From: a virus
Virus record (IMG/VR): IMGVR_UViG_3300024513_000016
Coordinates: 1 to 64,000 of that record
DNA: 64,000 nt
Reading direction: 5' to 3' (one strand)
Shown: positions 1-64,000 of the stretch, piece after piece
Numbering within the stretch: position 1 is the first letter of the stretch
Layout: every line of letters begins with the position of its first letter
Program-made: the position numbers and the translations under genes
Notes under the pieces: generated by a model
The model's input: only the letters and a program-made list of their open reading frames with translations
Told to the model about the DNA's origin: nothing
The model's database searches: none

Positions 1-24
1 AAAAAAAGACCCCTTGCAGGGTCT
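1..24 (-). terminator. Intrinsic terminator after the 46-1446 gene
   Basis: On the minus strand a six-base-pair stem (AGACCC/GGGTCT, loop of six) is followed by seven T residues (plus-strand A1-A7). It lies 21 nt past the stop codon of the preceding gene, the expected place for a Rho-independent terminator. Confidence 0.85.
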
Positions 25-45
25 GGGGACAGTTTATGGAGTGTC

Positions 46-1446
46 TCACTGGGGCATTGGTTTTCCAGGAGTTCTACTTCTAGCAACTTGAGAATTATAT
101 CTCCTTCTTTCATCTCCAGTTGGACCTGCACCTTGTCTTGGTTGCATACCACCTACACCACGGTCAATATGAGTATCACCTTGTTTAATTTTCTCCCTCT
201 GACCTGGAGTTGTAGTTGTAAATGTCCCAGGAACTGGTTTATTTGGACCTACTCCAATATCAGTTCCAGGAATACTTAATGATGGTCTAACTTTCACTGA
301 ACCAGGAACTCCACCTTTCATAGCAATAACTTCTGCTTCGATAATTGTTTGTCTCCACTCTTCACTCATATTTGCCATAATGACTAATGCATTTTCATTA
401 GTATCTGCATATCCTTCTGCAACCAGATACTCAAGAATAACATCAAACAAATCTGGTTCATATGAATTAGCAAGATTCTTTTTACCTTGTGCAATTACCT
501 GGTCTTTAGTCATACCAGTTGCTTTCATCTTTGCGGCACCACCACCAGCAGCAAAATCATCCATTGGTTTTTTTGGTGTAGATTGCTGTTGAGCAGGTTT
601 GTTTATTCTATTTGAGAAATCTTGTTGTGCTTTTGCTTGCTTTGCTTTTTGTCCTGCATAAAGAACATCACTTACACTGCTTCCCTTTTTCAGTGCTGCT
701 TGTCCACCACCTGCTTTGAGTCCTGCATATCCACCTCTATCAGAAAATTGCTTTGAACCAATCTGATTTGAAGCATATGCATTTCTTTGGGCACTTGTAG
801 TGAAACGACTATTTGGATTTATTGCCATTTCATCAATCTCATAATCATAGTCTTGCTTCAAGACATTACCAAGAGTTTCCTTTGCCTTATCATACATTCC
901 CTGTGCTTGATTTCTTCCCCTTCTTCCACCTTCATTCTTAATAACATCACCAATAATAGGAACATTTGCACCAGGGACACTCTTTGCTTTTTCTCTGCCA
1001 ATTACCTCACCAACTCTGCCTGCAGTATCTCTAGCAGCTTTATCTAATGAACCAAGGAGTCCACCAGCAGGTTTTGGTGCTTGTGCTACTGGTCCTGTTG
1101 GTCTTGGAGTTGTTACTGGACCACCAGGAGTTCTTACAGGTCCACCAGGAGTTCTAACTTGTCCACTGCCAGTAGTTGTTGGTTTTCTATCAAATCTTGG
1201 ATCAAACCCACCTCTTGCACTTACATCTCTACTTCTTATATCTTCTTCAATTTCTTCACCTTCTGGTTCATAAGCAGCATTTTGCAGTGTTGATTTGGGA
1301 GTATATACCTTCTCTCCCTTTGGAATCATTTTTTGCAATTGATTCTTTGCATCACGGTCAGATGCACTCTTTAGAGGAACACCAATCTGCTGCTCATAAA
1401 CATTAGTATATGCTTCGTAGAGATTGCGTAAGTCTTGGGAATCCAT
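46..1446 (-). CDS. Putative virion-associated protein of cyanophage type, 466 aa
   Basis: I do not know the function. The N-terminus carries a LRNLYEAYTNVY segment of a kind that recurs at the start of cyanophage structural or packaged proteins. The middle (about 80-330) is a basic, Gly/Pro/Lys-rich low-complexity stretch with repeated RTPGGPV units. Near residue 340 is a compact acidic segment (LFDVILEYLVAEGYADT ... ANMSEEWR) that I recognise as recurrent in marine myophage virion proteins. The tail is again Gly/Pro-rich and disordered. It is the last gene of the left-end cassette and is followed by a strong terminator. No Shine-Dalgarno is visible, and TATAAATA overlaps the ATG, which may be chance. 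Packaging in the head is inference from its neighbours and composition. Confidence 0.8.
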   Translation of the reverse strand: MDSQDLRNLYEAYTNVYEQQIGVPLKSASDRDAKNQLQKMIPKGEKVYTPKSTLQNAAYEPEGEEIEEDIRSRDVSARGGFDPRFDRKPTTTGSGQVRTPGGPVRTPGGPVTTPRPTGPVAQAPKPAGGLLGSLDKAARDTAGRVGEVIGREKAKSVPGANVPIIGDVIKNEGGRRGRNQAQGMYDKAKETLGNVLKQDYDYEIDEMAINPNSRFTTSAQRNAYASNQIGSKQFSDRGGYAGLKAGGGQAALKKGSSVSDVLYAGQKAKQAKAQQDFSNRINKPAQQQSTPKKPMDDFAAGGGAAKMKATGMTKDQVIAQGKKNLANSYEPDLFDVILEYLVAEGYADTNENALVIMANMSEEWRQTIIEAEVIAMKGGVPGSVKVRPSLSIPGTDIGVGPNKPVPGTFTTTTPGQREKIKQGDTHIDRGVGGMQPRQGAGPTGDERRRYNSQVARSRTPGKPMPQ

Positions 1447-1462
1447 ATTTATAGTTTTTTAT

Positions 1463-2161
1463 TTATTTAGGTTTAGTCCATCCTTTATGTTGTTTTTGTT
1501 TTCCACATAAAACTCTACGAATACAACTATAATTTAAATTATTTTCAATACAAAATTTAGTAAGATTAACTTCTTCTACTATATTTCCATCTGGACTAAT
1601 AATTTTAAATTTCTTCCAAAAATGTGGTTTGGATTTTCCTTTATGTAAATCACTTAACTTTTTTCTAGTTTCTTCAGTAAAAACTTGATTTGCTCTCTTT
1701 TCTTTTATTTTTCGTTTTGCTTCTTCGGTATGCTTTATTCCAGTTCTTCCTTTTTTTATTTTTTCTATAACTTCTGGGGGTCTCTTTTTACCTATTAATG
1801 CTTTACTTATTTTCAATTTTGTTTCATCAGTAAATTTTTGAAGTGCTCTTTTTTCTTTAATTTTTTGTTTAGTTTCTTCACTCATATTACAGACACCATC
1901 ACCACCATTAGTTTTGTTCTGTAAAATTCCCATTCCCAAATCTTTCCTTCCATAAACAGAAATCATATAAATCTCGTGCTTATAGGCATTTTCTGCTGTA
2001 ATATTCTTTTTAAGAAAAATTATTCTAGATTTATCTTTCGGGGGCTTAATATCTGTTGCTTTTCTTTTATGTATTCTATTCCCACTACCTTTACCTATGT
2101 AGTAAGGTGTTCTATCTTCACGCAAATATGCATAGGTATAAAATCGGTTAGGATTTACCAT
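1463..2161 (-). CDS. GIY-YIG homing endonuclease with NUMOD3 repeats
   Basis: A free-standing homing endonuclease of 232 aa that would cut a related intronless or insert-free genome to spread its own gene. Residues 7-90 are the GIY-YIG nuclease: YTY (8-10) and YYIGKG (20-25) form the paired motif, followed by the conserved R29, E63 (HEIYMI) and N85 (NKTNGGDG). Residues about 93-178 hold several NUMOD3-type DNA-binding repeats (EETK..IKEK.., TEEAKRKIKEKR, TEETRKKLSDLHKG). Residues 186-228 are a helix-turn-helix/NUMOD1-like end (NLTKFCIENN ... GKQKQHKGW). The ATG at 2161 is preferred: an upstream in-frame TTG at 2185 would lie at or before the start point of the late promoter at 2189-2196. The gene stands alone between two late virion genes. 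Confidence 0.92.
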   Translation of the reverse strand: MVNPNRFYTYAYLREDRTPYYIGKGSGNRIHKRKATDIKPPKDKSRIIFLKKNITAENAYKHEIYMISVYGRKDLGMGILQNKTNGGDGVCNMSEETKQKIKEKRALQKFTDETKLKISKALIGKKRPPEVIEKIKKGRTGIKHTEEAKRKIKEKRANQVFTEETRKKLSDLHKGKSKPHFWKKFKIISPDGNIVEEVNLTKFCIENNLNYSCIRRVLCGKQKQHKGWTKPK

Positions 2162-2188
2162 TTCTACTCTTAAATTGGTTCGCAATAG

Positions 2189-2196
2189 TATTTATA
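2189..2196 (-). promoter_or_regulatory. T4-type late promoter, homing endonuclease
   Basis: Perfect TATAAATA octamer on the minus strand, 28 nt before the ATG at 2161, and just downstream of a terminator, so it gives the endonuclease its own late transcript. Confidence 0.75.
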
Positions 2197-2200
2197 CAAG

Positions 2201-2220
2201 AAAAGGAGCATTTCTGCTCC
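2201..2220 (-). terminator. Intrinsic terminator with GAAA tetraloop
   Basis: Minus-strand stem GGAGCA/TGCTCC closed by a GAAA tetraloop and followed by TTTTC. It lies 38 nt after the stop codon of the 2258-3109 gene. Confidence 0.8.
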
Positions 2221-2257
2221 TCCTCTACCTTAAAGATGCGAACCAATTAAGGCATTA

Positions 2258-3109
2258 CTATTTATCAACTGCTCCAGTCATTAGTCCCGTTTTGTTGCTC
2301 TTATCACTGCTTCTCTTGCCAAACACTTTCTTATAAAGTTTTGCTCTCTTTGCTACTCCAGTCTTTTGATCTTCACCAGACATCACTGCTGTTGGTTTTC
2401 CAACTACAGTCTCACCTTTCTTTGCACCTGCTCTCTTGAGATGCTTTGGAGTATCTTTTAGTGCTTGAATAAAGTTTCTACCTCTTTCCATTTGATTATC
2501 TGGGTCACCTTTTCCGACATCACTATCACGGTGCATAATATCTACAGTATGAACTGGACCTCTCTTATTAGCACCTGATTTAGAGATTTGCTTTTTCAAA
2601 TCCTTTACTCTTCTTACACTTTCACTTGAAGGTGCAGTTTTCAATCTAGTCATTCCAGTTGGAGTTTTTCCTGCTGTTTTGAACTTACGGATTAACTGTT
2701 CTCCCTTTGCTGCTTTTCTTGCTGATGCGTGAGTACGAATGTAATGATCCTGCTCGGTGCTGCCATAATCATCTTCAGTATCTTCACTATCATAAGTTGT
2801 GTAGTCTTTTGCTTTGGTTCTCAAATCTTTGGTGGAATACTTACCAGTTCCTTTGAGTCCTGCTTTCTTTGCAATCGCAGCAGTAGATCTTTCTTGCCTT
2901 GTCATATCAGCACCACGACCACGAGCAAGAGTTACCTTGCCTCGTGTTCTTCTACCACTTCTTTCACCAGTTGAACTCTCTTCAAGTTCTTCAATATCTT
3001 CTTTCACACAACGATTATAAGTCTTCCCAAAGAGTTTTTGTGTCCCTTTCTTCTTATAACCAGGCCAGCACTTTTTTGCTTCAGAAATAAATTCCTGATA
3101 TGTCTTCAT
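2258..3109 (-). CDS. Putative head-packaged protein with T4-like capsid-targeting N-terminus
   Basis: 283 aa, very basic. The first eleven residues, MKTYQEFISEA, differ at one position from the capsid-targeting sequence I recall for T4 internal proteins (MKTYQEFIAEA), including the I-x-E cleavage site for the gp21-type prohead protease. Residues 12-37 form a small two-cysteine motif (KCWPGYKKKGTQ..FGKTYN.CV) that recurs in marine phage proteins. The rest is lysine/arginine/serine-rich and probably disordered, as in T4 internal proteins. Its start overlaps the stop of the upstream gene by ATGA, so the two are translationally coupled. Function after delivery is unknown; packaging is inferred. 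Confidence 0.82.
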   Translation of the reverse strand: MKTYQEFISEAKKCWPGYKKKGTQKLFGKTYNRCVKEDIEELEESSTGERSGRRTRGKVTLARGRGADMTRQERSTAAIAKKAGLKGTGKYSTKDLRTKAKDYTTYDSEDTEDDYGSTEQDHYIRTHASARKAAKGEQLIRKFKTAGKTPTGMTRLKTAPSSESVRRVKDLKKQISKSGANKRGPVHTVDIMHRDSDVGKGDPDNQMERGRNFIQALKDTPKHLKRAGAKKGETVVGKPTAVMSGEDQKTGVAKRAKLYKKVFGKRSSDKSNKTGLMTGAVDK

Positions 3110-3579
3110 TGTCCACCACCCATTGAACGTGATCTTTGTGCTCTCTTCAATGCAACTTTATATTCTGGGGATGGACCTGAACCAATAGGTCTTTCTCCTT
3201 TTTCTCTCTTTGCTCTTTCTATTTTTTGTTGTTCCAACTTACCAACACCTCTCTTTCTTCCAGGTGCTTCTGCACCACTTCCACCACCTCCATGTGCATG
3301 TCTCTTATAAGTTCCAAGAACTTCATAACGAGAAGCATAGGGATTAGTTGCAGTGTCAATCATCCCTTGTTTAGTTCTACCTAATGATGCTTCACGAGAT
3401 ACAGTTTTCTTTTCTGACTTTTTTAATTTCCACTTTGTATCACTACCTTCAGGTTGTCTTTCAACTCTAGCAGACTTTACAGTTGTATAAAGAGGAGTCT
3501 TTTTCTTTCCAGCAACTTTATCTTCTTTACGCATTTCGTAAAGATGTGCTTCTTCTAGAAACTCTTTAAAGGTCTTCAT
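3106..3579 (-). CDS. Putative head-packaged basic protein with capsid-targeting-like N-terminus
   Basis: 157 aa. It starts MKTFKEFLEEA, matching the T4 internal-protein targeting pattern (MKT-aromatic-x-EF) with an L-x-E cleavage site after residue 10. The mature part is strongly basic and rich in Lys, Arg and Gly, with no fold I recognise; a GGGGSG run and KRGVGKLEQQKIERAKREKG lie in the second half. It sits 27 nt after the HNH-like fusion gene and overlaps the next gene by 4 nt. A GATAAATA late promoter lies 21 nt before its ATG. Confidence 0.8.
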   Translation of the reverse strand: MKTFKEFLEEAHLYEMRKEDKVAGKKKTPLYTTVKSARVERQPEGSDTKWKLKKSEKKTVSREASLGRTKQGMIDTATNPYASRYEVLGTYKRHAHGGGGSGAEAPGRKRGVGKLEQQKIERAKREKGERPIGSGPSPEYKVALKRAQRSRSMGGGQ

Positions 3580-3599
3580 CTTTTTATAACTTTTATTTT

Positions 3600-3607
3600 T
3601 ATTTATC
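3600..3607 (-). promoter_or_regulatory. T4-type late promoter variant GATAAATA
   Basis: GATAAATA on the minus strand, 21 nt before the ATG at 3579, partly inside the end of the upstream gene. Confidence 0.5.
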
Positions 3608-4626
3608 TAGGATTTTGCTTTTGCTTTTTTCTTTTGTCTTCTCACTGCTGCAGAAAGAAGTTCTTTATGAGGAATTGAACCAGAAACAATATCTTTTGTT
3701 TTTGATTCTATTTCATGTGCTCCACCCTTTCTATGATAAATTCCAGGTTTATCTGAAGGATCAGTAGATCTCTTAGCACCCATTATATTTCTTGGATGAT
3801 GTCCATGATAAACCCCTTGCGAAGCATCTTTTTTTACTCGTTCTTTCCACTCTGCATCACTCATAGATGACTTCAATTTTGAAGAATAATGTAGTGGAGT
3901 AATATGATGTGCTTCTAATCCTTTAGACTTCAATTTTCTTATTTTAGTATCTGCAGTTCTTCTTTCTTCACTCGAACTTAAATTTTCAATTCTTTCTTTT
4001 CTTCTTCCTCTTTCACCTACACCTCCAGATTTAGGTTTAAGTCTCCATTTTGGATTTTCAGTGCTGCCAGCATTATTAGCATAATAACCTGATGGAATCC
4101 CACCATGATGTTTTTCTAATTCAGATCTACTTGAAAAATATCTCTGTGCTTCAATTAAATATACTTCTTCAAAAAACTCTTTAAATGTTTTTTTCTTATT
4201 TCCCCAATTCTTTGCTCCTACTTTTCTACACTTAACTAATGCTCCAGAAGCATAAGCACTTGGCCATACACTATAACGAGATTTTACTTTATGATAACAT
4301 GCATCTTTTTCTTCAGTTGCAACCATTTTTGCTTTCCCTCTCTTATTTGGGTCTGGATCTTGACGATTCTTACGTTCAAAAGCTTTCTGCTCTTCTTCAT
4401 CAGAAAGTGCTGCTTTCATCTTGCTAGAACCACACTTCGGTTTTGTAGTTTGTCCTGGTTGTTTTGCACAAGGTTTTCCTGCATATCTTCCACCCAACTG
4501 AACCCAACCAGGTTTACCATCTGATGACTTACTTTTAGTAAACCAATCATGAAGAGAATAATCTCCAGATTTTCTACCTTCATAGATATTATCAAAATCT
4601 AAAAAAAACTCTCTAAAACCTTTCAT
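3607..4626 (-). CDS. Multidomain packaged-effector candidate: two targeting-like segments and an HNH-like nuclease end
   Basis: 339 aa that look like several modules joined. Residues 1-16 (MKGFREFFLDFDNIYE) resemble the capsid-targeting peptide. Residues 24-70 (SLHDWFTKSKSSDGKPGWV ... two Cys) and 109-142 (ACYHKVKSRYSVWPSAYASG..VKCRKVG) are two small cysteine modules that recur in marine phage proteins and have no function I know. Residues 146-160 (KTFKEFFEEVYLIEA) are a second targeting-like segment, now internal, as if two packaged proteins had fused. The C-terminal third has an HNH-like layout: EAHHITPL (239-245), YHGHHPRNI (273-281) and a later HRKGGAHE (298-305). The nuclease call is from motif layout only; activity is unproven. 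It is expressed from a late promoter variant 20 nt upstream. Confidence 0.8.
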   Translation of the reverse strand: MKGFREFFLDFDNIYEGRKSGDYSLHDWFTKSKSSDGKPGWVQLGGRYAGKPCAKQPGQTTKPKCGSSKMKAALSDEEEQKAFERKNRQDPDPNKRGKAKMVATEEKDACYHKVKSRYSVWPSAYASGALVKCRKVGAKNWGNKKKTFKEFFEEVYLIEAQRYFSSRSELEKHHGGIPSGYYANNAGSTENPKWRLKPKSGGVGERGRRKERIENLSSSEERRTADTKIRKLKSKGLEAHHITPLHYSSKLKSSMSDAEWKERVKKDASQGVYHGHHPRNIMGAKRSTDPSDKPGIYHRKGGAHEIESKTKDIVSGSIPHKELLSAAVRRQKKKAKAKS

Positions 4627-4645
4627 ATTCTAATATCTTTTAAAA

Positions 4646-4653
4646 TATTTAGT
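4646..4653 (-). promoter_or_regulatory. Late promoter variant ACTAAATA
   Basis: ACTAAATA on the minus strand, 20 nt before the ATG at 4626; one of six (C)TAAATA sites at like distance before genes in this window. Confidence 0.5.
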
Positions 4654-4813
4654 AATTTGTAGGTTTTTCTTGATTTGAATAATCTCCTTTTCCAACAAGG
4701 GACTGGACAAATAATTCAGTAAATTTTTCCATTTTATCTGGATGTACTGATGCTGGATTGTATGAAATTGCATCCTTAAGTGCTACAAGTTCTTCCCAAT
4801 CGTTGTTTTTCAT
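4649..4813 (-). CDS. Conserved small cyanophage protein, 54 aa
   Basis: Begins MKNNDWEELVALKDAISYNP and contains VHPDKMEKFTELFVQSL; I recognise this as a recurrent small protein of T4-like cyanophages with no known function. It is mostly helical by appearance. A TCTAAATA late-promoter variant lies 31 nt before its ATG, and the downstream gene's promoter overlaps its stop codon. Confidence 0.85.
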   Translation of the reverse strand: MKNNDWEELVALKDAISYNPASVHPDKMEKFTELFVQSLVGKGDYSNQEKPTNY

Positions 4814-4843
4814 TTTTGTCAGGGTTTCAAAACATTCCTACTA

Positions 4844-4851
4844 TATTTAGA
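4844..4851 (-). promoter_or_regulatory. Late promoter variant TCTAAATA
   Basis: TCTAAATA on the minus strand, 31 nt before the ATG at 4813. It marks the probable switch from the early operon to the late left-end cassette. Confidence 0.5.
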
Positions 4852-4913
4852 ACAAAATCATAGAAATTGCAAGGGTTTTAGAGGGGTTTAACAATCTCTA
4901 AAGATTTTAAAAA

Positions 4914-5228
4914 TCATTCAAAATTGATAATTTCTTGATTCTGATAAAATTCCCATAATGCATTATGTAAATTTGAGAGATCCATAATCCAAAATCCTTG
5001 GGGATAAATTCCTAATTCTTTCTGCAATTGTCTATGTGAACAACCAGATTTCTCTGCTTCACATGCGATTTCAATTACTGCTTGAACTGCAGAAAACCTA
5101 TCCTCATCTGATAGATTTTTATACCACTCTAAAGATTTTTCCCTACGTTCTTTTATCAAATTTTGCAAATTTTCTAGGTTTTTTTCAACCTTCTCTATAA
5201 CTTCAACTTTAGATTCAGAGTCCATCAT
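4914..5228 (-). CDS. Hypothetical protein, 104 aa, end of early operon
   Basis: No family recognised. The N-terminal half is a charged coiled-coil-like helix (EVIEKVEKNLENLQNLIKER); the C-terminal half has a possible helix-turn-helix-like stretch (CSHRQLQKELGIYPQGFW). Two adjacent ATGs occur (5228 and 5225). The first overlaps the upstream stop as TAATG, so translation is coupled. It is the last gene of the early series. Confidence 0.75.
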   Translation of the reverse strand: MMDSESKVEVIEKVEKNLENLQNLIKERREKSLEWYKNLSDEDRFSAVQAVIEIACEAEKSGCSHRQLQKELGIYPQGFWIMDLSNLHNALWEFYQNQEIINFE

Positions 5229-5452
5229 TAGAAAATTCCTCCAAAGAAATCCTTTCCATCTTTGCTACTAAATTTTTCTTCAACTTTATCCATAAATTTA
5301 TCAGTTTTAATCAAAGAATCGATTCTATAAATAAGATCCGAAATTTCTCTGGAAACAAAAGGTTTTTCTTGCCTTGCAGCATATGCTAATGCATTTCTTA
5401 GACATTGTTCTGCTTCCTTTAGTGATCCTTCTACTGATTGGGAAAGTGCCAT
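5228..5452 (-). CDS. Conserved small cyanophage protein, 74 aa
   Basis: Contains SLKEAEQCLRNALAYAARQE followed by a second amphipathic helix (REISDLIYRIDSLIKTD), a pattern I recognise from other cyanophages; function unknown. It overlaps the upstream gene by 1 nt and the downstream gene by 1 nt (TAATG), typical of a coupled early operon. Confidence 0.8.
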   Translation of the reverse strand: MALSQSVEGSLKEAEQCLRNALAYAARQEKPFVSREISDLIYRIDSLIKTDKFMDKVEEKFSSKDGKDFFGGIF

Positions 5453-5724
5453 TATTCCATTCTCCGATAATGATTTTGCAATACTTCAATTAATCTAGCA
5501 GTAATTTCTTTATTTAACAAGATTTCTGAAAATGCTCCAGAATTATAACTAGATCTTTTACCTAAAATATAGTTAAAAGCATACTTTAACCTATTCCAAA
5601 ACCCAACATCAGACAAATGAACTTCTACATATAGATCATTATAATCTTCATCATCATCGAAAGAAGTAATAATAAATTGATGATCTACACTACCACAAGA
5701 ACATACAAACAATTCTTGTTTCAT
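5452..5724 (-). CDS. Conserved small phage protein with N-terminal CxC motif, 90 aa
   Basis: Starts MKQELFVCSCGSVDHQFIIT, followed by an acidic loop, a beta strand (DLYVEVHLSD) and GFWNRLKYAFNYILG. The Cys-x-Cys with a nearby His suggests a metal site, but only two cysteines are present. The same arrangement is familiar from other marine myophages. Overlaps its upstream neighbour by 4 nt. Confidence 0.8.
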   Translation of the reverse strand: MKQELFVCSCGSVDHQFIITSFDDDEDYNDLYVEVHLSDVGFWNRLKYAFNYILGKRSSYNSGAFSEILLNKEITARLIEVLQNHYRRME

Positions 5725-6494
5725 GATTCTTTAATCCAAAATCCATCAGCAGTCATTGTCCAACCTTCTGCAATCATTTCATCATAAGTTTTATATTTTT
5801 CAGGTTGATTATTATCTACTTTTTGAAGTTTGAATGATCCATCTCGATTATCAATCCACTCTAGAGTATCACCCTCTTTCCAACCAATTTCATTCAATAG
5901 ACTCTCGGGAAGAATAAGATTATAGTCATCGTCAATCGTCACTTTCCATTTTTTTGTTATATTTCTGCGATAATCTTTTGGTGGAAACATTTTATCAAAT
6001 TCATCATTATTTACATTTTTCCAACCAAAATGTATTTGATGTGGAGGTAATGGACTCTTAGATGCATAATCTAGTTCTACTCTTTTATTATAATATTCTG
6101 CTTCACGTAGATTATATTCTCTACATTGTTCTTTTTCTTCATCGGATGCTGCTTTATCGCACATTGCATCCAATTCTTCTTCAGTATATTGCGAGTTTGC
6201 TTTATTTAAATTGTTATTATTTTCAATAAAAGATTGTCCAGTTAGAATATCAATTCGAGTTTCTAGTGAATTTTCCAAACGATATAGTTCATTTGTCGTT
6301 GATAGGTTTTCTTCTTCAAGTACATTTACTCGATCATATAATTCCCTATTCTTATGCTCTAGACTAGAAATCCTAGTCATCAATTGATCAATAAAATCCG
6401 ACAAATTGGTCTTCTGACCAGTGATCATATCATTTATATTAACTTGATAATCTTCAATTGTATTTTCTTTTGTAAGATTTTTAATAATATTCAT
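5721..6494 (-). CDS. Coiled-coil protein with C-terminal AbrB/SpoVT-like DNA-binding domain
   Basis: 257 aa. Residues about 25-90 form a coiled coil; a charged linker follows. Residues about 180-225 (KKWKVTIDDDYNLILPESLL, then GWKEGDTLEW) match the swapped-hairpin AbrB/MazE fold that cyanophages often encode as a small stand-alone protein. The last 30 residues carry a short WTMTADGFWIKE motif. It might act as a dimeric or tetrameric early transcription factor; that role is inference. No strong Shine-Dalgarno is visible. Confidence 0.8.
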   Translation of the reverse strand: MNIIKNLTKENTIEDYQVNINDMITGQKTNLSDFIDQLMTRISSLEHKNRELYDRVNVLEEENLSTTNELYRLENSLETRIDILTGQSFIENNNNLNKANSQYTEEELDAMCDKAASDEEKEQCREYNLREAEYYNKRVELDYASKSPLPPHQIHFGWKNVNNDEFDKMFPPKDYRRNITKKWKVTIDDDYNLILPESLLNEIGWKEGDTLEWIDNRDGSFKLQKVDNNQPEKYKTYDEMIAEGWTMTADGFWIKES

Positions 6495-6540
6495 AATATA
6501 CGATTAGATTTTTTTACTTTAATGTTAATTAGTTAAAAAG

Positions 6541-6816
6541 TCAAGATTTTTTTACAGGAGTAACACATTCACTACAATAAGTATCTTCCAATAACTCAAC
6601 TTCATCTGATGAAACTACTGTCCATTCTCCTGATTTATCGCAAAAATGTTCCCAAATTGGAATATTTTCCGATTCCATACGACGATATTGCTTTCCTCTA
6701 TAGGGTTTAAAATAATCCCCAGTAAAATGTCTAGAAACTTCTAATTTTTGAATTTGCATAGATTCTACTATTCTTTGAAGTTCTACTATTTGTTTTTGAA
6801 TTTCTTCGATAGTCAT
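6541..6816 (-). CDS. Hypothetical protein, 91 aa, three cysteines
   Basis: Unrecognised. N-terminal coiled coil (EIQKQIVELQRIVESMQIQK), then a short globular part with HFC near residue 58 and YCSEC near residue 80, which could form a small zinc site. It stands alone with 46-nt gaps on each side. Confidence 0.7.
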   Translation of the reverse strand: MTIEEIQKQIVELQRIVESMQIQKLEVSRHFTGDYFKPYRGKQYRRMESENIPIWEHFCDKSGEWTVVSSDEVELLEDTYCSECVTPVKKS

Positions 6817-6862
6817 AATAGTTCTTATGTGTGGTTAATACTATTTAATCTTATTAAATTTT

Positions 6863-7288
6863 TTATATAAATTGTACATTTCTAGAAAGTGTTATTCTTT
6901 TACATGATTTATCATCTTTAATAATTTCTACAAGATCTGCAAAGTAATCTTCAACCTCAGATAATCCAGAGGAACAACCATATTCCCATGCTTTTTCAAA
7001 TAATTTATTTGCTTTTGGATGATGAGTAATTTCATACTTTTTAATAAGATCACAACAAAATTCATCTTGTAATCTTTTGTTTTCTCTATGATAATGTTCC
7101 AAGTGTGTTTGATATGAAACTTCGTCTAAAACTTTTTCTTCTACACAGTTTTTTGGTGATTCAAAGTCTTCATCAAATTGTCTTTTCATTGCTACCATTA
7201 CCCCCTTTCGGTAATAATAGATGGTCATATATTTGTCTTTTGTTGGAACCGAAACTGTATTATTTTGATAACATGAATAAGGTCTCAT
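6863..7288 (-). CDS. Conserved cyanophage protein, 141 aa
   Basis: The C-terminal part (PKANKLFEKAWEYGCSSGLS, then EVEDYFADLVEII) matches a small protein family common in cyanophages with no known function. The N-terminal MTIYYYRKGVMVAMKRQFD segment may mark the ancestral start, but the ATG at 7288 keeps the full frame open. It is the first gene after a terminator-like hairpin at 7344-7372. Confidence 0.78.
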   Translation of the reverse strand: MRPYSCYQNNTVSVPTKDKYMTIYYYRKGVMVAMKRQFDEDFESPKNCVEEKVLDEVSYQTHLEHYHRENKRLQDEFCCDLIKKYEITHHPKANKLFEKAWEYGCSSGLSEVEDYFADLVEIIKDDKSCKRITLSRNVQFI

Positions 7289-7319
7289 AAAATATTCATT
7301 TGTTTTTTCGATAGGTTAG

Positions 7320-7345
7320 TTCAAGATCGATTGGTCAATCTTGAA
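7320..7345. repeat. 8-bp inverted repeat in leader of 6863-7288 gene
   Basis: Arms TTCAAGAT/ATCTTGAA separated by 10 nt, overlapping the T-run of the hairpin at 7349-7372. It lies 32 nt before the start codon and might act as an alternative structure to that hairpin. Confidence 0.55.
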
Positions 7346-7372
7346 AAAACTATAAGATATAAAGATTATAGT
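7344..7372 (-). terminator. AT-rich terminator or attenuator hairpin
   Basis: Minus-strand ACTATAA-(10 nt)-TTATAGT followed by six T residues. The stem is AT-rich, so it is a weak terminator; it lies between a TATAAT-type promoter (7414-7419) and the start of the next gene. Confidence 0.55.
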
Positions 7373-7413
7373 GTCTATACCTTTTTTTGGAAATATTGCA
7401 GCATAAATGACGC

Positions 7414-7419
7414 ATTATA
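7414..7419 (-). promoter_or_regulatory. Possible sigma70-type -10 box TATAAT
   Basis: Perfect TATAAT on the minus strand with no good TTGACA at 17 nt. It would start a transcript near 7407 that runs straight into the hairpin at 7344-7372. Confidence 0.4.
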
Positions 7420-7447
7420 AGAGAGTCTTATTGTTCCAAACACCTAT

Positions 7448-7654
7448 TCAATCTTCCAAATAGTAAATATTTTCCTTTGGTCTATTTTGTTGTTTTTTAA
7501 TGAATTTAGTTGCACTTTCAAGTGAATAAAATTCTATTCTTTTTGGAGGAAAGTCAAAATCCCAAAAATCCCACCACATAAAATATTTTTTATATTGTGG
7601 ATAGAAAACTAAATCTCCAGAAAAATTTGATCGTTCTACAATTCGAAATTTCAT
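7448..7654 (-). CDS. Conserved small cyanophage protein, 68 aa
   Basis: MKFRIVER..., FYPQYKKYFMWWDFWDF and LESATKFIKKQQ match a short aromatic-rich protein family found widely in T4-like cyanophages; function unknown. ATGA overlap (4 nt) with the upstream membrane-protein gene. Confidence 0.82.
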   Translation of the reverse strand: MKFRIVERSNFSGDLVFYPQYKKYFMWWDFWDFDFPPKRIEFYSLESATKFIKKQQNRPKENIYYLED

Positions 7655-7863
7655 TTTTTTAATTCAGGTACTTCTTTTTGATAATCTACATCATTCCAAT
7701 GCCGAATTACTCCAGCTACAATAAAACAATTTGTAATCAAATATGTTGCAAATATAACGGTTCTTACAATAGAAATAATATCTGCTTCCCTATCATCTTT
7801 TCCGTGTTTTTCACCCAAAGAATAACTCCACAATCTCCAAATCGTTTTTCTTTGCTTTTTCAT
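7651..7863 (-). CDS. Small membrane protein, 70 aa
   Basis: MKKQRKTIWRLWSYSLGEK, a basic-acidic segment and one hydrophobic helix at about 32-53 (IVRTVIFATYLITNCFIVAG). This pattern is common in marine myophages. Likely a single-pass inner-membrane protein with the charged N-terminus in the cytoplasm; role unknown. Confidence 0.85.
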   Translation of the reverse strand: MKKQRKTIWRLWSYSLGEKHGKDDREADIISIVRTVIFATYLITNCFIVAGVIRHWNDVDYQKEVPELKK

Positions 7864-7869
7864 TGATAA

Positions 7870-8109
7870 TTATTCTTCTAATTTCTTTGGTTCAGTATCA
7901 TAGACATCAAATGATCCTTTTTTTAAGTTATGTCTAGATATGTATTTTTTTAAATGATCTTCGCAAACGAAATAACAGTATTTTTTATCTTTTCCTTCTT
8001 TATAAAATAATGTTATTGGAAAAAATTCATGAAAAGGTGGGACCTGCATATCTATACTAGAAGCAGTCCCACCTGTTTTTATTATTTTAGACTTCGATTT
8101 CCTTTTCAT
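7870..8109 (-). CDS. Hypothetical protein, 79 aa
   Basis: Unrecognised. Basic N-terminus (MKRKSKSKIIKTGG), then a compact part with CYFVCEDHLKKYISRHNLKKG; the CxxxC and nearby His residues could bind metal. Sits 4 nt downstream of the oxygenase gene, in the same operon. Confidence 0.7.
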   Translation of the reverse strand: MKRKSKSKIIKTGGTASSIDMQVPPFHEFFPITLFYKEGKDKKYCYFVCEDHLKKYISRHNLKKGSFDVYDTEPKKLEE

Positions 8110-8113
8110 AAGT

Positions 8114-8722
8114 CTAATCCAAAGTAAGATTGAAAGAGAATGTCATTCTCATATTATCTTTGTGATAATCATATGATGTGACAGAGTGTTCAAAATATGG
8201 AGGAAACAATAAAACATCACCATCTTCTACGGATGGTGAAAAATCGGAATAGTAAAAATCATGCAATTCACAATCTTCATAACCAGGAAATAACTGGGTA
8301 CTATACATTTTATTTGGTCTATAAAACTTAGTAGGTGAAGCATTTTTATTGTAATATACTCCAGACCAATAGATAGCCTTATGCCCAGGGACGGCTAAAT
8401 GATTATGAGTTTCCTGTCCTTGATTGTCATGATATATGTTATACCAGAAATCAGAAAAATAATAATTCAATGGGCATTTTAATTGAATGAGAACTTCATC
8501 AATATCTTTAGTTAGATCTAAAATCATTTGTTCCCTGACTTCAGAAGGAACAAGAAGATCATCATCAGGAATATTCGGGAAAGTAGAGTTCAATGGAACT
8601 ATCCATCCCTTTGGTAGGTTTACCTGTTTTTCAATGTCATTGAAAAAATATTTGTGATGTTCTTTAAATCTAAATTTAATAATTGGAATAGGAAATAAAG
8701 CTAAAACATTAAAATCTATCAT
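8114..8722 (-). CDS. 2-oxoglutarate/Fe(II) oxygenase-like protein, 202 aa
   Basis: Resembles the phage 2OG-Fe(II) oxygenase family that starts with a short IPI strand and has the core WYNIYHDNQGQETHNHL. Candidate ligands are H106 and H108 (H-x-H where most family members have H-x-D/E) and H179 in FPPYFEHS; R192 in MRMTFSFN would bind 2-oxoglutarate. The order and spacing fit the double-stranded beta-helix fold. The substrate is unknown. It lies in the early operon, unlike the three other members near the tail fibres. Its start overlaps the upstream stop by 4 nt. Confidence 0.85.
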   Translation of the reverse strand: MIDFNVLALFPIPIIKFRFKEHHKYFFNDIEKQVNLPKGWIVPLNSTFPNIPDDDLLVPSEVREQMILDLTKDIDEVLIQLKCPLNYYFSDFWYNIYHDNQGQETHNHLAVPGHKAIYWSGVYYNKNASPTKFYRPNKMYSTQLFPGYEDCELHDFYYSDFSPSVEDGDVLLFPPYFEHSVTSYDYHKDNMRMTFSFNLTLD

Positions 8723-8925
8723 TTAAGTTTAGAAAGTTCACGAATTTTGTAATAGTTTAACAGATCTTCTATAAATTCCAAAGAAACATTATAATATTCT
8801 GAGATCATTTCATTAGTCCAATTGGAAGAATTGACGAATTGTGCTAATTGTAATGGATCATAAGATTCAAAGGTCGTACTCTTTGTTCTTTTTCTGGTTT
8901 TTTTCGTGGAAGTTTTAAGTTTCAT
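8719..8925 (-). CDS. Small basic protein, 68 aa
   Basis: Starts MKLKTSTKKTRKRTKSTTFE, then a helical part (NSSNWTNEMISEYYNVSLEF) that looks like a small helix-turn-helix. The ATG at 8925 has an AGAGAG ribosome-binding site; a longer reading to 9012 would overlap another gene. DNA or RNA binding is possible from the basic tail, but not shown. Confidence 0.75.
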   Translation of the reverse strand: MKLKTSTKKTRKRTKSTTFESYDPLQLAQFVNSSNWTNEMISEYYNVSLEFIEDLLNYYKIRELSKLK

Positions 8926-9070
8926 TGTGTGTGCTCTCTGTAAATAATGATTTGAAATACTGATTATAACGAAAAAATCGTGAAAGACTTGGGGTAACAC
9001 CAAGACTCTCACAACATCTTATATATGAGACAAATTCATACCAAGGTGCAGTCTCATCAGTATCAGTCAT
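8915..9070 (-). CDS. Small conserved cyanophage protein, 51 aa
   Basis: Starts MTDTDETAPWYEFVSYIRCC and continues ESLGVTPSLSRFFRYNQYFK; the SLGVxPSxxRFxRY motif is familiar from cyanophage genomes. ATGA overlap with the upstream gene (9067) and 11-nt overlap with the downstream one, which fits a tightly coupled operon. Function unknown. Confidence 0.8.
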   Translation of the reverse strand: MTDTDETAPWYEFVSYIRCCESLGVTPSLSRFFRYNQYFKSLFTESTHNET

Positions 9071-9279
9071 AGTTTTCCACCAACTACTCCTTCATATTTA
9101 ACAGTATTTTCAGACCACCCTTCTTGAATACCTTTTAGATAAAAACGAGTTGCATTTATACATTGTTCTTCAGTCAATGAAGTTACAATACATTTGCCTT
9201 CCTTATTATAAGAGTCCCAGGTTCCCCACTTCTTTTGTTCTACACGAAAACAATCATCAATCCAAGTATACTCTTCCAT
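9067..9279 (-). CDS. Conserved small cyanophage protein, 70 aa
   Basis: Y-x-W-x-DD-x-F-x-VEQKKWGTW ... INATRFYLKG ... GVVGGKL; I recognise this family as common in T4-like cyanophages, function unknown. TAATG overlap with the upstream gene. Confidence 0.85.
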   Translation of the reverse strand: MEEYTWIDDCFRVEQKKWGTWDSYNKEGKCIVTSLTEEQCINATRFYLKGIQEGWSENTVKYEGVVGGKL

Positions 9280-9443
9280 TAAATTACAACTCCATATTTT
9301 TCACGTAAGATCTTTTTATAAGGTAAACCTTCCTTTTTCAAATCTCTTACTAGTTTAAGTTTTTGATATAGTTGAACATTTCCTCCAACTCCAAGTGCAT
9401 AAAGAATTGTATCCAATTCTTTATCATCAATAGGTAAATCCAT
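9279..9443 (-). CDS. Small protein, 54 aa
   Basis: MDLPIDDKELDTILYALGVG then NVQLYQKLKLVRDLKKEGLP. Two predicted helices. Shares 1 nt with the downstream gene (TAATG) and lies 5 nt after the upstream stop. No function recognised. Confidence 0.78.
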   Translation of the reverse strand: MDLPIDDKELDTILYALGVGGNVQLYQKLKLVRDLKKEGLPYKKILREKYGVVI

Positions 9444-9448
9444 AAAAT

Positions 9449-9595
9449 TCAATCTTCAGAATCCAATCCTTCAATCATACTAACTGGAACTTCATTTCCT
9501 GCAATAGAGTAATAATGCTCACCTTCACGAATTCCAAGATATTGAAGATCGGAAAAAGTATGCTCTCTAAGGAGTGCCTGAAGTTGTAGATGCAT
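9449..9595 (-). CDS. Small protein, 48 aa
   Basis: MHLQLQALLREHTFSDLQYL, then GIREGEHYYSIAGNEVPVSM. I start it at the ATG of 9595; an extended frame to a TTG at 9706 would lie across a better-supported gene (9600-9722) in another frame. The ATG is 5 nt downstream of that gene's stop. Confidence 0.75.
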   Translation of the reverse strand: MHLQLQALLREHTFSDLQYLGIREGEHYYSIAGNEVPVSMIEGLDSED

Positions 9596-9599
9596 TAAT

Positions 9600-9722
9600 T
9601 CATTTTTGCTTGGCACTTTCACTATTTTGTTTCTCTTGGTTTTGAATAAATTTTTTAAGTTCGGGAGTTTCTTCCCAAATCCAAACCGTTCCGTTTTTTT
9701 GTTCAAATGTTTTAGTTGCCAT
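9600..9722 (-). CDS. Small protein, 40 aa
   Basis: MATKTFEQKNGTVWIWEETP then ELKKFIQNQ. Short proteins with W-x-WEETPE recur in cyanophages. The ATG overlaps the upstream stop as TAATG. Function unknown. Confidence 0.78.
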   Translation of the reverse strand: MATKTFEQKNGTVWIWEETPELKKFIQNQEKQNSESAKQK

Positions 9723-9874
9723 TAGACATAATCTCCTACAATAAATTCTTCTTCAGTTACTTTACCATTTTCTATAAGATTTTCAATCATTTCCCAATAA
9801 ATCAGTGCTTGATCTTCATCTCCTTCAAACAATGCCTCTTTACGAAGTTCAATCAATTTGAGATAATCACTCAT
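9722..9874 (-). CDS. Small protein, 50 aa
   Basis: MSDYLKLIELRKEALFEGDE then DQALIYWEMIENLIENGKVT. Acidic and helical. 8-nt overlap with the upstream gene and 1-nt with the downstream gene. Function unknown. Confidence 0.78.
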   Translation of the reverse strand: MSDYLKLIELRKEALFEGDEDQALIYWEMIENLIENGKVTEEEFIVGDYV

Positions 9875-10085
9875 CCTCTAATTTAAGAAAACAGACACTA
9901 TTAAATTTACCATTCACTCCTTTTAAAGTCAATTTTGTATGATAAGAATGAACTTCAATTTTTTCTACAATATAAGTATTATTTTTAATTAGAATCCCAT
10001 TTGGGTCATCATTATTTCCCCAATTAATTTGTTCCTTTAAACATCCAATAAAGACTACAATATCTCCCTCAATAATCTTCTTCAT
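9867..10085 (-). CDS. Conserved small phage protein with SH3-like look, 72 aa
   Basis: EGDIVVFIGCLKEQINWGNN, DDPNG, VEKIEVHSYHTKLTLKG and GKFNSVCF. The WGNNDDP and NSVCF motifs mark a widespread phage family that probably forms a small beta barrel; function unknown. 17-nt overlap with the upstream gene. Confidence 0.82.
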   Translation of the reverse strand: MKKIIEGDIVVFIGCLKEQINWGNNDDPNGILIKNNTYIVEKIEVHSYHTKLTLKGVNGKFNSVCFLKLEDE

Positions 10086-10356
10086 CTATAATTTCCCATT
10101 CTAAATCATAGTTAATTGCTTCAATATATTCTCTTACTGCTTCAATTGGATTTTCCATATAAATTCCAGATCCAATATCACTTATATGCTCAGCAACATC
10201 AGAAAGATTTACTAAAGCATAGCATACTGCTGGACCATATTCGTCAGGTTCAAATCTAGTTTGCCTATGTGTCAAAACCATGTCTTCGACAATTGCCTTT
10301 ACATAAGCAGTCTCATAATTTTCAAGACTTACTTCAAGAATTTCTACGTTAGACAT
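10069..10356 (-). CDS. Hypothetical acidic protein, 95 aa
   Basis: No family recognised. Strand-rich first half with THRQTRFEPDEYGPAVCYAL, then PIEAVREYIEAINYDLEWEI and an acidic tail. Overlaps the gene downstream by 17 nt. Confidence 0.72.
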   Translation of the reverse strand: MSNVEILEVSLENYETAYVKAIVEDMVLTHRQTRFEPDEYGPAVCYALVNLSDVAEHISDIGSGIYMENPIEAVREYIEAINYDLEWEIIDEEDY

Positions 10357-10360
10357 AAAC

Positions 10361-10663
10361 TCACATTACAATTTTTGTAGTCTCACCTGGACAAACATCT
10401 GGTGTTTCTAGATTCTGAAACATTAAATGTGGTCCATGATAATAAATGTAAACATCACTTAAATCTTCCATGGTAAGATTAGGATATTTCTTCAAAACAT
10501 CCTTCTGACTTAATCCTGAATTTGCAAGATTTGCTATAGTTTTTACTAAAACTTCAGTTCCACGAATGCATGGTTTTCCACCACAACGATTTTTTTGAAT
10601 CGTGATCCGAGGACACAAATAGGATACAGGATACTCTTTAGTAAATTCAAATTCCATTTTCAT
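10361..10663 (-). CDS. DUF433-family protein, 100 aa
   Basis: After a 20-residue lead, ITIQKNRCGGKPCIRGTEVL followed by KTIANLANSGLSQKDVLKKY and PNLTMEDLSDVYIYY is the DUF433 signature (CGGKPxIRGT, helix-turn-helix, tyrosine-rich helix). DUF433 proteins are VapB-like and often occur as antitoxins with a PIN-type toxin in bacteria; no toxin gene is visible here. The ATG at 10663 is preferred over a GTG at 10669. It overlaps the upstream gene by 17 nt. Confidence 0.85.
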   Translation of the reverse strand: MKMEFEFTKEYPVSYLCPRITIQKNRCGGKPCIRGTEVLVKTIANLANSGLSQKDVLKKYPNLTMEDLSDVYIYYHGPHLMFQNLETPDVCPGETTKIVM

Positions 10664-10916
10664 CTTCACTCAAATCTTCATTGTAAAATTCCTTGGTATA
10701 AAATTCACATCCATCGTAGAAAGATTTTTCACAATATCCAACTGCTAGTACATATGACTTAAAAAGATTAAACAATTGCCAAATAGTCATGTCATCATCA
10801 TTGGATGTAATTGTTACATTCTGATCACGCAGACTTCCCTCATAAATTTTAAGTGGAGGGTTATCATTCTTATAAATGTAAGAAAATGTGTGTGTAACTG
10901 ATGTATCGAAATTCAT
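10647..10916 (-). CDS. Conserved small protein, 89 aa
   Basis: MNFDTSVTHTFSYIYKND at the start and TIWQLFNLFKSYVLAVGYCE in the middle, a stretch I have seen in other marine phages. The ATG at 10916 is chosen because a strong Shine-Dalgarno (AAAAGGAG, 10921-10928) lies 4 nt upstream; the longer start at 10940 would lie upstream of this site. Function unknown. Confidence 0.8.
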   Translation of the reverse strand: MNFDTSVTHTFSYIYKNDNPPLKIYEGSLRDQNVTITSNDDDMTIWQLFNLFKSYVLAVGYCEKSFYDGCEFYTKEFYNEDLSEDENGI

Positions 10917-10920
10917 AGAT

Positions 10921-10928
10921 CTCCTTTT
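10921..10928 (-). promoter_or_regulatory. Strong Shine-Dalgarno fixing the 10916 start
   Basis: AAAAGGAG on the minus strand with 4 nt to the ATG at 10916; one of few strong ribosome-binding sites in this operon. Confidence 0.75.
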
Positions 10929-10968
10929 ATCTATAACCATTATACGACGTTATGGGTGACATCTCAAG

Positions 10969-11208
10969 TCACTTTGTGCCAGAGTCTGGATCGTCCACCT
11001 TACCATAAGACATCATTTTAAGATGCTTTTGATATGAAATTTTTTTGTATCTTTTCGCAATAGGATCAGGAATCCAATGGACTTCAACATAATCTGCACG
11101 TTGAAGTTTCATGAATTCTTCTAAAGTTGAATGAAAAAATCCAAGTTGAACATTTCCATCATGAGTTATCAATGTAGTTTCACTGGTGCGAACAACATAT
11201 AAAGTCAA
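10969..11208 (-). CDS. Hypothetical protein, 79 aa, TTG start
   Basis: TLYVVRTSETTLITHDGNVQ, ADYVEVHWIPDPIAKRYKKI. The best start is a TTG that overlaps the upstream stop (TTGA), which fits coupled translation; the next ATG would remove the conserved first strand. No function recognised. Confidence 0.68.
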   Translation of the reverse strand: MTLYVVRTSETTLITHDGNVQLGFFHSTLEEFMKLQRADYVEVHWIPDPIAKRYKKISYQKHLKMMSYGKVDDPDSGTK

Positions 11209-11435
11209 TCTTCAAATTCCTTTCTCAGTTGCTTTGCAATTTTAGCATATTCCCACCTTTTGATCAAATTTGTAATGGGGTTTTTAGGATGAAATCTTAT
11301 CATCCAGTAAAATCTTTTTGTATTTACTTCTAAAAGTTTATACAACAAAATTACATACTTTGCAACACTTTCATCTGTTGCTATAAAGTATGCAATTACA
11401 GAAAATATTGACAACCATACGTAATATGTGGTCAT
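11205..11435 (-). CDS. Small membrane protein, 76 aa
   Basis: MTTYYVWLSIFSVIAYFIAT forms an N-terminal transmembrane helix; IATDES and a C-terminal KRWEYAKIAKQLRKEFED follow. The T-D-E-S turn after the helix and the ending KEFED are familiar in cyanophage homologues. Probably anchored in the host inner membrane; role unknown. Confidence 0.83.
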   Translation of the reverse strand: MTTYYVWLSIFSVIAYFIATDESVAKYVILLYKLLEVNTKRFYWMIRFHPKNPITNLIKRWEYAKIAKQLRKEFED

Positions 11436-11436
11436 A

Positions 11437-11631
11437 TTATTTTTTTAAATTGTCTATTATATATTGAAATTTTTTTGCCTTTGATTTATGATCAGAAGCA
11501 AATTCATTTAAGATATCTAATATATCGTCTAAAACAACTTCTGGAGAAATCTCGTCGTCAAAATACTTTTGTATTGCTTCAGACAAGTAACGTTTTCTAC
11601 TCCATTCTATTGTATAAGGTTTGTAGTCCAT
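11437..11631 (-). CDS. Conserved small cyanophage protein, 64 aa
   Basis: MDYKPYTIEWSRKRYLSEAI and QKYFDDEISPEVVLDDILDI; this YKPYTxEWxRxRYLxEAxxKYFDD pattern is one of the commonest small proteins of cyanomyoviruses. Function unknown. Confidence 0.88.
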   Translation of the reverse strand: MDYKPYTIEWSRKRYLSEAIQKYFDDEISPEVVLDDILDILNEFASDHKSKAKKFQYIIDNLKK

Positions 11632-11665
11632 TCTAAAAAGTCATATAGTTCAAACTATAGAATAT

Positions 11666-11833
11666 CTATTTTTCGTTGTCAAGTTCTTTTAAATAATCCG
11701 TCCACCATTTTGGATCTTTCTGACACTTCCAGTTGGGAACTTCCTTTCCCATCTCAAAATACCATTCCCATATTGCTTGATCAATAATATCTGCGACTTC
11801 AATCTTCCTCATCCTCTTTATCAACATCTGCAT
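11666..11833 (-). CDS. Conserved small protein, 55 aa
   Basis: MQMLIKRMRKIEVADIIDQA, then a cysteine and KDPKWWTDYL near the end. I choose the ATG at 11833 because GGAGGGAG lies immediately upstream at 11837-11844; in-frame ATG at 11884 or GTG at 11902 would lengthen the overlap with the membrane-protein gene to 86-104 nt. Function unknown. Confidence 0.72.
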   Translation of the reverse strand: MQMLIKRMRKIEVADIIDQAIWEWYFEMGKEVPNWKCQKDPKWWTDYLKELDNEK

Positions 11834-11990
11834 ATGCTCCCTCCACGTAAGGTCCGTGTTCTCGTTTGGCATCTTCTCTGACATAATTGATCTCCGAAGC
11901 ACTAGAGGACAACCATAAAGATACTTTCATAATCACATAAATGATTGCAAGGGGGAGAAAACATAGTGAAAGGATGATAGTATTTTTCAT
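11799..11990 (-). CDS. Small membrane protein, 63 aa
   Basis: One hydrophobic helix (about 3-28) followed by NYVREDAKREHGPYVEGAYA and an acidic DVDKEDEED end. I recognise this as a highly conserved cyanophage protein. The charged, invariant-looking tail would face the cytoplasm or periplasm and may hold the function; unknown. ATGA overlap with the HiPIP-like gene upstream. Confidence 0.88.
   Translation of the reverse strand: MKNTIILSLCFLPLAIIYVIMKVSLWLSSSASEINYVREDAKREHGPYVEGAYADVDKEDEED
11837..11844 (-). promoter_or_regulatory. Strong Shine-Dalgarno inside the upstream gene
   Basis: GGAGGGAG on the minus strand, inside the membrane-protein gene's coding sequence, 3 nt before the ATG at 11833. 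Confidence 0.65.
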
Positions 11991-12187
11991 TGATTTTTTC
12001 TGTCATATTGATGCCATTTACACCAACCATCTGGTGAGATTTTACCACTTACTGCAGTGCAAGCATTTGGAGGTCTCCACATGTTACAATTGGAACATTT
12101 TTCATTTCCTTTTGGTTCATTTTGATATTTTGCAATCGATTTAGATGCTTTTTCTTCCTCGAAAAGAAATTCTTTAAATGTTTTCAT
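11987..12187 (-). CDS. HiPIP-like iron-sulfur protein with capsid-targeting-like N-terminus, 66 aa
   Basis: Residues 21-60 resemble a high-potential iron-sulfur protein: C31-x2-C34-x8-C43-x12-C56, with NMW after the second Cys, VSGKISPDGWCKW around the fourth, and the YQ lead. The spacing is shorter than in bacterial HiPIPs. The first ten residues, MKTFKEFLFE, match the T4-type capsid-targeting peptide seen on the left-end proteins. If both readings are right, a small Fe-S electron carrier, or its apo-form, would be packaged in the head or processed by the prohead protease. It is encoded inside the early operon, with 4-nt overlaps on both sides, which argues for early expression as well. Confidence 0.8.
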   Translation of the reverse strand: MKTFKEFLFEEEKASKSIAKYQNEPKGNEKCSNCNMWRPPNACTAVSGKISPDGWCKWHQYDRKNQ

Positions 12188-12384
12188 TCATCAATTTCCC
12201 AACATTTTTCGAATTTATATCTTAGTTCGTTAAGTTTCATTTCTTCCCAATACTTTAACAGATGTTGATTTATTTCCTTCTCCTGCTCACTAAACTCTAA
12301 TCGATATTTATGTTTAATATTTATTAAATGTGCCATATCATCCAAAAAAGTAGTTGGCATATCCAAAAACTCTTCATAATCCAT
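12184..12384 (-). CDS. Hypothetical protein, 66 aa
   Basis: MDYEEFLDMPTTFLDDMAHL then a charged helix (KYRLEFSEQEKEINQHLLKY). The ATG at 12384, 2 nt after the upstream stop and with AAAGAG nearby, is preferred over an upstream TTG. Function unknown. Confidence 0.75.
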   Translation of the reverse strand: MDYEEFLDMPTTFLDDMAHLINIKHKYRLEFSEQEKEINQHLLKYWEEMKLNELRYKFEKCWEIDE

Positions 12385-12386
12385 CT

Positions 12387-12707
12387 TTAATCTCTTTGAC
12401 GCCAATCATCGGGTTTATCTTCCGTCCACCAATCTATCATATCATCAATATCATCAAATCCTCTTTTTCCAAATCTTTCGTGCCCTAATCCACCAATATC
12501 AAGTTGATTCAAAAAATCATCCATATCACCTTCTTGCATATCAGGATTTTCTGCCTTTCTCCTAGCCTGACGAAGTATAGTAGAAGCAGAACGATTTGAT
12601 TTTGCAAGTTTTTCGGCCCAAATCATGTCCTCTAAACTTACTTCTTGATGTAAAGCAATCTTTTTACAAATTGCTTCAAGACGAAGACGATATTGTGTAG
12701 ATAGCAT
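12387..12707 (-). CDS. Conserved cyanophage protein, 106 aa
   Basis: MLSTQYRLRLEAICKKIALH, DMIWAEKLAKSN, ILRQARRKAENPDM and a C-terminal DWRQRD. This is among the most conserved small proteins of cyanomyoviruses; function unknown. Mostly helical with an acidic glycine-rich middle. A TCTAAATA late-promoter variant lies 22 nt upstream. Confidence 0.88.
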   Translation of the reverse strand: MLSTQYRLRLEAICKKIALHQEVSLEDMIWAEKLAKSNRSASTILRQARRKAENPDMQEGDMDDFLNQLDIGGLGHERFGKRGFDDIDDMIDWWTEDKPDDWRQRD

Positions 12708-12728
12708 AAATTACTCCAGATATAGGGT

Positions 12729-12736
12729 TATTTAGA
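12729..12736 (-). promoter_or_regulatory. Late promoter variant TCTAAATA
   Basis: TCTAAATA on the minus strand, 22 nt before the ATG at 12707, in a short gap inside the early operon. Confidence 0.45.
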
Positions 12737-12739
12737 TTA

Positions 12740-12940
12740 TCAAACAAATTTACGAATAGTTTTCAAATAGTCTAAAACATTTTCCCTAATTTCCATAAAT
12801 TCATTATAACATTTTTGATCATGTGAACATTGACGAAGTTCCTGATCTGGTTTTAATACAGATTCCACAAAGAGATCCAAACCTCTGTTCCATTTTATGT
12901 CTTTAGATTCTTCACTATAACTTAATTGTTGATTGTTCAT
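12740..12940 (-). CDS. Hypothetical protein, 66 aa
   Basis: Unrecognised; WNRGLDLFVESVLKPDQELR, two cysteines in CSHDQKCYNEF and a C-terminal helix. 4-nt ATGA overlap with the gene upstream. Confidence 0.72.
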   Translation of the reverse strand: MNNQQLSYSEESKDIKWNRGLDLFVESVLKPDQELRQCSHDQKCYNEFMEIRENVLDYLKTIRKFV

Positions 12941-13101
12941 CTTTTTTCAATCCTAATGGGACAAGATGGAATAGTTTTCTTTACTTCCAAAACAATTTCA
13001 TTTTTTTGTTGTTCGGTAAGACCTACTATTTTTTGCAACCTATTGATAATACTAAGTGCCTGAGTACAGGAAATCACGGTTGTAGAAATTAATACAACCA
13101 T
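12937..13101 (-). CDS. Conserved small protein with hydrophobic N-terminus, 54 aa
   Basis: MVVLISTTVISCTQALSIIN, RLQKIVGLTEQQKNEIVLEV and PSCPI. The family is common in cyanophages. The hydrophobic start ending in ISC looks like a weak lipobox, but the segment has no basic N-terminal residues, so export is doubtful. Function unknown. Confidence 0.82.
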   Translation of the reverse strand: MVVLISTTVISCTQALSIINRLQKIVGLTEQQKNEIVLEVKKTIPSCPIRIEKR

Positions 13102-13135
13102 AACTTTCGATATATACTGTTAATATTTAACAATG

Positions 13136-13312
13136 TCACCAACTATCCTTTTCTTTTTTTCTAAGTGATTTTAATTCTTGATATAAAGACTTAACCTGTT
13201 GATGTGCATCTTCTGGACTTAATTTTCCAGAAATTTCGAGTCCTGCTATAATAGCAACACGATCGCCAAAATTTGCAAGTGCTATTTCATATGGGGAAAG
13301 TTCTTTATACAT
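13136..13312 (-). CDS. Conserved small cyanophage protein, 58 aa
   Basis: MYKELSPYEIALANFGDRVA, IIAGLEISGKLSPEDAHQQV, KSLYQELKSLRKKEK. Familiar family of two or three helices; function unknown. Starts 2 nt after the upstream stop. Confidence 0.82.
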   Translation of the reverse strand: MYKELSPYEIALANFGDRVAIIAGLEISGKLSPEDAHQQVKSLYQELKSLRKKEKDSW

Positions 13313-13314
13313 TT

Positions 13315-13518
13315 TTAAAATCCTTTTTTTGTTGATTTATCGTGAACAGTGATAATATCTAAAAAATCTGGAATTCTGCAATTTTCAAACCAAAAATTTC
13401 TTACATCTTCATAATAATCAAACTTCTTTGTTGTATTATTTTTTAATAATACTTTATAATAATGTCTATCATAAAGACCATCCGAAGTTTGAGAAAACAA
13501 ACTTGGTAAATTAACCAT
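13315..13518 (-). CDS. Hypothetical protein, 67 aa
   Basis: MVNLPSLFSQTSDGLYDRHY, YYEDVRNFWFENCRIPDFLD. Resembles short cyanophage proteins that start NLPSL; function unknown. TAATG overlap with the upstream gene. Confidence 0.76.
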   Translation of the reverse strand: MVNLPSLFSQTSDGLYDRHYYKVLLKNNTTKKFDYYEDVRNFWFENCRIPDFLDIITVHDKSTKKGF

Positions 13519-13754
13519 TATGCAACCAAAAGCAAATCATCAGACCAAACTGGAATAAACGAATTCCAATCCAATTCTTTATCTTCAAGATAATAGCACA
13601 GTTCATCCTCATCTTCAGGAAGTTGTTCAGAATTCAAAAGAAAGAAGTCTGAAATTCCCAATGTTTGTTTCCCATCTTCATCTTCAATGGTAGCAACCAC
13701 TTCTACATGATTTTTAATTTGACGAACAGTTTCAATAAGATTCACGTAAATCAT
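13518..13754 (-). CDS. Hypothetical acidic protein, 78 aa
   Basis: Strand-rich start (MIYVNLIETVRQIKNHVEVV), then an acidic helical part and SFIPVWSDDLLLVA. No family recognised. 4-nt and 1-nt overlaps with its neighbours. Confidence 0.72.
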   Translation of the reverse strand: MIYVNLIETVRQIKNHVEVVATIEDEDGKQTLGISDFFLLNSEQLPEDEDELCYYLEDKELDWNSFIPVWSDDLLLVA

Positions 13755-13951
13755 TTTTTAGTTTTCCTCTGTTGTTTGGCAATAAAGTTTTTTGCAGATT
13801 GTAGATTATTAGCTGTATGGACTTGATATCCATTATTAATAATCACATATTTAGTGTTACCATATGGAATTGCAGCCCACATTCCATCTCTAGTTACATA
13901 AGAAGAATAAGGTTCTGGTTCTTCCAAAGGTCTAAATGCAACAATGGTCAT
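13751..13951 (-). CDS. Conserved small protein, 66 aa
   Basis: DGMWAAIPYGNTKYVIINNG, then YQVHTANNLQSAKNFIAKQQ. A small alpha-beta protein whose ending is common among cyanophages; function unknown. 4-nt overlap upstream. Confidence 0.76.
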   Translation of the reverse strand: MTIVAFRPLEEPEPYSSYVTRDGMWAAIPYGNTKYVIINNGYQVHTANNLQSAKNFIAKQQRKTKK

Positions 13952-14088
13952 CGAGAGTAATCATCGAAATCAAGATCAAAGTATAGTTCTTCCAAGTCTT
14001 CGGTGTCAATTCCCAAATAACTTGCAAATTCATCCAGATCCTTGTTTTTAATTTCGGTTAAAATTTCTTGCTCTAACTGGTTGTTCAT
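13948..14088 (-). CDS. Small acidic protein, 46 aa
   Basis: MNNQLEQEILTEIKNKDLDE and a D/E-rich end (DLEELYFDLDFDDYSR). Overlaps the downstream gene by 4 nt. Such early acidic peptides can be DNA mimics, but nothing here proves it. Confidence 0.74.
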   Translation of the reverse strand: MNNQLEQEILTEIKNKDLDEFASYLGIDTEDLEELYFDLDFDDYSR

Positions 14089-14103
14089 GAGACATTTTCT
14101 CCA

Positions 14104-14253
14104 TTAGTATCCATATCTGGAGATCATATCATCCATTCGATCATTATCACGATATTCATCTTCGAAGTCTTCAAGATCTTCACTGCTTTCATTTACGAAA
14201 AGTTCTTCGTAAATTGTATCTGAATCTTTTTCTAGATAGATTTTTGAAGTCAT
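14104..14253 (-). CDS. Small acidic protein, first gene of early operon, 49 aa
   Basis: MTSKIYLEKDSDTIYEELFV then a D/E-rich tail (SEDLEDFEDEYRDNDRMDDM). ATG at 14253 preferred over a TTG at 14292 that lies within the inverted repeat of the leader. First gene after the early promoter. Confidence 0.7.
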   Translation of the reverse strand: MTSKIYLEKDSDTIYEELFVNESSEDLEDFEDEYRDNDRMDDMISRYGY

Positions 14254-14284
14254 AAGAAGAAAGAAGGGTACAAGTTTATATAGT

Positions 14285-14312
14285 AGACACAATCACAGTT
14301 TTATGGTTGTGT
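14285..14312. repeat. Inverted repeat just after the early promoter
   Basis: GACACAATCA at 14285-14294 and TGGTTGTGTC at 14303-14312 pair at 9 of 10 positions, with an 8-nt loop. It begins 7 nt past the -10 box, where an operator or leader hairpin would lie. Confidence 0.7.
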
Positions 14313-14318
14313 CTTAAT

Positions 14319-14347
14319 ATCTTAACGATTGTATTCTCATATGTCAA
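14319..14347 (-). promoter_or_regulatory. Sigma70-type early promoter
   Basis: Minus-strand TTGACA (14342-14347), a 17-nt spacer and TAAGAT (14319-14324). The -35 box is perfect and the spacing ideal. It would drive the operon of small genes from 14253 leftward using the host RNA polymerase. Confidence 0.75.
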
Positions 14348-14412
14348 GATAAAAACCAAGATACCCCCCGTATGAAAAAATTAAAATAGTATATCAATAT
14401 TTTATTGCCTTA

Positions 14413-14682
14413 TCACTCTGCAGCAGGCCAAATGTCCTCAGCAAGTTTTGCTTCGCCAGTTGTAATTGCAGATTGTAGATCTGAAATATCTTCTCCAGAA
14501 TTAACAATTTCTTCATCAGAAACAACAAGTTTCAGATGCCCAACATTACGTTCAATATTAGATTTTAATTCTTTAGAAGGTGTTTTTCCCCCATCTAATT
14601 TTGCAATAGTATCTTCAATCACCCAAACACTATCTCTAGCTGCAGTAATTGTTCGTAAAATTTGTTCTTGAGTTCTTTCCAT
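14413..14682 (-). CDS. Conserved cyanophage protein of unknown function, 89 aa
   Basis: MERTQEQILRTITAARDSVW, IERNVGHLKLVVSDEEI, and an Ala-rich end. Helical; similar small proteins occur near cyanophage fibre genes. Two overlapping TATAAATA octamers lie about 50 nt upstream inside the sulfotransferase gene, so it may be a late gene with its own promoter. The 160 bp between its stop and the next gene hold only the early promoter and inverted repeat. Confidence 0.78.
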   Translation of the reverse strand: MERTQEQILRTITAARDSVWVIEDTIAKLDGGKTPSKELKSNIERNVGHLKLVVSDEEIVNSGEDISDLQSAITTGEAKLAEDIWPAAE

Positions 14683-14683
14683 T

Positions 14684-15598
14684 TTAAGATCCTATAAAGT
14701 TACTAGACTCTTCTGAGTCTTGATTGTTTATATTTATATTTATATTAACTTCACTATTTTTATCTAATTCAAGATCTCTCCAAAATTCAAGACCTTTACA
14801 TCTTGATAAAATACTTTCCGAGAGTACTTCTTCTGGAGGTAAAGAAGTTTTTTTCAATTCTTTTCTGACTTGATGCATATCACTCAAACCATAAGTAGCA
14901 GCATCATTCTCATTATTGATATTAATGAGATTATTGAATTCGTGTTCATAATATTCTTCATCGAGAAACTCATAAATTTCTTTCATCGTTTCTTCTGGAG
15001 AATTAACAAGATTATCGTATTCAACAAAATGTAAATATTTTTCTTGTCCTTTCATTAATACATTTCTAATTCCCAAATAACTTTGTCCAAGAATTCCAGA
15101 TTCACTAACAAGAAATTCACATCGATTATCATCTGTTAATGGAATATTAGATTTAATCAACATCTCATCAATAAAATTTATTTTTCCATTTACTTCATAT
15201 GGATTGCGATGATGTATCGAAATAAAAGATGCTAAAATTTCATCAATATTTCTAACGGGGCAAATAATCTTTGGTGTAATTCCTAAGTAACCTTCGATAT
15301 AATGAATTCGATTGACCCAAGATCTATTTTTATCAAAAATTACTGGTTTTTCTACATCATAATAATACTGTTGAATGATATTAGAAATAATCATCGATGC
15401 TTGTTCTGGTTTTGGATATGCCAAAAACAATTCATCCTGAGACAATTGTTGTTCTAGCATAGCCATTAACCCAGTTACAGGAGAACTGGGTCCAGAATAA
15501 AATCTTGGATTTTGATTTAAAATACTAGATAAAATTGTGCTTCCCGAACGAGGAAGTCCTGCCATAAAATAATATGTTTTTTGCATGGGTTCTGTCAT
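14684..15598 (-). CDS. PAPS-dependent sulfotransferase-like protein, 304 aa
   Basis: GLPRSGST at 14-21 is the 5'-phosphosulfate-binding loop, VIFDKNRSW and CPVRNIDEILASF (arginine of the 3'-phosphate site) follow, and a helical C-terminal half (RCKGLEFWRDL) completes the fold. The enzyme would transfer sulfate to a carbohydrate or tyrosine. The last 20 residues are low complexity (EVNINININNQD) because the DNA there contains overlapping late-promoter octamers. It ends a run of four transferases next to the tail-fibre genes; modification of virion glycans or of the host surface is inference. Confidence 0.9.
   Translation of the reverse strand: MTEPMQKTYYFMAGLPRSGSTILSSILNQNPRFYSGPSSPVTGLMAMLEQQLSQDELFLAYPKPEQASMIISNIIQQYYYDVEKPVIFDKNRSWVNRIHYIEGYLGITPKIICPVRNIDEILASFISIHHRNPYEVNGKINFIDEMLIKSNIPLTDDNRCEFLVSESGILGQSYLGIRNVLMKGQEKYLHFVEYDNLVNSPEETMKEIYEFLDEEYYEHEFNNLININNENDAATYGLSDMHQVRKELKKTSLPPEEVLSESILSRCKGLEFWRDLELDKNSEVNINININNQDSEESSNFIGS
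14705..14720 (-). repeat. 6-bp hairpin between late promoter and 14682 start
   Basis: AGACTC-AGAA-GAGTCT on the minus strand, in the sulfotransferase 3' end and the 5' leader of the next gene; no T-run follows, so it is probably an RNA-stabilising or translational element. Confidence 0.5.
14731..14744 (-). promoter_or_regulatory. Two overlapping TATAAATA late promoter octamers
   Basis: Octamers at 14731-14738 and 14737-14744 share two bases. They are inside the sulfotransferase reading frame and 49-55 nt before the ATG at 14682. Confidence 0.6.
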
Positions 15599-15607
15599 GG
15601 TGTTAAT

Positions 15608-16510
15608 TTACTGAGCATCAACGGATTTAACAATTTCATGGAAATCGAATAGTTCTATCCCTTCTTCGTAGGGATACTCAACTTCATTACCATTAAAATC
15701 AAAATCAAAAAGATAACTTCCTGGCAATTTAAAATCATATGGTACTGTTGTGCAGATATTGTGGTGAATATCATATCCAAATACTTTTGGACTAGTCCCA
15801 TTCCACAAAACTGTCGATGATTTATTTAGGGCAGCAGATGCATGTTGCACACAGGAATCAATTAAGATTCTTTTTTTTGCATGGAGGACAATACTAAAAT
15901 ACTCCATTAAACTTAATGAGTTTTCTGGTGTTGCAAAAATATGTTCTGCACCCTCTAACTTTGGAGAATTAATTTTTGTAAGTTGAATAATATGATATTC
16001 TGATTTGTAATAATCCGCAAGTCTTTCTGCGAGATCAAATGGCATATCTCTTGTCCAGGAATATGGTTTTGCATCGGCAGTCATGAGTCCACCATTAGTG
16101 TGGATAATCATGACTGGTTTTTCTCTCTGCCAAAATTCCTTTGATATACTATGTTGAAGTTTATTAAATCTTATTTCTGGTTTTTCTCCAGAATATTTGA
16201 TGCCATACAAATCACACCAATTCTCGATTAAACGTTTGCGTTTGTGAATATGGTTAGTTGTATAATATGGTTCATTATGGAATAAAATAGAATCTTTATC
16301 TTGAATATATTCTTGATAAAAATATTGCGTCGATCCTAGAGTATAAACTCTATGAACATACGGAAGATTTATAAAAATATCCGCATATGCACAGACTACA
16401 ACTAGTTTTCTATCTGGATGGTTTGCTTTAATTGCTTTTGCTACTGCAGTTGCTGCAATGTGCTTACCAATGCCACCTTGAACATGAAAAATACTATACT
16501 TTGATTTCAT
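15608..16510 (-). CDS. Glycosyltransferase family 9-like protein, 300 aa
   Basis: N-terminal GGIGKHIAATAVAKAIKANH (about 12-31) is the nucleotide-sugar GT-B entry loop seen in heptosyltransferase-like enzymes, and near residue 220 IDSCVQHASAALNKSSTVLW plus GTSPKVFGY is the second GT9 signature. It probably transfers a sugar from an NDP- or ADP-linked donor. Acceptor unknown; the neighbours suggest a phage-encoded glycan. Confidence 0.85.
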   Translation of the reverse strand: MKSKYSIFHVQGGIGKHIAATAVAKAIKANHPDRKLVVVCAYADIFINLPYVHRVYTLGSTQYFYQEYIQDKDSILFHNEPYYTTNHIHKRKRLIENWCDLYGIKYSGEKPEIRFNKLQHSISKEFWQREKPVMIIHTNGGLMTADAKPYSWTRDMPFDLAERLADYYKSEYHIIQLTKINSPKLEGAEHIFATPENSLSLMEYFSIVLHAKKRILIDSCVQHASAALNKSSTVLWNGTSPKVFGYDIHHNICTTVPYDFKLPGSYLFDFDFNGNEVEYPYEEGIELFDFHEIVKSVDAQ

Positions 16511-16558
16511 ACCGAATAATCAATTTATCTAAACTATGTATAACGATATTATGATCGA

Positions 16559-17857
16559 TTAAATTAAAGCATCTCTCTTTAAAATTGTTAATCCATTATT
16601 GTTTGTTTTATACTTATAAAATTTCCAATGAGGATTCATCATTACAAACTCAATAACTGCAGACAATAATCCTCTATTGTCCTTTCCATCTTCTCCTTTG
16701 AGACCAAATGTATGTGTATCATGAAATGCAATATACTTTTGTGCCTTGTTTCCGTGAAGATTTAATTCTTGTTTGAGTTGATTGTATACGTGGAAAGTAT
16801 CGATAAACAATAAATCAACCTCTTCAATTTCTATATCAAGAACATCTGCTTGAATATATTCAACAGATTTTCCTTGTTGTTTAGCAATATCAAAAAGTTT
16901 TTTGACATTTGAATCCAACACAATATCAAAAGAAAGGAGTTTGACATCTGTATTCAAAAATGCCCTAGTACTAACTCCTGTTCTTACTCCCATTTCTACT
17001 ACAGTCTTACATTCATTTGCTAATTCATAAAGTTCATGAACGTTTTCGTTGATATCACTTGTTATTTTTCTTGCTCTTTGATATTCTAAATCAAATATAT
17101 CAGTCTTTACACTTTTATTTTTACGTTGTTGTGCATAAAAATTTATCATATTATGCGGGATGTCCCAGTTTTTTCCGTTGATAAAATGATCATATGATAT
17201 CAAATTCTTTGAATCTAATTCAATCCGTTTTGAAATATCACTATCGGGATCGTTAAACTTTGTAAGAGTTTCTGAAATAGTCCCTTTGATTTTATTTGAA
17301 TTGATTGCGTAAATATTTTTTGCAGACTGTGCAAAGAAATCATCACCATACCAGACTTGATATAAAGATGGTATTATTTTATATGATTCTCTTAGCATAA
17401 ACATACAAATTCCAAATGCCCACGACTGAGATCCAATAGGTCTTTTGGGATCATAATTTAATTTTACAATCTCTTCCTTTGTATCAATATAGTCATCAAT
17501 TTTATAATTATTTTGCCTTCCCTGTAAATTTACACCAATTAAGTCTCCATCCGAAAGATTAAAATCAATAATCATATCAAATACTTCAGAAGATACTTCA
17601 ATATCGTCGTTTAATATACCTATAATTTTAGATTTTGATCTATAATATCCTTCATTCCAAGCAGGATTTACGAAAATATTTTTGCCATATGAAATGATAT
17701 CAATTTTTGGGTGATTTAAAATCTCGTATGATGGTCTTTTTGATTGGTTGTTATCAATAATAATAATTTTATTAATTGATTTGTGGTCGGCATAAATTTG
17801 CAGAGATTCTTTGAAGTTATTTGCAAACCACATAGTTGGAATAATAATATCAATCAT
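16559..17857 (-). CDS. GT2-like glycosyltransferase fused to a class I methyltransferase, 432 aa
   Basis: Residues 1-230 form a GT-A domain: DIIIPTMW, IIIIDNNQ, VNPAWNEG and the metal-binding NDD at 83-85. Residues about 285-430 form a SAM-dependent methyltransferase: VVEMGVRTGVSTRAFL is motif I, then VDLLFIDTFHVYNQLKQEL and IAFHDTHTFG, as in the Methyltransf_24/cephalosporin-hydroxylase-like group. The fusion could add and then methylate a sugar. It overlaps the next gene by 4 nt. Substrate unknown. Confidence 0.87.
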   Translation of the reverse strand: MIDIIIPTMWFANNFKESLQIYADHKSINKIIIIDNNQSKRPSYEILNHPKIDIISYGKNIFVNPAWNEGYYRSKSKIIGILNDDIEVSSEVFDMIIDFNLSDGDLIGVNLQGRQNNYKIDDYIDTKEEIVKLNYDPKRPIGSQSWAFGICMFMLRESYKIIPSLYQVWYGDDFFAQSAKNIYAINSNKIKGTISETLTKFNDPDSDISKRIELDSKNLISYDHFINGKNWDIPHNMINFYAQQRKNKSVKTDIFDLEYQRARKITSDINENVHELYELANECKTVVEMGVRTGVSTRAFLNTDVKLLSFDIVLDSNVKKLFDIAKQQGKSVEYIQADVLDIEIEEVDLLFIDTFHVYNQLKQELNLHGNKAQKYIAFHDTHTFGLKGEDGKDNRGLLSAVIEFVMMNPHWKFYKYKTNNNGLTILKRDALI

Positions 17858-18495
17858 AGATTATAACTCTTTTCAAAATTTCCTTTATACATTTTATTAC
17901 CAATATGAGATACTGTGTGCTTTGGGTTTAACCAAATATCGTATCCCAACTCAGTTATTTTTTTAGTTAATGCAATATCTTCTCCAACAAAACTTCCGTT
18001 TTCAAAGGTATACTCACAAATATTTTTTAAAGGCTTGTTGCGAAACAGTAATTCTGTGTTTGTATTCCACAAATCAACAATAACTTTACGAGTCAATTTG
18101 AGAAATCCTGTCCCGCATTTTTTAATTTTGATGTATCCATCAACATCTTTTTGTATATCATCATTTAACCACACGTTATATTCAATTTTTTTATCTCCCT
18201 TATTTACGACAGGGACCGTTATAACATCTTTTTCTGATTGGATAATTTCAATTAATGCTCTTTCATCCCAATATTCATCATCATCGATGAATACCATTAC
18301 ATCATAATTTTCGTCATAAGCAAGTTTAAAAAGTTCATTCCTAGCCATCGGAAGAATACTTTCATTTGCTAGAAAAACACATTTAATATCTAAATTGTTT
18401 TTAAGTCCTAATTTAATAGATTCACATAAACTATGGACGAAATAAGCATCAACTTTTTGATCAAGACACGGTGTAGCAATTAAAACTTTTTTCAT
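17854..18495 (-). CDS. Family-2-like glycosyltransferase, 213 aa
   Basis: MARNELFKLAYDENYDVMVF followed by IDDDEYW (70-76), the nucleotide-sugar/metal-binding acidic motif, and GEDIALTKKITELGYDIWLN near the end as in GT-A enzymes. Short for the family. The ATG comes directly after a 14-bp hairpin that covers its ribosome-binding site. Probable glycan synthesis with the next three genes. Confidence 0.83.
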   Translation of the reverse strand: MKKVLIATPCLDQKVDAYFVHSLCESIKLGLKNNLDIKCVFLANESILPMARNELFKLAYDENYDVMVFIDDDEYWDERALIEIIQSEKDVITVPVVNKGDKKIEYNVWLNDDIQKDVDGYIKIKKCGTGFLKLTRKVIVDLWNTNTELLFRNKPLKNICEYTFENGSFVGEDIALTKKITELGYDIWLNPKHTVSHIGNKMYKGNFEKSYNL

Positions 18496-18531
18496 ATAGT
18501 CTCATACATCATATACTATGTATGAGACTAT
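18496..18531 (-). promoter_or_regulatory. 14-bp perfect hairpin covering the ribosome-binding site of the 18495 gene
   Basis: ATAGTCTCATACAT (18496-18509) and its exact complement (18518-18531) with an 8-nt loop. On the minus strand it falls between the long fibre gene's stop and the ATG at 18495, with no T-run after it, so it is more likely a translational switch or an mRNA end-stabiliser than a terminator. Confidence 0.8.
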
Positions 18532-18535
18532 AATA

Positions 18536-21500
18536 TCAAGAGTTTTCTAGTAAATCTAATCTAGTTTTTAATATATCAACTTCTTCTGATAATTCCTTCA
18601 CTGCATTTACAAGAACTGGAATCATATGATCTGATGTCAGTTTTAGATTTTCTGGATCTTTTGAATCCACAATAACAGGATTTTCTCCTTCTGCTTCTAA
18701 AACATTCTGAGCACTGAATCCATATCTGCGTTTTCCTTCATCATCTTTTAATTCACCAGTTTCACGGTTTTTGAATGCATATTCAATAGGAGTAATATTT
18801 TGAAGGAATCCTCTACCGTGAGGAACAGGTCCAAAAATACACTTATCACGACAGTCAGAAACTACTGTCCAAGCAACTTGAATAAGAGCATTTGTATGAG
18901 CATTATTTCCCATAATAATGTGATTGTTTTGTGTTGTGACATTACACAATCCACCCACTCCAACTCCAGAACTACATCCAAAGAAGATATTATTGGATCC
19001 AGTGGTGTTGTTGCGACCAGCAGCAGTTCCAAAGAAGTTGTTGTAGCATCCAGTGGTGTTGCAGCAACCAGCATTAAATCCAAAGAAGTTGTTGTTGGAT
19101 CCAGTGGTGTTGGAGTAACCAGCATATCTTCCAATAAAGGTGTTGTAGCATCCAGTGGTGTTTCTGAAACCAGCACTTTCTCCAAAGAAGTTGTTGCAGG
19201 ATCCATTGGCGTTGCAGTAACCAGCACTACTTCCAAAGAAGTTGTTGTTGCATCCAGAGGTGTTAAATCGACCAGCATTACATCCAAAGAAGGTGTTGTT
19301 GGATCCAGAGGTGTTGGAGAAACCAGCACTTTGTCCAAAGAAGTTGTTGTGGCATCCAGTGGTGTTGCAGTAACCAGCACTATTTCCAATAAAGGTGTTG
19401 TAACGTCCAGTGGTGTTGTATCGACCAGCACTACTTCCAATGAAGGTGTTATTGGATCCAGTGGTGTTGGAGAAACCAGCACATCTTCCAATAAAGGTGT
19501 TAGCGACTCCAAGGGTGTTGCATCGACCAGCACTCTCTCCAAAGAAGTTGTTGAAGTTTCCAGTGGTGTTGCTGGATCCAGCAAATGGTCCAAAGAAGTT
19601 GTTGTTGATTCCAGTGGTGTTGGAGAAACCAGCACTATTTCCAAAGAAGTTGTTATTGTCTCCAAAGGTGTTGCATCGACCAGCATATCTTCCAATAAAG
19701 GTGTTGCTGTTTCCAGAGGTGTTGGAGCAACCAGCACTTAATCCAAAGAAGGTGTTATTGGCTCCAGCGGTGTTGGAGCAACCAGCACTTCTTCCAATAA
19801 AGGTGTTGTGGCATCCAGTGGTGTTGTTGCGACCAGCATTACATCCAAAGAAGTTGTTGTAGGATCCAGTGGTGTTGTATCGACCAGCATTACGTCCAAT
19901 AAAGGTGTTGTTGGATCCAGTGGTGTTGCATCGACCAGTATAACATCCAAAGAAGGTGTTGTAGGATCCAGTAGTGTTGTATCGACCAGCACCATATCCA
20001 ATAAAGGTGTTGTTAGTTCCAGTGGTGTTGCAGTAACCAGCACTAGCTCCAATAAAGGTGTTGTTGGATCCAGTGGTGTTGTATCGACCAGCAAAAGGTC
20101 CAAAGAAGTTGTTGTTAAATCCCGTGGTGTTGGAGTAACCAGCATATCTTCCAATAAAGGTGTTGTAGACTCCAGTGGTGTTGCAGTAACCAGCACTTAT
20201 TCCAAAGAAGTTGTTGTCACGTCCAGTGGTGTTTCTGAAACCAGCACTTTCTCCAAAGAAGTTGTTGCAGGATCCAGTGGTGGTGCAGTAACCAGCACAT
20301 CTTCCAAAGAAGTTGTTGTTAAATCCAGTGGTGTTGTATCGACCAGCTTTGGATCCAATAAAGGTGTTGTGGCATCCAGTGGTGTTTCTGCAACCAGTAT
20401 ATTGTCCAAAGAAGTTGTTGTTGGATCCATCGGTATTGCACTGACCAGCACAATAACCAGCAAAGAAGTTGTGTAATCCATAGCCACCACCATTTCCTGC
20501 TTCTGAACTATAGATGGTTCCACAAGAACCACTTAAAGTGAATTCTCCACTAAATGCAGATCCATTAATAAAAAGACCATTATCATTAACCTTTAGTCTT
20601 TCACAAGTACCAGCAGCAAGAACTACAGTATTTGTAAGTCCATAAGTTCCAGTATAAGTACCAATTATGAGGTTATTAGATCCTATTACTACGGAGCAAC
20701 CAGCATTACATCCAAAGAAGGTGTTGTTGGATCCAGAGGTGTTGGAGAAACCAGCACTTTGTCCAAAGAAGTTGTTGTGGCATCCAGTGGTGTTGAAGCC
20801 ACCAGCACTAAGTCCAAAGAAGTTGTTGTAGCATCCAGTGGTGTTGAAGAAACCAGCAGCATTTCCAAAGAAGGTGTTGTTGGATCCAGTGGTGTTTAAG
20901 GCACCAGCACTTTGTCCAATAAAGGTGTTGTAGGATCCAGTGGTGTTGGAGGAACCAGCACCTTGTCCAAAGAAGTTGTTGTTGCATCCAATGGTGTTGG
21001 AGCAACCAGCAGAAGGTCCAAAGAAGTTGTTGTTGAATCCAGAGGTGTTTTGGTTACCAGCCCAGCCTCCAAAGAAGTTGTTATTGGTTCCAGTGGTGTT
21101 GTTTTCACCAGCAGCACGTCCAATAAAGGTGTTGTAGGATCCAGTGGTGTTGCATCGACCAGCACAATAACCAGCAAAGAAGTTGCTGCCTCCATAACCA
21201 CCATTTCCTGCTTGTGAACTATGAATGGTTCCACAAGAACCACTTAAAGTGAATTCTCCACCACCACCACCAGTAAATGCAGATCCATTAATAAAAAGAC
21301 CACTATCATTAACCTTAAGTCTTTGGCAACTACCAGCAGCAAGAACTACAGTATTTGTAAGTCCATAAGTTCCACAATAAGAACCAATTATGAGGTTATT
21401 AGATCCTGTTACTACGGAGCAACCAGCATTACATCCAAAGAAGGTGTTGTTGGATCCAGAGGTGTTGGAGAAACCAGCACTTTGTCCAAAGAAGTTGTTG

Positions 21501-22705
21501 TGGCATCCAGTGGTGTTGTATCGACCAGCATTACATCCAAAGAAGGTGTTGTAGGATCCAGAGGTGTTGGAGAAACCAGCAGCATTTCCAAAGAAGGTGT
21601 TGTTGGATCCAGTGGTGTTTAAGGCACCAGCACTTTGTCCAATAAAGTTGTTGTAGGATCCAGTGGTGTTGGAGTAACCAGCAAAAGGTCCAAAGAAGTT
21701 GTTGCTGCCTCCACTGGTGTTGGAGTAACCAGCATTATATCCAAAGAAGGTGTTGTTGGATCCAGTGGTGTTGAAGAAACCAGCATTACATCCAAAGAAG
21801 GTGTTGTAGGATCCAGAGGTGTTGGAGAAACCAGCATAATATCCAAAGAAGTTGTTGTAGTATCCAGTGGTGTTGTTTTCACCAGCACCACGTCCAAAGA
21901 AGTTGTTATGCCTTCCAGAGGTGTTTTTGTAACCAGCACCATCTCCAAAGAAGTTGTTGTTCGATCCAGAGGTGGTGCAGTAACCAGCACATCTTCCAAA
22001 GAAGTTGTTGTTCGATCCCCAGGTGTTGTAGAAACCAGTATATTGTCCAAAGAAGTTGTTGTTGGATCCATCGGTATTGCACTGACCAGCACAATAACCA
22101 GCAAAGAAGTTGTGTAATCCATAGCCACCAGTTCCTGCTTCTGAACTATAGATGGTTCCACAAGAACCACTTAAAGTGAATTCTCCACCTGCACTAAATG
22201 CAGATGTAGTAACTCCAGTAACAAGACCCTTTGCGTTAACAGTAATGCTTGGAATTGAAGTTGAAGAACCAAAAGTTCCTACATCAGTATTAACAGTTGC
22301 AAGAGTAGTAGTAGTATTAACTGAAGTAACATCGCCAGTTAAATTAGGAATATTTGTTGTACTAGTAGCAGTACCAGTAAGACTTCCTACAAATCCACCT
22401 GAAGAAGTAATGATGCCACTAAAGTTTCCTGATGTTGCAGTGATAATACCAACAGAAATATCAGGAGTTCCAGTAAGTCCTTGAGCATTAGTAGCAATAC
22501 CTGCAGTAGTTGCATAGGTTGCTATTCCTGCTGAAGATGCATAAGTTATTGCCACATATGGCAAATTAGTCCAAGAAGTTGTTCCAGTTCCTATTTTAAA
22601 TTTATTAGTATCAAGCTCAAGTCCCAATTCTCCTTCTGCAAGAACTGGGTTTATATTGGTCCATTCTGTAGAAGATCCTCTTCTAAATTGAATTTGAGTT
22701 GCCAT
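18536..22705 (-). CDS. Giant tail-fibre adhesin of 17-residue N-T-G/F-x-G repeats with S74 chaperone end, 1389 aa
   Basis: Residues 1-50 (QFRRGSSTEWTNINPVLAEG ... KFKIGTGTTSW) are the Mtd_N-like attachment domain of phage fibres. After a short linker, about 1000 residues are made of 17-residue units of the form NTTGSYNTFFGCNAGRY, probably a beta-helix. The units form three blocks (from about residues 174, 483 and 718), each opened by GEFTLSGSCGTI; the first two end in NNLIIGxYxGTYGLTNTVVL. The last ~110 residues (SDCRDK..., ITPIEYAFKN, YGFSAQNVLEAE, coiled end) are a peptidase-S74 intramolecular chaperone that cuts itself off after trimer assembly. Unusually rich in Cys and Asn. Probably a receptor-binding fibre with variable repeat number. 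Confidence 0.9.
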   Translation of the reverse strand: MATQIQFRRGSSTEWTNINPVLAEGELGLELDTNKFKIGTGTTSWTNLPYVAITYASSAGIATYATTAGIATNAQGLTGTPDISVGIITATSGNFSGIITSSGGFVGSLTGTATSTTNIPNLTGDVTSVNTTTTLATVNTDVGTFGSSTSIPSITVNAKGLVTGVTTSAFSAGGEFTLSGSCGTIYSSEAGTGGYGLHNFFAGYCAGQCNTDGSNNNFFGQYTGFYNTWGSNNNFFGRCAGYCTTSGSNNNFFGDGAGYKNTSGRHNNFFGRGAGENNTTGYYNNFFGYYAGFSNTSGSYNTFFGCNAGFFNTTGSNNTFFGYNAGYSNTSGGSNNFFGPFAGYSNTTGSYNNFIGQSAGALNTTGSNNTFFGNAAGFSNTSGSYNTFFGCNAGRYNTTGCHNNFFGQSAGFSNTSGSNNTFFGCNAGCSVVTGSNNLIIGSYCGTYGLTNTVVLAAGSCQRLKVNDSGLFINGSAFTGGGGGEFTLSGSCGTIHSSQAGNGGYGGSNFFAGYCAGRCNTTGSYNTFIGRAAGENNTTGTNNNFFGGWAGNQNTSGFNNNFFGPSAGCSNTIGCNNNFFGQGAGSSNTTGSYNTFIGQSAGALNTTGSNNTFFGNAAGFFNTTGCYNNFFGLSAGGFNTTGCHNNFFGQSAGFSNTSGSNNTFFGCNAGCSVVIGSNNLIIGTYTGTYGLTNTVVLAAGTCERLKVNDNGLFINGSAFSGEFTLSGSCGTIYSSEAGNGGGYGLHNFFAGYCAGQCNTDGSNNNFFGQYTGCRNTTGCHNTFIGSKAGRYNTTGFNNNFFGRCAGYCTTTGSCNNFFGESAGFRNTTGRDNNFFGISAGYCNTTGVYNTFIGRYAGYSNTTGFNNNFFGPFAGRYNTTGSNNTFIGASAGYCNTTGTNNTFIGYGAGRYNTTGSYNTFFGCYTGRCNTTGSNNTFIGRNAGRYNTTGSYNNFFGCNAGRNNTTGCHNTFIGRSAGCSNTAGANNTFFGLSAGCSNTSGNSNTFIGRYAGRCNTFGDNNNFFGNSAGFSNTTGINNNFFGPFAGSSNTTGNFNNFFGESAGRCNTLGVANTFIGRCAGFSNTTGSNNTFIGSSAGRYNTTGRYNTFIGNSAGYCNTTGCHNNFFGQSAGFSNTSGSNNTFFGCNAGRFNTSGCNNNFFGSSAGYCNANGSCNNFFGESAGFRNTTGCYNTFIGRYAGYSNTTGSNNNFFGFNAGCCNTTGCYNNFFGTAAGRNNTTGSNNIFFGCSSGVGVGGLCNVTTQNNHIIMGNNAHTNALIQVAWTVVSDCRDKCIFGPVPHGRGFLQNITPIEYAFKNRETGELKDDEGKRRYGFSAQNVLEAEGENPVIVDSKDPENLKLTSDHMIPVLVNAVKELSEEVDILKTRLDLLENS
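18960..22110. repeat. 51-bp coding repeats, three blocks
   Basis: About 60 tandem 51-bp units that encode the 17-residue repeats. Near-identical 44-bp block starters lie at 20505-20548, 21216-21259 and 22143-22186. The base periodicity leaves several other frames open by chance, on both strands. Confidence 0.85.
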
Positions 22706-22710
22706 TATTT

Positions 22711-23565
22711 TTAAACTCCTCCTCCGTTTATTGAAGTAATGCCACCATATACCGAACTTGGAACACCACCATCAAGATTTATATAAGGATCTATTAAAAT
22801 ATTTGCCACAGATGACGATGAAGAAGAAACAGATACTCCAGTACCAACAAAATTAATAGTAGTAAATCCTAATCCAACCAATACATAATTATCACGAATT
22901 GCTATTCCATTAAAACTATTTATTAAACCACCAGGTCCATAAAAAGAAGAAGCAGTAACTGATCCAGTGACATTAGTATTTCCATTAACAATCAGAGCAG
23001 TAGATCCAGATCCAACAATAATGCTACCCGACTGTGCTCCATAACCTAATGTAGAAATTCCACTTACATTTAAATTATTAAAATTATTTGGAGCAATTTC
23101 AATCGCAGACTCAATCGTTGCTAATGTAGTAGAATCTAAAGAAGTAATATTTTTGAGTTGGAAATTACTACTAATAACTTCAGTAGATCCAATACTTAAA
23201 CTTCCTAGGGTTCCAATTCCCAGATAACTTAAATTTGTACCAGATAGATTAGTAACAATTCCAATGTTACCATTTAAAGAAGTAAATCTACCTGTACTAT
23301 AAGTTAATGTAGTTCCACTAATAGATGATACATCTGCACTCGAAGTAACAGTTAAATTAGATACAGATGCAATCCCACCAATTACATTAGTTGCAGTGGT
23401 TATAGTACCAACAATTGTCGGTACTGTTAAAGTTCCAGTAAAAAACCCATCCCCAACGACATGTAATTCTACCGTTGGAGATGAAGTTTTAATACCTATT
23501 TTGTCTACATCAATGACCATTCTCTGGTCATTGATGATTGGTAAACCTAGTATTTCTAGTGCCAT
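22711..23565 (-). CDS. Tail-fibre-like protein, 284 aa
   Basis: MALEILGLPIINDQRMVIDV, then repeats of the type GISTLGYGAQSGSIIVGSG. Same modular Gly/Ser/Thr/Val-rich beta structure as the long fibres but without an S74 domain; a Ser-rich run (SSSSSSVANIL) and a glycine tail end it. A hairpin containing a late-promoter variant lies just upstream. Confidence 0.85.
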   Translation of the reverse strand: MALEILGLPIINDQRMVIDVDKIGIKTSSPTVELHVVGDGFFTGTLTVPTIVGTITTATNVIGGIASVSNLTVTSSADVSSISGTTLTYSTGRFTSLNGNIGIVTNLSGTNLSYLGIGTLGSLSIGSTEVISSNFQLKNITSLDSTTLATIESAIEIAPNNFNNLNVSGISTLGYGAQSGSIIVGSGSTALIVNGNTNVTGSVTASSFYGPGGLINSFNGIAIRDNYVLVGLGFTTINFVGTGVSVSSSSSSVANILIDPYINLDGGVPSSVYGGITSINGGGV

Positions 23566-23582
23566 TTATTTCCCACTAGACA

Positions 23583-23612
23583 GTGTGCTACTACTATTTA
23601 GCAGTAGCACAC
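23583..23612 (-). promoter_or_regulatory. 10-bp hairpin with late-promoter variant in its loop
   Basis: GTGTGCTACT/AGTAGCACAC arms surround GCTAAATA (23595-23602). No T-run follows. The motif sits 30 nt before the ATG at 23565. Confidence 0.6.
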
Positions 23613-23624
23613 ATTCGTCTATTA

Positions 23625-25460
23625 TCAACCTAGTTTTGCTTTCAGTTCAGCAACTTCTGCAGAAAGTTCCTTAACAGATTCGATAAGAAGACCAATCAGA
23701 CCGTTATAGTTAACAGTCTTAGTTTCCCCATCACTTACCAGTTCAGGAAGAACTACTTCTACGTCTTGTGCAATAACACCACCAGATGATTCACCATTCT
23801 CTTTCCATGTGAAGGTTACACCGTTAATTTGTGCAACTTTAGCAAGAGGTTCTGCAATAACAGTGATATTATCCTTGAGTCTTCTATCAGAAGTTGAGTT
23901 GAAGTCTCCTGCAGTTATGATTCCAGTAACACTAACGTCACTGTTAACAGTAACTTGCTGACTAAATGTTGCAATTCCTGCAACGGCCAACCAACCACCA
24001 ACGTTCAGGTTCTTCTCAATTCCTACACCACCCTCAACAACAAGAGCACCAGTGTCTTTATCAGTTGACTGAGTAGTAGTACTGATTCCGACTTCCTTAA
24101 CAAAAGTTGAAATTCCAGAAACTGTGATATCATCAAAGTTATTTGGTGATATCTGCAGTGCTGCTTCCAGAGTTGCCTTGGTTGTTGCGTCAATGGTAGC
24201 AATATTTTGAAGTTCCTTAGTAGAACTTACAATCTGACTTCCAGCAATACTTAAGGAATTAGCAGATACAGATCCAGTAATTCTTGCGTTACCTTGTACA
24301 TTGAGAGTCTCAGTGAGGGAAGTAGTATTGATACCCAATCTATTAGTAGATGGATTAAATCTAATTCCTTCATCAACTCTTAAAGTTTCAGACAGAGTTG
24401 AAGATGAATTCTCTACAAATGAGAGGTAGTATGAAGCATCTGTAGAAGTTGCAGTTGTGTCAATTAAAGTAGCACGAGTTGCAGTAGATGCTGTACCAGT
24501 AACTGTACCACTAAAAGAACCAGAGAATGTGGTAGCAGTGATAACACCAGTAGAATAAATATTACCGGAATTTACAATACCAAGAGTAGTAACACCACTT
24601 ACATTCAGATTTGTAGCATTAACAGTAACTGCAGTTACAATACCAGTTGAATTGACATTACCAACATCAAGTTTGCCAAGAGTGCCAACAGATGTCAGTG
24701 AAGAATTAACAACTCCTGATCCAAGAGTAGTTGCAGAAAGTACGGAAGTTCCGTTAATTTCATAAGATTTTCCAGTTGCAAGACTTAAATTCTCACTTGA
24801 AGTCCAAGCATCAGTTGTATCAGACCAAGTAAATGTCTTATCAGTTGTACCGTATAGTAAAAGACCACCACCATCGGCAGTAATATCAGATGGAGAACTG
24901 GTAGATCCAATACCAATTACTTTGTCTGCAATGTCTACCTGAGTAGAATTAACGATAGTTTGAGTACCATCAACAATCAGGTCACCCTTAATTCTAACTG
25001 CACCAGTATTGTCACCAACTGCTGAAGGATCAAGATAGAGTACAGATGGACCACTAATGGTATTAGAGTTAACTCTAATTGCAGATCCTGAAGCACCAGT
25101 GTGGAATTCAGTAGCAGTTACTATACCTGTACTGTTTAAACTGGTTGCAGTAATATTTCCTGCACTTAATGTTCCTACTGTGGATAGTCCAGAAACATTA
25201 AGTTGAGTGACATCTGCTCTACCACCGATTACATTAGTAGCAGTAGTAGCAGCTGCCACTGCTGCGTTAATTTGAATGCCGTCTAAATTCAGATATCTAC
25301 CATCACCATAATAGGTAACAACACCAGTAGTTGCGGTAACAATACCTGATGCTACTTTCAGGGTCCCTAAGGTGGAAACCCCTGCTACGTTCAGATTCTG
25401 AATGTTTAAAATATTCCTGCTATCATCAATAACAGGCGTCCCTAAAACCTTATATGCCAT
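23625..25460 (-). CDS. Tail fibre with S74 chaperone end, 611 aa
   Basis: N-terminal MAYKVLGTPVIDDSRNILNI attachment strand, then many imperfect repeats (xVSGxSTxGxVxxGNIxATxF). DPSAVGDNTGAVRIKGDLIV and the TDGKTFTWSDTTDAW-like middle are common in marine fibres. Residues about 520-611 are S74: TSDRRLKDNITVIAEPLAKV, GGVIAQDVEVVLPELV, VNYNGLIGLLIESVKELS. The chaperone cleaves between the fibre and the SDRR start. Preceded by a perfect TATAAATA promoter. Confidence 0.9.
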   Translation of the reverse strand: MAYKVLGTPVIDDSRNILNIQNLNVAGVSTLGTLKVASGIVTATTGVVTYYGDGRYLNLDGIQINAAVAAATTATNVIGGRADVTQLNVSGLSTVGTLSAGNITATSLNSTGIVTATEFHTGASGSAIRVNSNTISGPSVLYLDPSAVGDNTGAVRIKGDLIVDGTQTIVNSTQVDIADKVIGIGSTSSPSDITADGGGLLLYGTTDKTFTWSDTTDAWTSSENLSLATGKSYEINGTSVLSATTLGSGVVNSSLTSVGTLGKLDVGNVNSTGIVTAVTVNATNLNVSGVTTLGIVNSGNIYSTGVITATTFSGSFSGTVTGTASTATRATLIDTTATSTDASYYLSFVENSSSTLSETLRVDEGIRFNPSTNRLGINTTSLTETLNVQGNARITGSVSANSLSIAGSQIVSSTKELQNIATIDATTKATLEAALQISPNNFDDITVSGISTFVKEVGISTTTQSTDKDTGALVVEGGVGIEKNLNVGGWLAVAGIATFSQQVTVNSDVSVTGIITAGDFNSTSDRRLKDNITVIAEPLAKVAQINGVTFTWKENGESSGGVIAQDVEVVLPELVSDGETKTVNYNGLIGLLIESVKELSAEVAELKAKLG

Positions 25461-25487
25461 GGAAATTTTTATGTATATTTCTTTTTA

Positions 25488-25495
25488 TATTTATA
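25488..25495 (-). promoter_or_regulatory. T4-type late promoter TATAAATA
   Basis: Perfect octamer on the minus strand in the intergenic gap, 28 nt before the ATG at 25460. Confidence 0.75.
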
Positions 25496-25504
25496 ATTAT
25501 AATT

Positions 25505-27598
25505 TTAAATTGCCGAAATTGAAATCCCTTCAAAACTAACCCCAGAAATAGTAGTAGTACTATCAAATGCATAGGGATTAAAAAGTACTCTACTCGTAGA
25601 ACCTCTTAAATTACCATTACCTCTAAGGTTGTATGAGTCACCAGCAGAATCAGGATAATCCGTTAGTGCATTATAAGTCTGTGACCAATAACCAACTTCA
25701 TTTGGATCAGGATATGGATCTGACATGTTTATGTCTCTACTTCCATATAATTCTAACCAATCGTGAACATCACTTTGACTTGCACTTCTATTTTGTTGCA
25801 GATACAATGCTATAACTGAGCAAGCATTTGGACCAGCTGAACTTGTTCCATTGAACCAAGTATCATAAAAACTTGTATTATCTTGTCTTACAAAATCTTC
25901 ATAAGTAGAAGTATAACCAGCAGCCATAGTCATTTCTGCAGGTGCCCAAACATTAATCATTGGACCATTTGCAGAATAACAAACTTTTCTGACAGAATAA
26001 GGAGCAGATCCTTGTCTAGAACCTACAGGTTCTACACCACAATCTAAAGCACCAACTCGAATTGTTCCTTGCTTTCGAGTCTCAACATTTGCACCACCTT
26101 TTTGAACTCCACCAACTCGATTAATATAATTAGTACTAGTGGAATACCAATTATTATAATCTATATCATTAACATCCGAAAGTTTTTGATTGGTATTTCC
26201 AGCAGAAGAAACTACTATACATCCTGCAGCAATTGCATTTTCTGCTCCAGCATTATCAGCACCAGCAGGTGAAAGAGGAGAATACTGTCCAGTTCCAGAA
26301 TAAGCAGTAGTGCTAGTAGTAACTCCCGTGTTATAAGTAAAATACTTATGATTCCTACATGCTCCAGAGTTTGCTGGTGGATTTAATAGACTCGCATTTC
26401 CTACATAAGTTAATGTAGAACCCCTATATCCATGAGTATAAGTAGTGCCACTATTATTACCTGTAGATGAAGTCCACCCATAACTATTATTAATTAATGT
26501 TGGATCTGGATCTCCATTTTGAGATATTTTTTTTGCATTGTGGAACATAGCACAAATATTTAATGCTATCGATGCATCAATAATTCCCCCAACACCACCT
26601 AAAGCAATTCTGAATCCCCATACATTACATTCATATGCCAATCCAAAAGATTTTCCTCCAATTTGAGAAGCACATGCAGTTCCATGCCCATCTACAAGTT
26701 GATTTCCATTGGAATTTGGTGTTTTAGTTGAAGTATGAGCTAAAGTATATAAAGAACTAAATGTGGCATACCCAATACCACTAAATTGTGGAGATCTATT
26801 GGATGGATTTGACCACCAACTATGTGCAGCAGTAGTTGCAATTCCAACTCCCAAATTTACTCCATCTACGATTTTTGTATAAGTTAATCCTCTAGAATTA
26901 AAATATTCAGGATCTACTTTGTAAGGACCATCTAATATAACATCTTTAACTCTAGTAGATCCATCAGCATTTCTAAATTCTGGATGTAAAGGAGTTACAC
27001 CAGAATCTATAATTACACAATCAACATTAGCACCAGTAACTGTATAGTCTATGTCAGTGTCTACTCGTGTTGTAGATGCAATACCAACACCACGAAAAGG
27101 TTCACTGGAAGGATTATTTACAAAAAGATGTCCCCAATTTGATCTTACACCATTTGTATGAGTTACTGTATGAAATCTATTTGTTGCCATGAAGGGGGCA
27201 GCAGTAAATCCTGGTTTATTAAAAGCTACATCTTTACCATACCTTCTTAATACAAAAAGTGATTTAGGTTGAGGATATATGGATGGATCTAAAACTACAC
27301 TTTCAACTTTAGGATGAGTCCTGAGGATTTCAGCCTCTTCAGGACTCATAGTATAAACAGAGGTTCTCAATGAATATTCTTCAATATTTTCACATTCAAT
27401 TTTTCGATTAGGAATACCATCAATTTCATTTTCATTCACAATGTAATTATGAATTTCTTCCCAATCATTCTCATCCTTAACTATTACTTTATATGAATCA
27501 ATTTCATTTGGAGTATATTCTATTGGAACAGTATCTGGAGAAATCTCTATGATACGTTCACGTTCTAATTGGTTTTCACTAAGAGATATATTTTGCAT
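25505..27598 (-). CDS. Subtilisin-like serine protease (S8), 697 aa
   Basis: All catalytic elements are present: D198 in VIIDSGVTPLHPEF, H305 in DGHGTACASQIGG, oxyanion N468 in VVSSAGN and S586 in NGTSSAGP. Residues 35-105 (YKVIVKDENDWEEIHNYIV ... AEILRTHPKVESVVLDP) look like an inhibitor-I9-type prodomain. The C-terminal 100 residues are a beta-rich extension. No signal peptide or membrane helix is seen; the gene lies in the late tail-fibre cluster, so the protein is probably on the virion. Possible jobs are maturation of fibres or digestion of host surface protein; both are inference. Confidence 0.92.
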   Translation of the reverse strand: MQNISLSENQLERERIIEISPDTVPIEYTPNEIDSYKVIVKDENDWEEIHNYIVNENEIDGIPNRKIECENIEEYSLRTSVYTMSPEEAEILRTHPKVESVVLDPSIYPQPKSLFVLRRYGKDVAFNKPGFTAAPFMATNRFHTVTHTNGVRSNWGHLFVNNPSSEPFRGVGIASTTRVDTDIDYTVTGANVDCVIIDSGVTPLHPEFRNADGSTRVKDVILDGPYKVDPEYFNSRGLTYTKIVDGVNLGVGIATTAAHSWWSNPSNRSPQFSGIGYATFSSLYTLAHTSTKTPNSNGNQLVDGHGTACASQIGGKSFGLAYECNVWGFRIALGGVGGIIDASIALNICAMFHNAKKISQNGDPDPTLINNSYGWTSSTGNNSGTTYTHGYRGSTLTYVGNASLLNPPANSGACRNHKYFTYNTGVTTSTTAYSGTGQYSPLSPAGADNAGAENAIAAGCIVVSSAGNTNQKLSDVNDIDYNNWYSTSTNYINRVGGVQKGGANVETRKQGTIRVGALDCGVEPVGSRQGSAPYSVRKVCYSANGPMINVWAPAEMTMAAGYTSTYEDFVRQDNTSFYDTWFNGTSSAGPNACSVIALYLQQNRSASQSDVHDWLELYGSRDINMSDPYPDPNEVGYWSQTYNALTDYPDSAGDSYNLRGNGNLRGSTSRVLFNPYAFDSTTTISGVSFEGISISAI

Positions 27599-27618
27599 TT
27601 ATTGAGTACTAATAAAAA

Positions 27619-29484
27619 TTATAGTTGACGAGAACTATTTGGTTTTAATTGTGCAACTTCAGATTCAGAAATTTCGGAAATAGTTGGATCATCATCTGTT
27701 TTTTCAGGTTCTATAATGACTTTTCCATTTTCATCTGTCCAATCTGTATCAATCATATGTTTATCTTTTCTTTCTCCAATAACAATCCATGAAATGTTAT
27801 CTATAGAATTTGGATTCTGACATTCAATAGTTAAAATATTTCCATTTACTGCACCTCTCACTTGATCCCATCCACTTTCATTTGTAGTAAAGCACTGAAC
27901 ATCTCTACATAAAGCCGAGAAAGTTCCTTCAGTCATTCCAGAAACTTCATCAATATTTACAGAAGCAGTTCCATTTACAAGATTAACTTTCCCCCTGTAA
28001 ATAAGATCAGCTTTAGGTCCTTCTATAAATGAATGAACCAAATAATGTGTATCCTTCTTATCCTCTAATGGGTGATCAATTTTAAATGATCCTGATCCTT
28101 TTGATAAAGCTCCAGTTACGTACAAACTATCCCATATAGTGGTACTAAAAGAACCTCCAGCGGAAACTTTTGCTTGGAAATGTCCATAAAAAGAACCATT
28201 TCTTCTCAAATACATTGTATTAGTAGAAACCCCGGCAAGAGATATTCCAGTACTATCAGATGCTTGCATCCAAGAGTCTCCACCATACATTATAATATTC
28301 TGATCTGTAAGTATAGCCATTACAGATCTATTAGTAGAAACTCCAGTAGTAGTTTCAAAAGTTGTTATAATTGCCTCACTTTCATTAACTTTAAATACTA
28401 AATCAAGGGCATTTCCAAAAGTATCTGGAGTTGTAGGATAAATTGCAAGTCTATTTGTTCCAGATTTATCAGTTATGTAGAACAAAGTTTCATAATCTGT
28501 TCCAGGTGTTAGAAAATCAAATATAGAAATACCAGGTGTTGATATTTGAGGAAGTACTGTAGATCCAATTCCAACGGTCAGTAATTCATTTTGTTTACTA
28601 TAACGGTACCAATCACCAACGGTTACACCAGATGAAGGAATTTTAATTTGATTTCCTGCATCAGAATAAACAACACTTGAAACATCATAATAAAGAACAC
28701 TAGGAGTATCTTCAGTTATTAAAATTTCAGTGTATTTTGGAATATTAGATACTGTAACACCATTAGTATATTCTTCTGTTCTTGCTTCATCGATATAGAA
28801 TTTTATTCTACCTAATGAAAAAGCACTGCTATCAGATTCATTAAAACGATAGGTTTTTCCTGGTAAAAATGTTAAATATGGAGCCTCTACACCATCAAAA
28901 ACATATGATTTATTTTTTCCTACTCCAGATGGATATCTATGGTTACTAGTTTTATTAGCTACAGTAACTATAATTTCTATCGGATTTCCATTATTAACAG
29001 AATGAGGCTCTGCATAATATCCACCACTTAAAGGTCCAGAACTTATAATTCTACTGGAAGAAACATTAGTTGCAGTAAGAATTCCAGTAAAGTTTGCATC
29101 ACCAGAAGAATTAACTAATTCATTAGATCCTACACTAATTCTACCAGCATCTGCATCTATACTAAGTTGAGAACCAATATTAATTTGATTACTCGTTGGA
29201 TCTAAAGTAATAGTAGCAGTACCAATTGAAAGAATTCCAGTGATTCTAGCATTACCATTTACAAGTAAATCAGTTCCTGCTGTACCAATTACAACATTCC
29301 CTACAGTGACTATTCCAACTACGTTTGATAGATCAGATTTTGCTAATTCATGTCCACCAGCATTTACACCATCATGAACACGAAGAGAATTATTGTCAGT
29401 ATTTACTGAAATTTCCCCAGAACCACCTGTAAAATTGTTATTCTGGGATTCATCCCCTCTTCTAAATTGTACTTGTGTAGGCAT
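27619..29484 (-). CDS. Tail-fibre-like virion protein with conserved C-terminal domain, 621 aa
   Basis: MPTQVQFRRGDESQNNNFTG and SLRVHDGVNAGG form the Mtd_N-like head. A short repeat part (GIVTVGNVVIGTAGTDLLVN) is followed by a globular core of unknown fold (about 150-450). The last 150 residues (THYLVHSFIEGPKADLIYRG ... NISWIVIGERKD) share a domain with the 57208-58095 protein. A promoter variant lies 19 nt upstream. Confidence 0.87.
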   Translation of the reverse strand: MPTQVQFRRGDESQNNNFTGGSGEISVNTDNNSLRVHDGVNAGGHELAKSDLSNVVGIVTVGNVVIGTAGTDLLVNGNARITGILSIGTATITLDPTSNQINIGSQLSIDADAGRISVGSNELVNSSGDANFTGILTATNVSSSRIISSGPLSGGYYAEPHSVNNGNPIEIIVTVANKTSNHRYPSGVGKNKSYVFDGVEAPYLTFLPGKTYRFNESDSSAFSLGRIKFYIDEARTEEYTNGVTVSNIPKYTEILITEDTPSVLYYDVSSVVYSDAGNQIKIPSSGVTVGDWYRYSKQNELLTVGIGSTVLPQISTPGISIFDFLTPGTDYETLFYITDKSGTNRLAIYPTTPDTFGNALDLVFKVNESEAIITTFETTTGVSTNRSVMAILTDQNIIMYGGDSWMQASDSTGISLAGVSTNTMYLRRNGSFYGHFQAKVSAGGSFSTTIWDSLYVTGALSKGSGSFKIDHPLEDKKDTHYLVHSFIEGPKADLIYRGKVNLVNGTASVNIDEVSGMTEGTFSALCRDVQCFTTNESGWDQVRGAVNGNILTIECQNPNSIDNISWIVIGERKDKHMIDTDWTDENGKVIIEPEKTDDDPTISEISESEVAQLKPNSSRQL

Positions 29485-29502
29485 CTTTCTTATCTTTTTA
29501 AG

Positions 29503-29510
29503 TATTTAGT
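29503..29510 (-). promoter_or_regulatory. Late promoter variant ACTAAATA
   Basis: ACTAAATA on the minus strand, 19 nt before the ATG at 29484. Confidence 0.5.
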
Positions 29511-29515
29511 ATAAT

Positions 29516-31405
29516 TTATAAAACCCCGAAATCAAATGAGGGTAAAAATCCTGCAGGATCTGTTAAACAATCAAAGACACTAATGATAGAAATTCCAAAA
29601 GCATCATAATTAGAAGATAAATTACCATAATCACCTAATGGTAATGATGAAGTATGAATTCCAGAAACTTTATTTGCTCTCACTGTATTTTGGTTGCCAT
29701 CAATAATTACACTTGACTGACCTACTGTTAAAATTCCAGTAACTCTAGCATTACCATTAACCATTAATGTGGTTCCAGATGCACCTACTGCACCAACTTC
29801 CAAAGCAAATCTTGCATTTGTAGTTCCTATACCAACTCCAGAACTGTTAATTCTTACATACTCTTGAGTTTCTGATTTATCGGTAAAAATAATATCTTCA
29901 GATCCAATAGTAATATTAGAACCTGTTGAGATTCCATTATAATCTGTGACAATTTTTAAATCACCATTTGAAGTAAAGATTCTTGCTACTCCTCCAGTAC
30001 CAGGAATTCCCCCAAAATTATCATAAATGAAACCAAGATGATCTTCACCACTTCCATCAATATTTTGACCTAAAGTAAAAGTAGCAGGTAAACCAGAAGC
30101 AGAAGATGTAATAGAAATAGTAGGAAGAGTGAACGTCTGTGGGAACAGAGAATTTAATGAAATTACACCAGAATTCAGTATAAATGTGTCAACATCAGTT
30201 TGAAAATATCCTCCAGGAGTATTGATTGCAATATTAGGAGCATAAACACTTAAAAGAGGTGTAGAAATATCTACAATTGATGTGCCAATTCCAACTGAGG
30301 TAAATGTATTGCCGTCATTACAATCAAAATTTACTGTTCCTAAAACATCTAATTGTGATATTGGGTCTGTGGTTCCAATACCAATGTTTCCACTAAAAAT
30401 AGAAACATCAGAAACACTTAAAGTTTCAAGAGAAGTATCACCTTTTACTGTAAGAGCACTTGTTGGATTTGTGGTTCCAACACCAACATTAGATAATGTG
30501 TGGATTCCTGATGCTGTTGTGACCCACTGAGAAGAAATAGGTAACTGCGAATTACCCCAAATACCAGTAGAAGAATCATAAATTAAAACGTCATTATCTG
30601 ATAATGTTGTAGTATCAATCCCAACATCATGAAGATCATTTAAAAAGAATCCAAATGTAGGTCTAACTAAAATAATCCCAGCATTCTGATGAGATCTAAG
30701 AACTGCTGCAATTTGAATAGAGTGATTTGGTGCAGATGGCTGCACATTTGTCATAACACCTACATTATTTGGATCAGCATAAAGAATATCACCTACATTC
30801 CATTCTTCAGTATTAAGATCTCCGACTTTACCAAAACTAGTAACATATCCAAAATCATTAGTTGCAAAATCTTGAGTTGCAACACCCATAATGTAAGTAT
30901 CTCTGAATCCCACTGATTGTAAATCTGATGGGGTTATGAGTGCATGATCCCCCTGGACTCCCGCAAACATTATAAGTTGACCATTAGTTATTGGTGCTAC
31001 AGCTTTAGCATAAAAATATTGCTCTTGCCCCACTTGAAGTGTGACATCATTCAATAATCCAATATCTAAAGTTCCTTCAGAACTATTCCAAGAAAGATCT
31101 CCCGCACTTATAGTTGCTACAGTATCTGTTTTAAATCCAATGGAAGTAAATTCCGATATCACTGTAGATAAACCTACAGTTGAAATACCAGAATTATAAG
31201 ATATTGAAAAATTATTATCAAAATTAAATGTAGTAGTAGCACCCACTACAGCATTATTACTTTCTAATGCAACAGAAGATGCATTATAATTTACAGTCAA
31301 CGATGTTGAATATCCCACCCACTGTTTCCCATTCCAAATAAAAGAATTTTCACCACTAGTAAAAATTTGATATAGTGTTGGTGAACCTGGGAAATTTATT
31401 GCCAT
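29516..31405 (-). CDS. Virion structural protein with conserved capsid/fibre domain, 629 aa
   Basis: MAINFPGSPTLYQIFTSGEN opens it. Residues about 125-255 (LQVGQEQYFYAKAVAPITNG, LIMFAGVQGDHALITPSDL, MGVATQDFATNDFGYVTSFG, VRPTFGF) match a domain shared by many tailed-phage virion proteins. The C-terminal half is repeat-rich (NVGVGTTNPTSALTVKGDTS) and resembles the neighbouring fibres. Probably a fibre or fibre-attachment protein. Confidence 0.88.
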   Translation of the reverse strand: MAINFPGSPTLYQIFTSGENSFIWNGKQWVGYSTSLTVNYNASSVALESNNAVVGATTTFNFDNNFSISYNSGISTVGLSTVISEFTSIGFKTDTVATISAGDLSWNSSEGTLDIGLLNDVTLQVGQEQYFYAKAVAPITNGQLIMFAGVQGDHALITPSDLQSVGFRDTYIMGVATQDFATNDFGYVTSFGKVGDLNTEEWNVGDILYADPNNVGVMTNVQPSAPNHSIQIAAVLRSHQNAGIILVRPTFGFFLNDLHDVGIDTTTLSDNDVLIYDSSTGIWGNSQLPISSQWVTTASGIHTLSNVGVGTTNPTSALTVKGDTSLETLSVSDVSIFSGNIGIGTTDPISQLDVLGTVNFDCNDGNTFTSVGIGTSIVDISTPLLSVYAPNIAINTPGGYFQTDVDTFILNSGVISLNSLFPQTFTLPTISITSSASGLPATFTLGQNIDGSGEDHLGFIYDNFGGIPGTGGVARIFTSNGDLKIVTDYNGISTGSNITIGSEDIIFTDKSETQEYVRINSSGVGIGTTNARFALEVGAVGASGTTLMVNGNARVTGILTVGQSSVIIDGNQNTVRANKVSGIHTSSLPLGDYGNLSSNYDAFGISIISVFDCLTDPAGFLPSFDFGVL

Positions 31406-31420
31406 TTTTACCCTTTCTAA

Positions 31421-32347
31421 TTATTTATTATAAACTCCACGAGGGAATACTTGACCTTGTGAAGGTCTTCTTCCTGTCAAGTATCCAGGTCTAGTATCTG
31501 TTAAGACATTAAAATTAGATCCACTTATATTTCCCAAAGAAACAGATCCATTTGTTACTTCAATAAAACCTGTTCTACTATTTACAAGAATTTCATTGGA
31601 ACTTAAAGTTTTATTTTTATATGCACGAATTAGTGCTATCCTTCCATTAAATGTATCATTATACTGTAGTTTATCTCCATTAAATGCAGCGATTCCAATA
31701 TTTTTACTCGTAGAATAAATTGTAGGAACAGAATAACTAACATCCAAATTACCATTAATATAAAATGAAAGTATAGAACTACCATAAGTTACTACAACAT
31801 GATTCCAAACATCTTGAGTGATTGATGTACTTGAGGATTTACCGACAGCAGTTGCTCTTGTAGATCCTGTTTGATATATAAAATCCAACTTATTAGTAGA
31901 TTCATTAACTCTAAACTGCCAATTTAATGGATCAGTATCTCCAGTATCTGCAGTAAATATTTGTGAATTAGCTCCATCTCCAGAATCACTATCGTAGTAA
32001 ATCCAAGCCTCAATTGAAAATTGAGAACTATTAGTTAAATTCAAACTATCAGATTCAGGTATTGTTCCCTTAGAAGTAGATGATCCATTGAAAACAAGGG
32101 AAGAAAAATTAACAGTTGCAGTGTTAAATGATATATTTGTTAAAAATGCATTGTTATTTTGTCCACTTATATCAGTCCAAGTATTTCCATTTCCAGGATA
32201 AGATGTTATTTTGTTGGTATTTAAATTTAAAACCAAACCGTCAGTAATTTCAGGTGGTTGAAAAAAAATATTTGAATAATTAAAATGTACTGAAGTATTT
32301 AATCCAGAAACAGCAGTTGTTAAAGTTGGAAAACTATAATCTGCCAT
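31421..32347 (-). CDS. LamG/concanavalin-like lectin virion protein, 308 aa
   Basis: Residues about 35-245 have the jelly-roll pattern of laminin-G-like domains: GLVLNLNTNKI, TWTDISGQNNNAFLTN, FSIEAWIYYDSDSG, WQFRVN, WNHVVVTYGSSILSFYING, and GRIALIRAYKNKTLSSNEI. Such domains bind carbohydrate; here it would be a surface-binding tip or decoration. Its ATG overlaps the upstream stop as TAATG. Confidence 0.88.
   Translation of the reverse strand: MADYSFPTLTTAVSGLNTSVHFNYSNIFFQPPEITDGLVLNLNTNKITSYPGNGNTWTDISGQNNNAFLTNISFNTATVNFSSLVFNGSSTSKGTIPESDSLNLTNSSQFSIEAWIYYDSDSGDGANSQIFTADTGDTDPLNWQFRVNESTNKLDFIYQTGSTRATAVGKSSSTSITQDVWNHVVVTYGSSILSFYINGNLDVSYSVPTIYSTSKNIGIAAFNGDKLQYNDTFNGRIALIRAYKNKTLSSNEILVNSRTGFIEVTNGSVSLGNISGSNFNVLTDTRPGYLTGRRPSQGQVFPRGVYNK
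31422..31429 (-). promoter_or_regulatory. Late promoter variant AATAAATA
   Basis: AATAAATA on the minus strand, 17 nt before the ATG at 31405, overlapping the stop codon of the upstream LamG gene. Confidence 0.4.
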
Positions 32348-33816
32348 TAGACTGTCCTCGCACAGAAGAGAATACCACGAGTTCTTGTAGTTTGATTGTA
32401 AGAACCAGTAATTACAGTATAAACTTCAGATCCACTAATTGTGATTGTATCACCCTGTTGGATATTTGCAGATGGAGTTGCATAATCAAAATCAATTAAT
32501 ACAAAATCATCAGGAATGTAATAAGGAACGGGAACTAACAAAGCATTAATTGGAATACCTTTAATTACAGCATTAAAGTTTGATGCTGATGGTAAGGTTT
32601 CACTGAAATTGTCTCCACCGGATCCACGACTTGTAATATTTCTTACATAAATGTTAGAATCAGTAGCTGTATATGATTGTGAATGAGATGTTGAACGATA
32701 AGTATTAGATTTATATGGTTGTGAATGTAAATTAGCACTATCAAATTGAGTATATCCAAATTCAGCAGCACGTTTTGATGGAACTGTTGAACTGTATGCA
32801 GAGTATTCCCCTGCAGTATATGTTCTAAATTCTAAACCTGGATAATAATCATTTGAAATAGGTATAATCATTGTCATTCCACCCAGGAAAACATAATCAT
32901 AATCCCATAAAGTGGATGTATGATTATGAAGTATGAATGTAAGGTATGTATTATCTCTCAATTTAGTAGAAGATAGTGTTGGATGCCTATAGGATAAAAC
33001 AGAAAATTTTGGATCTATTCCAGATTTGAAAATATTCAAATCTAATTGATAAGAAGTAGAATTTGCAATTGTTTCTCCACCATTATTTGCTGCAGTATAA
33101 TATCCAAACTGATCAGATGCCCTATCAAAATATGCACCACTTATAACTGGGGTATAAGGCATATCAAAATATGAGTTCCCAGCAAAACGATTTGGATATC
33201 CTTTCCCTCTATTTACATATACATTTGAAATATCTGAAGGATGAAATCCAGATCCAACGTGAAATTCTAAAGAAGTATCACTCATCATTTGGAATCCTCT
33301 GTAGGTATCTCCAAATTTCTTATTTGATTGAATTGTATGTCTCAATACTCCCCAAGGATATGTCCCCCCTGCGGTTACATCCTTATCGTAAAAAGCATTT
33401 GTTGCTCCATAACTAACGGGAGTTACACCACCATCAACTAAAACAGTAATACCAATCGCAACAGCTCCATTTGCAGCACCACCAATATCCGCTGGTGATA
33501 ATGTTACATACTCGCCATTCGTATATCCAACACCAGGACGATTGACATAAATGTTTTGAACCGTTCCACCAGATCTATCAACATAAAAACTTGCTCCAGT
33601 TCCAATTCCAGTTGTAGTTGCAGTAAATACATCATAGTGATCTGTACTTGATGATCCTACAGTTCCACCACCACTATAAGCACTAATACCAGTTACAATT
33701 CCAGTTTGAGTTGCCCCGTGCCAACCTAACCAAGTAAATGCACTTTCTAATTGCTCTATAACATTAGTTCTTGCCCAACCAGGATTAATTGAAATTGTTG
33801 TCGTTGTAATTGCCAT
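32347..33816 (-). CDS. Virion structural protein, 489 aa
   Basis: MAITTTTISINPGWARTNVI then ESAFTWLGWHGA; a GxGYTNGEYVTLSPADIGGA segment (about 100-130) matches a Gly-Tyr-Pro repeat shared with two other virion proteins. The rest is strand-rich with many Tyr and Ser and no domain I recognise. Probably tail-fibre associated. Confidence 0.8.
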   Translation of the reverse strand: MAITTTTISINPGWARTNVIEQLESAFTWLGWHGATQTGIVTGISAYSGGGTVGSSSTDHYDVFTATTTGIGTGASFYVDRSGGTVQNIYVNRPGVGYTNGEYVTLSPADIGGAANGAVAIGITVLVDGGVTPVSYGATNAFYDKDVTAGGTYPWGVLRHTIQSNKKFGDTYRGFQMMSDTSLEFHVGSGFHPSDISNVYVNRGKGYPNRFAGNSYFDMPYTPVISGAYFDRASDQFGYYTAANNGGETIANSTSYQLDLNIFKSGIDPKFSVLSYRHPTLSSTKLRDNTYLTFILHNHTSTLWDYDYVFLGGMTMIIPISNDYYPGLEFRTYTAGEYSAYSSTVPSKRAAEFGYTQFDSANLHSQPYKSNTYRSTSHSQSYTATDSNIYVRNITSRGSGGDNFSETLPSASNFNAVIKGIPINALLVPVPYYIPDDFVLIDFDYATPSANIQQGDTITISGSEVYTVITGSYNQTTRTRGILFCARTV

Positions 33817-33822
33817 TAGTCT

Positions 33823-36588
33823 TTATGCCTCCAGTTGAAGAATGGTTAGATTTGCTGTAATTGCTTGTGTAGAACCAGAAAGGTTTGTGATTGCTGCATA
33901 TATTGTAGTGTCAGTGGGATTATCAAGATTACCACCCATCACAAAAGGAGAAATAATTTGAGTAGTTGAAATGCCAGTAGTAATCACTTCAGCAATCACT
34001 CCACTTCCAGGTGTTGGATCAATTCCAACACTTCTAGAAGCATCAGCAGCACGAGATGCACTATCTGTATATAGTCTTAACCAACCTGCAGTGGAAAGAC
34101 CGACTCTCATTAAAGCATAAGACTTAAATCCTGTAATATTTGTATTACCAATTCCATTATTTGCAATTGATGTTGTTACACCAGTTACAGTAGTTCTTGA
34201 TTGTAGTGAACCACCAGATGCTGTAATTGTTGCAATACCAGAAGTAGAATAATCAACATCAAGTCCAGTTCCAAAGTTAATTGTTCGTGCAGAACCAACA
34301 TTTACATTATCGTCTAAAACAACAATACCAGATCCAGTTGCATTAACATTGAGAAGTGCAGAACCATCAATCGCAGGTAGTGATCCAGTTAATTGACCTG
34401 CAGGGAGACTGGTTATGTTTGCACCAGAACCATAGAAAGAAGTAGCAGTAATTACACCAGTTGCATTTATATGCCCAGAATTTGATAATGTAATTGCAGA
34501 TCCAACTTTAACATTTCCAATAAAAGTGTTATCCGAATTTCCATTAGATGTTAATGATCCATCTATTGAAAGATTTCCAGTATCAGAGTATAAAGTTGCT
34601 ATCTCAGATTTGTTTAAGAAAGATTCCTTTCTGTAGAATACAATATTTCCTCTATCACCATTTGTAAATCCATTTGCAGCAATTTGCAGTTCCTTACTGC
34701 TAGCATTAATATTTCCAGAAACACTACCTGCTGGATCCCTACCAATAATTATGGCATTATTAAGGTCTGAGTAACTACCTGCTCTTAAATAATCAACAGT
34801 GGTAATACCTGCGTAAATATTTGGAGTTCCTGCAAGACTATAAGCAGTTGTTGCTTCTGATACTGAACTTGCACCAGAGACAGTGGCAATACCAGACCCA
34901 AATGAAACATTTAAGTTTGTTCCAAAATCAATTGTCCCTGCAGTTCCCACTGGTGTTCCATCTTCTCTAATTTCAACTCCAGCACCTGTAGCAACAACTC
35001 CAGTCAATGCAGAACCGTCAATGGCAGGAAGTGCTCCTGTAAGTTGCCCAGCATTGAGTGTTCCATAGAAACTTGTAGCAGATACAACACCAGAAACTGT
35101 GAGTGCTTCTGTAGCTACTGTAGTCTTAATACCAACATTACCACTTGAGTTAATATATTGTCTGATGTTTCCTTCACCATCAGCAATGACTACATTATTT
35201 GATGATGTGCGAATATCTAATCCAGTCTGTCCATCATAACCACCAAGAATTACGTTATAAGAACCAGTTGTAATTTTTTGCCCTGCTCTTACACCAACAC
35301 CAATATTGTATTGTCCAGTGGTTGTGTCATAATAAGACAGTTCACCGATACCAATGTTTCTACCCTGACCACCGTTTAAAGTAACAAGAACCTGATCACC
35401 AATCGCAATATTTCTACCACTTCCAGATCCAGAAGGCAAATTACCAAATCTTAAGTTTGATGATGCATCTGCTTGAATTCTTCCCTGAGAAATTGTTGTT
35501 ACACCAGATACATTCAGTTGCGAAGCATTTGCATAACCACCTGTTAAGTTTGTTGCATCAGTTATAGAACCAACAAGATTTCCATAGAAAGTTGTAGCAC
35601 TAATAATTCCAGTAGAGGAATACATTGTGATGCCACTACCCACAAAAGTATTACCACTAAAAGTAGAAATACCGGAAGCATTTAATTGCCCTGTAACGGT
35701 TGTTCCTGTGATTGTTACACCAGTATTAGTGGTTGCTAACTTTTTAGATCCATTATAATAAAGATCTACAGATCCATCTGCAGTACAATCAAGCATGAAC
35801 TCAGCATCTGCTTTATTTTTTAATATAATTCTATCAGATGTTATCCTAAAAGTTGTGTTGCTGTATATTCTAGATCCAGTAACACCATTATATTGAAGAT
35901 AATATTGATTAGAATCTCCAAGATTGATATTAGAATTAGTAGAAAGATTTATATTATTTTTAAAAGTAGAAACACCAGTCACATAAAGTTGAGATGTTGA
36001 TGTTCCACTACCAACAACGGTAAGAGCACTTGTTGGATTTGTGGTTCCTATACCAACATTCGAAAGTGTATGAATTCCTACTAATGAAGATAACCAGTAA
36101 GACTCTCCAGAACCCCCTGTTGTATTAAGTCCTGCAGATGCTGGAGAAAAATCTACCCATTGTGAAGAACTTCCATCATTATAATATATAAATCCTCTTC
36201 CTAAAGTACTATCATACCATAAATTTCCACTAATAGGAGAGACAGGTTCAGTATCAGAAATGGTTACACTTGCACCACCACCTCCAGAGAATGCAATACC
36301 ATTCTGATATAAAGTTCCCGTAAGATTAATATCCCCAATTACTTCTAATTTATATTGGGAATTTGTTGTACCTATACCAATATTTCCATCATTATAGTAT
36401 GCACTGCCATTCGGGTTCTCAGTCCATACATTTAAAAGTGTGACGGTAGATCCTACTCCAACATTCTCTTTTCTTGCAAAGAGTCTACCATCATTAAAAT
36501 TATACCCTAACTCTCCAAGTTCTAAATCTGAAACTTGTGGTCTTTTTCCGGATACGGATGATCTTTTAAGTTTAAACGGAGTTGCCAT
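33823..36588 (-). CDS. Long tail fibre, 921 aa
   Basis: MATPFKLKRSSVSGKRPQVS, DLELGELGYNFNDGRLFARK is the usual fibre attachment head of marine myophages. NLWYDSTLGRGFIYYNDGSS is a W-x-D/Y-N-D unit. A region near residues 410-470 (NIGIGELSYYDTTTGQYNIG, TTGSYNVILGGYDGQTG) is a short form of the N-T-G-x-Y-N repeats of the giant fibre. It ends without an S74 domain in ITNLSGSTQAITANLTILQL, a small terminal beta domain. Confidence 0.9.
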   Translation of the reverse strand: MATPFKLKRSSVSGKRPQVSDLELGELGYNFNDGRLFARKENVGVGSTVTLLNVWTENPNGSAYYNDGNIGIGTTNSQYKLEVIGDINLTGTLYQNGIAFSGGGGASVTISDTEPVSPISGNLWYDSTLGRGFIYYNDGSSSQWVDFSPASAGLNTTGGSGESYWLSSLVGIHTLSNVGIGTTNPTSALTVVGSGTSTSQLYVTGVSTFKNNINLSTNSNINLGDSNQYYLQYNGVTGSRIYSNTTFRITSDRIILKNKADAEFMLDCTADGSVDLYYNGSKKLATTNTGVTITGTTVTGQLNASGISTFSGNTFVGSGITMYSSTGIISATTFYGNLVGSITDATNLTGGYANASQLNVSGVTTISQGRIQADASSNLRFGNLPSGSGSGRNIAIGDQVLVTLNGGQGRNIGIGELSYYDTTTGQYNIGVGVRAGQKITTGSYNVILGGYDGQTGLDIRTSSNNVVIADGEGNIRQYINSSGNVGIKTTVATEALTVSGVVSATSFYGTLNAGQLTGALPAIDGSALTGVVATGAGVEIREDGTPVGTAGTIDFGTNLNVSFGSGIATVSGASSVSEATTAYSLAGTPNIYAGITTVDYLRAGSYSDLNNAIIIGRDPAGSVSGNINASSKELQIAANGFTNGDRGNIVFYRKESFLNKSEIATLYSDTGNLSIDGSLTSNGNSDNTFIGNVKVGSAITLSNSGHINATGVITATSFYGSGANITSLPAGQLTGSLPAIDGSALLNVNATGSGIVVLDDNVNVGSARTINFGTGLDVDYSTSGIATITASGGSLQSRTTVTGVTTSIANNGIGNTNITGFKSYALMRVGLSTAGWLRLYTDSASRAADASRSVGIDPTPGSGVIAEVITTGISTTQIISPFVMGGNLDNPTDTTIYAAITNLSGSTQAITANLTILQLEA

Positions 36589-36610
36589 ATTGGTATATAC
36601 CTAATAAAAA

Positions 36611-36629
36611 AGGAGACTTATCTAAGTCT
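36611..36629 (-). terminator. Intrinsic terminator
   Basis: Minus-strand stem GGAGACTTA/TAAGTCTCC with a very short loop, followed by six T residues, 8 nt past the stop of the 36638 gene. A clear transcript end in the fibre region. Confidence 0.88.
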
Positions 36630-36637
36630 CCTAATAT

Positions 36638-36793
36638 TTATTCAGTTTCCAATTCTTCTAATGCTTCTAATGCACCTTGAAGTTTCAAGAATTCTTCTTT
36701 CTTTTTATTGAATTCTTGTTCCATAGCAAGAAGTTCATCTCTAATTTTAGTTGCCTTTTCAGTCAGAATGGTTTTCATTTCATCTTGTTTCAT
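36638..36793 (-). CDS. Small coiled-coil protein, 51 aa
   Basis: MKQDEMKTILTEKATKIRDE, LLAMEQEFNKKKEEFLKLQG, ALEALEELETE: one continuous heptad-like helix. Could be a fibre chaperone or trimerising factor; unknown. Followed at once by a strong terminator. Confidence 0.75.
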   Translation of the reverse strand: MKQDEMKTILTEKATKIRDELLAMEQEFNKKKEEFLKLQGALEALEELETE

Positions 36794-36799
36794 AATAGA

Positions 36800-37396
36800 T
36801 TATTTTAACTCTTCGTTATTTATACATTTATCAAAACCAAATCCAAGATACGTCCTACCATTATAAATTAATTTTTTATTTGAACCATTTCCATCAACAA
36901 AATGTAAAAAACATTGAAGATTCCATTTACTTTTAGAAATTGGTCCAGAATTTGATAAGTATCTACTGTCAAAGATACATAGGTCACCCGGATTTAAATT
37001 AATTTCAATAGAATCAAATTGTTTATTAACTCTATTAAGGTGGATTGGATCTACATCATTTTCTTTTGAAAATCCTAAAGATAAAATTGCCGTAATTTCA
37101 CCAGAATTTTTATTTACATCGTACTGTAATTGATCACCTTTCATATACATTCTAACAAAACTATATGTTGGAAGTATATTAATTCCTAAAATCTCACCTA
37201 AAGGTTCACATGAATTTTGTAATATAACTTCAGACAGAGAATCATAACAAAAATCATAAGTATTTTGATAAAGATTAATATCACTTGAATTAATTTTCAA
37301 TGTAAAATAATCTTGGATAAATTCAACAAAATCTTCTTCTAAAAAATTTCTAATTATTTTATAATGATCACTTTTAAAATTTTGAGGTTCTATCAT
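36800..37396 (-). CDS. Probably inactive 2OG-Fe(II) oxygenase-fold protein, 198 aa
   Basis: The fold signature is clear: FVRMYMKGDQLQ, SGEITAILSLGF, INLNPGDLCIFDSRYLSN and a terminal WNLQCFLHFV. But where active members have L-x-x-H-x-D, this protein has LQYDVN (D93, N95), and the distal histidine is replaced by Asn/Ser (149-150). All iron ligands therefore seem lost. It follows directly an intact member of the same fold. It may bind a sugar or peptide without catalysis. Confidence 0.78.
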   Translation of the reverse strand: MIEPQNFKSDHYKIIRNFLEEDFVEFIQDYFTLKINSSDINLYQNTYDFCYDSLSEVILQNSCEPLGEILGINILPTYSFVRMYMKGDQLQYDVNKNSGEITAILSLGFSKENDVDPIHLNRVNKQFDSIEINLNPGDLCIFDSRYLSNSGPISKSKWNLQCFLHFVDGNGSNKKLIYNGRTYLGFGFDKCINNEELK

Positions 37397-37401
37397 AATT
37401 T

Positions 37402-38070
37402 TTATTTAAATCTTGGACCAATTACCCAACCAACAAGAACATATCTAGTTCCTTTTGTAATAGGAGTACATTCATGAAGAACATTAGATGGAAAAAATGT
37501 AATTAATCCTTTTTTCTTTTCTATAATTTGAGGAGTTTTACTTAAATGCAATCTCAATTCACCACCTTCATATTCAGACGGATCTGAAAGTTGTAATACA
37601 AAAGAAAGTTTCCTATCGTGTGGAACATTATTGTATATTGTATCCAAATGTGGTTTGTAAAAACTCTTAGTATTTCCATAATATTTTGTAAACTGAAGCA
37701 TTTCAATTTTTTCTAAATCAAATTTAAAATACTCAGAATTAACATAATTTATACAATCAGTTAATCTTTGATAAATCCATTCTGTTACATTATTAACAGG
37801 AACCCAAGATAATTTAGAAATTCTAGTTTGAATTTCTAAATCATTATTAGTTGAAACTAATGCATCAACTTCAGGAATACGATTGCAAATGGAAATTATT
37901 TTATTCAATTCATTATCTTTAAATAAATCACTATAATAATAAAATAAACCATTATTATTATAATTTTTTAAATAATATTCTTTTGCATTAACTACACTAA
38001 GTTCATCTTCATCTATCAATGGTCTGACCATGTTAATGATATTTTTACTTTTTAAAAATTTAGATATCAT
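37402..38070 (-). CDS. Prolyl-4-hydroxylase-like 2OG-Fe(II) oxygenase, 222 aa
   Basis: Full set of residues: YKPHLDT gives H141 and D143, ELRLHL is the next strand, NVLHECTPI gives H199 and TRYVLVGWV gives R209, which binds 2-oxoglutarate. The spacing is that of P4H enzymes. Likely hydroxylates Pro, Lys or another residue of a phage fibre or host protein; the adjacent glycine-rich collagen-like adhesin is a candidate substrate, by inference. Overlaps the upstream gene by 4 nt. Confidence 0.88.
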   Translation of the reverse strand: MISKFLKSKNIINMVRPLIDEDELSVVNAKEYYLKNYNNNGLFYYYSDLFKDNELNKIISICNRIPEVDALVSTNNDLEIQTRISKLSWVPVNNVTEWIYQRLTDCINYVNSEYFKFDLEKIEMLQFTKYYGNTKSFYKPHLDTIYNNVPHDRKLSFVLQLSDPSEYEGGELRLHLSKTPQIIEKKKGLITFFPSNVLHECTPITKGTRYVLVGWVIGPRFK

Positions 38071-38672
38071 ATTTTTATCATATTAGAGGGCCAAGAAATA
38101 TCATTTGAAATCAATGAAAAAATATCTAAAATATCATTACATTTATCAATCTGATTATTAAGATCAAATTCTAAGTCAAATAGTTTTTGAAAAAATTTTT
38201 GAATTTCATTTACCATTTTAATAAATTCACTTGAAGTAAAATCAATAAATCCACTTTTTGATTTCCATTTGAATTTTAAATCATTATTAGAATTACATTC
38301 CAAATATTTTAATAGCAATAATGTTTTAGATCTATCGTCGGTAGATATTTCATATCTATTATCGATATTAATCCCTGAACATTCTATTTCATATCTTAAT
38401 GAACTTATTTGATCTTTGAATTGAGACTTTATAATTTCAAATAGTATACTATCACATTCAAATTCTTTCAACTTTTTTTCATTTTCTTTTGAAAATTTTA
38501 AGAACCCATGATTTGGATATCCTGCCCAAGAAAGATCATAAAGTTCATCTTTATTAAGATATACAATTCCTGAAATATTTTTCCAATTTATTTCTAATTT
38601 TTCTGGAGGACTTAAAATTTTTTTTTCTTTTGGATTTATTTCAAAATATAAATCAACTAAAATGTTCTTCAT
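38067..38672 (-). CDS. DUF4376-like protein, 201 aa
   Basis: The last 70 residues (FKWKSKSGFIDFTSSEFIKM, then a long helix with QKLFDLEFDLNNQIDKC) match the DUF4376 pattern, found at the end of many fibre-cluster proteins and probably a fibre-assembly or chaperone-type domain. I start at the ATG of 38672, with GGAAAG before it, rather than at a TTG at 38711. It overlaps the next gene by 4 nt. Confidence 0.78.
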   Translation of the reverse strand: MKNILVDLYFEINPKEKKILSPPEKLEINWKNISGIVYLNKDELYDLSWAGYPNHGFLKFSKENEKKLKEFECDSILFEIIKSQFKDQISSLRYEIECSGINIDNRYEISTDDRSKTLLLLKYLECNSNNDLKFKWKSKSGFIDFTSSEFIKMVNEIQKFFQKLFDLEFDLNNQIDKCNDILDIFSLISNDISWPSNMIKI

Positions 38673-39321
38673 AATCTTTCCAAGCTTGGTCGGGATCTGC
38701 ACCATTTTCAATTGATTGTATAACTCTACGTTTAGCTATTTCTTTTTCACTCTTTTTCCTATCTTTTTTAACATTTTCTCTTAATTTTTCAAGATTTTTT
38801 AATGGTTCTTTTCCCAAATTATCAGAAATTTCTTCTTGAATTTTTAACTCTTCAAATACTTTTTTAGATTGTTCTTCAATATCAAAAGATTTATTTTTTT
38901 TCTTTGATTTTGTTTTTGTGGGAAGTGCCTTTTTCTCTTCAGTATTTCCTTCTAAAGATTTTTTATGTGTTTCCATTACCTGTTGCATTTGCCAAGGTGC
39001 AGCACCTGCCCAATATCTATCGTCAGCATCTAAATTCCACCCCCTCCAGGAAGCAAAATCTTGTCTAGGTCTCATAGCAATTTGAAGTCCTACTCCTGAG
39101 GCTAATTGTTCTATAAGTTCAATAACTTCTACAGGTTGAAGAACAGACCAAAGATTATAATAGTCTCCCCTCATTGATATTTCGACTACACCACCAAATG
39201 CAGTTCCCACTGTTACTGATCTAGCTCTACTTTTACTTGCTTTCAATCCTGCTAATTCATTTTCTTCATAAATTTGATTTATTTTTTCACGTATTTCATT
39301 AGTTTTCTTTTTTGAAGCCAT
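38653..39321 (-). CDS. Conserved marine-phage virion protein, 222 aa
   Basis: Residues about 20-120 (ARSVTVGTAFGGVVEISMRG, WSVLQPVEVIELIEQLASGV, QIAMRPRQDFASWRGWNL) form the conserved domain I know from several cyanophages; a charged coiled coil with poly-Lys makes the rest and it ends GADPDQAWKDYEEHF. Function unknown; position suggests a fibre-module helper. A GGAG box lies 15 nt upstream. Confidence 0.8.
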   Translation of the reverse strand: MASKKKTNEIREKINQIYEENELAGLKASKSRARSVTVGTAFGGVVEISMRGDYYNLWSVLQPVEVIELIEQLASGVGLQIAMRPRQDFASWRGWNLDADDRYWAGAAPWQMQQVMETHKKSLEGNTEEKKALPTKTKSKKKNKSFDIEEQSKKVFEELKIQEEISDNLGKEPLKNLEKLRENVKKDRKKSEKEIAKRRVIQSIENGADPDQAWKDYEEHFS

Positions 39322-39344
39322 GTTAATTGCATCTCCTTATTATG

Positions 39345-41012
39345 TTATTGTGCATACCATCTCACAGTTATAAATCCTCCATCTGGGACTACAACATCAT
39401 ATAATTGAAATGGATTGATTGAAATATCATTATATTTAGTTAAATTTGCAACAGATCCAGGAAGACCTTTGTTTGCATTACCTGGACTGCCAGCAGCACC
39501 AAGTTTACCATAACTAGCAGTATTTAAATTCCCAGCAGTTCCAGCTCGACCTGGAGTTCCATAACTACCAGGATTCATATTACCAGGTCTTCCATAAATT
39601 CCTGGATTTCCATACCCATCTCTCCCCCCAGAACCATTAGTACCTGACTGAGCAGAACCTCCAATCCCATGACCTCCTCCACCTCCTCCACCTCCTCCAC
39701 CAACAGGGTTCCCTAGTTTATTACCAATTGAAGGACTTCCACTACCTTTACCTCCTCCACCTCCTCCACCACCATCAGTTCCATCACCCCCAGGATTTCC
39801 CCTACCATTCGATTCTCTACCTCCTGCAAATCCCCCAGCACCACCATTTCCAGAATTTCCACCACTTCCACCATTATCACCATTAGCCCATCCCCCAGCA
39901 GAACCATTACCCGGACTTCCCCCCGGACCACCTGCTAAAACTTTACCATGACGACCGGCACCACCACCTCCACCACCAGAACCTCCAGGACCACCCCTCC
40001 AATTAGAAGGAGTTCCATCTTCACCTCGATTTCCATTTCCAGCACTCCCAGGTTCACCTATATTTCCAGCATCTCCACCAAAACCTGCACTCCCTGGACC
40101 TCCTGCATTTCCTGCAATTCCACGTTCACCTACAGTTCCAGGTGTTCCAAAATTTCCAGTTCCAGCTAATCCTCCAGCACCACCTACAAAACTATATCCC
40201 AACATTCTAGAAGAAGAACCAATATTTCCAGGTAAACCACTAGATCCAGATTTACCTGGACTGTTTGCATTTAAATTTCCAGGAAAACCATCAGTACCTG
40301 GAAATGAAGTAGCATTAGTATTTAAATTTCCAGGACTACCTATACTTCCGTTTCTACCAGGCCCACCACCAAACCCAGAAGATCCATTACCTCCAGGCTG
40401 TCCAATATTATTAGCTTGATTGCCAGGTTCACCATTTGCACCATTCCCCCCATTTCCACCATCTCCACCAGTACCATATGCTGATATTAATTCATAACCC
40501 ATAGTACCACTAGCTCCACCTGCACCACCTGGACGATTTCCAGTACATCCACCATTTCTACCATTTGCACCATTCCCACCTGCACCAGATCTACCATTTT
40601 GATTTCCTGCCCCTACAGATTTTTTAGGTCCCCAGGCACCTCCACCTCCTCCACCTCCACCCCCAGAGGCACCAGTACAACCAGCATTTGCAAACCCAAA
40701 TCCACCAGCACCTCCACGACCCCCAGTTCCAGGATTTCCAGGGTCTCCACCTGCCCCAACATTTCCATCACTCCCTTTATTTCCAGCAGGTCCTGCAGGA
40801 CCTGCTGTACCATCACTTCCTCGATTTCCAGCATCACCAGGTAATCCAGCAGTTCCATCAGTTCCAGAAGAACCTTTGGCACCTATACCTTCCAAATTTA
40901 CACGAGTAATTCTAGTTGAAGGTGCCTGCCAAGTAGCAGGTGCGTAAAAAGTAATTGACCCAGGAGGGGTCATTGTTGCTTTTGTTGCTCTTCTAGTGAT
41001 TCCAAATGCCAT
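39345..41012 (-). CDS. Glycine-rich collagen-like/polyglycine adhesin, 555 aa
   Basis: Residues 1-40 hold a short non-repetitive head (TPPGSITFYAPATWQAPSTR), 41-510 are over 40 percent Gly with GxP, GGxG and GNxGxxG triplets (GFGFANAGCTGASGGGGGGG), and a 30-residue strand end (FQLYDVVVPDGGFITVRWYA) closes it. Part resembles collagen triplets, part resembles the polyglycine-II helix bundles of Salmonella phage S16 gp38. Such adhesins sit at fibre tips and bind receptors. Three 2OG-fold genes lie near it, so proline hydroxylation is conceivable. Confidence 0.86.
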   Translation of the reverse strand: MAFGITRRATKATMTPPGSITFYAPATWQAPSTRITRVNLEGIGAKGSSGTDGTAGLPGDAGNRGSDGTAGPAGPAGNKGSDGNVGAGGDPGNPGTGGRGGAGGFGFANAGCTGASGGGGGGGGGAWGPKKSVGAGNQNGRSGAGGNGANGRNGGCTGNRPGGAGGASGTMGYELISAYGTGGDGGNGGNGANGEPGNQANNIGQPGGNGSSGFGGGPGRNGSIGSPGNLNTNATSFPGTDGFPGNLNANSPGKSGSSGLPGNIGSSSRMLGYSFVGGAGGLAGTGNFGTPGTVGERGIAGNAGGPGSAGFGGDAGNIGEPGSAGNGNRGEDGTPSNWRGGPGGSGGGGGGAGRHGKVLAGGPGGSPGNGSAGGWANGDNGGSGGNSGNGGAGGFAGGRESNGRGNPGGDGTDGGGGGGGGKGSGSPSIGNKLGNPVGGGGGGGGGGHGIGGSAQSGTNGSGGRDGYGNPGIYGRPGNMNPGSYGTPGRAGTAGNLNTASYGKLGAAGSPGNANKGLPGSVANLTKYNDISINPFQLYDVVVPDGGFITVRWYAQ

Positions 41013-41019
41013 TTGCTTT

Positions 41020-41622
41020 TTACTCTAGATAAAACCAACCTGTTACTATATATTTGGATTTATTGCCATGAACTACATTTCCCCTATGTGTATGTGTATA
41101 TGCAGCAGGGAAAATAACAAGAGAATTTTCTTGTGGGGGTATTCTCATTCTTTGATATAAAAGTTCAGTCTCCCCTGCACCATCTTCATCAATATCATTA
41201 AGATATAAAATATAAGTTAATGCTCTAGCAGAAGAATCACCATTTCCCTGTTCACAATGCCATACATGATATCCACCACCGGGAAGAGTTTTTTGTACTT
41301 TAACACTTGTACATTTCATATTTAAATCATTAAGAACATCATATTCTCTCACATAAGAGTCATAACATCTCTGAAGTCCATCAAAAAAAATATCAGTGGC
41401 AGAAAATCCATTAAAAGAAGAAAAAGAATGATTCTTAAGATTTAAAAAGAAAAATTCATCCTGCTTTTTTGTTTTTGTAGTATTTTCACTATCCTGCCTA
41501 TTTCCACAATATCCACCTTCACGGAATCTTTCGAATTCACAAATCATGTGATTGCAAAATCCATCAGGATAAACATCCTTATACATTCCTACAAAATCTT
41601 TATAAGTTTCATTCATATTCAT
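41020..41622 (-). CDS. 2OG-Fe(II) oxygenase, 200 aa
   Basis: YHVWHCEQG gives H122 and E124 (H-x-E rather than H-x-D), GAGETELLYQ the sugar/substrate strand, FPAAYTHTHRG the distal histidine (H177 or H179) and SKYIVTGWF the 2-oxoglutarate-binding strand, here with K190 instead of Arg. Otherwise typical of the small cyanophage prolyl-hydroxylase-like group. A CATAAATA promoter precedes it. Substrate unknown. Confidence 0.87.
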   Translation of the reverse strand: MNMNETYKDFVGMYKDVYPDGFCNHMICEFERFREGGYCGNRQDSENTTKTKKQDEFFFLNLKNHSFSSFNGFSATDIFFDGLQRCYDSYVREYDVLNDLNMKCTSVKVQKTLPGGGYHVWHCEQGNGDSSARALTYILYLNDIDEDGAGETELLYQRMRIPPQENSLVIFPAAYTHTHRGNVVHGNKSKYIVTGWFYLE

Positions 41623-41641
41623 GAAAAAATTAATTTAAAAT

Positions 41642-41649
41642 TATTTATG
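41642..41649 (-). promoter_or_regulatory. Late promoter variant CATAAATA
   Basis: CATAAATA on the minus strand, overlapping the giant fibre gene's stop codon and 20 nt before the ATG at 41622. Confidence 0.5.
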
Positions 41650-44600
41650 AGAAATTATAGAGTGCTATATTACCATACCAAGTTGTACCTTGATTTGGAG
41701 TAATGAAAATCCAAATATCAGTTTTTCCTGCATCTTGAGTTCTAATTGGACTCAAGTTATTTGGGAATTTAACATTACTTGAAGGATTCCAAGAAACAGA
41801 ATATGGACCACCAGTTCCATTTGTTAAAATTAAAGTGAAACTGCTGCCAACATTAGGAAGATTAATTGGATTTGTGATTGTAAATGTAGAATTAGCAGTT
41901 AAAGTTCCAATGAATACATTTCCATCATTTAGATTAATATTTCGATTTCCTGCAATATCTCCCATGTTATAAACAGTTTCACCATATTTTTGTAATACAA
42001 CATCAGTAAGATTTTTACCATTAAATGTAGAATTTGCATTTACATTTATTGAAGTAAATTGTGCTGAAGCACGAACAGCCGCACCAATAACTGTACCATC
42101 AATATTTCCACCATTGATGTCAACAGTAGCAAGTTGTGCAGTGCCATCAACAATCAGATTTTGATTAACCGTTACAATTCCACTGATTCTTGCATTGCCA
42201 GCAACATTTAAATTCTTAGCAATACCCACACCACCAGAAACAACAAGTGCTCCAGTATTTGCATTATTCGATTCAGTAGTTCCAAGAATATTAACTCTAG
42301 AAGTAATAGAATTAGAAGCAATATTTACATTATTAGCATTACCAAAAGCATTAATTGTAGTAACGTTTGTATTGAGTAAATTGAATATTCCAGTTGAAGT
42401 AGATATAAAATTAGATCCACCTAAAGTCAGATCTCCTGAGATTAGAGTATTTCCATTTGGATCCACTCTTAATTTAGCATCTACATCAAAATTCTCATTA
42501 CCATATGGAACTGTTACTAGAGGATTTGCTAACTTCCAGCTATATCCATCACTTGTATCAATACCTGCATACCAACGAATATTTGAGTTATTATGAGTGA
42601 TGTCCCAAGACATTGCAACATCACCAGTTCCACCCTGATTAATCTTAAAGTGAGCACCTCTAAGATTCTGACCAGAATTATTTTGATATGATGTTATTGT
42701 TCCTGAAGATCCAACTCTAAATTTCTCACTATTGTTGGTAAAAATACTTACATCAGCAGAATCTACAGTAATTAATCTAAGTGCAGCAGTTCCACGATGT
42801 AAAATATCAGAAGTTACATTTCCAATTCCAGCAGATCTTCCAATGCGAAGTCCATAATCAGGGAATACTCTAACATCATTATTGAATTCTGCATAAGATG
42901 TTTGATTTGTATTACCTACACCAAGTCTCAATACAGATGCTTCATTAATATATGCAGTTACGACTCCTAAATTAGGTACACTAATATTTCTTGTCGTAGA
43001 GATTGAAACATTTCCATCCGCAACTTTGAAATTAGAGTTTACAATTACATCACCAGATTTAGATTTGAGAACCAATTCTCTAGTTTTGGTGTCAATAATA
43101 TGAGATGCTGCAATTCCTACTCTAATTTCATCAAGTTCAATTGAATCTACAAAAAGATTATTATTAATATAAACATTTCCTGAGAATGTAGATACACCAA
43201 CTACTTCTAAATGATTGAGTCTAGATATACCTCTCTCATGAATCTGAGTATAAGATGTTCCAAGTCCTGTGATTGGATCAATTCCAGTTCCAGTAAATCT
43301 TGCAGTTCTATTAACAACAATATCTTCAAATTCAACATCACCCAAACTTTGAGTTTGATCAAAAACTACTTGTCCAGTTACACGAAGGTTTTGAATTAAA
43401 GTATCACCGTTAACACTAAAATTATAATTACCTACGGCAATAGTCCCTATTCCAAGTTTATCAAATTTAAAGTCTAAAATATCAGGAGTTCTACTAATAG
43501 GTCCCCAAGGTCTCCATTCATTTTCCAAATAAATGTGTCCAATATAACCATTGGTTGGGTTTGAAATATAAGAAATATCACCAAGAGTTGGATTTGGAAT
43601 GATTGCAGAAGTTGGAGTAGATAATCCAACAGTAAATAGTTTTTCTTGAGATGCTGTTCCACGAATATAAAAATTCTTGGTTAAGATTCCATCTTCAGAA
43701 AGATTAGTGATCTTTTGAGTAAAGTTTACTGGTCCATAGAATTGAGAACTTTGATTATTATTTTCTCCACCTTCTACAGTAATTCTTTCACGAACAAGAA
43801 TTTCATCAAATACACCACTCAATCTATTGCTATTTTCACCCTCTGCATCATCACCAGTGTAAGTAAGAATTGGTGCTTCAATTACTTTTTCTTCTCCAGT
43901 TGCAGAAATAAGTTTCTTACTTCCTGAGAAAAATTCTCCACTGTCATTCATACCAGTATAAACTACTGTTCCACCTCTTTGCTCTCTTGCCTGAGATGTT
44001 AAAATATCATCCTCATCAAGAATTCTATTTTGTTTTTGTGGTAAACCAGTAGAATAGTTACCTGGACCATATCCAAGATATTCAAATGTATGTCCAGATG
44101 CCCTCATGAATGAAGGTCTACGTAATTCCATAGGAAGAACTTTAATCTTCTTAATTAAAGATCCTACAGGTGCAGTAGTTTTAACAGTTCCGAATTGTCC
44201 ACGGAGAATATCAAATTCATTACCATTTGCAGTACTTGCAAGTCTAACAATTTCAGAGTTTATAGCAATATAATCTCCTCTATAAAATCCATTAGAACTT
44301 TGTAGTTGAATAATTGTACTATTTTCTGTTATGCCTTGAGAAATAGTTGTGGTTACACCTGCATAGATTGTAGAAGCACGAGATCCTAAATTCTCTTCAC
44401 CTCTACCAAGATTTTTAGCATTAGCAGATATACCATGCTTAAATACAAATCCAGTAGTTGAAGATTTAGTTTCTGTAACGATTCCTACATTAAAGGTAAA
44501 TGTATTGATTCCAATGTTATCACGGACTACAAATGTACTATTGTACATCGTATGACCACTGCCAACTATAGAAATTTTATTTCCAGGAAGTAATCCGTGA

Positions 44601-47600
44601 GGTTGACTTGTAGTTACAGTAACAATTCCCGAAGATACATTAGTAAAACTAAATGAAGTTATTCCTACTCCTTTAGATGCCAAATATCCAATAGGAACAT
44701 CATTATTGCTATTTTCTACATAGGAAGAAATTCCAGTTGGATGATAAATTTTAATAGTTTTACTATCAAGAACATCGATAATTTTAAAAGTTCCATTCAA
44801 TGGAATTGTAGAATAGAATCCAGAAAGATCTAATGCATCATTTACATTATTATTAATATCCTGAACCGTAACTACAGCATTATTTCCAGCAGATCCTCCT
44901 TGAATTTCAAGTCTCTGTCCTACAGTATGAGCAGATCCAACATCAACCAATCTCAAAGTTGAAGGATTGATTGCACCAGTTACAGTAGTATTAAATCTAC
45001 AGGTAGCATCTTCTTCTAAAAGGAATTGATCTATTAGATTTGCACTATAGATGCTAGAACTAATTGGATATCCTGCACCAGGAGAAACTACAGATAGTGA
45101 CTTAATTGAATTTAACTTATGTTCTATATCAGTATAAAGGGTAATTGTAGTATTACCAGTTCCAGAAATAGAAAGTCCAGTAATACCAAATCCAACTCTA
45201 CTATTTCTAAGTAATTGATTTAATGCTTCACGAGTTGTAGATTTCTTCTTATCATCTGTTACAACTCTTCCTAAGATATTTAAATCTGCGTAACTGATCG
45301 ATGGTAATGGATCTGGTGCATAATTATCTCTATCTGTCTGTGGATAAAGATTTCTAACATCTTGATTGAAAGTTTTTTCCGATACACCATAACCAACAAT
45401 TTCTTCAGGTCTTACACTCGAAGACAACATAATAATGTGGTAAATACCATCTTGACCATCTTCACCTGGAATGTGTCTCTTGACAGTGTTTACACGATAA
45501 GCAAAATAATTATCAAGATATGATTCTCTAGATACTAAAGGAAGATCATCTCTTTGTTGTCTTGTTGTACGAGAATTTATTGCATTTAAGAAGTTTCCTG
45601 GATTAGTAGATACCCCAGAAATTCTATATTTAAATGATTTAGAATCTAATACATCAACAACAGGATAAGATCCATTGAAAGTAGAAACAATTCCTGTTCC
45701 TGAAGTATTATTAGTACTCTTAATCTTTTGAACTTTTACAATATCTCCAGGGATAAAGTTATGAGGAACTTCAGTAGTAATGGTAACTACTTGTGAATTA
45801 TCGACAATACTATCTGCTATTGCATCGATAATAACTTTTTCATTTCTCAAATCTACTGGACTCTGAAGGTTAGTGCCTTCATCAATAGTCAAACTAGAAA
45901 TTCCAACATTCTTAGATTCTTGAAGAACAAATCCTGCCTGAGGTGGTCTTGCAAAAGTATATTCTTTTGGAATTACATAACGAAGTTTATAAATCTTATC
46001 TTCAATTGCTCTATTATCTAATTTTCTCTTAAAATAAGTTGAAGGACTTTCCAATCCTAATATTTCAGTTCCAAGTCCAACTACTGCACCATAAATTTTA
46101 TTTTGAGCAGTGAATTGAGAACTTGTAAGATACCAAGATCCCACATTTTCATCCCATTGGACTGGATGACCTAGATCTCCAGGGAACTTATCACTTACTG
46201 TACTTAAAACAGTAATTCTTCCGCCATTATTTCCAATACCTTGAATTGGAGTTCTAGATATTGCATCATTTAATGAAAATGCAAGTTGTATTTGATTATC
46301 AGATAAGAATCCACCAGTAATTGCATAATAAACTTTATCAATTTGAATACCATCAGGTGCTTGACCTGTATCACTAAAAATTCTTACTCGTTCACCATTA
46401 AACAACTGATGGTTTTGAGTTAGAGTTAAAATATTTGAAGATATATTATTGAAACCACCAGTTCTTGCAATTGTATATTCTTTTTTCGATGTTACACCTT
46501 CTCCACCACCAGGGACTGGCATGTATATTGGAGATTCAAAAGTTTGAAGATCTGTTCCTTGAGTAACAGTTAAATATAATTTATCTTGTAATTTAGCACC
46601 AATTCGATATCCATCAGTCTGAGAAGGTGGTGCAACATCTTTAGTACTATAACTAGAAATATATAATCTCTTTAAAGTATTTGATGGATTTATAGTTTTA
46701 TAAGTATCAATTGATAACCAAGTTACTTGGTTTTCATTAGTAGTAATTTCTTTTGGTGGAATAATATGAGTGATGTATCCAACATCATCCCTATCAAAAG
46801 ATTCTCTTCTATATCCAACACTTTCTAATGAAATTGCACCAAAGTTTGAGTTAGAGTTAGTGATGGACATGTCACCACCACTTTCAGTTACAAAGTGCTT
46901 TGCAAAACCGATGGCAAAGATAGAGACAGATTGGATAAATCCATCATTAGAGGTTTTAATATGGAAATTTTCGTATTCTGGTTTATAAATTGCTCTAGAA
47001 TTAGTATGTAACGGTCTCTCTGTGCTGTTATTAGGAAGAGTTAAATTATCATAATAAACACCATCCTCATAAATCAAAAATGCATTATCATCTTTCTGAA
47101 GGGAGACTCCCGTGTATTGAGCAACAACCATGGATTTAAATCCATCTGCTTTACTACCATCTCCATGCATACCACACATACCATAAACTGAACGCAATGA
47201 ACAGTTAAAGATATATGGAGATGCGGAAGATACTGTATCACTTTCTACAACAACAGTAGCAGTGTCAAAAGCAGCAGGATCTGGCAATAAATTAGTAGGA
47301 GTAGATACTGCACTAAAAGTAAAAGTAGTTAAACCTACAACTTCTCTTACAACAAATGACCCATTATATGATGCAGGTTCTTCAGTTATGCCAGAGATAA
47401 GAACTGGGGTATCAATAAACAATCCATGTGGTTTAGGAGTTCCTGTTTGAAGATCTGCTGTAGTTACAGTAATAATACTATTATCACCTGTACCGTCACC
47501 ATTTCCTGCACGAATACTTGAAATGCCTAAGGGATTTGATTGAAGAGATCCAACAATTCTGTATTCATCTATACTTGGTTCAAAATCATTATTAAGTGGA

Positions 47601-48385
47601 TAATCACCCAAACCTCTTCCAGAGATGTCACCATATGCTCTGGCAACTTTATAATAATACATTTGCAGATCTGTAAGATCTGTTTGTTCATATCCAAGAC
47701 GTGCTTTATTTACTCCATCAGCATATGTAAAAGCTGTAAGTTTATGGTGAGAAAAATTAGGAACAGAACGATTGTCTGTGTAATCTTTAAATACTGTCTT
47801 TGTAGTATCTGCGTCAAAGAATGTAAATGTACTGAAGTAACAAGTACCAGTTACATTAAAAATACTAGAAAGATCGACATCATCATCATAAGGATTGGGT
47901 ATATAAAGTGGTCTAATCTTGGTTTTTCTAAGGTCTACACCAATAATAGATGTACCACGAGGAAGAATTACTCCACCACTAATAGAATTAAATTTATAAA
48001 GATCATTATTGGTATCGAAAATATCAAAATTTGAAGAAAAAGATAATGGATCTAAAGTAGTAGTCTGCCAAGTATCTTTACCTACTCTTTTTTTATATAC
48101 TGCACTACCATTAACATCTTGGATTGAATATCCTGGTCTATTATCAATATAATGAGTTGATGGATATACCATAATGGTAGTCCTATCATTTAAATCATTA
48201 TTCTTACCTTGTTGGTATGAAAATCTTGCTGCTTCAATTAATGCTCTTTGAATTGAAACAAATGGTCTTACAAGACTATCTCCACGATTCTCTATGCTGT
48301 CTGTAGCATCAAAATTGTTAGGATCGACATATAGTATATTCCCTTCAGGATTACGAAGGAAGTTGTCTAAACGAGATAAAGGCAT
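41645..48385 (-). CDS. Giant tail-fibre/virion protein with right-handed beta-helix head, 2246 aa
   Basis: MPLSRLDNFLRNPEGNILYV begins a head that is strongly conserved among T4-like cyanophages, followed by SLVRPFVSIQRALIEAARFS and DRTTIMVYPSTHYI, as in pectate-lyase-type parallel beta-helices (DUF1565-like). Many long, strand-rich blocks follow (about 300-1400), then typical fibre repeats in the last 700 residues (STFSGNVYINNNLFVDSIEL). The C-terminus lacks an S74 domain. Likely the proximal or main long tail fibre. It has its own promoter and follows a terminator. Confidence 0.9.
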   Translation of the reverse strand: MPLSRLDNFLRNPEGNILYVDPNNFDATDSIENRGDSLVRPFVSIQRALIEAARFSYQQGKNNDLNDRTTIMVYPSTHYIDNRPGYSIQDVNGSAVYKKRVGKDTWQTTTLDPLSFSSNFDIFDTNNDLYKFNSISGGVILPRGTSIIGVDLRKTKIRPLYIPNPYDDDVDLSSIFNVTGTCYFSTFTFFDADTTKTVFKDYTDNRSVPNFSHHKLTAFTYADGVNKARLGYEQTDLTDLQMYYYKVARAYGDISGRGLGDYPLNNDFEPSIDEYRIVGSLQSNPLGISSIRAGNGDGTGDNSIITVTTADLQTGTPKPHGLFIDTPVLISGITEEPASYNGSFVVREVVGLTTFTFSAVSTPTNLLPDPAAFDTATVVVESDTVSSASPYIFNCSLRSVYGMCGMHGDGSKADGFKSMVVAQYTGVSLQKDDNAFLIYEDGVYYDNLTLPNNSTERPLHTNSRAIYKPEYENFHIKTSNDGFIQSVSIFAIGFAKHFVTESGGDMSITNSNSNFGAISLESVGYRRESFDRDDVGYITHIIPPKEITTNENQVTWLSIDTYKTINPSNTLKRLYISSYSTKDVAPPSQTDGYRIGAKLQDKLYLTVTQGTDLQTFESPIYMPVPGGGEGVTSKKEYTIARTGGFNNISSNILTLTQNHQLFNGERVRIFSDTGQAPDGIQIDKVYYAITGGFLSDNQIQLAFSLNDAISRTPIQGIGNNGGRITVLSTVSDKFPGDLGHPVQWDENVGSWYLTSSQFTAQNKIYGAVVGLGTEILGLESPSTYFKRKLDNRAIEDKIYKLRYVIPKEYTFARPPQAGFVLQESKNVGISSLTIDEGTNLQSPVDLRNEKVIIDAIADSIVDNSQVVTITTEVPHNFIPGDIVKVQKIKSTNNTSGTGIVSTFNGSYPVVDVLDSKSFKYRISGVSTNPGNFLNAINSRTTRQQRDDLPLVSRESYLDNYFAYRVNTVKRHIPGEDGQDGIYHIIMLSSSVRPEEIVGYGVSEKTFNQDVRNLYPQTDRDNYAPDPLPSISYADLNILGRVVTDDKKKSTTREALNQLLRNSRVGFGITGLSISGTGNTTITLYTDIEHKLNSIKSLSVVSPGAGYPISSSIYSANLIDQFLLEEDATCRFNTTVTGAINPSTLRLVDVGSAHTVGQRLEIQGGSAGNNAVVTVQDINNNVNDALDLSGFYSTIPLNGTFKIIDVLDSKTIKIYHPTGISSYVENSNNDVPIGYLASKGVGITSFSFTNVSSGIVTVTTSQPHGLLPGNKISIVGSGHTMYNSTFVVRDNIGINTFTFNVGIVTETKSSTTGFVFKHGISANAKNLGRGEENLGSRASTIYAGVTTTISQGITENSTIIQLQSSNGFYRGDYIAINSEIVRLASTANGNEFDILRGQFGTVKTTAPVGSLIKKIKVLPMELRRPSFMRASGHTFEYLGYGPGNYSTGLPQKQNRILDEDDILTSQAREQRGGTVVYTGMNDSGEFFSGSKKLISATGEEKVIEAPILTYTGDDAEGENSNRLSGVFDEILVRERITVEGGENNNQSSQFYGPVNFTQKITNLSEDGILTKNFYIRGTASQEKLFTVGLSTPTSAIIPNPTLGDISYISNPTNGYIGHIYLENEWRPWGPISRTPDILDFKFDKLGIGTIAVGNYNFSVNGDTLIQNLRVTGQVVFDQTQSLGDVEFEDIVVNRTARFTGTGIDPITGLGTSYTQIHERGISRLNHLEVVGVSTFSGNVYINNNLFVDSIELDEIRVGIAASHIIDTKTRELVLKSKSGDVIVNSNFKVADGNVSISTTRNISVPNLGVVTAYINEASVLRLGVGNTNQTSYAEFNNDVRVFPDYGLRIGRSAGIGNVTSDILHRGTAALRLITVDSADVSIFTNNSEKFRVGSSGTITSYQNNSGQNLRGAHFKINQGGTGDVAMSWDITHNNSNIRWYAGIDTSDGYSWKLANPLVTVPYGNENFDVDAKLRVDPNGNTLISGDLTLGGSNFISTSTGIFNLLNTNVTTINAFGNANNVNIASNSITSRVNILGTTESNNANTGALVVSGGVGIAKNLNVAGNARISGIVTVNQNLIVDGTAQLATVDINGGNIDGTVIGAAVRASAQFTSINVNANSTFNGKNLTDVVLQKYGETVYNMGDIAGNRNINLNDGNVFIGTLTANSTFTITNPINLPNVGSSFTLILTNGTGGPYSVSWNPSSNVKFPNNLSPIRTQDAGKTDIWIFITPNQGTTWYGNIALYNFS

Positions 48386-48416
48386 TTTATCAGAACTACT
48401 TACATTTCCTATGTTC

Positions 48417-48424
48417 TATTTAGG
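48417..48424 (-). promoter_or_regulatory. Late promoter variant CCTAAATA
   Basis: CCTAAATA on the minus strand, 32 nt before the ATG at 48385 and 18 nt past a terminator. Confidence 0.55.
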
Positions 48425-48441
48425 AGTTCTATATACAACAA

Positions 48442-48460
48442 AACCTCCAATAAGGAGGTT
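48442..48460 (-). terminator. Intrinsic terminator
   Basis: Minus-strand AACCTCC-TTATT-GGAGGTT followed by TTGTTG. Lies between the 55-aa gene and the giant fibre's promoter. Confidence 0.65.
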
Positions 48461-48527
48461 CTGAAGTCACACTTTTCGGGTCACTGTAGGAATTCCTCCC
48501 ACCGAATAAATTGTAAATTAAAATGTA

Positions 48528-48695
48528 TTAACTGTCAAGTTCTCCTCGCAGTTCAGCAAGTTTTGCTGTAGCAAGACATTCAACACATGTCCAATAGGTT
48601 TCACCACTAATAGGAAAATTATTATCCGTAAAGTGTGCTGCAATATCTTCCTGAAGCTCTCTAAGGTCTTGAAGTGTGTCTCGCTCAATGTACAT
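48528..48695 (-). CDS. Small protein, 55 aa
   Basis: MYIERDTLQDLRELQEDIAA, a middle DNNFPISGETYWTCVECLAT with a CxxC pair, and AKLAELRGELDS. It is in the gap between two fibre genes; its CxxC may bind a metal or form a disulfide. Function unknown. Confidence 0.75.
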   Translation of the reverse strand: MYIERDTLQDLRELQEDIAAHFTDNNFPISGETYWTCVECLATAKLAELRGELDS

Positions 48696-48747
48696 AATTA
48701 AGTTTTTTCATCCTACAGATTCATTGTAGCAATATTCGAGTATCCTG

Positions 48748-51700
48748 TCAAGTGTCACCAAAAACCTTTGAATTCAACTTTCGAAGTTGTTCTTTTAGTT
48801 CTAAATTTTCTTCTTTTAAAGTTTTTACACTTTCAATAAGAAGACCAATTAAACCATTATAATTAACTGTCTTAGTTTCTCCATCAGTAACTAATTCAGG
48901 AATAACTGCTTCAACATCTTGAGCAATAACACCAGCAGATTGCTTTTTGTTTTCCTTCCAGTTAAAAGTTACACCGTTTATTTGAGAAACAATTTCTAGT
49001 GAATTTTCAATCTTATTAATATTTTCTTTTAATCTTCTGTCTGAAGTTGTATTATAATCAAATGCAGTTACAATACCAGGGAAATTTGCATTTCTTCCAA
49101 AATTAACATCGAGATCGGAGATACTAATAGTTGAATTTAAATTACTACTACTTCTGATTTCAGATGCAATAATCTTTCCTTGGAATGAAACATCACCCGA
49201 TGTGCTATACATATAGAATGAATTTGTTCCATCGGGTGCTTTAATAAATCCACTGGAAGAAATAAATGAATTTGCTGTTACAATTCCAGTAAAATTACCA
49301 GTAGTCGCAGTAATTGATCCAACTACAATATTTGGAGTTCCAGTAAGTCCCTGAGCAACAGTTGCAATTCCTGCTGAAGTTGCATAAGTTGCAATTCCAG
49401 AAGAAGTTGAATATGTAGATATTCCTGCAATACTTGCATAAGTTGCAATGCCTGCATAATTTACATACTGTTGATCAGTAAAGGTAATTGTTGCACCAAC
49501 ACCAATCGAATCAATACTTAAATTATTACCAACAAAATTTATTAAACTAATACTAGAAGCAGATCCAACTAAAACACCATTATCTAATAAAGTAATACCT
49601 TCAATTGCACCAGAAGCAGCAGCAGGTCTCCATTCAGGTTTTCCTGAGGAAACTGAAAGTACATATGATTCTGGACCAATTGAAAGGAAACTGGTAATAC
49701 CTACATTTTCCTGATAAGGTATTGCATATGAGGTTCCACCACTTAAATTGATCGAACTAGTTGCAGTTCCACTTAAATTTCCATAGAAATAATTGGCAGA
49801 TACTGAATCATCTGATACTGTTACTGCAGAACCTACTGCAAGTCTAACTCCATTTTTAACTTGAGTGGATCCAATACCAACCCCATAATTAAATAACCAA
49901 GCATCAGTAGTTCCTGTTCCAAGAGTTCCACCCTTTACCCAAGTTATCTGCTTATAAGTTGAAGAAATATCACCATTTGATAGATTTACTAATGGTGAAC
50001 CCTCAGTACTCGCAATCGAAATTCCACCATAATTAGCAGAAGTATCAGTTTCGTTATGAGATGTAGAGTATCCTAGAACAATATTCTTATCTTCTATAAG
50101 TTGTTCTACAACATTTAATATAACTTGTGTTCCATTAACAGTTAAATTGCCATCAATAACAACGTTATTATTAACTGTAAGATCATTTTGAATGGTTACA
50201 TTATTTGGAAGTCCAACTACTGGGGAAGACCCCTCACCAGTAGAAGATGTAACCTCAACTTCATTTACTGTTCCACTGATAGTCTTAACATAATCTCCGA
50301 AAGTATCAGTCCCCAGACCGACAGAATTTGGTTGAATAGTTGCAGCAATAGAAACATTTCCTGTTCCATCAAAAGTAACTCCAGAACCTACAATGTCACC
50401 AGTGATTGAAAATGTTCTTGGAGTTTGAAGTTTAGTTGATTGTGTAGATATTCCTGCAGTAGATGCATATGTTGCAATTCCAGAAGATTGTGAATATGCA
50501 GGTGTAGAAAATGTAATTACTGCTGTTGTTCCTACACCAGTAGCAGTAACATAATCACCAACAAAATCAATTGTTGCAAAACTGGAAGCAGATCCTACAA
50601 TATTTCCTTCATCTTTAATTGTAATCCCTTCAAGTTTAGATAGAATAAGATCCGTAAGATTCCCACCAGATCCATAAAATGCTGTAGCAGTTACAACTCC
50701 AGAAACATAAACCTGATTTGCGGTTACAATTCCTAAAGTAGAAATTCCACTGACATTTAAATTAGTAACTGATGCAATTCCACCAATTACGTTTGTAGAT
50801 ACTCCAGCAGTGGTTGCATAAGTAGCAATTCCAGCAATAGGAGAATAAACTGCTGTTACATTAGTTAATCCTGAACCATCTCCAACATGACTTCCACTAA
50901 AAATACCTGCAGAAAGTCTTCCTGAGAAAGGATTATAAATTAAACCGTTAGTTCTTACGGAAGTATATCCACTTTGACTAGTGAAAAATCCTACATAATG
51001 ATTTTGATTGCCTGAATAAGTACCTATTAAAACCTTATCGGAATTTGTAGCAATGCCTGCTGAAGTTGCATAAGTCGAAGTTGATGCATTTCCATCTAAA
51101 GTTCCAACAAAAGTTGTTGCAGTAACAACACCACTAAAATTTCCATTACCTGTAACATTTAGATCTGATACTATTTGTCCTCCGATAGACAAATTAGTAC
51201 TAATAGAAACTAAATTTGCATTTAAATATAGATCATTTGGACTCGTTATATTTGGAGTCCCAGCATTAGTAGAAACAAATGAATTTGCAGTTACAACACC
51301 AGTAAAATTACCATCCCCACTTACATTTAAATTAGTAACTGATGCAATTCCACCTATTACGTTTGTAGAGACTCCTGCAAAATCTGCATAAGTTGCTATG
51401 CCAGAAGAGGTTGCATAGGTTGATATGCCAGAAGAGGTTGCATAGGTTGATATGTCAGAAGAGGTTGCATAGGTTGATATGCCAGAAGAGGTTGCATAGG
51501 TTGCTATGCCTGCAGTAATTGCATAGGTAGCAATACCAGCATAAGAAGCATATTCAGTGTCAGTTTCTGAAAGAGGATACCAGAATCTACCACCCTCAGA
51601 AGTAGCAGTTGCAACTAAAATAAATACCTCTCCAGGAGGAAGAGGATTTGCCCCTATAGATGAGGGACCAACTAAAGGATCCCCAAGGTTAGGTTCAGCT

Positions 51701-51792
51701 TGCTCTAATCCTAAAAATTGATACCTATCAGGTGTGATATCAACTTGAGGAGTTCTTTTTACTCTCTTACTTAGGAACCCTTGATTTGCCAT
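48748..51792 (-). CDS. Tail fibre with S74 chaperone end, 1014 aa
   Basis: Head MANQGFLSKRVKRTPQVDIT. From residue about 80 a run of nine-residue GIATYATSS units, then more fibre repeats (GGIASVTNLNVSGISTLGIV). Residues about 920-1014 are S74: TSDRRLKENINKIENSLEIV, GVIAQDVEAVIPELVTDGET, IGLLIESVKTLKEENLELKE. It is nearly identical in this end to the 611-aa fibre, suggesting exchange of the cassette. Confidence 0.9.
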   Translation of the reverse strand: MANQGFLSKRVKRTPQVDITPDRYQFLGLEQAEPNLGDPLVGPSSIGANPLPPGEVFILVATATSEGGRFWYPLSETDTEYASYAGIATYAITAGIATYATSSGISTYATSSDISTYATSSGISTYATSSGIATYADFAGVSTNVIGGIASVTNLNVSGDGNFTGVVTANSFVSTNAGTPNITSPNDLYLNANLVSISTNLSIGGQIVSDLNVTGNGNFSGVVTATTFVGTLDGNASTSTYATSAGIATNSDKVLIGTYSGNQNHYVGFFTSQSGYTSVRTNGLIYNPFSGRLSAGIFSGSHVGDGSGLTNVTAVYSPIAGIATYATTAGVSTNVIGGIASVTNLNVSGISTLGIVTANQVYVSGVVTATAFYGSGGNLTDLILSKLEGITIKDEGNIVGSASSFATIDFVGDYVTATGVGTTAVITFSTPAYSQSSGIATYASTAGISTQSTKLQTPRTFSITGDIVGSGVTFDGTGNVSIAATIQPNSVGLGTDTFGDYVKTISGTVNEVEVTSSTGEGSSPVVGLPNNVTIQNDLTVNNNVVIDGNLTVNGTQVILNVVEQLIEDKNIVLGYSTSHNETDTSANYGGISIASTEGSPLVNLSNGDISSTYKQITWVKGGTLGTGTTDAWLFNYGVGIGSTQVKNGVRLAVGSAVTVSDDSVSANYFYGNLSGTATSSINLSGGTSYAIPYQENVGITSFLSIGPESYVLSVSSGKPEWRPAAASGAIEGITLLDNGVLVGSASSISLINFVGNNLSIDSIGVGATITFTDQQYVNYAGIATYASIAGISTYSTSSGIATYATSAGIATVAQGLTGTPNIVVGSITATTGNFTGIVTANSFISSSGFIKAPDGTNSFYMYSTSGDVSFQGKIIASEIRSSSNLNSTISISDLDVNFGRNANFPGIVTAFDYNTTSDRRLKENINKIENSLEIVSQINGVTFNWKENKKQSAGVIAQDVEAVIPELVTDGETKTVNYNGLIGLLIESVKTLKEENLELKEQLRKLNSKVFGDT
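51401..51508. repeat. Four tandem 27-bp repeats
   Basis: Unit CCAGAAGAGGTTGCATAGGT + TGATATG occurs at 51401, 51428, 51455 (one change) and 51482 (one change). On the minus strand it encodes the nonapeptide repeat GISTYATSS. Prone to copy-number change without a frameshift. Confidence 0.9.
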
Positions 51793-51802
51793 TTCTTATA
51801 TA

Positions 51803-52159
51803 TTATTGATTAGAAGTTTCAAGAATACTGATAATAAACTTTAAATCAGTTGAACTACTACTACTTATAGTAATATAATCCCCTTGCTCAAGAACTAATT
51901 TTCCAGGCAATAAGTTTGCAGTATCATTACTAGGAATGTGAAAATTTTTAACAATTTCCGTAGAAACTGTTCCTACACCAGACACTACACGATTGTGATA
52001 CCAACTTAATGTTTGAGTTTCGTTACCAATATTTGAACATTGTGCAAGCAAAAACACTCCAACGAATCCAACGGGTGCTTCATATATATTTTCTGTCGAT
52101 AATCCAACAACTTTAGTAATTGTACGGAAATTATTTACTGCTGCTGCTGCAACTGCCAT
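51803..52159 (-). CDS. Small virion protein, 118 aa
   Basis: MAVAAAAVNNFRTITKVVGL, then strands VFLLAQCSNIGNETQTLSWY and PGKLVLEQGDYITISSSSST. Beta-sandwich appearance; probably a structural or decoration protein. A strong AAGGAGG Shine-Dalgarno precedes the ATG. Confidence 0.8.
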   Translation of the reverse strand: MAVAAAAVNNFRTITKVVGLSTENIYEAPVGFVGVFLLAQCSNIGNETQTLSWYHNRVVSGVGTVSTEIVKNFHIPSNDTANLLPGKLVLEQGDYITISSSSSTDLKFIISILETSNQ

Positions 52160-52174
52160 TTTTAACGTTCCTCC

Positions 52175-55100
52175 TTAGTCTGATAGTGCAAGAATAAAAG
52201 GGGTTAAAGTTGTAAACAAACTCTTGGAGTAAATTCTACCAGAAATTGTTCCTGATGCTTGATTTATAACAACTCCATCACCAATTCGGAAATTTCCTGC
52301 TTGGTCGGTACTGGTATAAACTACAATTCCTCCATTTTCTTGAACAACTTCATTATCTTGAATAGCAACACCACCGAGAGCAGGTTTGGCACGATTAATA
52401 TCATTTCCAGAACCAACCCATTCAAATGAATGAGATGATGTAATTTGTAAACTTACTCGTGTAAAGTATACTGTAGTTCCTGCACTAACTGTATTATTTA
52501 GGTTCTGTAATAAAGTGATTGTAGAAATTCCGGCACTTGGTAAAGTAGCAGAATCAACTTTATAAAATATTGGTTGCATTCTAGACACTGATGCTTGTGC
52601 TTGAACTCCAACTCCAGTTGGAGGAGCAATCGTGACAGTGGGGGGATTTAAATATTGAGTTCCCGAGTTTATAATATTGATAGAAACCACTCTTCCATTT
52701 TCAATTGTAGATGTAGCTTGAGCAGTAATTCCATTTTCACCCTCAGGTGCAGAGAAAAACACTCTAGGTGCAGATTCATATCCGAATCCACCATCAGTAA
52801 CTTCTACGGTATCGACAAAATTATATAAATCTCCAAAATAACAAACCTGTCCATCATAAGGTCTATATGATCCTAATCCTCCAACCTGTACATCATTATT
52901 TTTTGCTGGAGAATCTGTGGTAACTGTTCCAGTATAACGATAAATTGATTTAGTATTTTCATCTCCATCTCCATCGGCATAAAGTCCTAGTCTACCAAAT
53001 GATGAGTTAGAGTTTGTAATATCACATTGACCTCCAGATCCAGTAAATACTGAAATATCATTACAAATAGTAAAGATAGAAACTAACTGTGCATATGCAC
53101 CATTTGTAATAGAAACTCCAATTCCACCTTGATTATACTGAGTGTATGAGTCAACACTCATTGTACCAGTAACACCTATATCATTTAAATCACCAGGTTC
53201 AGCATCAAATCCTTCCACTTTCATGCCTATACTGTTACCAATAAAATTGGTACAGTTTCTTACATATGGTCCCTGTGTAATAGGTCCTACACCTTTAGAA
53301 TATGGAGGTAAAACTAATCCTCCAGAAGAATAAGTATGCGGAATAGTAGAAGTTCCAACTACGATTGTAAATGATCCTGGAGATGGTACATCTATTACTC
53401 TGAACTGATACCCCTCACTTCCTGTTGGATATATTGTAGTGGTCCCTGCACCACTCATACATGTAAATTCTAAATCACGAATTCCAACTAAATCACCTAC
53501 ATTAATGATTGCGTTTGGTGAAGAAATTGTAGTAATTCCTGTAGTATGATCATAATCTGCATCTATTACAGGAATAGAACGATCCACTACAAATCCACCT
53601 GAAACATAAGTATGAGGTAGCGTAGATACTCCAACGTAAATATCAAAAGAACCATCTTCATTAACTTGCTCAACTAAAAATTGATTTCCATATTTTCCAG
53701 ATGGGAACTTTTGAGTAGATGTAGTTATACCAGAAGAACACTCAAATACTAAGTCATATATTTCTACGGTGTCATTTTCTTTTACTGAAAAATTAGGAAT
53801 TGTAAGTGTGGTTCTTCCACTTACTTCATCATAAACTGCATTGGTAACTTCTTTTACTGTTGTAAATCCAATTCCTGCATTTCCTGGATATGTAACATTA
53901 AATACATTGCCCAAAACAGTTGGACCTTGATCAATAATTGTAGTTACAACACCAACACATGAATAGATTGCAGATACTACATTTGCACAAGAATTTATAT
54001 CAATATTTGATCCTGTAGCACTGTCTGCTTGCATTCCAAGATCTCTAATTTGAGTAAATTCGGATTGATAATTACCATCCCAGGAGACATTATTAATACA
54101 AGATTTTGCAATTCCTGCAGCATAACGAATAGTATCTATAGTTTCAGTCTTAACACCAACAATATGTTGAAGAGTTTCATCACTATAATATGAAAGTCCT
54201 GCTCCTACACACTTAGAATTACCACCCCTAGTAATATCAAAGCAAATTGCTTTAAAAATATCCTTAATGTCATCTTTACATGAAGTATAGTCATTACTAG
54301 ACAAAGTAAATGCTGGATATTGGTAATCTGTACTGGTTAAATATCCAACTGCTTCAGATGCAATAAAATCAAGATTCATACGAATCAGTCTTGCAGCATC
54401 AAAAAATCTATCTTCAGATACACCTAAAAGTGGTTGAAATGCTACAACTGCTGCACCTGAAGTAACATTAGGTCCAACAAAACTCATATCAGTTATATGG
54501 CATCCATTATTTACATGGAATAGATCTCTATCCAAATATTTTGGAGTGACTATACAGTTTCTCAGTTCAGTTCCTTCTACTGATACTGTTCTAGAAAGAA
54601 CAATTGGATTTTCTTCAACATAAGCTCCAGGGAATACTTTTATAGTATCTCCAGACAATGCAACTGCGGATGCTGATTTAATTGTTCTTTTTGGATGATT
54701 TTCTGACAATCCTGTATTATTATCATCACCATTTTGGGAAACATAAATTGTTTTACCAACTGGTCTATATGAAGATATTTCAACTACACCCTTTCCAGCA
54801 GTTTGACTGCTGTTAATATCAATACCAATTCCTGCAACAAGTTGTGTTACTATCCCAACCAGTCCTACACCATCACCAAGATATTCATTAGCAATAACAG
54901 TATTAAGAGTAGATACTCCAGATACAGATAATTGCGTTACCGAAGCAATTCCACCAACAACGTCAGTAGATACACCAGATGCTAAAGTGTATGCAGAAAC
55001 TTCTGTTTGGAAAGACGTTCCTGTGATATTAATATCATATGTTCCAGACAGTCTTTCTTTAGGAATAACACCATCAAGAATATTTGCACCATCTGTTAAA

Positions 55101-55459
55101 AAATTTGCAGTATTTGCAGATCCAGTAACATTAATATCATAAGTTCCCTGAAGAACTGATGTGGAAACTATTCCACTCTTAATATTGCCTGCGTCTTCAA
55201 GAAAGTCTGCACTATCTACTGAAACTGGATAATAACCAGATAATCTTTCAGAACTAATTGTTCCTGAAATAATATTTGAACCATTCAGTAAAGCATTAGC
55301 AAAGTCTGCAGTTCCTGAAAAAATACCAACAAATTTGTTTGCAGTAATAGTAGATGCACCTACTATACTATTCCCATCAAGATTTAGATTATCCCCGTAG
55401 GACAGTTCCTCAATCTTACCTGTATCGGGATTAACTATAAGTGGATATCTATCGGCCAT
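52175..55459 (-). CDS. Tail-fibre/baseplate virion protein with beta-helix domain, 1094 aa
   Basis: Head MADRYPLIVNPDTGKIEELS, then GSNIISGTISSERLSGYYPV repeats. Residues about 230-330 (KTIYVSQNGDDNNTGLSENH, PKRTIKSASAVALSGDTIKV) start a DUF1565/pectate-lyase-like right-handed beta-helix. Near residues 885-960, GGFGYESAPRVFFSAP and SGTQYLNPPTVTIAPP are two Gly-Tyr-Pro units also seen in the gp5-like protein. Large size and position suggest a short fibre or gp10/gp9-like wedge part; uncertain. Confidence 0.85.
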   Translation of the reverse strand: MADRYPLIVNPDTGKIEELSYGDNLNLDGNSIVGASTITANKFVGIFSGTADFANALLNGSNIISGTISSERLSGYYPVSVDSADFLEDAGNIKSGIVSTSVLQGTYDINVTGSANTANFLTDGANILDGVIPKERLSGTYDINITGTSFQTEVSAYTLASGVSTDVVGGIASVTQLSVSGVSTLNTVIANEYLGDGVGLVGIVTQLVAGIGIDINSSQTAGKGVVEISSYRPVGKTIYVSQNGDDNNTGLSENHPKRTIKSASAVALSGDTIKVFPGAYVEENPIVLSRTVSVEGTELRNCIVTPKYLDRDLFHVNNGCHITDMSFVGPNVTSGAAVVAFQPLLGVSEDRFFDAARLIRMNLDFIASEAVGYLTSTDYQYPAFTLSSNDYTSCKDDIKDIFKAICFDITRGGNSKCVGAGLSYYSDETLQHIVGVKTETIDTIRYAAGIAKSCINNVSWDGNYQSEFTQIRDLGMQADSATGSNIDINSCANVVSAIYSCVGVVTTIIDQGPTVLGNVFNVTYPGNAGIGFTTVKEVTNAVYDEVSGRTTLTIPNFSVKENDTVEIYDLVFECSSGITTSTQKFPSGKYGNQFLVEQVNEDGSFDIYVGVSTLPHTYVSGGFVVDRSIPVIDADYDHTTGITTISSPNAIINVGDLVGIRDLEFTCMSGAGTTTIYPTGSEGYQFRVIDVPSPGSFTIVVGTSTIPHTYSSGGLVLPPYSKGVGPITQGPYVRNCTNFIGNSIGMKVEGFDAEPGDLNDIGVTGTMSVDSYTQYNQGGIGVSITNGAYAQLVSIFTICNDISVFTGSGGQCDITNSNSSFGRLGLYADGDGDENTKSIYRYTGTVTTDSPAKNNDVQVGGLGSYRPYDGQVCYFGDLYNFVDTVEVTDGGFGYESAPRVFFSAPEGENGITAQATSTIENGRVVSINIINSGTQYLNPPTVTIAPPTGVGVQAQASVSRMQPIFYKVDSATLPSAGISTITLLQNLNNTVSAGTTVYFTRVSLQITSSHSFEWVGSGNDINRAKPALGGVAIQDNEVVQENGGIVVYTSTDQAGNFRIGDGVVINQASGTISGRIYSKSLFTTLTPFILALSD

Positions 55460-55502
55460 TAACTTATGTTTAGATGCTTTTAGTTCTTATAATATATAGG
55501 TT

Positions 55503-57185
55503 CTACTCATAAGGCCTAAAATCAAAATTAGATATATCTGAAATAACTGCTTCCAATTCTGTTATTTCTTCATCTAATTTAGATGCAGATTGAAGAATAG
55601 ACCATGCATATCTTTGAAGTTTTTCCCTTTGCTTTCTTAACGTATTAGATATAGATGCAGTTTGTTTAATTGCAGGAACATTTTTATTTCTAGTTTGAGT
55701 ATAAGAATTTAAAGAATTATTAATTGTATTATCAAAAGAAGAACAGTTTGGAGGAAAAACTCCGAGAGGTGGAGGTCCTGCAGCATATCCAATTACATCA
55801 GTTGCTGTAGCTGCTACTGTAACTCTAGTTCCTTCGGGTGCATACTTTATAGTATAAATTGGAGGATCACCACCATTAGAAGTTTTTATTGTTGGCCACT
55901 GAGTTGTTCCAATATTATAACCACCTCTTCCTGCTCCTACCTCAGGCTCTGCATTCCTAATACATTCTCTCGTATCTTTATTCCATGTTGTATTTGATCT
56001 TAAAGTCCCATCACTTTTATATAAACAATCATTTTTATTTTTTTTAGTGCTGTCAACATAAGTTTTTCCGGGTTTATACTTATCAAACTCATTTTCTATT
56101 CCAGATTCGTCAAAATAAACACTACCCCCAGTACCTACAGTTGAAGATCCAATTATACCTATTTTAATAGGAGAATTTGGACTTTTAGTATAATCAAATC
56201 CTTTATAAATTTGAGAATCAACCCTTAGTGCAATAAGATCTGTAGTCAATCCGGACCTTGATGCTTCAGTTGATAAAAATACTGCAGAATAATTAGTAAG
56301 TATTCCAACAAAAAATTCACCCTCTTCAATATAATCAGTTGCATTTGCACTCAATATTAAAGTATTGACTGTCAATAAAGATGTTTCTAAAACACCATCT
56401 TCACCATAATATTCAATAGGTTGACTGGCACTACCAAAACCAGTAATAGTTGTTAGATATGGAATGACTGGAGGATTAGTACCTACACCCAAATGAACAA
56501 GAGTCATGCCAGTTTTGATACCAACAAAACTACCTGCACCAAAGTTATTAAAAACATTAGAACCAGTAGAAATACCCCCTATTAGAGATGTTATTACACC
56601 AACTGAAATAGTTTCACCAAATCCAACTATCTCAGGTAAATTTCCAGGAGAATATATTGAAGGGTTATCAATATCGTCTGAAATTGTATCATTTATTTTT
56701 AATTCAGGTGGTCTAGATGTCGGATTTCCATCTTCATCCGTAATTGCAATAATTGTAGATCCAGAAGAAACATTAGCATAAAACTCTGCAACTAAAGTTG
56801 ATCCATAATCACGATCTAAAGGTTTTTTATAATATTTCAAACCAACTTTTGGTTTATAATCATAAGTGTCTGGATTTTTTTGTACTTCCCAAACTTTATA
56901 TTGTCCTATATTAAAAGGTGTAGGAGATTCTATTTCTACCCATTTTAAATCTGTTCTACATCCTGAAGCAATTCTTGCATCATATGCTGCTTTTACAGCA
57001 TCTACAGAAGCATTTACTTCACCGGATAAAGGTAAAGTACTTTCATCTATTGGATCAATTAGTCCATCATACTTATCAAGTTTAATATCTATTAATGATA
57101 ACTGATCCAATAAATTATTTAATTGATTTTTTTTTCTTATTATCTCTAACTTATATTCTTCAATAATGTCACTAGAATTACTCAT
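55503..57185 (-). CDS. Virion structural protein, 560 aa
   Basis: N-terminal coiled coil (about 8-40), IASGCRTDLKWVEIESP, a strand-rich middle (GKTYVDSTKKNKNDCLYKSD), and a C-terminal helix pair (TLRKQREKLQRYAWSILQSA). A GAGGAAAAG ribosome-binding site lies upstream. Conserved in position in the baseplate region; function unknown. Confidence 0.8.
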   Translation of the reverse strand: MSNSSDIIEEYKLEIIRKKNQLNNLLDQLSLIDIKLDKYDGLIDPIDESTLPLSGEVNASVDAVKAAYDARIASGCRTDLKWVEIESPTPFNIGQYKVWEVQKNPDTYDYKPKVGLKYYKKPLDRDYGSTLVAEFYANVSSGSTIIAITDEDGNPTSRPPELKINDTISDDIDNPSIYSPGNLPEIVGFGETISVGVITSLIGGISTGSNVFNNFGAGSFVGIKTGMTLVHLGVGTNPPVIPYLTTITGFGSASQPIEYYGEDGVLETSLLTVNTLILSANATDYIEEGEFFVGILTNYSAVFLSTEASRSGLTTDLIALRVDSQIYKGFDYTKSPNSPIKIGIIGSSTVGTGGSVYFDESGIENEFDKYKPGKTYVDSTKKNKNDCLYKSDGTLRSNTTWNKDTRECIRNAEPEVGAGRGGYNIGTTQWPTIKTSNGGDPPIYTIKYAPEGTRVTVAATATDVIGYAAGPPPLGVFPPNCSSFDNTINNSLNSYTQTRNKNVPAIKQTASISNTLRKQREKLQRYAWSILQSASKLDEEITELEAVISDISNFDFRPYE

Positions 57186-57207
57186 ATACTTTTCCTCATC
57201 AATTTAA

Positions 57208-58095
57208 TTAAGAATTAATTCCTGGTCTATAATCATAATGATATCCAACTATAGATCTTTGATCTTTTCCCGGATAATCTTCTATTTTACCTTCATATTC
57301 TACAACAATTTTATCTACATCTTTTCTTTCACCATAAACAATATAACTACAGTGAACTGCACTCCCTGCATTATTTAGAACTTTAATTTTAGACCCCCAA
57401 TCTGATATTTCATAATAAAGTTCTTGATATGTTCCAATAGGAGTCAGGTAAACTGTAATTGTTTCCGAATCTACTAAACCTTTCCAATATTCTGGTAATT
57501 CTATAATATTAGAATCTTTTAAAATTCCTCTATGATAGACTGCCGCTTCAGGACCTTCTAAACAAATATGAGTCAATCTCCACCCTTTTTTAGTAGGGTG
57601 ATGCATATCAAATCCTTTTGGAGGTGATGCTGCTGCAGTAGCTAATTGAGCATCAAGCCATTCACAACTAATAACTCCATCAACTCTCAATGCTCCATTT
57701 ACAACTTCTGTAAGATTTGCTATACAAACATCATTACCAATTGCTAAGGCATTGCTGAGACTCGTTCCTTGTTTAATGTCTGCAGATTGTTTAATTTCTA
57801 TTCCTTCACAAACAACTGCACCTGCAAATAAACTAGAACCTTCTACATTAAAAGATCCAATAATATTTGTTATACCATCGACAACAAGAGATGCAGGAAA
57901 AGAAGCAGATACTGGTGGTCCAATTGTGCAAGTAGCTCTTGCTGCAGGAGCAGCAAGAGCAGCACCCATCAAAACAGGTCCATTCAATACTGCAGTTCCG
58001 GGTAAAACTTTACTAGTAGCACTAATAAATGAAGTATCAAGTTGTCCTACAATAAGTTTATCACCTACTTGTGATATAGAAGTGGTATGTGACAT
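57208..58095 (-). CDS. Virion structural protein with THICLEGPE domain, 295 aa
   Basis: A repeat-rich half (IGSFNVEGSSLFAGAVVCEG) precedes the domain starting WRLTHICLEGPEAAVYHRGI and ending HCSYIVYGERKDVD. The C-terminal part of the 27619-29484 protein has the same domain. An Ala-rich stretch (AALAAPAARATC) lies near residue 45. Function unknown; probably a baseplate-near or fibre-linking protein. Confidence 0.85.
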   Translation of the reverse strand: MSHTTSISQVGDKLIVGQLDTSFISATSKVLPGTAVLNGPVLMGAALAAPAARATCTIGPPVSASFPASLVVDGITNIIGSFNVEGSSLFAGAVVCEGIEIKQSADIKQGTSLSNALAIGNDVCIANLTEVVNGALRVDGVISCEWLDAQLATAAASPPKGFDMHHPTKKGWRLTHICLEGPEAAVYHRGILKDSNIIELPEYWKGLVDSETITVYLTPIGTYQELYYEISDWGSKIKVLNNAGSAVHCSYIVYGERKDVDKIVVEYEGKIEDYPGKDQRSIVGYHYDYRPGINS

Positions 58096-58096
58096 A

Positions 58097-58648
58097 TCAA
58101 ATCATTTTCAAGAATTTTTTAAGATTACTTAAAGCACTTAGTATCGATCCAACAAATGATCCTTGTGTTACATCTGAGAATGACGCACTAGATACTTGAA
58201 CATTTGCTGCCATATCTACAGTTTGCCCATACATACCAATTTCATTTGTAGCCGTAATATCGACATTTGTTCCTTTCGTTCTAACAATAGGAGCATTAAA
58301 TTCTATGATTTTACCGGACCCCAGAGTAATCTCACCACTACCATCTGTAGCAACAATTCTTATATTTCTTGCACGAATTATAATATCTCCAGCAGGGGCA
58401 TCTAAATAAATATCACCATTTTTTGCGTATATGACTTTCGCAGGTTCATCATCTACACATTTTGATCCAACAACTTCTATGGAAGTTTTAGGATTTGCCT
58501 CCACCCTATTTCCGTCTTCTCTAAGTTGAATCGAACTTCCACTATCAGTAGTTACTGCCCATTCATATGTTGCTTCTTTGTTAGTAACATTATCATAAAT
58601 CTTATGTGCAATATTTGTATCTATATTTTGCCTTTCGCTTTTACTCAT
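58097..58648 (-). CDS. gp5C-like beta-helix spike protein, 183 aa
   Basis: The middle is an octad-like beta-prism pattern of strands ending in Gly/Asp/Asn (KNGDIYLDAPAGDIIIRARN, GSGEITLGSGKIIEFNAP, TKGTNVDITATNEIGMYGQT), like the membrane-piercing spike of T4 gp5C and VgrG proteins. It ends in a 15-residue helix. In T4 this domain is the C-terminal part of gp5; here it is a separate gene overlapping the hub gene by 4 nt. Confidence 0.8.
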   Translation of the reverse strand: MSKSERQNIDTNIAHKIYDNVTNKEATYEWAVTTDSGSSIQLREDGNRVEANPKTSIEVVGSKCVDDEPAKVIYAKNGDIYLDAPAGDIIIRARNIRIVATDGSGEITLGSGKIIEFNAPIVRTKGTNVDITATNEIGMYGQTVDMAANVQVSSASFSDVTQGSFVGSILSALSNLKKFLKMI

Positions 58649-61155
58649 ACGCAGTCAACAACCGTAAGTATTCCAACTTGATTAATAATAACTCTTGGGA
58701 GAATTGATAGTTGAGGCAGATATTCCAGAACTGGATATAAATCTGCACCTTCACCATTTTGACTATTTATAATCGCATTAGGAAGTGCATCAAAAATATT
58801 AGCACAAGTAATAGATTGAATTCCAACAATAGATCCATTAGGAGTAACAATAGGGGTAAATGTACAAAGACCTACTTGAATGACATCCCCTGTCGAATAT
58901 CCAATTCCAGGATTTTCTACGACAATTGATGTTATAATTCCAACAATATCAGTTCCAACTCCAGGTCCAGGTGGTATGACATTATCAAATATTTCTTTTG
59001 GAAATGTTCCAACTCCAGTTGAAACTGGAGTTCCAGGTGGAGTTTGAATAGGATCGTCCGGAATTGGAGTAAGTATTGGAGATAGTCTATTTGATATGTT
59101 TACTATGGTCCTTGCTACAATAACACCAGAGGTATCTTGTAAATCAAAGAACATCTGTTCTACAGATTCTTGTATACTATCTTGACGTATTTTAACTTTA
59201 ACTTGTGCAGTATTTGATTTTATTGTCACACTTCCATTCATACTTCCTTCTATATCATTAGAAGTAATATCTCCACCCAACATATAAGATAAAGATGTAT
59301 TATCTTTAACATTTTGAGTAAAAATAGTATAAGTTACAGTTTCACCTTCAAAAAAAGTATATCTATCTGCAGTAACCAAATATGAAGGAATATCAAACTC
59401 TGAACTTAAATCTGGTGGACAATATCCTGTTCCAGATCGAGTTAGATATATTTGCGTAATTCTTCCTCTAGAAATAGATGCAGATGCTTTTGCACCAGAA
59501 CCGTGATTTGTTTTATCTACTATTGAAATTCTAGGTGGTTTACTGTATCCAAATCCAGAATTAATAATTTTTACAGAAATTATGCTTCCATCTTTTGAAA
59601 CAATTGGAACTGCCTTTGCCCCAGATCCATCTCCAAATATTTCTATCTTAGGTGGAACACAATATGGATATACTTTTCCTGTATCAGTCAAATCATCTTG
59701 ACCCTTTGGAGTTTTTACTTTTTTGGTACAATCTCTAAATACAGAACCTTCATATCCATATAATGATAAAGAACCTAATGCATTATCAATATTATCATTT
59801 ACACCTTTGAGGACATTCATATTCCCCAAAACATTATTCCAATTATCAATCCCTGCTCGTTTAGGTCCAAACTTTAATGACCATTCAGATGGGGTTTTAC
59901 ATTTTAAACTATCACAACCAATAAAATTAAGAATTTGATTTGCAATTGAAGATACTTGAGATAAAATTCCTTTAATTTGAGATAATCCACCAAGTAACCA
60001 ATCAAGTCCAGACATTACTGGTTCTAAAAGTTCTTCAATTTTATCCATTAATTTAGAAAGAATTGCTGAAGTAAATTGTTCAGCAGCACAAAGTGGTGCA
60101 TTGATAGCTCTACCTACCAATCCCTTAAGCATATCTAAAAGAAAATCTAAAAGCAAATCTATAAGTTTCTCAAAGATACAAAATATAATATTCATTATAT
60201 TTTTAGTTGCTTCTGCAACTGGAGTATGTTGAGGTAAGGGTAAAACTAATGCAATAAATTTTCCAAACAAATCACCTACCAATTTCATTATGGTAGATCT
60301 AAAATTATTAATAATAAATTTAATTACTCCTGTAATTATTCTTGCAGTTCTTTTAATTTCATTAGTAATATCAATTATTGTATTTAAAACTGGATCTACA
60401 TAAGCATCAATATATCCTTCCAATCCATTAACTATTGTAATAAAATCTTGAATTGCCCTTGTAATCTTTCCAATTATATTATTATCACAACCATTTTCTT
60501 TTGTAATGGTAATACTACCTACTTCTTTTTGAATTATATCAAGTTGTTTATCAACATAAAATATTTTATCCTTACCAGAGTTCCTATCCGAACCTAGATC
60601 TACAGAAATTGGATTTTCAATTTTACCACCAATAATAGTGGGAGGAGATTCTTCTTCTTTAGCATCTCCCTGTTTAGGGTCAACAGTTGGTTGTATTTTT
60701 GTCTGGCCTTGTGCAACTGTTGATCCTAATGTGGTATCATTTCCTTCAAATGGTTGAAATGCTATATCAGATTCAGGAAATGATTTTACATTTTTATCTC
60801 TATGAATTACTCCAATTACTACTGGTTGTTGGGAATCATCACCATCTAGGAAAAATCCAAAAACAGTTTCTCCTCCAACTAATTTATGACTTTTACCTAA
60901 TCCACCTTGAGCACTACCATCAGTAGCACCAAGCATTATTTGTGCCCAAGGTAGATCTTTATCTGGAAGTTCTTTTTTATTATAGGTATGATATCCAATT
61001 ATTCTAACCTTACATCGATATGCCCAAGATCCACCAGTAACTATATCAACCTTTTCTGGTATATCCCATACCTTTGCAGGAGCAACCTGACCTATCCACC
61101 AAATAAAACCATCTTTTCCAAGATAGTTACTTTTTAATAAAGCATCATCAATCAT
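58645..61155 (-). CDS. 5: gp5-like baseplate hub protein with OB-fold and Calx-beta-like domain, 836 aa
   Basis: Residues about 10-120 (WIGQVAPAKVWDIPEKVD, YRCKVRIIGYHTYN, WAQIMLGATDGSAQGGLG, VFGFFLDGDDSQQPVVIGV) form the gp5/VgrG OB-fold that sits on the gp27 ring. A long helical part (about 220-440) follows, then two Gly-Tyr-Pro repeats (SGFGYSKPPRISIVDKTNHG; SGTGYCPPDL). Residues about 585-690 (SYLVTADRYTFFEGETVTYT ... ESVEQMFFDLQD) look like a Calx-beta domain. No lysozyme motif (the T4 gp5 Glu-Asp-Thr triad) is visible. Overlaps its neighbours by 4-8 nt. Confidence 0.85.
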   Translation of the reverse strand: MIDDALLKSNYLGKDGFIWWIGQVAPAKVWDIPEKVDIVTGGSWAYRCKVRIIGYHTYNKKELPDKDLPWAQIMLGATDGSAQGGLGKSHKLVGGETVFGFFLDGDDSQQPVVIGVIHRDKNVKSFPESDIAFQPFEGNDTTLGSTVAQGQTKIQPTVDPKQGDAKEEESPPTIIGGKIENPISVDLGSDRNSGKDKIFYVDKQLDIIQKEVGSITITKENGCDNNIIGKITRAIQDFITIVNGLEGYIDAYVDPVLNTIIDITNEIKRTARIITGVIKFIINNFRSTIMKLVGDLFGKFIALVLPLPQHTPVAEATKNIMNIIFCIFEKLIDLLLDFLLDMLKGLVGRAINAPLCAAEQFTSAILSKLMDKIEELLEPVMSGLDWLLGGLSQIKGILSQVSSIANQILNFIGCDSLKCKTPSEWSLKFGPKRAGIDNWNNVLGNMNVLKGVNDNIDNALGSLSLYGYEGSVFRDCTKKVKTPKGQDDLTDTGKVYPYCVPPKIEIFGDGSGAKAVPIVSKDGSIISVKIINSGFGYSKPPRISIVDKTNHGSGAKASASISRGRITQIYLTRSGTGYCPPDLSSEFDIPSYLVTADRYTFFEGETVTYTIFTQNVKDNTSLSYMLGGDITSNDIEGSMNGSVTIKSNTAQVKVKIRQDSIQESVEQMFFDLQDTSGVIVARTIVNISNRLSPILTPIPDDPIQTPPGTPVSTGVGTFPKEIFDNVIPPGPGVGTDIVGIITSIVVENPGIGYSTGDVIQVGLCTFTPIVTPNGSIVGIQSITCANIFDALPNAIINSQNGEGADLYPVLEYLPQLSILPRVIINQVGILTVVDCV

Positions 61156-61360
61156 CGTAAATTCTACATTCTAATGAATTTGGATTTTCGTCGCAGTATA
61201 ATTCCAGTGGAGTTGGATCATGATCATCTTCTGGATGACGTTCACGATATCTTTCCAATGATTCCAATTCTTCTTCAGTATGACGACGTGACTGAGAAGA
61301 AATCATAGGATCATCAAGTATTTTTTTGTCGTTTTCAATGTGTTGATGGATGTTTTCCAT
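61148..61360 (-). CDS. Conserved small baseplate-region protein, 70 aa
   Basis: MENIHQHIENDKKILDDPMI, SSQSRRHTEEELESLERYRE, PLELYCDENPNSLECRIYDD. Highly conserved in T4-like cyanophages between the gp27- and gp5-like genes. The ATG at 61360, 2 nt after the upstream stop, is chosen over one at 61396. Two Cys, acidic; probably a baseplate factor. Confidence 0.87.
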   Translation of the reverse strand: MENIHQHIENDKKILDDPMISSQSRRHTEEELESLERYRERHPEDDHDPTPLELYCDENPNSLECRIYDD

Positions 61361-61361
61361 T

Positions 61362-62708
61362 TTAGTACTGTACGTTAGTTGAACTATAGAGACCATAACT
61401 GTCTCTTATTAATCTTAAACTAGTAATCATCTGTCCAGGTTCCATATGATGTCTCAATTCTTTAATTAAATAATTTCCACTTTGTTGAGGATCTGCCTCT
61501 TTTTTATCACTTCTATCAATCTTAGGAAATTCTGCATAAATGATATCACCAGCTTTCAAAGTCACATTACAAGGAACTACCATATTTAGTGCTTGAGTAA
61601 ACAAAAGATTGTAACGAGAAAATGATTTTGCCATATCTGCTTCATCCCTCATATTTGTTTTATCATCAATCTTCGAATCCCCTTCTATAGTATTATCCAT
61701 AACTCCAATATCAGAGGTTCTTACCATTATTCTCGATACAGATTCTCCAAATTCTTCAGATACTGCTATTGATGCATCTCCACTGAGAACATTGGCATTT
61801 CTTATTTCATCCTTTAACGTATATTTGTAAATATTTAATTTATTTTTATAAAGATCATAAAAATATGTTTTACTAGAATACATACCTACTCTTAAATTTG
61901 TTAAAAGATTATTATTTTTTTCAAAACTATAATTTAATATTTTGTAATTATTTACTGGTTTGTTATGCTCAGTAACTTGAGTATAATAATATTTTTGAAT
62001 ATTTTCAGAATTAGAACTACCAGATTGAACTCTGGTATTTTTTACAAGACTGTCAATACTTCTAAAATTAAATCCATCTTTATTCTCATAAAATAAAAAT
62101 CCTGCTATACCTTTACCTTCACTTGCAACTCCACTACCAGATACTCCTGTCGTTTTAGATGTAGTTGGTATAGATTTAGGACCTAACCAAGTTAAGATAT
62201 GAAATGGTTTTTTCTGATTTCCAATAAAAGCATAACTATTCAAAGTTTTTTCTATATTCTCTGCTTTATATTTTTTAGTTTTTAAAATATCTTTTAAAAT
62301 TGAAGTGACCGATTGGTCAATTGTTCCTCCATATCTTTTTACACATCTTACTGTCTCATTGGTAAGTGCTTCCCGAGAAACTAGATTCAGAGTAAACATT
62401 TCACTGGTACTATCTGGACTTATTCCACTAACTTTATACACATACAGTGAATTTTCCCCATCAAATTCAAATTTTCCAAATCCAGTATCAACACTTAAAA
62501 ATACCTTTTCACCACCACGTATTGGAAGTAAATTTACAAGTGATGTACTATTCATCACTTGAATTGTCATAGTAATAGATGGTGATAAAATATCTTCAAA
62601 ATAATCTAAAAACATGATGGAAGATGATCCTGCAAGATCAACAGATTTAGATCCATCTAAAGATTGAATAACAAACCCATTCGGTTTTAGTGCGTTTACT
62701 GCTGACAT
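61362..62708 (-). CDS. 27: gp27-like baseplate hub protein, 448 aa
   Basis: Starts with a strand-rich domain (FVIQSLDGSKSVDLAGSSSI, DILSPSITMTIQVMNSTSLV) and contains SREALTNETVRCVKRYGGTI and HHMEPGQMITSLRLIRDSYG, a pattern of gp27/gpD-type central hub proteins that form a trimeric ring under the tail tube. Length fits (T4 gp27 is 391 aa). Lies next to gp5-like and M23 genes, as expected for a hub. Overlaps the M23 gene by 1 nt. Confidence 0.83.
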   Translation of the reverse strand: MSAVNALKPNGFVIQSLDGSKSVDLAGSSSIMFLDYFEDILSPSITMTIQVMNSTSLVNLLPIRGGEKVFLSVDTGFGKFEFDGENSLYVYKVSGISPDSTSEMFTLNLVSREALTNETVRCVKRYGGTIDQSVTSILKDILKTKKYKAENIEKTLNSYAFIGNQKKPFHILTWLGPKSIPTTSKTTGVSGSGVASEGKGIAGFLFYENKDGFNFRSIDSLVKNTRVQSGSSNSENIQKYYYTQVTEHNKPVNNYKILNYSFEKNNNLLTNLRVGMYSSKTYFYDLYKNKLNIYKYTLKDEIRNANVLSGDASIAVSEEFGESVSRIMVRTSDIGVMDNTIEGDSKIDDKTNMRDEADMAKSFSRYNLLFTQALNMVVPCNVTLKAGDIIYAEFPKIDRSDKKEADPQQSGNYLIKELRHHMEPGQMITSLRLIRDSYGLYSSTNVQY

Positions 62709-64000
62709 TATGCGAAAGATAAATTGGTTAAAAGAATTGTCTTAACTAAACTATTTACCACAGCACCTTCAGATGGTCCAGTGACTACTACCTGATTGCC
62801 ATTACCTCCACCACCTGAAGGAATAATAATTGGTTTTTGAGAACCACCACCCCCACCTCCAGATGCAATAATCATTGGTCTATCAATAATATAAGATTGC
62901 CCCTGAGAATAAGAAGGATAATATGCAACCATCTGAGGTTGAATATTTTGGGAAATTGAATCTGGTGCAAGTGAAACCATAGATTCATATGCAGAACTAG
63001 ATTGCATAGATGGAGGTTGAATTTTTGGAGATGTTTCTGCAGATTTAATTGCAGATTCTTCATTTCCCGCAAAAGATGTTTTAACTTCACCAAGTTTCAT
63101 TCCCACATCTGATGCTTTTCTTTCTGTAACTTTAACCGATCCACCAAATCTAAAATAAGAAGATGCAACACCTTTGGGATTTACTGGTTTAGTTCCAGGT
63201 CCCCCAGGTCTATACTCAAAATGAACATGAGGTCCAGTAGATCTTCCAGTGCTACCTTGATTACCAATGACAGTCCCTGGTGATATTCTTTGACCTTTTT
63301 TTACATTTACTCTACTTAAATGTCCATAAAAAGTTTCAGAACCATTATCATGTTTTACTGCAACCCAATTTCCATATCCTGCTTCAGTACCAACATCTAC
63401 AACTCCTGCCTGTAGAATGGAAACTGGTGCAGTTGGATTTGGATGTGCAAAATCTGCACCATTATGCATTTTACCCCATCTCCACCCATACCCAGATGTA
63501 AAATGCTTTGATGGATCATCTCCACCTTCTGCAGTAGTTACTGCACCAACCTCTTCAGTTGAAGGTTGTTCATCAATATAAGAAGTATCTACCTCTCCAG
63601 TTGCATCTTCCATGGGAGGGGCACCATCTTCACCCATTAATGATGCACCAAATCCACTCACAAATTTTTCAAATTTTGACACAACACTATCAAATCTCGA
63701 AACTACCTGATCAAATCCCGTAGTACTTTGAGCAGATAATTTTTGCTTTACTTCTTGTTCTTTTATTTTTTGCTCTGTTTTTTCTTTGAGAGATGTACCA
63801 GAAGTAAAATCCATTGCTCGATCTGCAGCATATCCACCTAAAAATCCACCAGCCATACTGCCAAGAACAAAACCTAGACCTGGTACAGGTATCAGTGCCT
63901 GACCTATGGCACCACCAAGCATAGACCCCGCAAGAGATCCTCCTGCCCCTGCTGCAGCCTTCCCTATACCTTCACCCTGTTGAAGTCCAGTGGCAAAGTC
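62708..64000 (-). CDS. M23-endopeptidase-domain virion protein, 5' end beyond window
   Basis: The reading frame stays open to the right edge (26 codons before the first internal ATG at 63922), so the gene continues past 64000. A glycine-zipper-like hydrophobic stretch (GQALIPVPGLGFVLGSMAGG) leads into a coiled coil. The peptidase part has H153-x3-D157 (HNGADF), a GHLS loop at 200-203 and H232-x-H234 (GPHVHFE), numbered from that ATG; these are the complete M23 zinc and catalytic residues, so it should cut peptidoglycan cross-bridges. The C-terminus has a glycine-rich run. Probably a hub or tail-tip lytic enzyme. Confidence 0.87.
   Translation of the reverse strand, partial: DFATGLQQGEGIGKAAAGAGGSLAGSMLGGAIGQALIPVPGLGFVLGSMAGGFLGGYAADRAMDFTSGTSLKEKTEQKIKEQEVKQKLSAQSTTGFDQVVSRFDSVVSKFEKFVSGFGASLMGEDGAPPMEDATGEVDTSYIDEQPSTEEVGAVTTAEGGDDPSKHFTSGYGWRWGKMHNGADFAHPNPTAPVSILQAGVVDVGTEAGYGNWVAVKHDNGSETFYGHLSRVNVKKGQRISPGTVIGNQGSTGRSTGPHVHFEYRPGGPGTKPVNPKGVASSYFRFGGSVKVTERKASDVGMKLGEVKTSFAGNEESAIKSAETSPKIQPPSMQSSSAYESMVSLAPDSISQNIQPQMVAYYPSYSQGQSYIIDRPMIIASGGGGGGSQKPIIIPSGGGGNGNQVVVTGPSEGAVVNSLVKTILLTNLSFA

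Follow-up and report, generated by a model that had tools for sequence, protein, structure and literature searches.

A capsid-targeting leader of the T4 type is the probable common feature of unrelated proteins in a freshwater cyanophage

Four proteins of a freshwater cyanobacterial virus begin with closely similar peptides, and this shared leader is very probably a T4-type capsid-targeting (CTS) peptide, by which its carriers would bind the prohead scaffold, be enclosed, be cut by a gp21-type protease and probably leave the head with the DNA. We also lean slightly toward a wider reading, to be taken as one joint proposition, in which the peptide is a general address label of aquatic T4-like phages. 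Dozens of unrelated proteins would be loaded into virions by it and carried to cyanobacterial and other hosts, among them a PioC-type iron-sulfur electron carrier, a Cas9-annotated protein, a SAM hydrolase, candidate nucleases, ADP-ribosyltransferases, kinases and nucleotidyltransferases. The mechanism itself is already known from T4. In the literature searched, which lay outside subscription journals, we found neither a CTS label described for cyanophages nor these member proteins, their redox cargo or so broad a range of labelled cyanophage proteins.

The window, as we call the whole stretch of DNA analyzed here, consists of bases 1 to 64000 of a linear virus record of 112,242 bases. This record is a fragment of a T4-like cyanophage whose baseplate and replication genes resemble those of two Synechococcus phages, S-SM1 and the freshwater phage S-SRM01 (240 kb). 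It carries the host-like genes psbD (89% identity to the S-SM1 photosystem gene), transaldolase and gnd. In T4, residues 4 and 7 of the CTS direct targeting and residues 8 and 10 direct processing, and aspartate at position 10 stops processing but not targeting (PMC9026906). The three T4 internal proteins have their leader alone in common, and once injected they block GmrSD restriction enzymes (PMC12373910).

Leaders of the four window proteins

The original prediction described three consecutive proteins with such leaders, and we found all of them, encoded by tandem minus-strand genes and measuring 283 aa (MKTYQEFISEA), 157 aa (MKTFKEFLEEA) and 339 aa (MKGFREFFLD). The fourth minus-strand open reading frame, of 66 aa, was likewise confirmed and starts with MKTFKEFLFEE (Table 1). 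The T4 leader given for comparison, MKTYQEFIAEA, is indeed the start of both IPII and IPIII, as read from NC_000866, and the leader of the 283-aa protein is identical to it at 10 of 11 positions. T4 IPI starts with MKTFKEFTSTT (NC_000866), sharing MKTFKEF with the 157- and 66-aa proteins. Since IPII/IPIII-like MKTYQEFI and IPI-like MKTFKEF starts both occur among its genes, the window carries both T4 leader types. Alt had been named together with IPI to IPIII as being sent to the prohead by this peptide; that holds for the leader type of IPI to IPIII, but Alt begins with MELITELFDE, which is another type.

Table 1. Positions of the features discussed, counted from the first base of the window
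Feature	Position	Strand	Remark
NUMOD3-containing homing endonuclease	1463..2185	-	Cassette neighbour, not cargo
283-aa basic protein: CTS, KCW module (KKCWPGYKKKGTQKLFGKTYNRCV), variable region, conserved C-terminal domain	2258..3109	-	pI 10.1
CTS of 283-aa protein, MKTYQEFISE/A	3077..3109	-	Predicted gp21-type cut after E10; T4 IPII/IPIII likeness
157-aa basic protein without known domain	3106..3579	-	pI 10.2; beside 283-aa gene in relatives too
CTS of 157-aa protein, MKTFKEFLEE/A	3547..3579	-	Predicted cut after E10; residues 1-7 as in T4 IPI
339-aa basic protein: leader, T4-GC119/DUF5872-like region, internal CTS-like motif, HNH-like domain	3607..4626	-	pI 9.9
HNH-like (AHH-type) candidate nuclease domain, AHHITP...YHGHHPRN...H...H	3637..4140	-	Invariant residues in relatives
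Internal CTS-like motif KKTFKEFFEE	4165..4194	-	KTFKEFVEEA ahead of same HNH-like domain in relatives
T4-GC119/DUF5872-like region	4198..4596	-	Homologue inside MS-detected S-CREM2 virion protein ORF160 (tblastn 45%, E=4e-36)
CTS-like leader MKGFREFFLD (F4, F7, D10)	4597..4626	-	Predicted targeting without cleavage (D10 effect: PMC9026906)
CTAAATA late-promoter-like element	4646..4652	-	26 nt upstream of first cassette gene
66-aa protein: CTS-like leader and PioC-type HiPIP domain (residues 12-59)	11987..12187	-	PDB 6xyv, PF01355
CTS-like leader MKTFKEFLFEE	12155..12187	-	MKTFKEF shared with T4 IPI

An aromatic residue at position 4 and F7 are present in all four leaders, [IL]8 and E10 in three, and D10 in one. 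The I/L-x-E processing site, noted in two of the three cassette proteins, is found in those of 283 and 157 aa, and the 66-aa protein has such a site as well, L-F-E, with a further E behind it, whereas the 339-aa protein has D10 instead. A family search found no common mature domain among the four proteins. The leaders' codons differ at synonymous sites and the upstream DNA is identical at only 12 to 18 of 40 bases, so that the likeness resides at the protein level; the same two observations rule out a recent duplication of one leader DNA.

The cassette proteins are basic, as had been proposed (pI 9.9 to 10.2 in all three, against a genome median of 5.5), but the fourth protein turned out not to be one more basic internal protein. 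It is a HiPIP of the PioC type and a predicted electron carrier. Taken together, the packaging idea of the original prediction holds in part: targeting is well supported by position-specific agreement with T4 genetics, by the recurrence of the leader on dozens of unrelated proteins of T4-like phages and by mass spectrometry (MS) of relatives' virions. The comparison with Alt and the nature of the fourth protein had to be corrected, and the 339-aa protein is predicted to be targeted without cleavage.

Proposed cargo proteins and their genomic setting

In the 283-aa family the label is constant while the body changes. Among 12 relatives 15 columns are invariant, six of which lie in the leader (M1, K2, T3, E6, F7 and E10); L262 and L273 lack the KCW module, and L259 has two copies of the C-terminal domain. 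Searches of Pfam and PHROGs assigned no function to the 283-, 157- and 339-aa proteins. The sole functional hint from these databases was a match of residues 1 to 20 of the 283-aa protein to phrog_2667, 'internal head protein' (E=0.013), which is the leader itself. Modelling with AlphaFold2 (AF2) was poor for both the 283-aa protein (pLDDT 60) and the 339-aa protein (pLDDT 57), and the models had no significant counterpart in the PDB; we therefore claim no fold for either.

The HNH-like domain of the 339-aa protein had no Pfam and no Foldseek/PDB match; its residues H240, H241, H274, N280, H298, E305 and K309 are invariant in 13 relatives. Both in the window and at loci L249 to L272, an internal KTF.EF precedes this domain in nearly all relatives despite a differing upstream part. 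At another locus (L080) the HNH-like domain is a separate protein with the N-terminus MKTFKEFILEA. The simplest history suggested by these sequences would be that a labelled HNH-like protein became fused to various upstream proteins, and the internal KKTFKEFFEE may be a relic of the fusion or a second cutting site.

The 66-aa protein matches PioC (PDB 6xyv) with E=1e-10 and identical cysteine spacing, C-x2-C-x8-C-x12-C, and scores 22.8 bits against the Pfam family PF01355 (cut-off 22). S-SRM01 gp061 is 83% identical to it and starts with MKSFQEFLFEE; among 50,697 phage records, the only other match was a weak one in an uncultured phage. The four-cysteine spacing is common to PioC and residues 12 to 59 of the phage protein, which differs from PioC in having a CTS-like leader that directly abuts the domain and, at 11 residues, is too short for an export signal.

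Relatives keep the cassette: at most loci a gene of the MKTFKEFLEEA type adjoins a MKTYQEFISEAKKCW gene, and in some relatives an extra labelled gene lies between these two or after both. A search for gp21 across the 112-kb record, a fragment, found none, and the S-SRM01 portal and major capsid proteins likewise had no matches on it. A 247-kb relative (G001) carries the cassette together with a gp21-family protease (PF03420, E=1e-36), and its major capsid protein has an LYE site at the expected place; a gp21-type prohead protease is also annotated in S-SRM01. CTAAATA, found ahead of the first cassette gene, occurs 15 times on the coding strand of the record and 4 times on the other strand, and TATAAATA-like elements lie upstream of labelled S-CREM2 genes. 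Such elements in front of labelled genes are consistent with late expression. The NUMOD3-type homing endonuclease beside the cassette may help to mobilize it.

Occurrence of the label in other phages and in virions

The leader motif is confined to gene starts. In a six-frame search of four genomes, the strict motif K[TSNGK][FY][QKSRH][EQA]F[ILMV].E had three matches in the window's own 112-kb record, four in S-SRM01, one in S-SM1 and two in a 50-kb stretch of T4, each of them right after the start methionine and none elsewhere in any of the six frames. With a looser motif, S-SRM01, which has 353 annotated features, showed nine labelled genes, one of them directly after gp23 and one annotated as a cytidyltransferase; several of the labelled S-SRM01 proteins do not have the cleavage residues.

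In IMG/VR, MKTF[KQ]EF occurred in at least 120 stretches, compared with 32 for the codon-permuted control MKEF[KQ]TF. This contrast is conservative, because three of the 32 control matches (MKEFKTFLTEA twice, MKEFKTFISEE once) themselves fit the targeting pattern F4/F7/[LI]8/E10. Among the matches listed, T4 core genes were present at 69 of 120 MKTF[KQ]EF loci and at 4 of 32 control loci, and 93 complete MKTF[KQ]EF proteins fell into at least 47 unrelated families when their mature parts were compared by BLASTP. An alignment of the 47 family representatives among these matches showed only the searched residues to be invariant. Residues 8 to 11 lay outside the search pattern, and here E10 was present in 27 of the 47 families listed (7% of background N-termini, p=2e-19) and [ILMV]-x-E-[ASGCT] in 17 of 47 (1.3% of background, p=2e-20). 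Kinship affects counts within families, and counts between families are less exposed to it. Genes starting with MKTYQEF[IM] have E10 in 80 of 84 cases and A, S, C or T at position 11 in 79 of 84; their carriers are T-even-size contigs with T4-type internal proteins as well as aquatic contigs.

The cargo in relatives is diverse and includes labelled nucleotidyltransferases and, at L065:6037-6813 (+), an ADP-ribosyltransferase (ART-PolyVal, E=1e-23) that starts with MKTFKEFIKES. A second MKTFKEF match lies just downstream of this gene. The four window proteins showed no ADP-ribosyltransferase domain, and regular-expression searches for the KCW and DGHG modules gave 0 of 93 among the MKTF matches listed. 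A protein starting with MKTFQEFLNEA at L034:590-1051 (+) has a HELVH zinc-peptidase-like motif and a weak Peptidase_M78 match (E=0.0096). Cargo functions beyond ART-PolyVal, the cytidylyltransferases and the HiPIP rest on motifs or weak matches.

Published virion proteomes of relatives lend packaging independent support. The GC190 cytidylyltransferase was detected by MS in S-SM1 virions (PMC3037559). Across 80 GC190 orthologues, F4, F7, L8, E10 and A11 are invariant, residue 3 is partly variable and residue 9 is T, N, S, I or V; the pattern also holds in divergent orthologues (MKSFLNFISES, MKGFSNFLIEA, MRSFLTFLTEA). For S-CREM2, a virion protein list with coordinates has been published (PMC10665884). 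MS-detected proteins matching the motif in the T4 register are the SAM hydrolase ORF6 (MKDFDSFLEE), the APH-like kinase ORF14 (MKRFDAFLTE), the cytidylyltransferase ORF154 (MKNFSSFLTEA) and ORF136 (MQTFSMFFSE), and the sole undetected match is a 26-aa ORF. With annotated structural proteins excluded, four of five proteins with the T4-register motif were detected, compared with 22 of 188 others (p=0.0012), and all three with the strict motif were detected (p=0.0022); the motifs had been fixed before the S-CREM2 N-termini were read, at a time when the pattern of the GC190 family was already known. The authors of the S-CREM2 study considered that the enzymes may be contaminants of the CsCl-purified virions (PMC10665884).

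Post hoc, variants of the leader were seen in two further S-CREM2 virion proteins, ORF13 (MKDLHSFLTE) and the Cas9-annotated ORF12 (LRFASFMAEA near residue 20). In the latter (OR473000: 7704-10313, -, locus L369), the CTS-like stretch is followed by a segment of the LGLVSDGHG type, which is also present in GC190 homologues and in the APH-like kinase. The MS-detected S-CREM2 ORF160 contains homologues of both the GC119 region of the 339-aa protein and the KCW module of the 283-aa protein, and it does not bear an N-terminal label. In the virion proteome of S-SZBM1 (PMC9146016), a cytidylyltransferase is the only listed enzyme outside structural and unknown proteins. Here the motif proteins are this cytidylyltransferase (MRFRQFIIEA), which was detected, and a 105-aa protein, which was not (p=0.26, 30-protein proteome); because of the latter, the S-SZBM1 proteome alone does not support the claim.

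Proposed mechanism, alternatives and known systems

Late in infection, the labelled proteins would attach through F4 and F7 to the core of the prohead scaffold and be enclosed as the shell forms. A gp21-type prohead protease would then cut after residue 10 at [IL]-x-E to yield mature proteins; such cleavage is probable for the 283- and 157-aa proteins and possible for the HiPIP, while the 339-aa protein, with D10, is predicted to be enclosed with its leader kept. Packaging of all four window proteins is likely. The mature proteins would remain with the DNA and, as we infer by analogy with T4, probably enter the host cell alongside it.

Host delivery is the step disputed by the most serious alternative, which we consider unlikely but worth weighing: the leader binds the prohead core, but its bearers belong to the scaffold or to the internal structure of the head and either stay there or are degraded. 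In its favour, the strongly basic cassette proteins could condense DNA, gp21 cuts the T4 core proteins gp22, gp67 and gp68 (PMC9026906), and proteins of the GC119/KCW type do occur in virions. Yet a scaffold role is implausible for cargo as diverse and enzyme-like as ART-PolyVal, the nucleotidyltransferases and the SAM hydrolase and kinase of S-CREM2, and in T4 the bearers of this leader act, once injected, against restriction (PMC12373910).

Two other readings dispense with the capsid altogether. That the N-terminal likeness serves translation efficiency, stability or another assembly such as the tail seems to us quite improbable: MK- starts are common and the literature searched yielded no targeting experiment with a cyanophage leader, but the conserved positions 4, 7, 8, 10 and 11 are those of T4 targeting and processing while position 9 varies, codons and upstream DNA differ between the leaders, and the motif marks virion enzymes in S-CREM2. 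To chance or low-complexity likeness of short lysine-rich starts we give practically no credence. The peptide is indeed just 7 to 11 residues long, but this explanation is rejected by the absence of strict matches away from gene starts, by the far rarer permuted control and by the strongly non-random residues at the unsearched positions 8 to 11.

Under the preferred reading of a T4-type CTS, the closest known counterparts are T4 IPI to IPIII, which likewise carry the leader, with its determinant residues 4, 7, 8 and 10, on unrelated and often basic proteins. The window proteins, by contrast, are larger, consist of several domains and have mature parts unrelated to those of the T4 proteins; the leader with D10 is accompanied by a second, internal label, and an iron-sulfur protein is among the cargo. 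T4 Alt, a head-carried and ejected enzyme, has a possible functional parallel in the labelled ART-PolyVal of a relative (L065), but its leader is not of the MKT[FY].EF type. The GC190 cytidylyltransferases of S-SM1, S-CREM2 (ORF154) and S-SZBM1 (S-SZBM1_140) have the leader pattern of the window and were detected in virions; their mature protein differs, and the S-SZBM1 form of the leader is one residue shorter. T4-GC119 (Syn9 gp114, S-SM1_115 and an S-P4 structural protein) shares homology with two of the window proteins: with the 339-aa protein over its N-terminal half (∼73 to 78% identity in matched segments) and with the 283-aa protein in the KCW module. In these marine phages it is a single protein that lacks an N-terminal CTS and is encoded between gp16 and gp17, whereas here its modules reside on separate labelled proteins encoded elsewhere.

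The functions of most T4-like cyanophage genes have still to be assigned, as has the set of proteins that accompanies the DNA into the host. The label accounts for which non-structural enzymes were found in S-CREM2 virions. It would single out, among many uncharacterized genes, those whose products may be delivered to take over the host or counter its defences, and T4 assays could then be used to test them. If the peptide is a general label, injected effectors could be read straight from genome sequence. Apart from the labelled genes, the window encodes a 466-aa protein (46-1446, -) that starts with MDSQDLRNLYEAYTNVYE and is possibly another virion-linked module; a short segment of it, at about residues 315 to 370, is repeated at several places in S-SRM01.

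Follow-up and report, generated by a model that had tools for sequence, protein, structure and literature searches.

Bacteria are known to export high-potential iron-sulfur proteins (HiPIPs) to the periplasm as carriers; the head of phage T4 holds a cargo made up mostly of anti-restriction or unknown proteins. One criterion for the HiPIP class is a [4Fe-4S] cluster whose 3+/2+ couple lies between +50 and +500 mV. In PioC, the cluster ligands are Cys22, Cys25, Cys34 and Cys47, and HiPIPs follow a rule of a conserved N-terminal Tyr, a Trp before the fourth cysteine (Cys4) and an aromatic residue 2-3 residues past it (PMC7462912). The ligands of Iro are Cys24, Cys27, Cys36 and Cys49, with the aromatics Tyr14, Phe30 and Tyr48 stabilising the cluster (PMC10654088). 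On the phage side, the first ten residues of T4 internal protein IPIII, its capsid-targeting peptide (CTS), are enough for packaging; residues 4 and 7 control targeting and residues 8 and 10 control processing by gp21, which cuts after L/I-x-E and is prevented from doing so by an Asp at position 10 (PMC9026906).

We analysed a window of 64,000 nucleotides from a freshwater cyanobacterial virus (positions 1 to 64,000 of the IMG/VR virus record IMGVR_UViG_3300024513_000016), to which all positions below refer unless stated otherwise. On its minus strand, an ATG-started gene at 11987-12187 (stop included) encodes the 66-residue product MKTFKEFLFEEEKASKSIAKYQNEPKGNEKCSNCNMWRPPNACTAVSGKISPDGWCKWHQYDRKNQ. 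Cysteines 31, 34, 43 and 56 of this protein form the pattern C-x2-C-x8-C-x12-C with the VSGKISPDGWCKW core context, as the original prediction had read from the sequence. Among PDB entries, the top match is the Rhodopseudomonas palustris TIE-1 protein PioC (PDB 6XYV; E=1e-10), which shares the cysteine pattern and aligns over 48 residues without gaps, pairing Cys31 (codon 12095-12097, minus) with PioC Cys22, Cys34 (12086-12088, minus) with Cys25, Cys43 (12059-12061, minus) with Cys34 and Cys56 (12020-12022, minus) with Cys47; the Tyr and Trp positions and the mature start match as well. With the Pfam HIPIP model (PF01355), which has a cut-off of 22, the 66-residue protein scores 22.8 bits, and all 37 aligned relatives match the model too. 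The NCBIfam Iro model (NF041615) also aligns without gaps (E=4e-11), at 43 bits where its equivalog cut-off requires 100; we therefore dropped an identity as Iro iron oxidase and did not file the protein as such. Its cysteine spacing and three aromatics do match those of Iro from Acidithiobacillus ferrooxidans, but unlike Iro it has neither a Tat leader nor iron-oxidation neighbours. AlphaFold confidence is low (pLDDT 60.7 for the full protein, 51.8 for the mature one), and a Foldseek search with the 60.7 model returned just two matches, both HiPIPs (6xyv and 1isu; E 0.015 and 0.067). By family membership, the phage protein is a PioC/Iro-type HiPIP domain with a predicted cluster, which bears out the HiPIP-like domain proposed originally. 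The same proposal had called the protein shortened; this was wrong, because PioC and Iro have the identical, canonical cysteine spacing.

Among phage isolates, only Synechococcus phage S-SRM01 has an orthologue (QPX48026.1, filed as a hypothetical protein), which is 83% identical over the whole protein, while IMG/VR yielded 88 relatives in a first scan and 97 in a second. From the fetched loci we aligned 55 distinct nucleotide copies. All four cysteines are invariant in this set, as are Y21, W37 and W55 (the latter directly before Cys56), and W58 is kept in 53 of the 55. Y21, W37 and W55 correspond to Iro Tyr14, Phe30 and Tyr48; Y21, W55 and W58 take the places of the N-terminal Tyr, the Trp before Cys4 and the aromatic after Cys4 in the HiPIP rule. 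Across the 55 copies, dN/dS is 0.09 (0.089) in the leader and 0.04 (0.041) in the core, ratios that are approximate because the counts were pooled over sequence pairs with no tree behind them and synonymous sites are near saturation (dS 1.3-1.5). Leader and core are both under purifying selection. A tblastn alignment beginning at residue 14 had hinted at a leaderless HiPIP in S-SRM01, a candidate we rejected since the gene itself reads the leader MKSFQEFLFE.

Codons 1-10 (12158-12187, minus) spell MKTFKEFLFE, which resembles the ten-residue leaders of T4 IPI, IPII and IPIII in positions 4, 7, 8 and 10 and in the L/I-x-E site. Each of these four CTS determinants (PMC9026906) finds its counterpart in the HiPIP leader, and none of the 55 copies departs from F, Y or L at position 4, F or Y at position 7, L or I at position 8, and E at position 10. 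A cut by the S77 protease is predicted after Glu10 (L-F-E) and would release a mature HiPIP domain of 56 residues (codons 11-66; 11990-12157, minus; pI 9.0, 6.4 kDa). What follows the leader is different from T4, where the internal-protein cargo is anti-restriction or unknown: here it is a HiPIP domain, and a far more conserved one. The strict leader motif occurs in 4 of 2226 ATG-started ORFs of the window and S-SRM01 combined, against 0.000 expected from shuffling residues 2-41. Two of the strict matches are further minus-strand genes of the window, at 3106-3579 (MKTFKEFLEE) and at 2258-3109 (MKTYQEFISE), so that the peptide is indeed near-identical to the starts of left-end proteins, as first noticed. 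The protein of 2258-3109 additionally shows a weak match over its first 20 residues to phrog_2667, an internal head protein, and the ORF at 3607-4626 opens with a looser CTS-like leader. Position-specific conservation and the excess of strict matches both uphold the reading of a capsid-targeting-like peptide.

Cellular relatives from Nitrosomonas, Methylobacter, Salinisphaera and Rhodopseudomonas also carry N-terminal leaders, mostly of the twin-arginine type. The phage HiPIP shares its mature start with the relatives that have Tat-like leaders, KASKAQVKYQDEPKGNEKCSNC in Nitrosomonas halophila being matched by KASKSIAKYQNEPKGNEKCSNC in the phage. No Tat or Sec features were found in MKTFKEFLFE; PioC reaches the periplasm by Tat export, and in the phage protein a CTS-like leader stands in the place of that signal. 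The simplest account is that a bacterial HiPIP gene was acquired and a CTS then took over from its export leader, a direction that we infer. Because the export signal has been replaced by a head-loading label, the redox protein is probably part of the virus particle and is injected along with the viral DNA.

The HiPIP gene belongs to a minus-strand operon whose first gene (12387-12707) encodes a 106-residue phrog_507 protein, a family found in 460 phage records, almost all of them cyanophages. phrog_507 lies directly upstream of HiPIP in S-SRM01 and in 48 of the 52 distinct copies examined. In the window, a 73-residue ORF (12184-12405, minus) sits between the two genes and overlaps both by a few bases; it is missing in the 35 of 52 copies in which the HiPIP start overlaps the phrog_507 stop, and S-SRM01, which shares the operon partner, has this direct overlap too. 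Downstream, the HiPIP stop is overlapped by a phrog_2832 ORF (11799-11990, minus; 63 residues, putative membrane protein). DSL-LC03, whose phrog_507 protein is 90.6% identical, has another gene behind it and yielded no tblastn match to the HiPIP query, which makes HiPIP an accessory gene. A late-promoter-like TAAATA (12729-12734, minus) precedes phrog_507 by 27 bases, and the element recurs ~26-27 bases before phrog_507 in 47 of 48 copies, compared with 2.8% of random 70-base stretches. Late virion expression of the operon is only suggested by this, because TAAATA also stands before some non-structural or metabolic genes of S-SRM01 (CP12, petF, uvsW). A Peptidase_S77 prohead protease is encoded by S-SRM01 and three further HiPIP-bearing contigs; none was found in HiPIP's own record, which is an incomplete 112-kb fragment. 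The S-SRM01 protease gene (135233-135883; L087:35233-35883) is filed as 'primosomal protein' and matches Peptidase_S77 at E=8e-37.

Virion proteomes of two cyanophages bear on the meaning of such leaders. In S-CREM2, where 52 of 219 proteins were detected in virions (PMC10665884), all three strict CTS-like proteins are among them (gp6 SAM hydrolase, gp13 and gp154 cytidylyltransferase; p=0.013, on three proteins only), as is the gp14 kinase with a looser, GTG-started CTS-like leader. Neither of the two strict CTS-like proteins of S-SZBM1 was found among the 30 proteins detected in its virions. Pooling both phages associates the leader with virion detection at p=0.048, which lends moderate support to the idea that CTS-like leaders mark virion proteins in cyanophages. 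As a side observation, S-CREM2 gp12 (L144:7704-10313), reported as a Cas9-like nuclease in the virion (PMC10665884), contains the CTS-resembling stretch LRFASFMAE in its N-terminal region.

Profile scans revealed further, more divergent phage HiPIPs. One (L215) starts with MKTLNDFLDE and lies directly behind a CTS-type gene starting MKTFQEFISE, three others (L175, L176, L187) carry the leader MKSFQQFTE, and one (L161) starts MIFNRIVEFLLE on a 193-kb contig that also encodes a T4-type protease and Gp23. The original prediction had named homologues lacking the N-terminal peptide as evidence against it. All 55 distinct close copies keep the leader, and the cellular relatives show Tat-like ones in its place; a single far viral subfamily (L217-L219) was found to be without one. 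HiPIPs also occur in giant phages (LR756508.1, L133/L134, L156, L157 and L159). These share with the phage HiPIP the lead-in KxSKEDxEYQ...KCxNC and a GWC or AWC, but differ in having a longer Cys2-Cys3 loop and in being embedded in larger proteins. In one of them, a 1491-residue protein (L133:3973-8448), LigD_N (phosphoesterase), DNA ligase, HiPIP and NUDIX domains are joined, the HiPIP part scoring 16.6 bits and thus below the Pfam cut-off.

Our best explanation, to which we assign a probability of roughly two-thirds, is that a lineage of T4-like cyanophages has redirected a PioC/Iro-type HiPIP, whose destination is now the phage head and no longer the periplasm, with packaging via the CTS. 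The protein would bind a [4Fe-4S] cluster, be brought into the prohead core by its CTS and be cut after Glu10 by the prohead protease; the basic 56-residue one-electron carrier would then remain among the packaged DNA and be ejected with it. Packaging through the CTS as such is likely, judging from the HiPIP ligands and aromatics, the leader, the late-promoter-like operon and the S77 protease. The competing view that HiPIP is a late-expressed auxiliary redox gene of the infected cell, its product unpackaged and its peptide merely CTS-resembling, draws on the TAAATA elements that also drive S-SRM01 metabolic genes, on other small redox proteins of cyanophages (e.g., ferredoxin and glutaredoxin) and on the two S-SZBM1 proteins that went undetected. 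It is improbable given a leader conserved exactly at the CTS positions (dN/dS 0.09), strict matches that are far over chance and associated with virion detection in S-CREM2, and diverged HiPIP subfamilies that keep CTS-like leaders of their own. Alternatively, the protein might be packaged but use its four cysteines to bind zinc or a structural cluster, with its HiPIP fold serving as a scaffold that has no redox role; five relatives do give weak zinc-finger matches (best 0.0005). Yet the HiPIP-specific aromatics Y21, W37, W55 and W58 are conserved besides the cysteines, and the PDB and fold searches yield HiPIPs rather than zinc fingers, so that we give this variant little credence.

As for what a packaged HiPIP might do, we tentatively prefer redox protection of the packaged or incoming DNA, with the protein acting as an electron reservoir against oxidative damage; we prefer this DNA-guard role because the mature protein is basic (pI 9.0) and a distant relative is fused with DNA-repair and NUDIX domains, and we hold it at somewhat worse than even odds. 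The main rival in our ranking is an early effector, packaged, injected and active in the host cytoplasm, where it might take part in redox signalling, quench a defence that is oxidative or based on Fe-S, or inhibit a host enzyme. Precedents for this exist in the T4 internal proteins, diverse injected defence proteins with nothing but the CTS in common (PMC3012670), and in the SAM hydrolase and kinase among the CTS-like virion proteins of S-CREM2; arms-race proteins, however, usually diverge fast, whereas the HiPIP core has a dN/dS of 0.04 and keeps HiPIP-specific residues, and no host target is known, which leaves the effector a rather unlikely reading. Least probable of all is the role put forward originally, the supply of electrons to host photosynthesis at an early stage of infection, which found no support. 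The PSI donors plastocyanin and cyt c6 act in the thylakoid lumen, while the phage HiPIP has no lumen, Sec or Tat signal and, if injected, would arrive in the cytoplasm. PioC does donate electrons to a photosynthetic reaction centre (PMC7462912), and psbA/psbD-type genes are present in S-SRM01 and four HiPIP-bearing contigs, with petF and hli in S-SRM01 as well; the partner of PioC is, however, a purple bacterial centre and not PSI. Moreover, the PioC residues touching that centre (N17, A19, K20 and R48) are mostly changed: K, N and E stand in place of N17, A19 and K20, and only R48 stays basic (K57). The missing lumen-directing signal and the loss of three of the four contact residues together make this role very unlikely.

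We found no description of a phage HiPIP in the open-licence literature. HiPIP and CTS are both known kinds of element; their combination appears to be new. If our reading is correct, this would be, within the reach of our searches, the first case of an Fe-S redox protein destined for a phage head, and whether virion redox chemistry protects or prepares DNA becomes a question that can be put to the cultured phage S-SRM01. The divergent phage HiPIPs with other leaders, together with the LigD/ligase/HiPIP/NUDIX fusion, suggest a wider theme. That several T4-like and giant lineages carry CTS-installed HiPIPs in their heads as a genome redox system is conceivable but doubtful.

Some minor observations concern the N-termini of other phage proteins and the remaining window. 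The giant-phage HiPIPs of L156 and L157 start with a helical-looking peptide, L..(V/I)IR.E....(L/V).E. On the T4-like contig L161 (1373-6029), several genes share an opening peptide of the type MN[KN]D[IS][HE]L[LI].EAY, which may represent another class of N-terminal targeting peptide; the window ORF at 46-1446 starts MDSQDLRNLYEAYTNVYE. By eye, a 697-residue ORF among the tail genes (25505-27598, minus) shows the subtilisin-like motifs DSG, GHGT and GTSSAGP, and a 102-residue ORF (10361-10669, minus) resembles a DUF433-type protein. Finally, a 1389-residue protein (18536-22705, minus) contains many NNFFG- and NTTG-type repeats, which give rise to spurious long ORFs in other frames.
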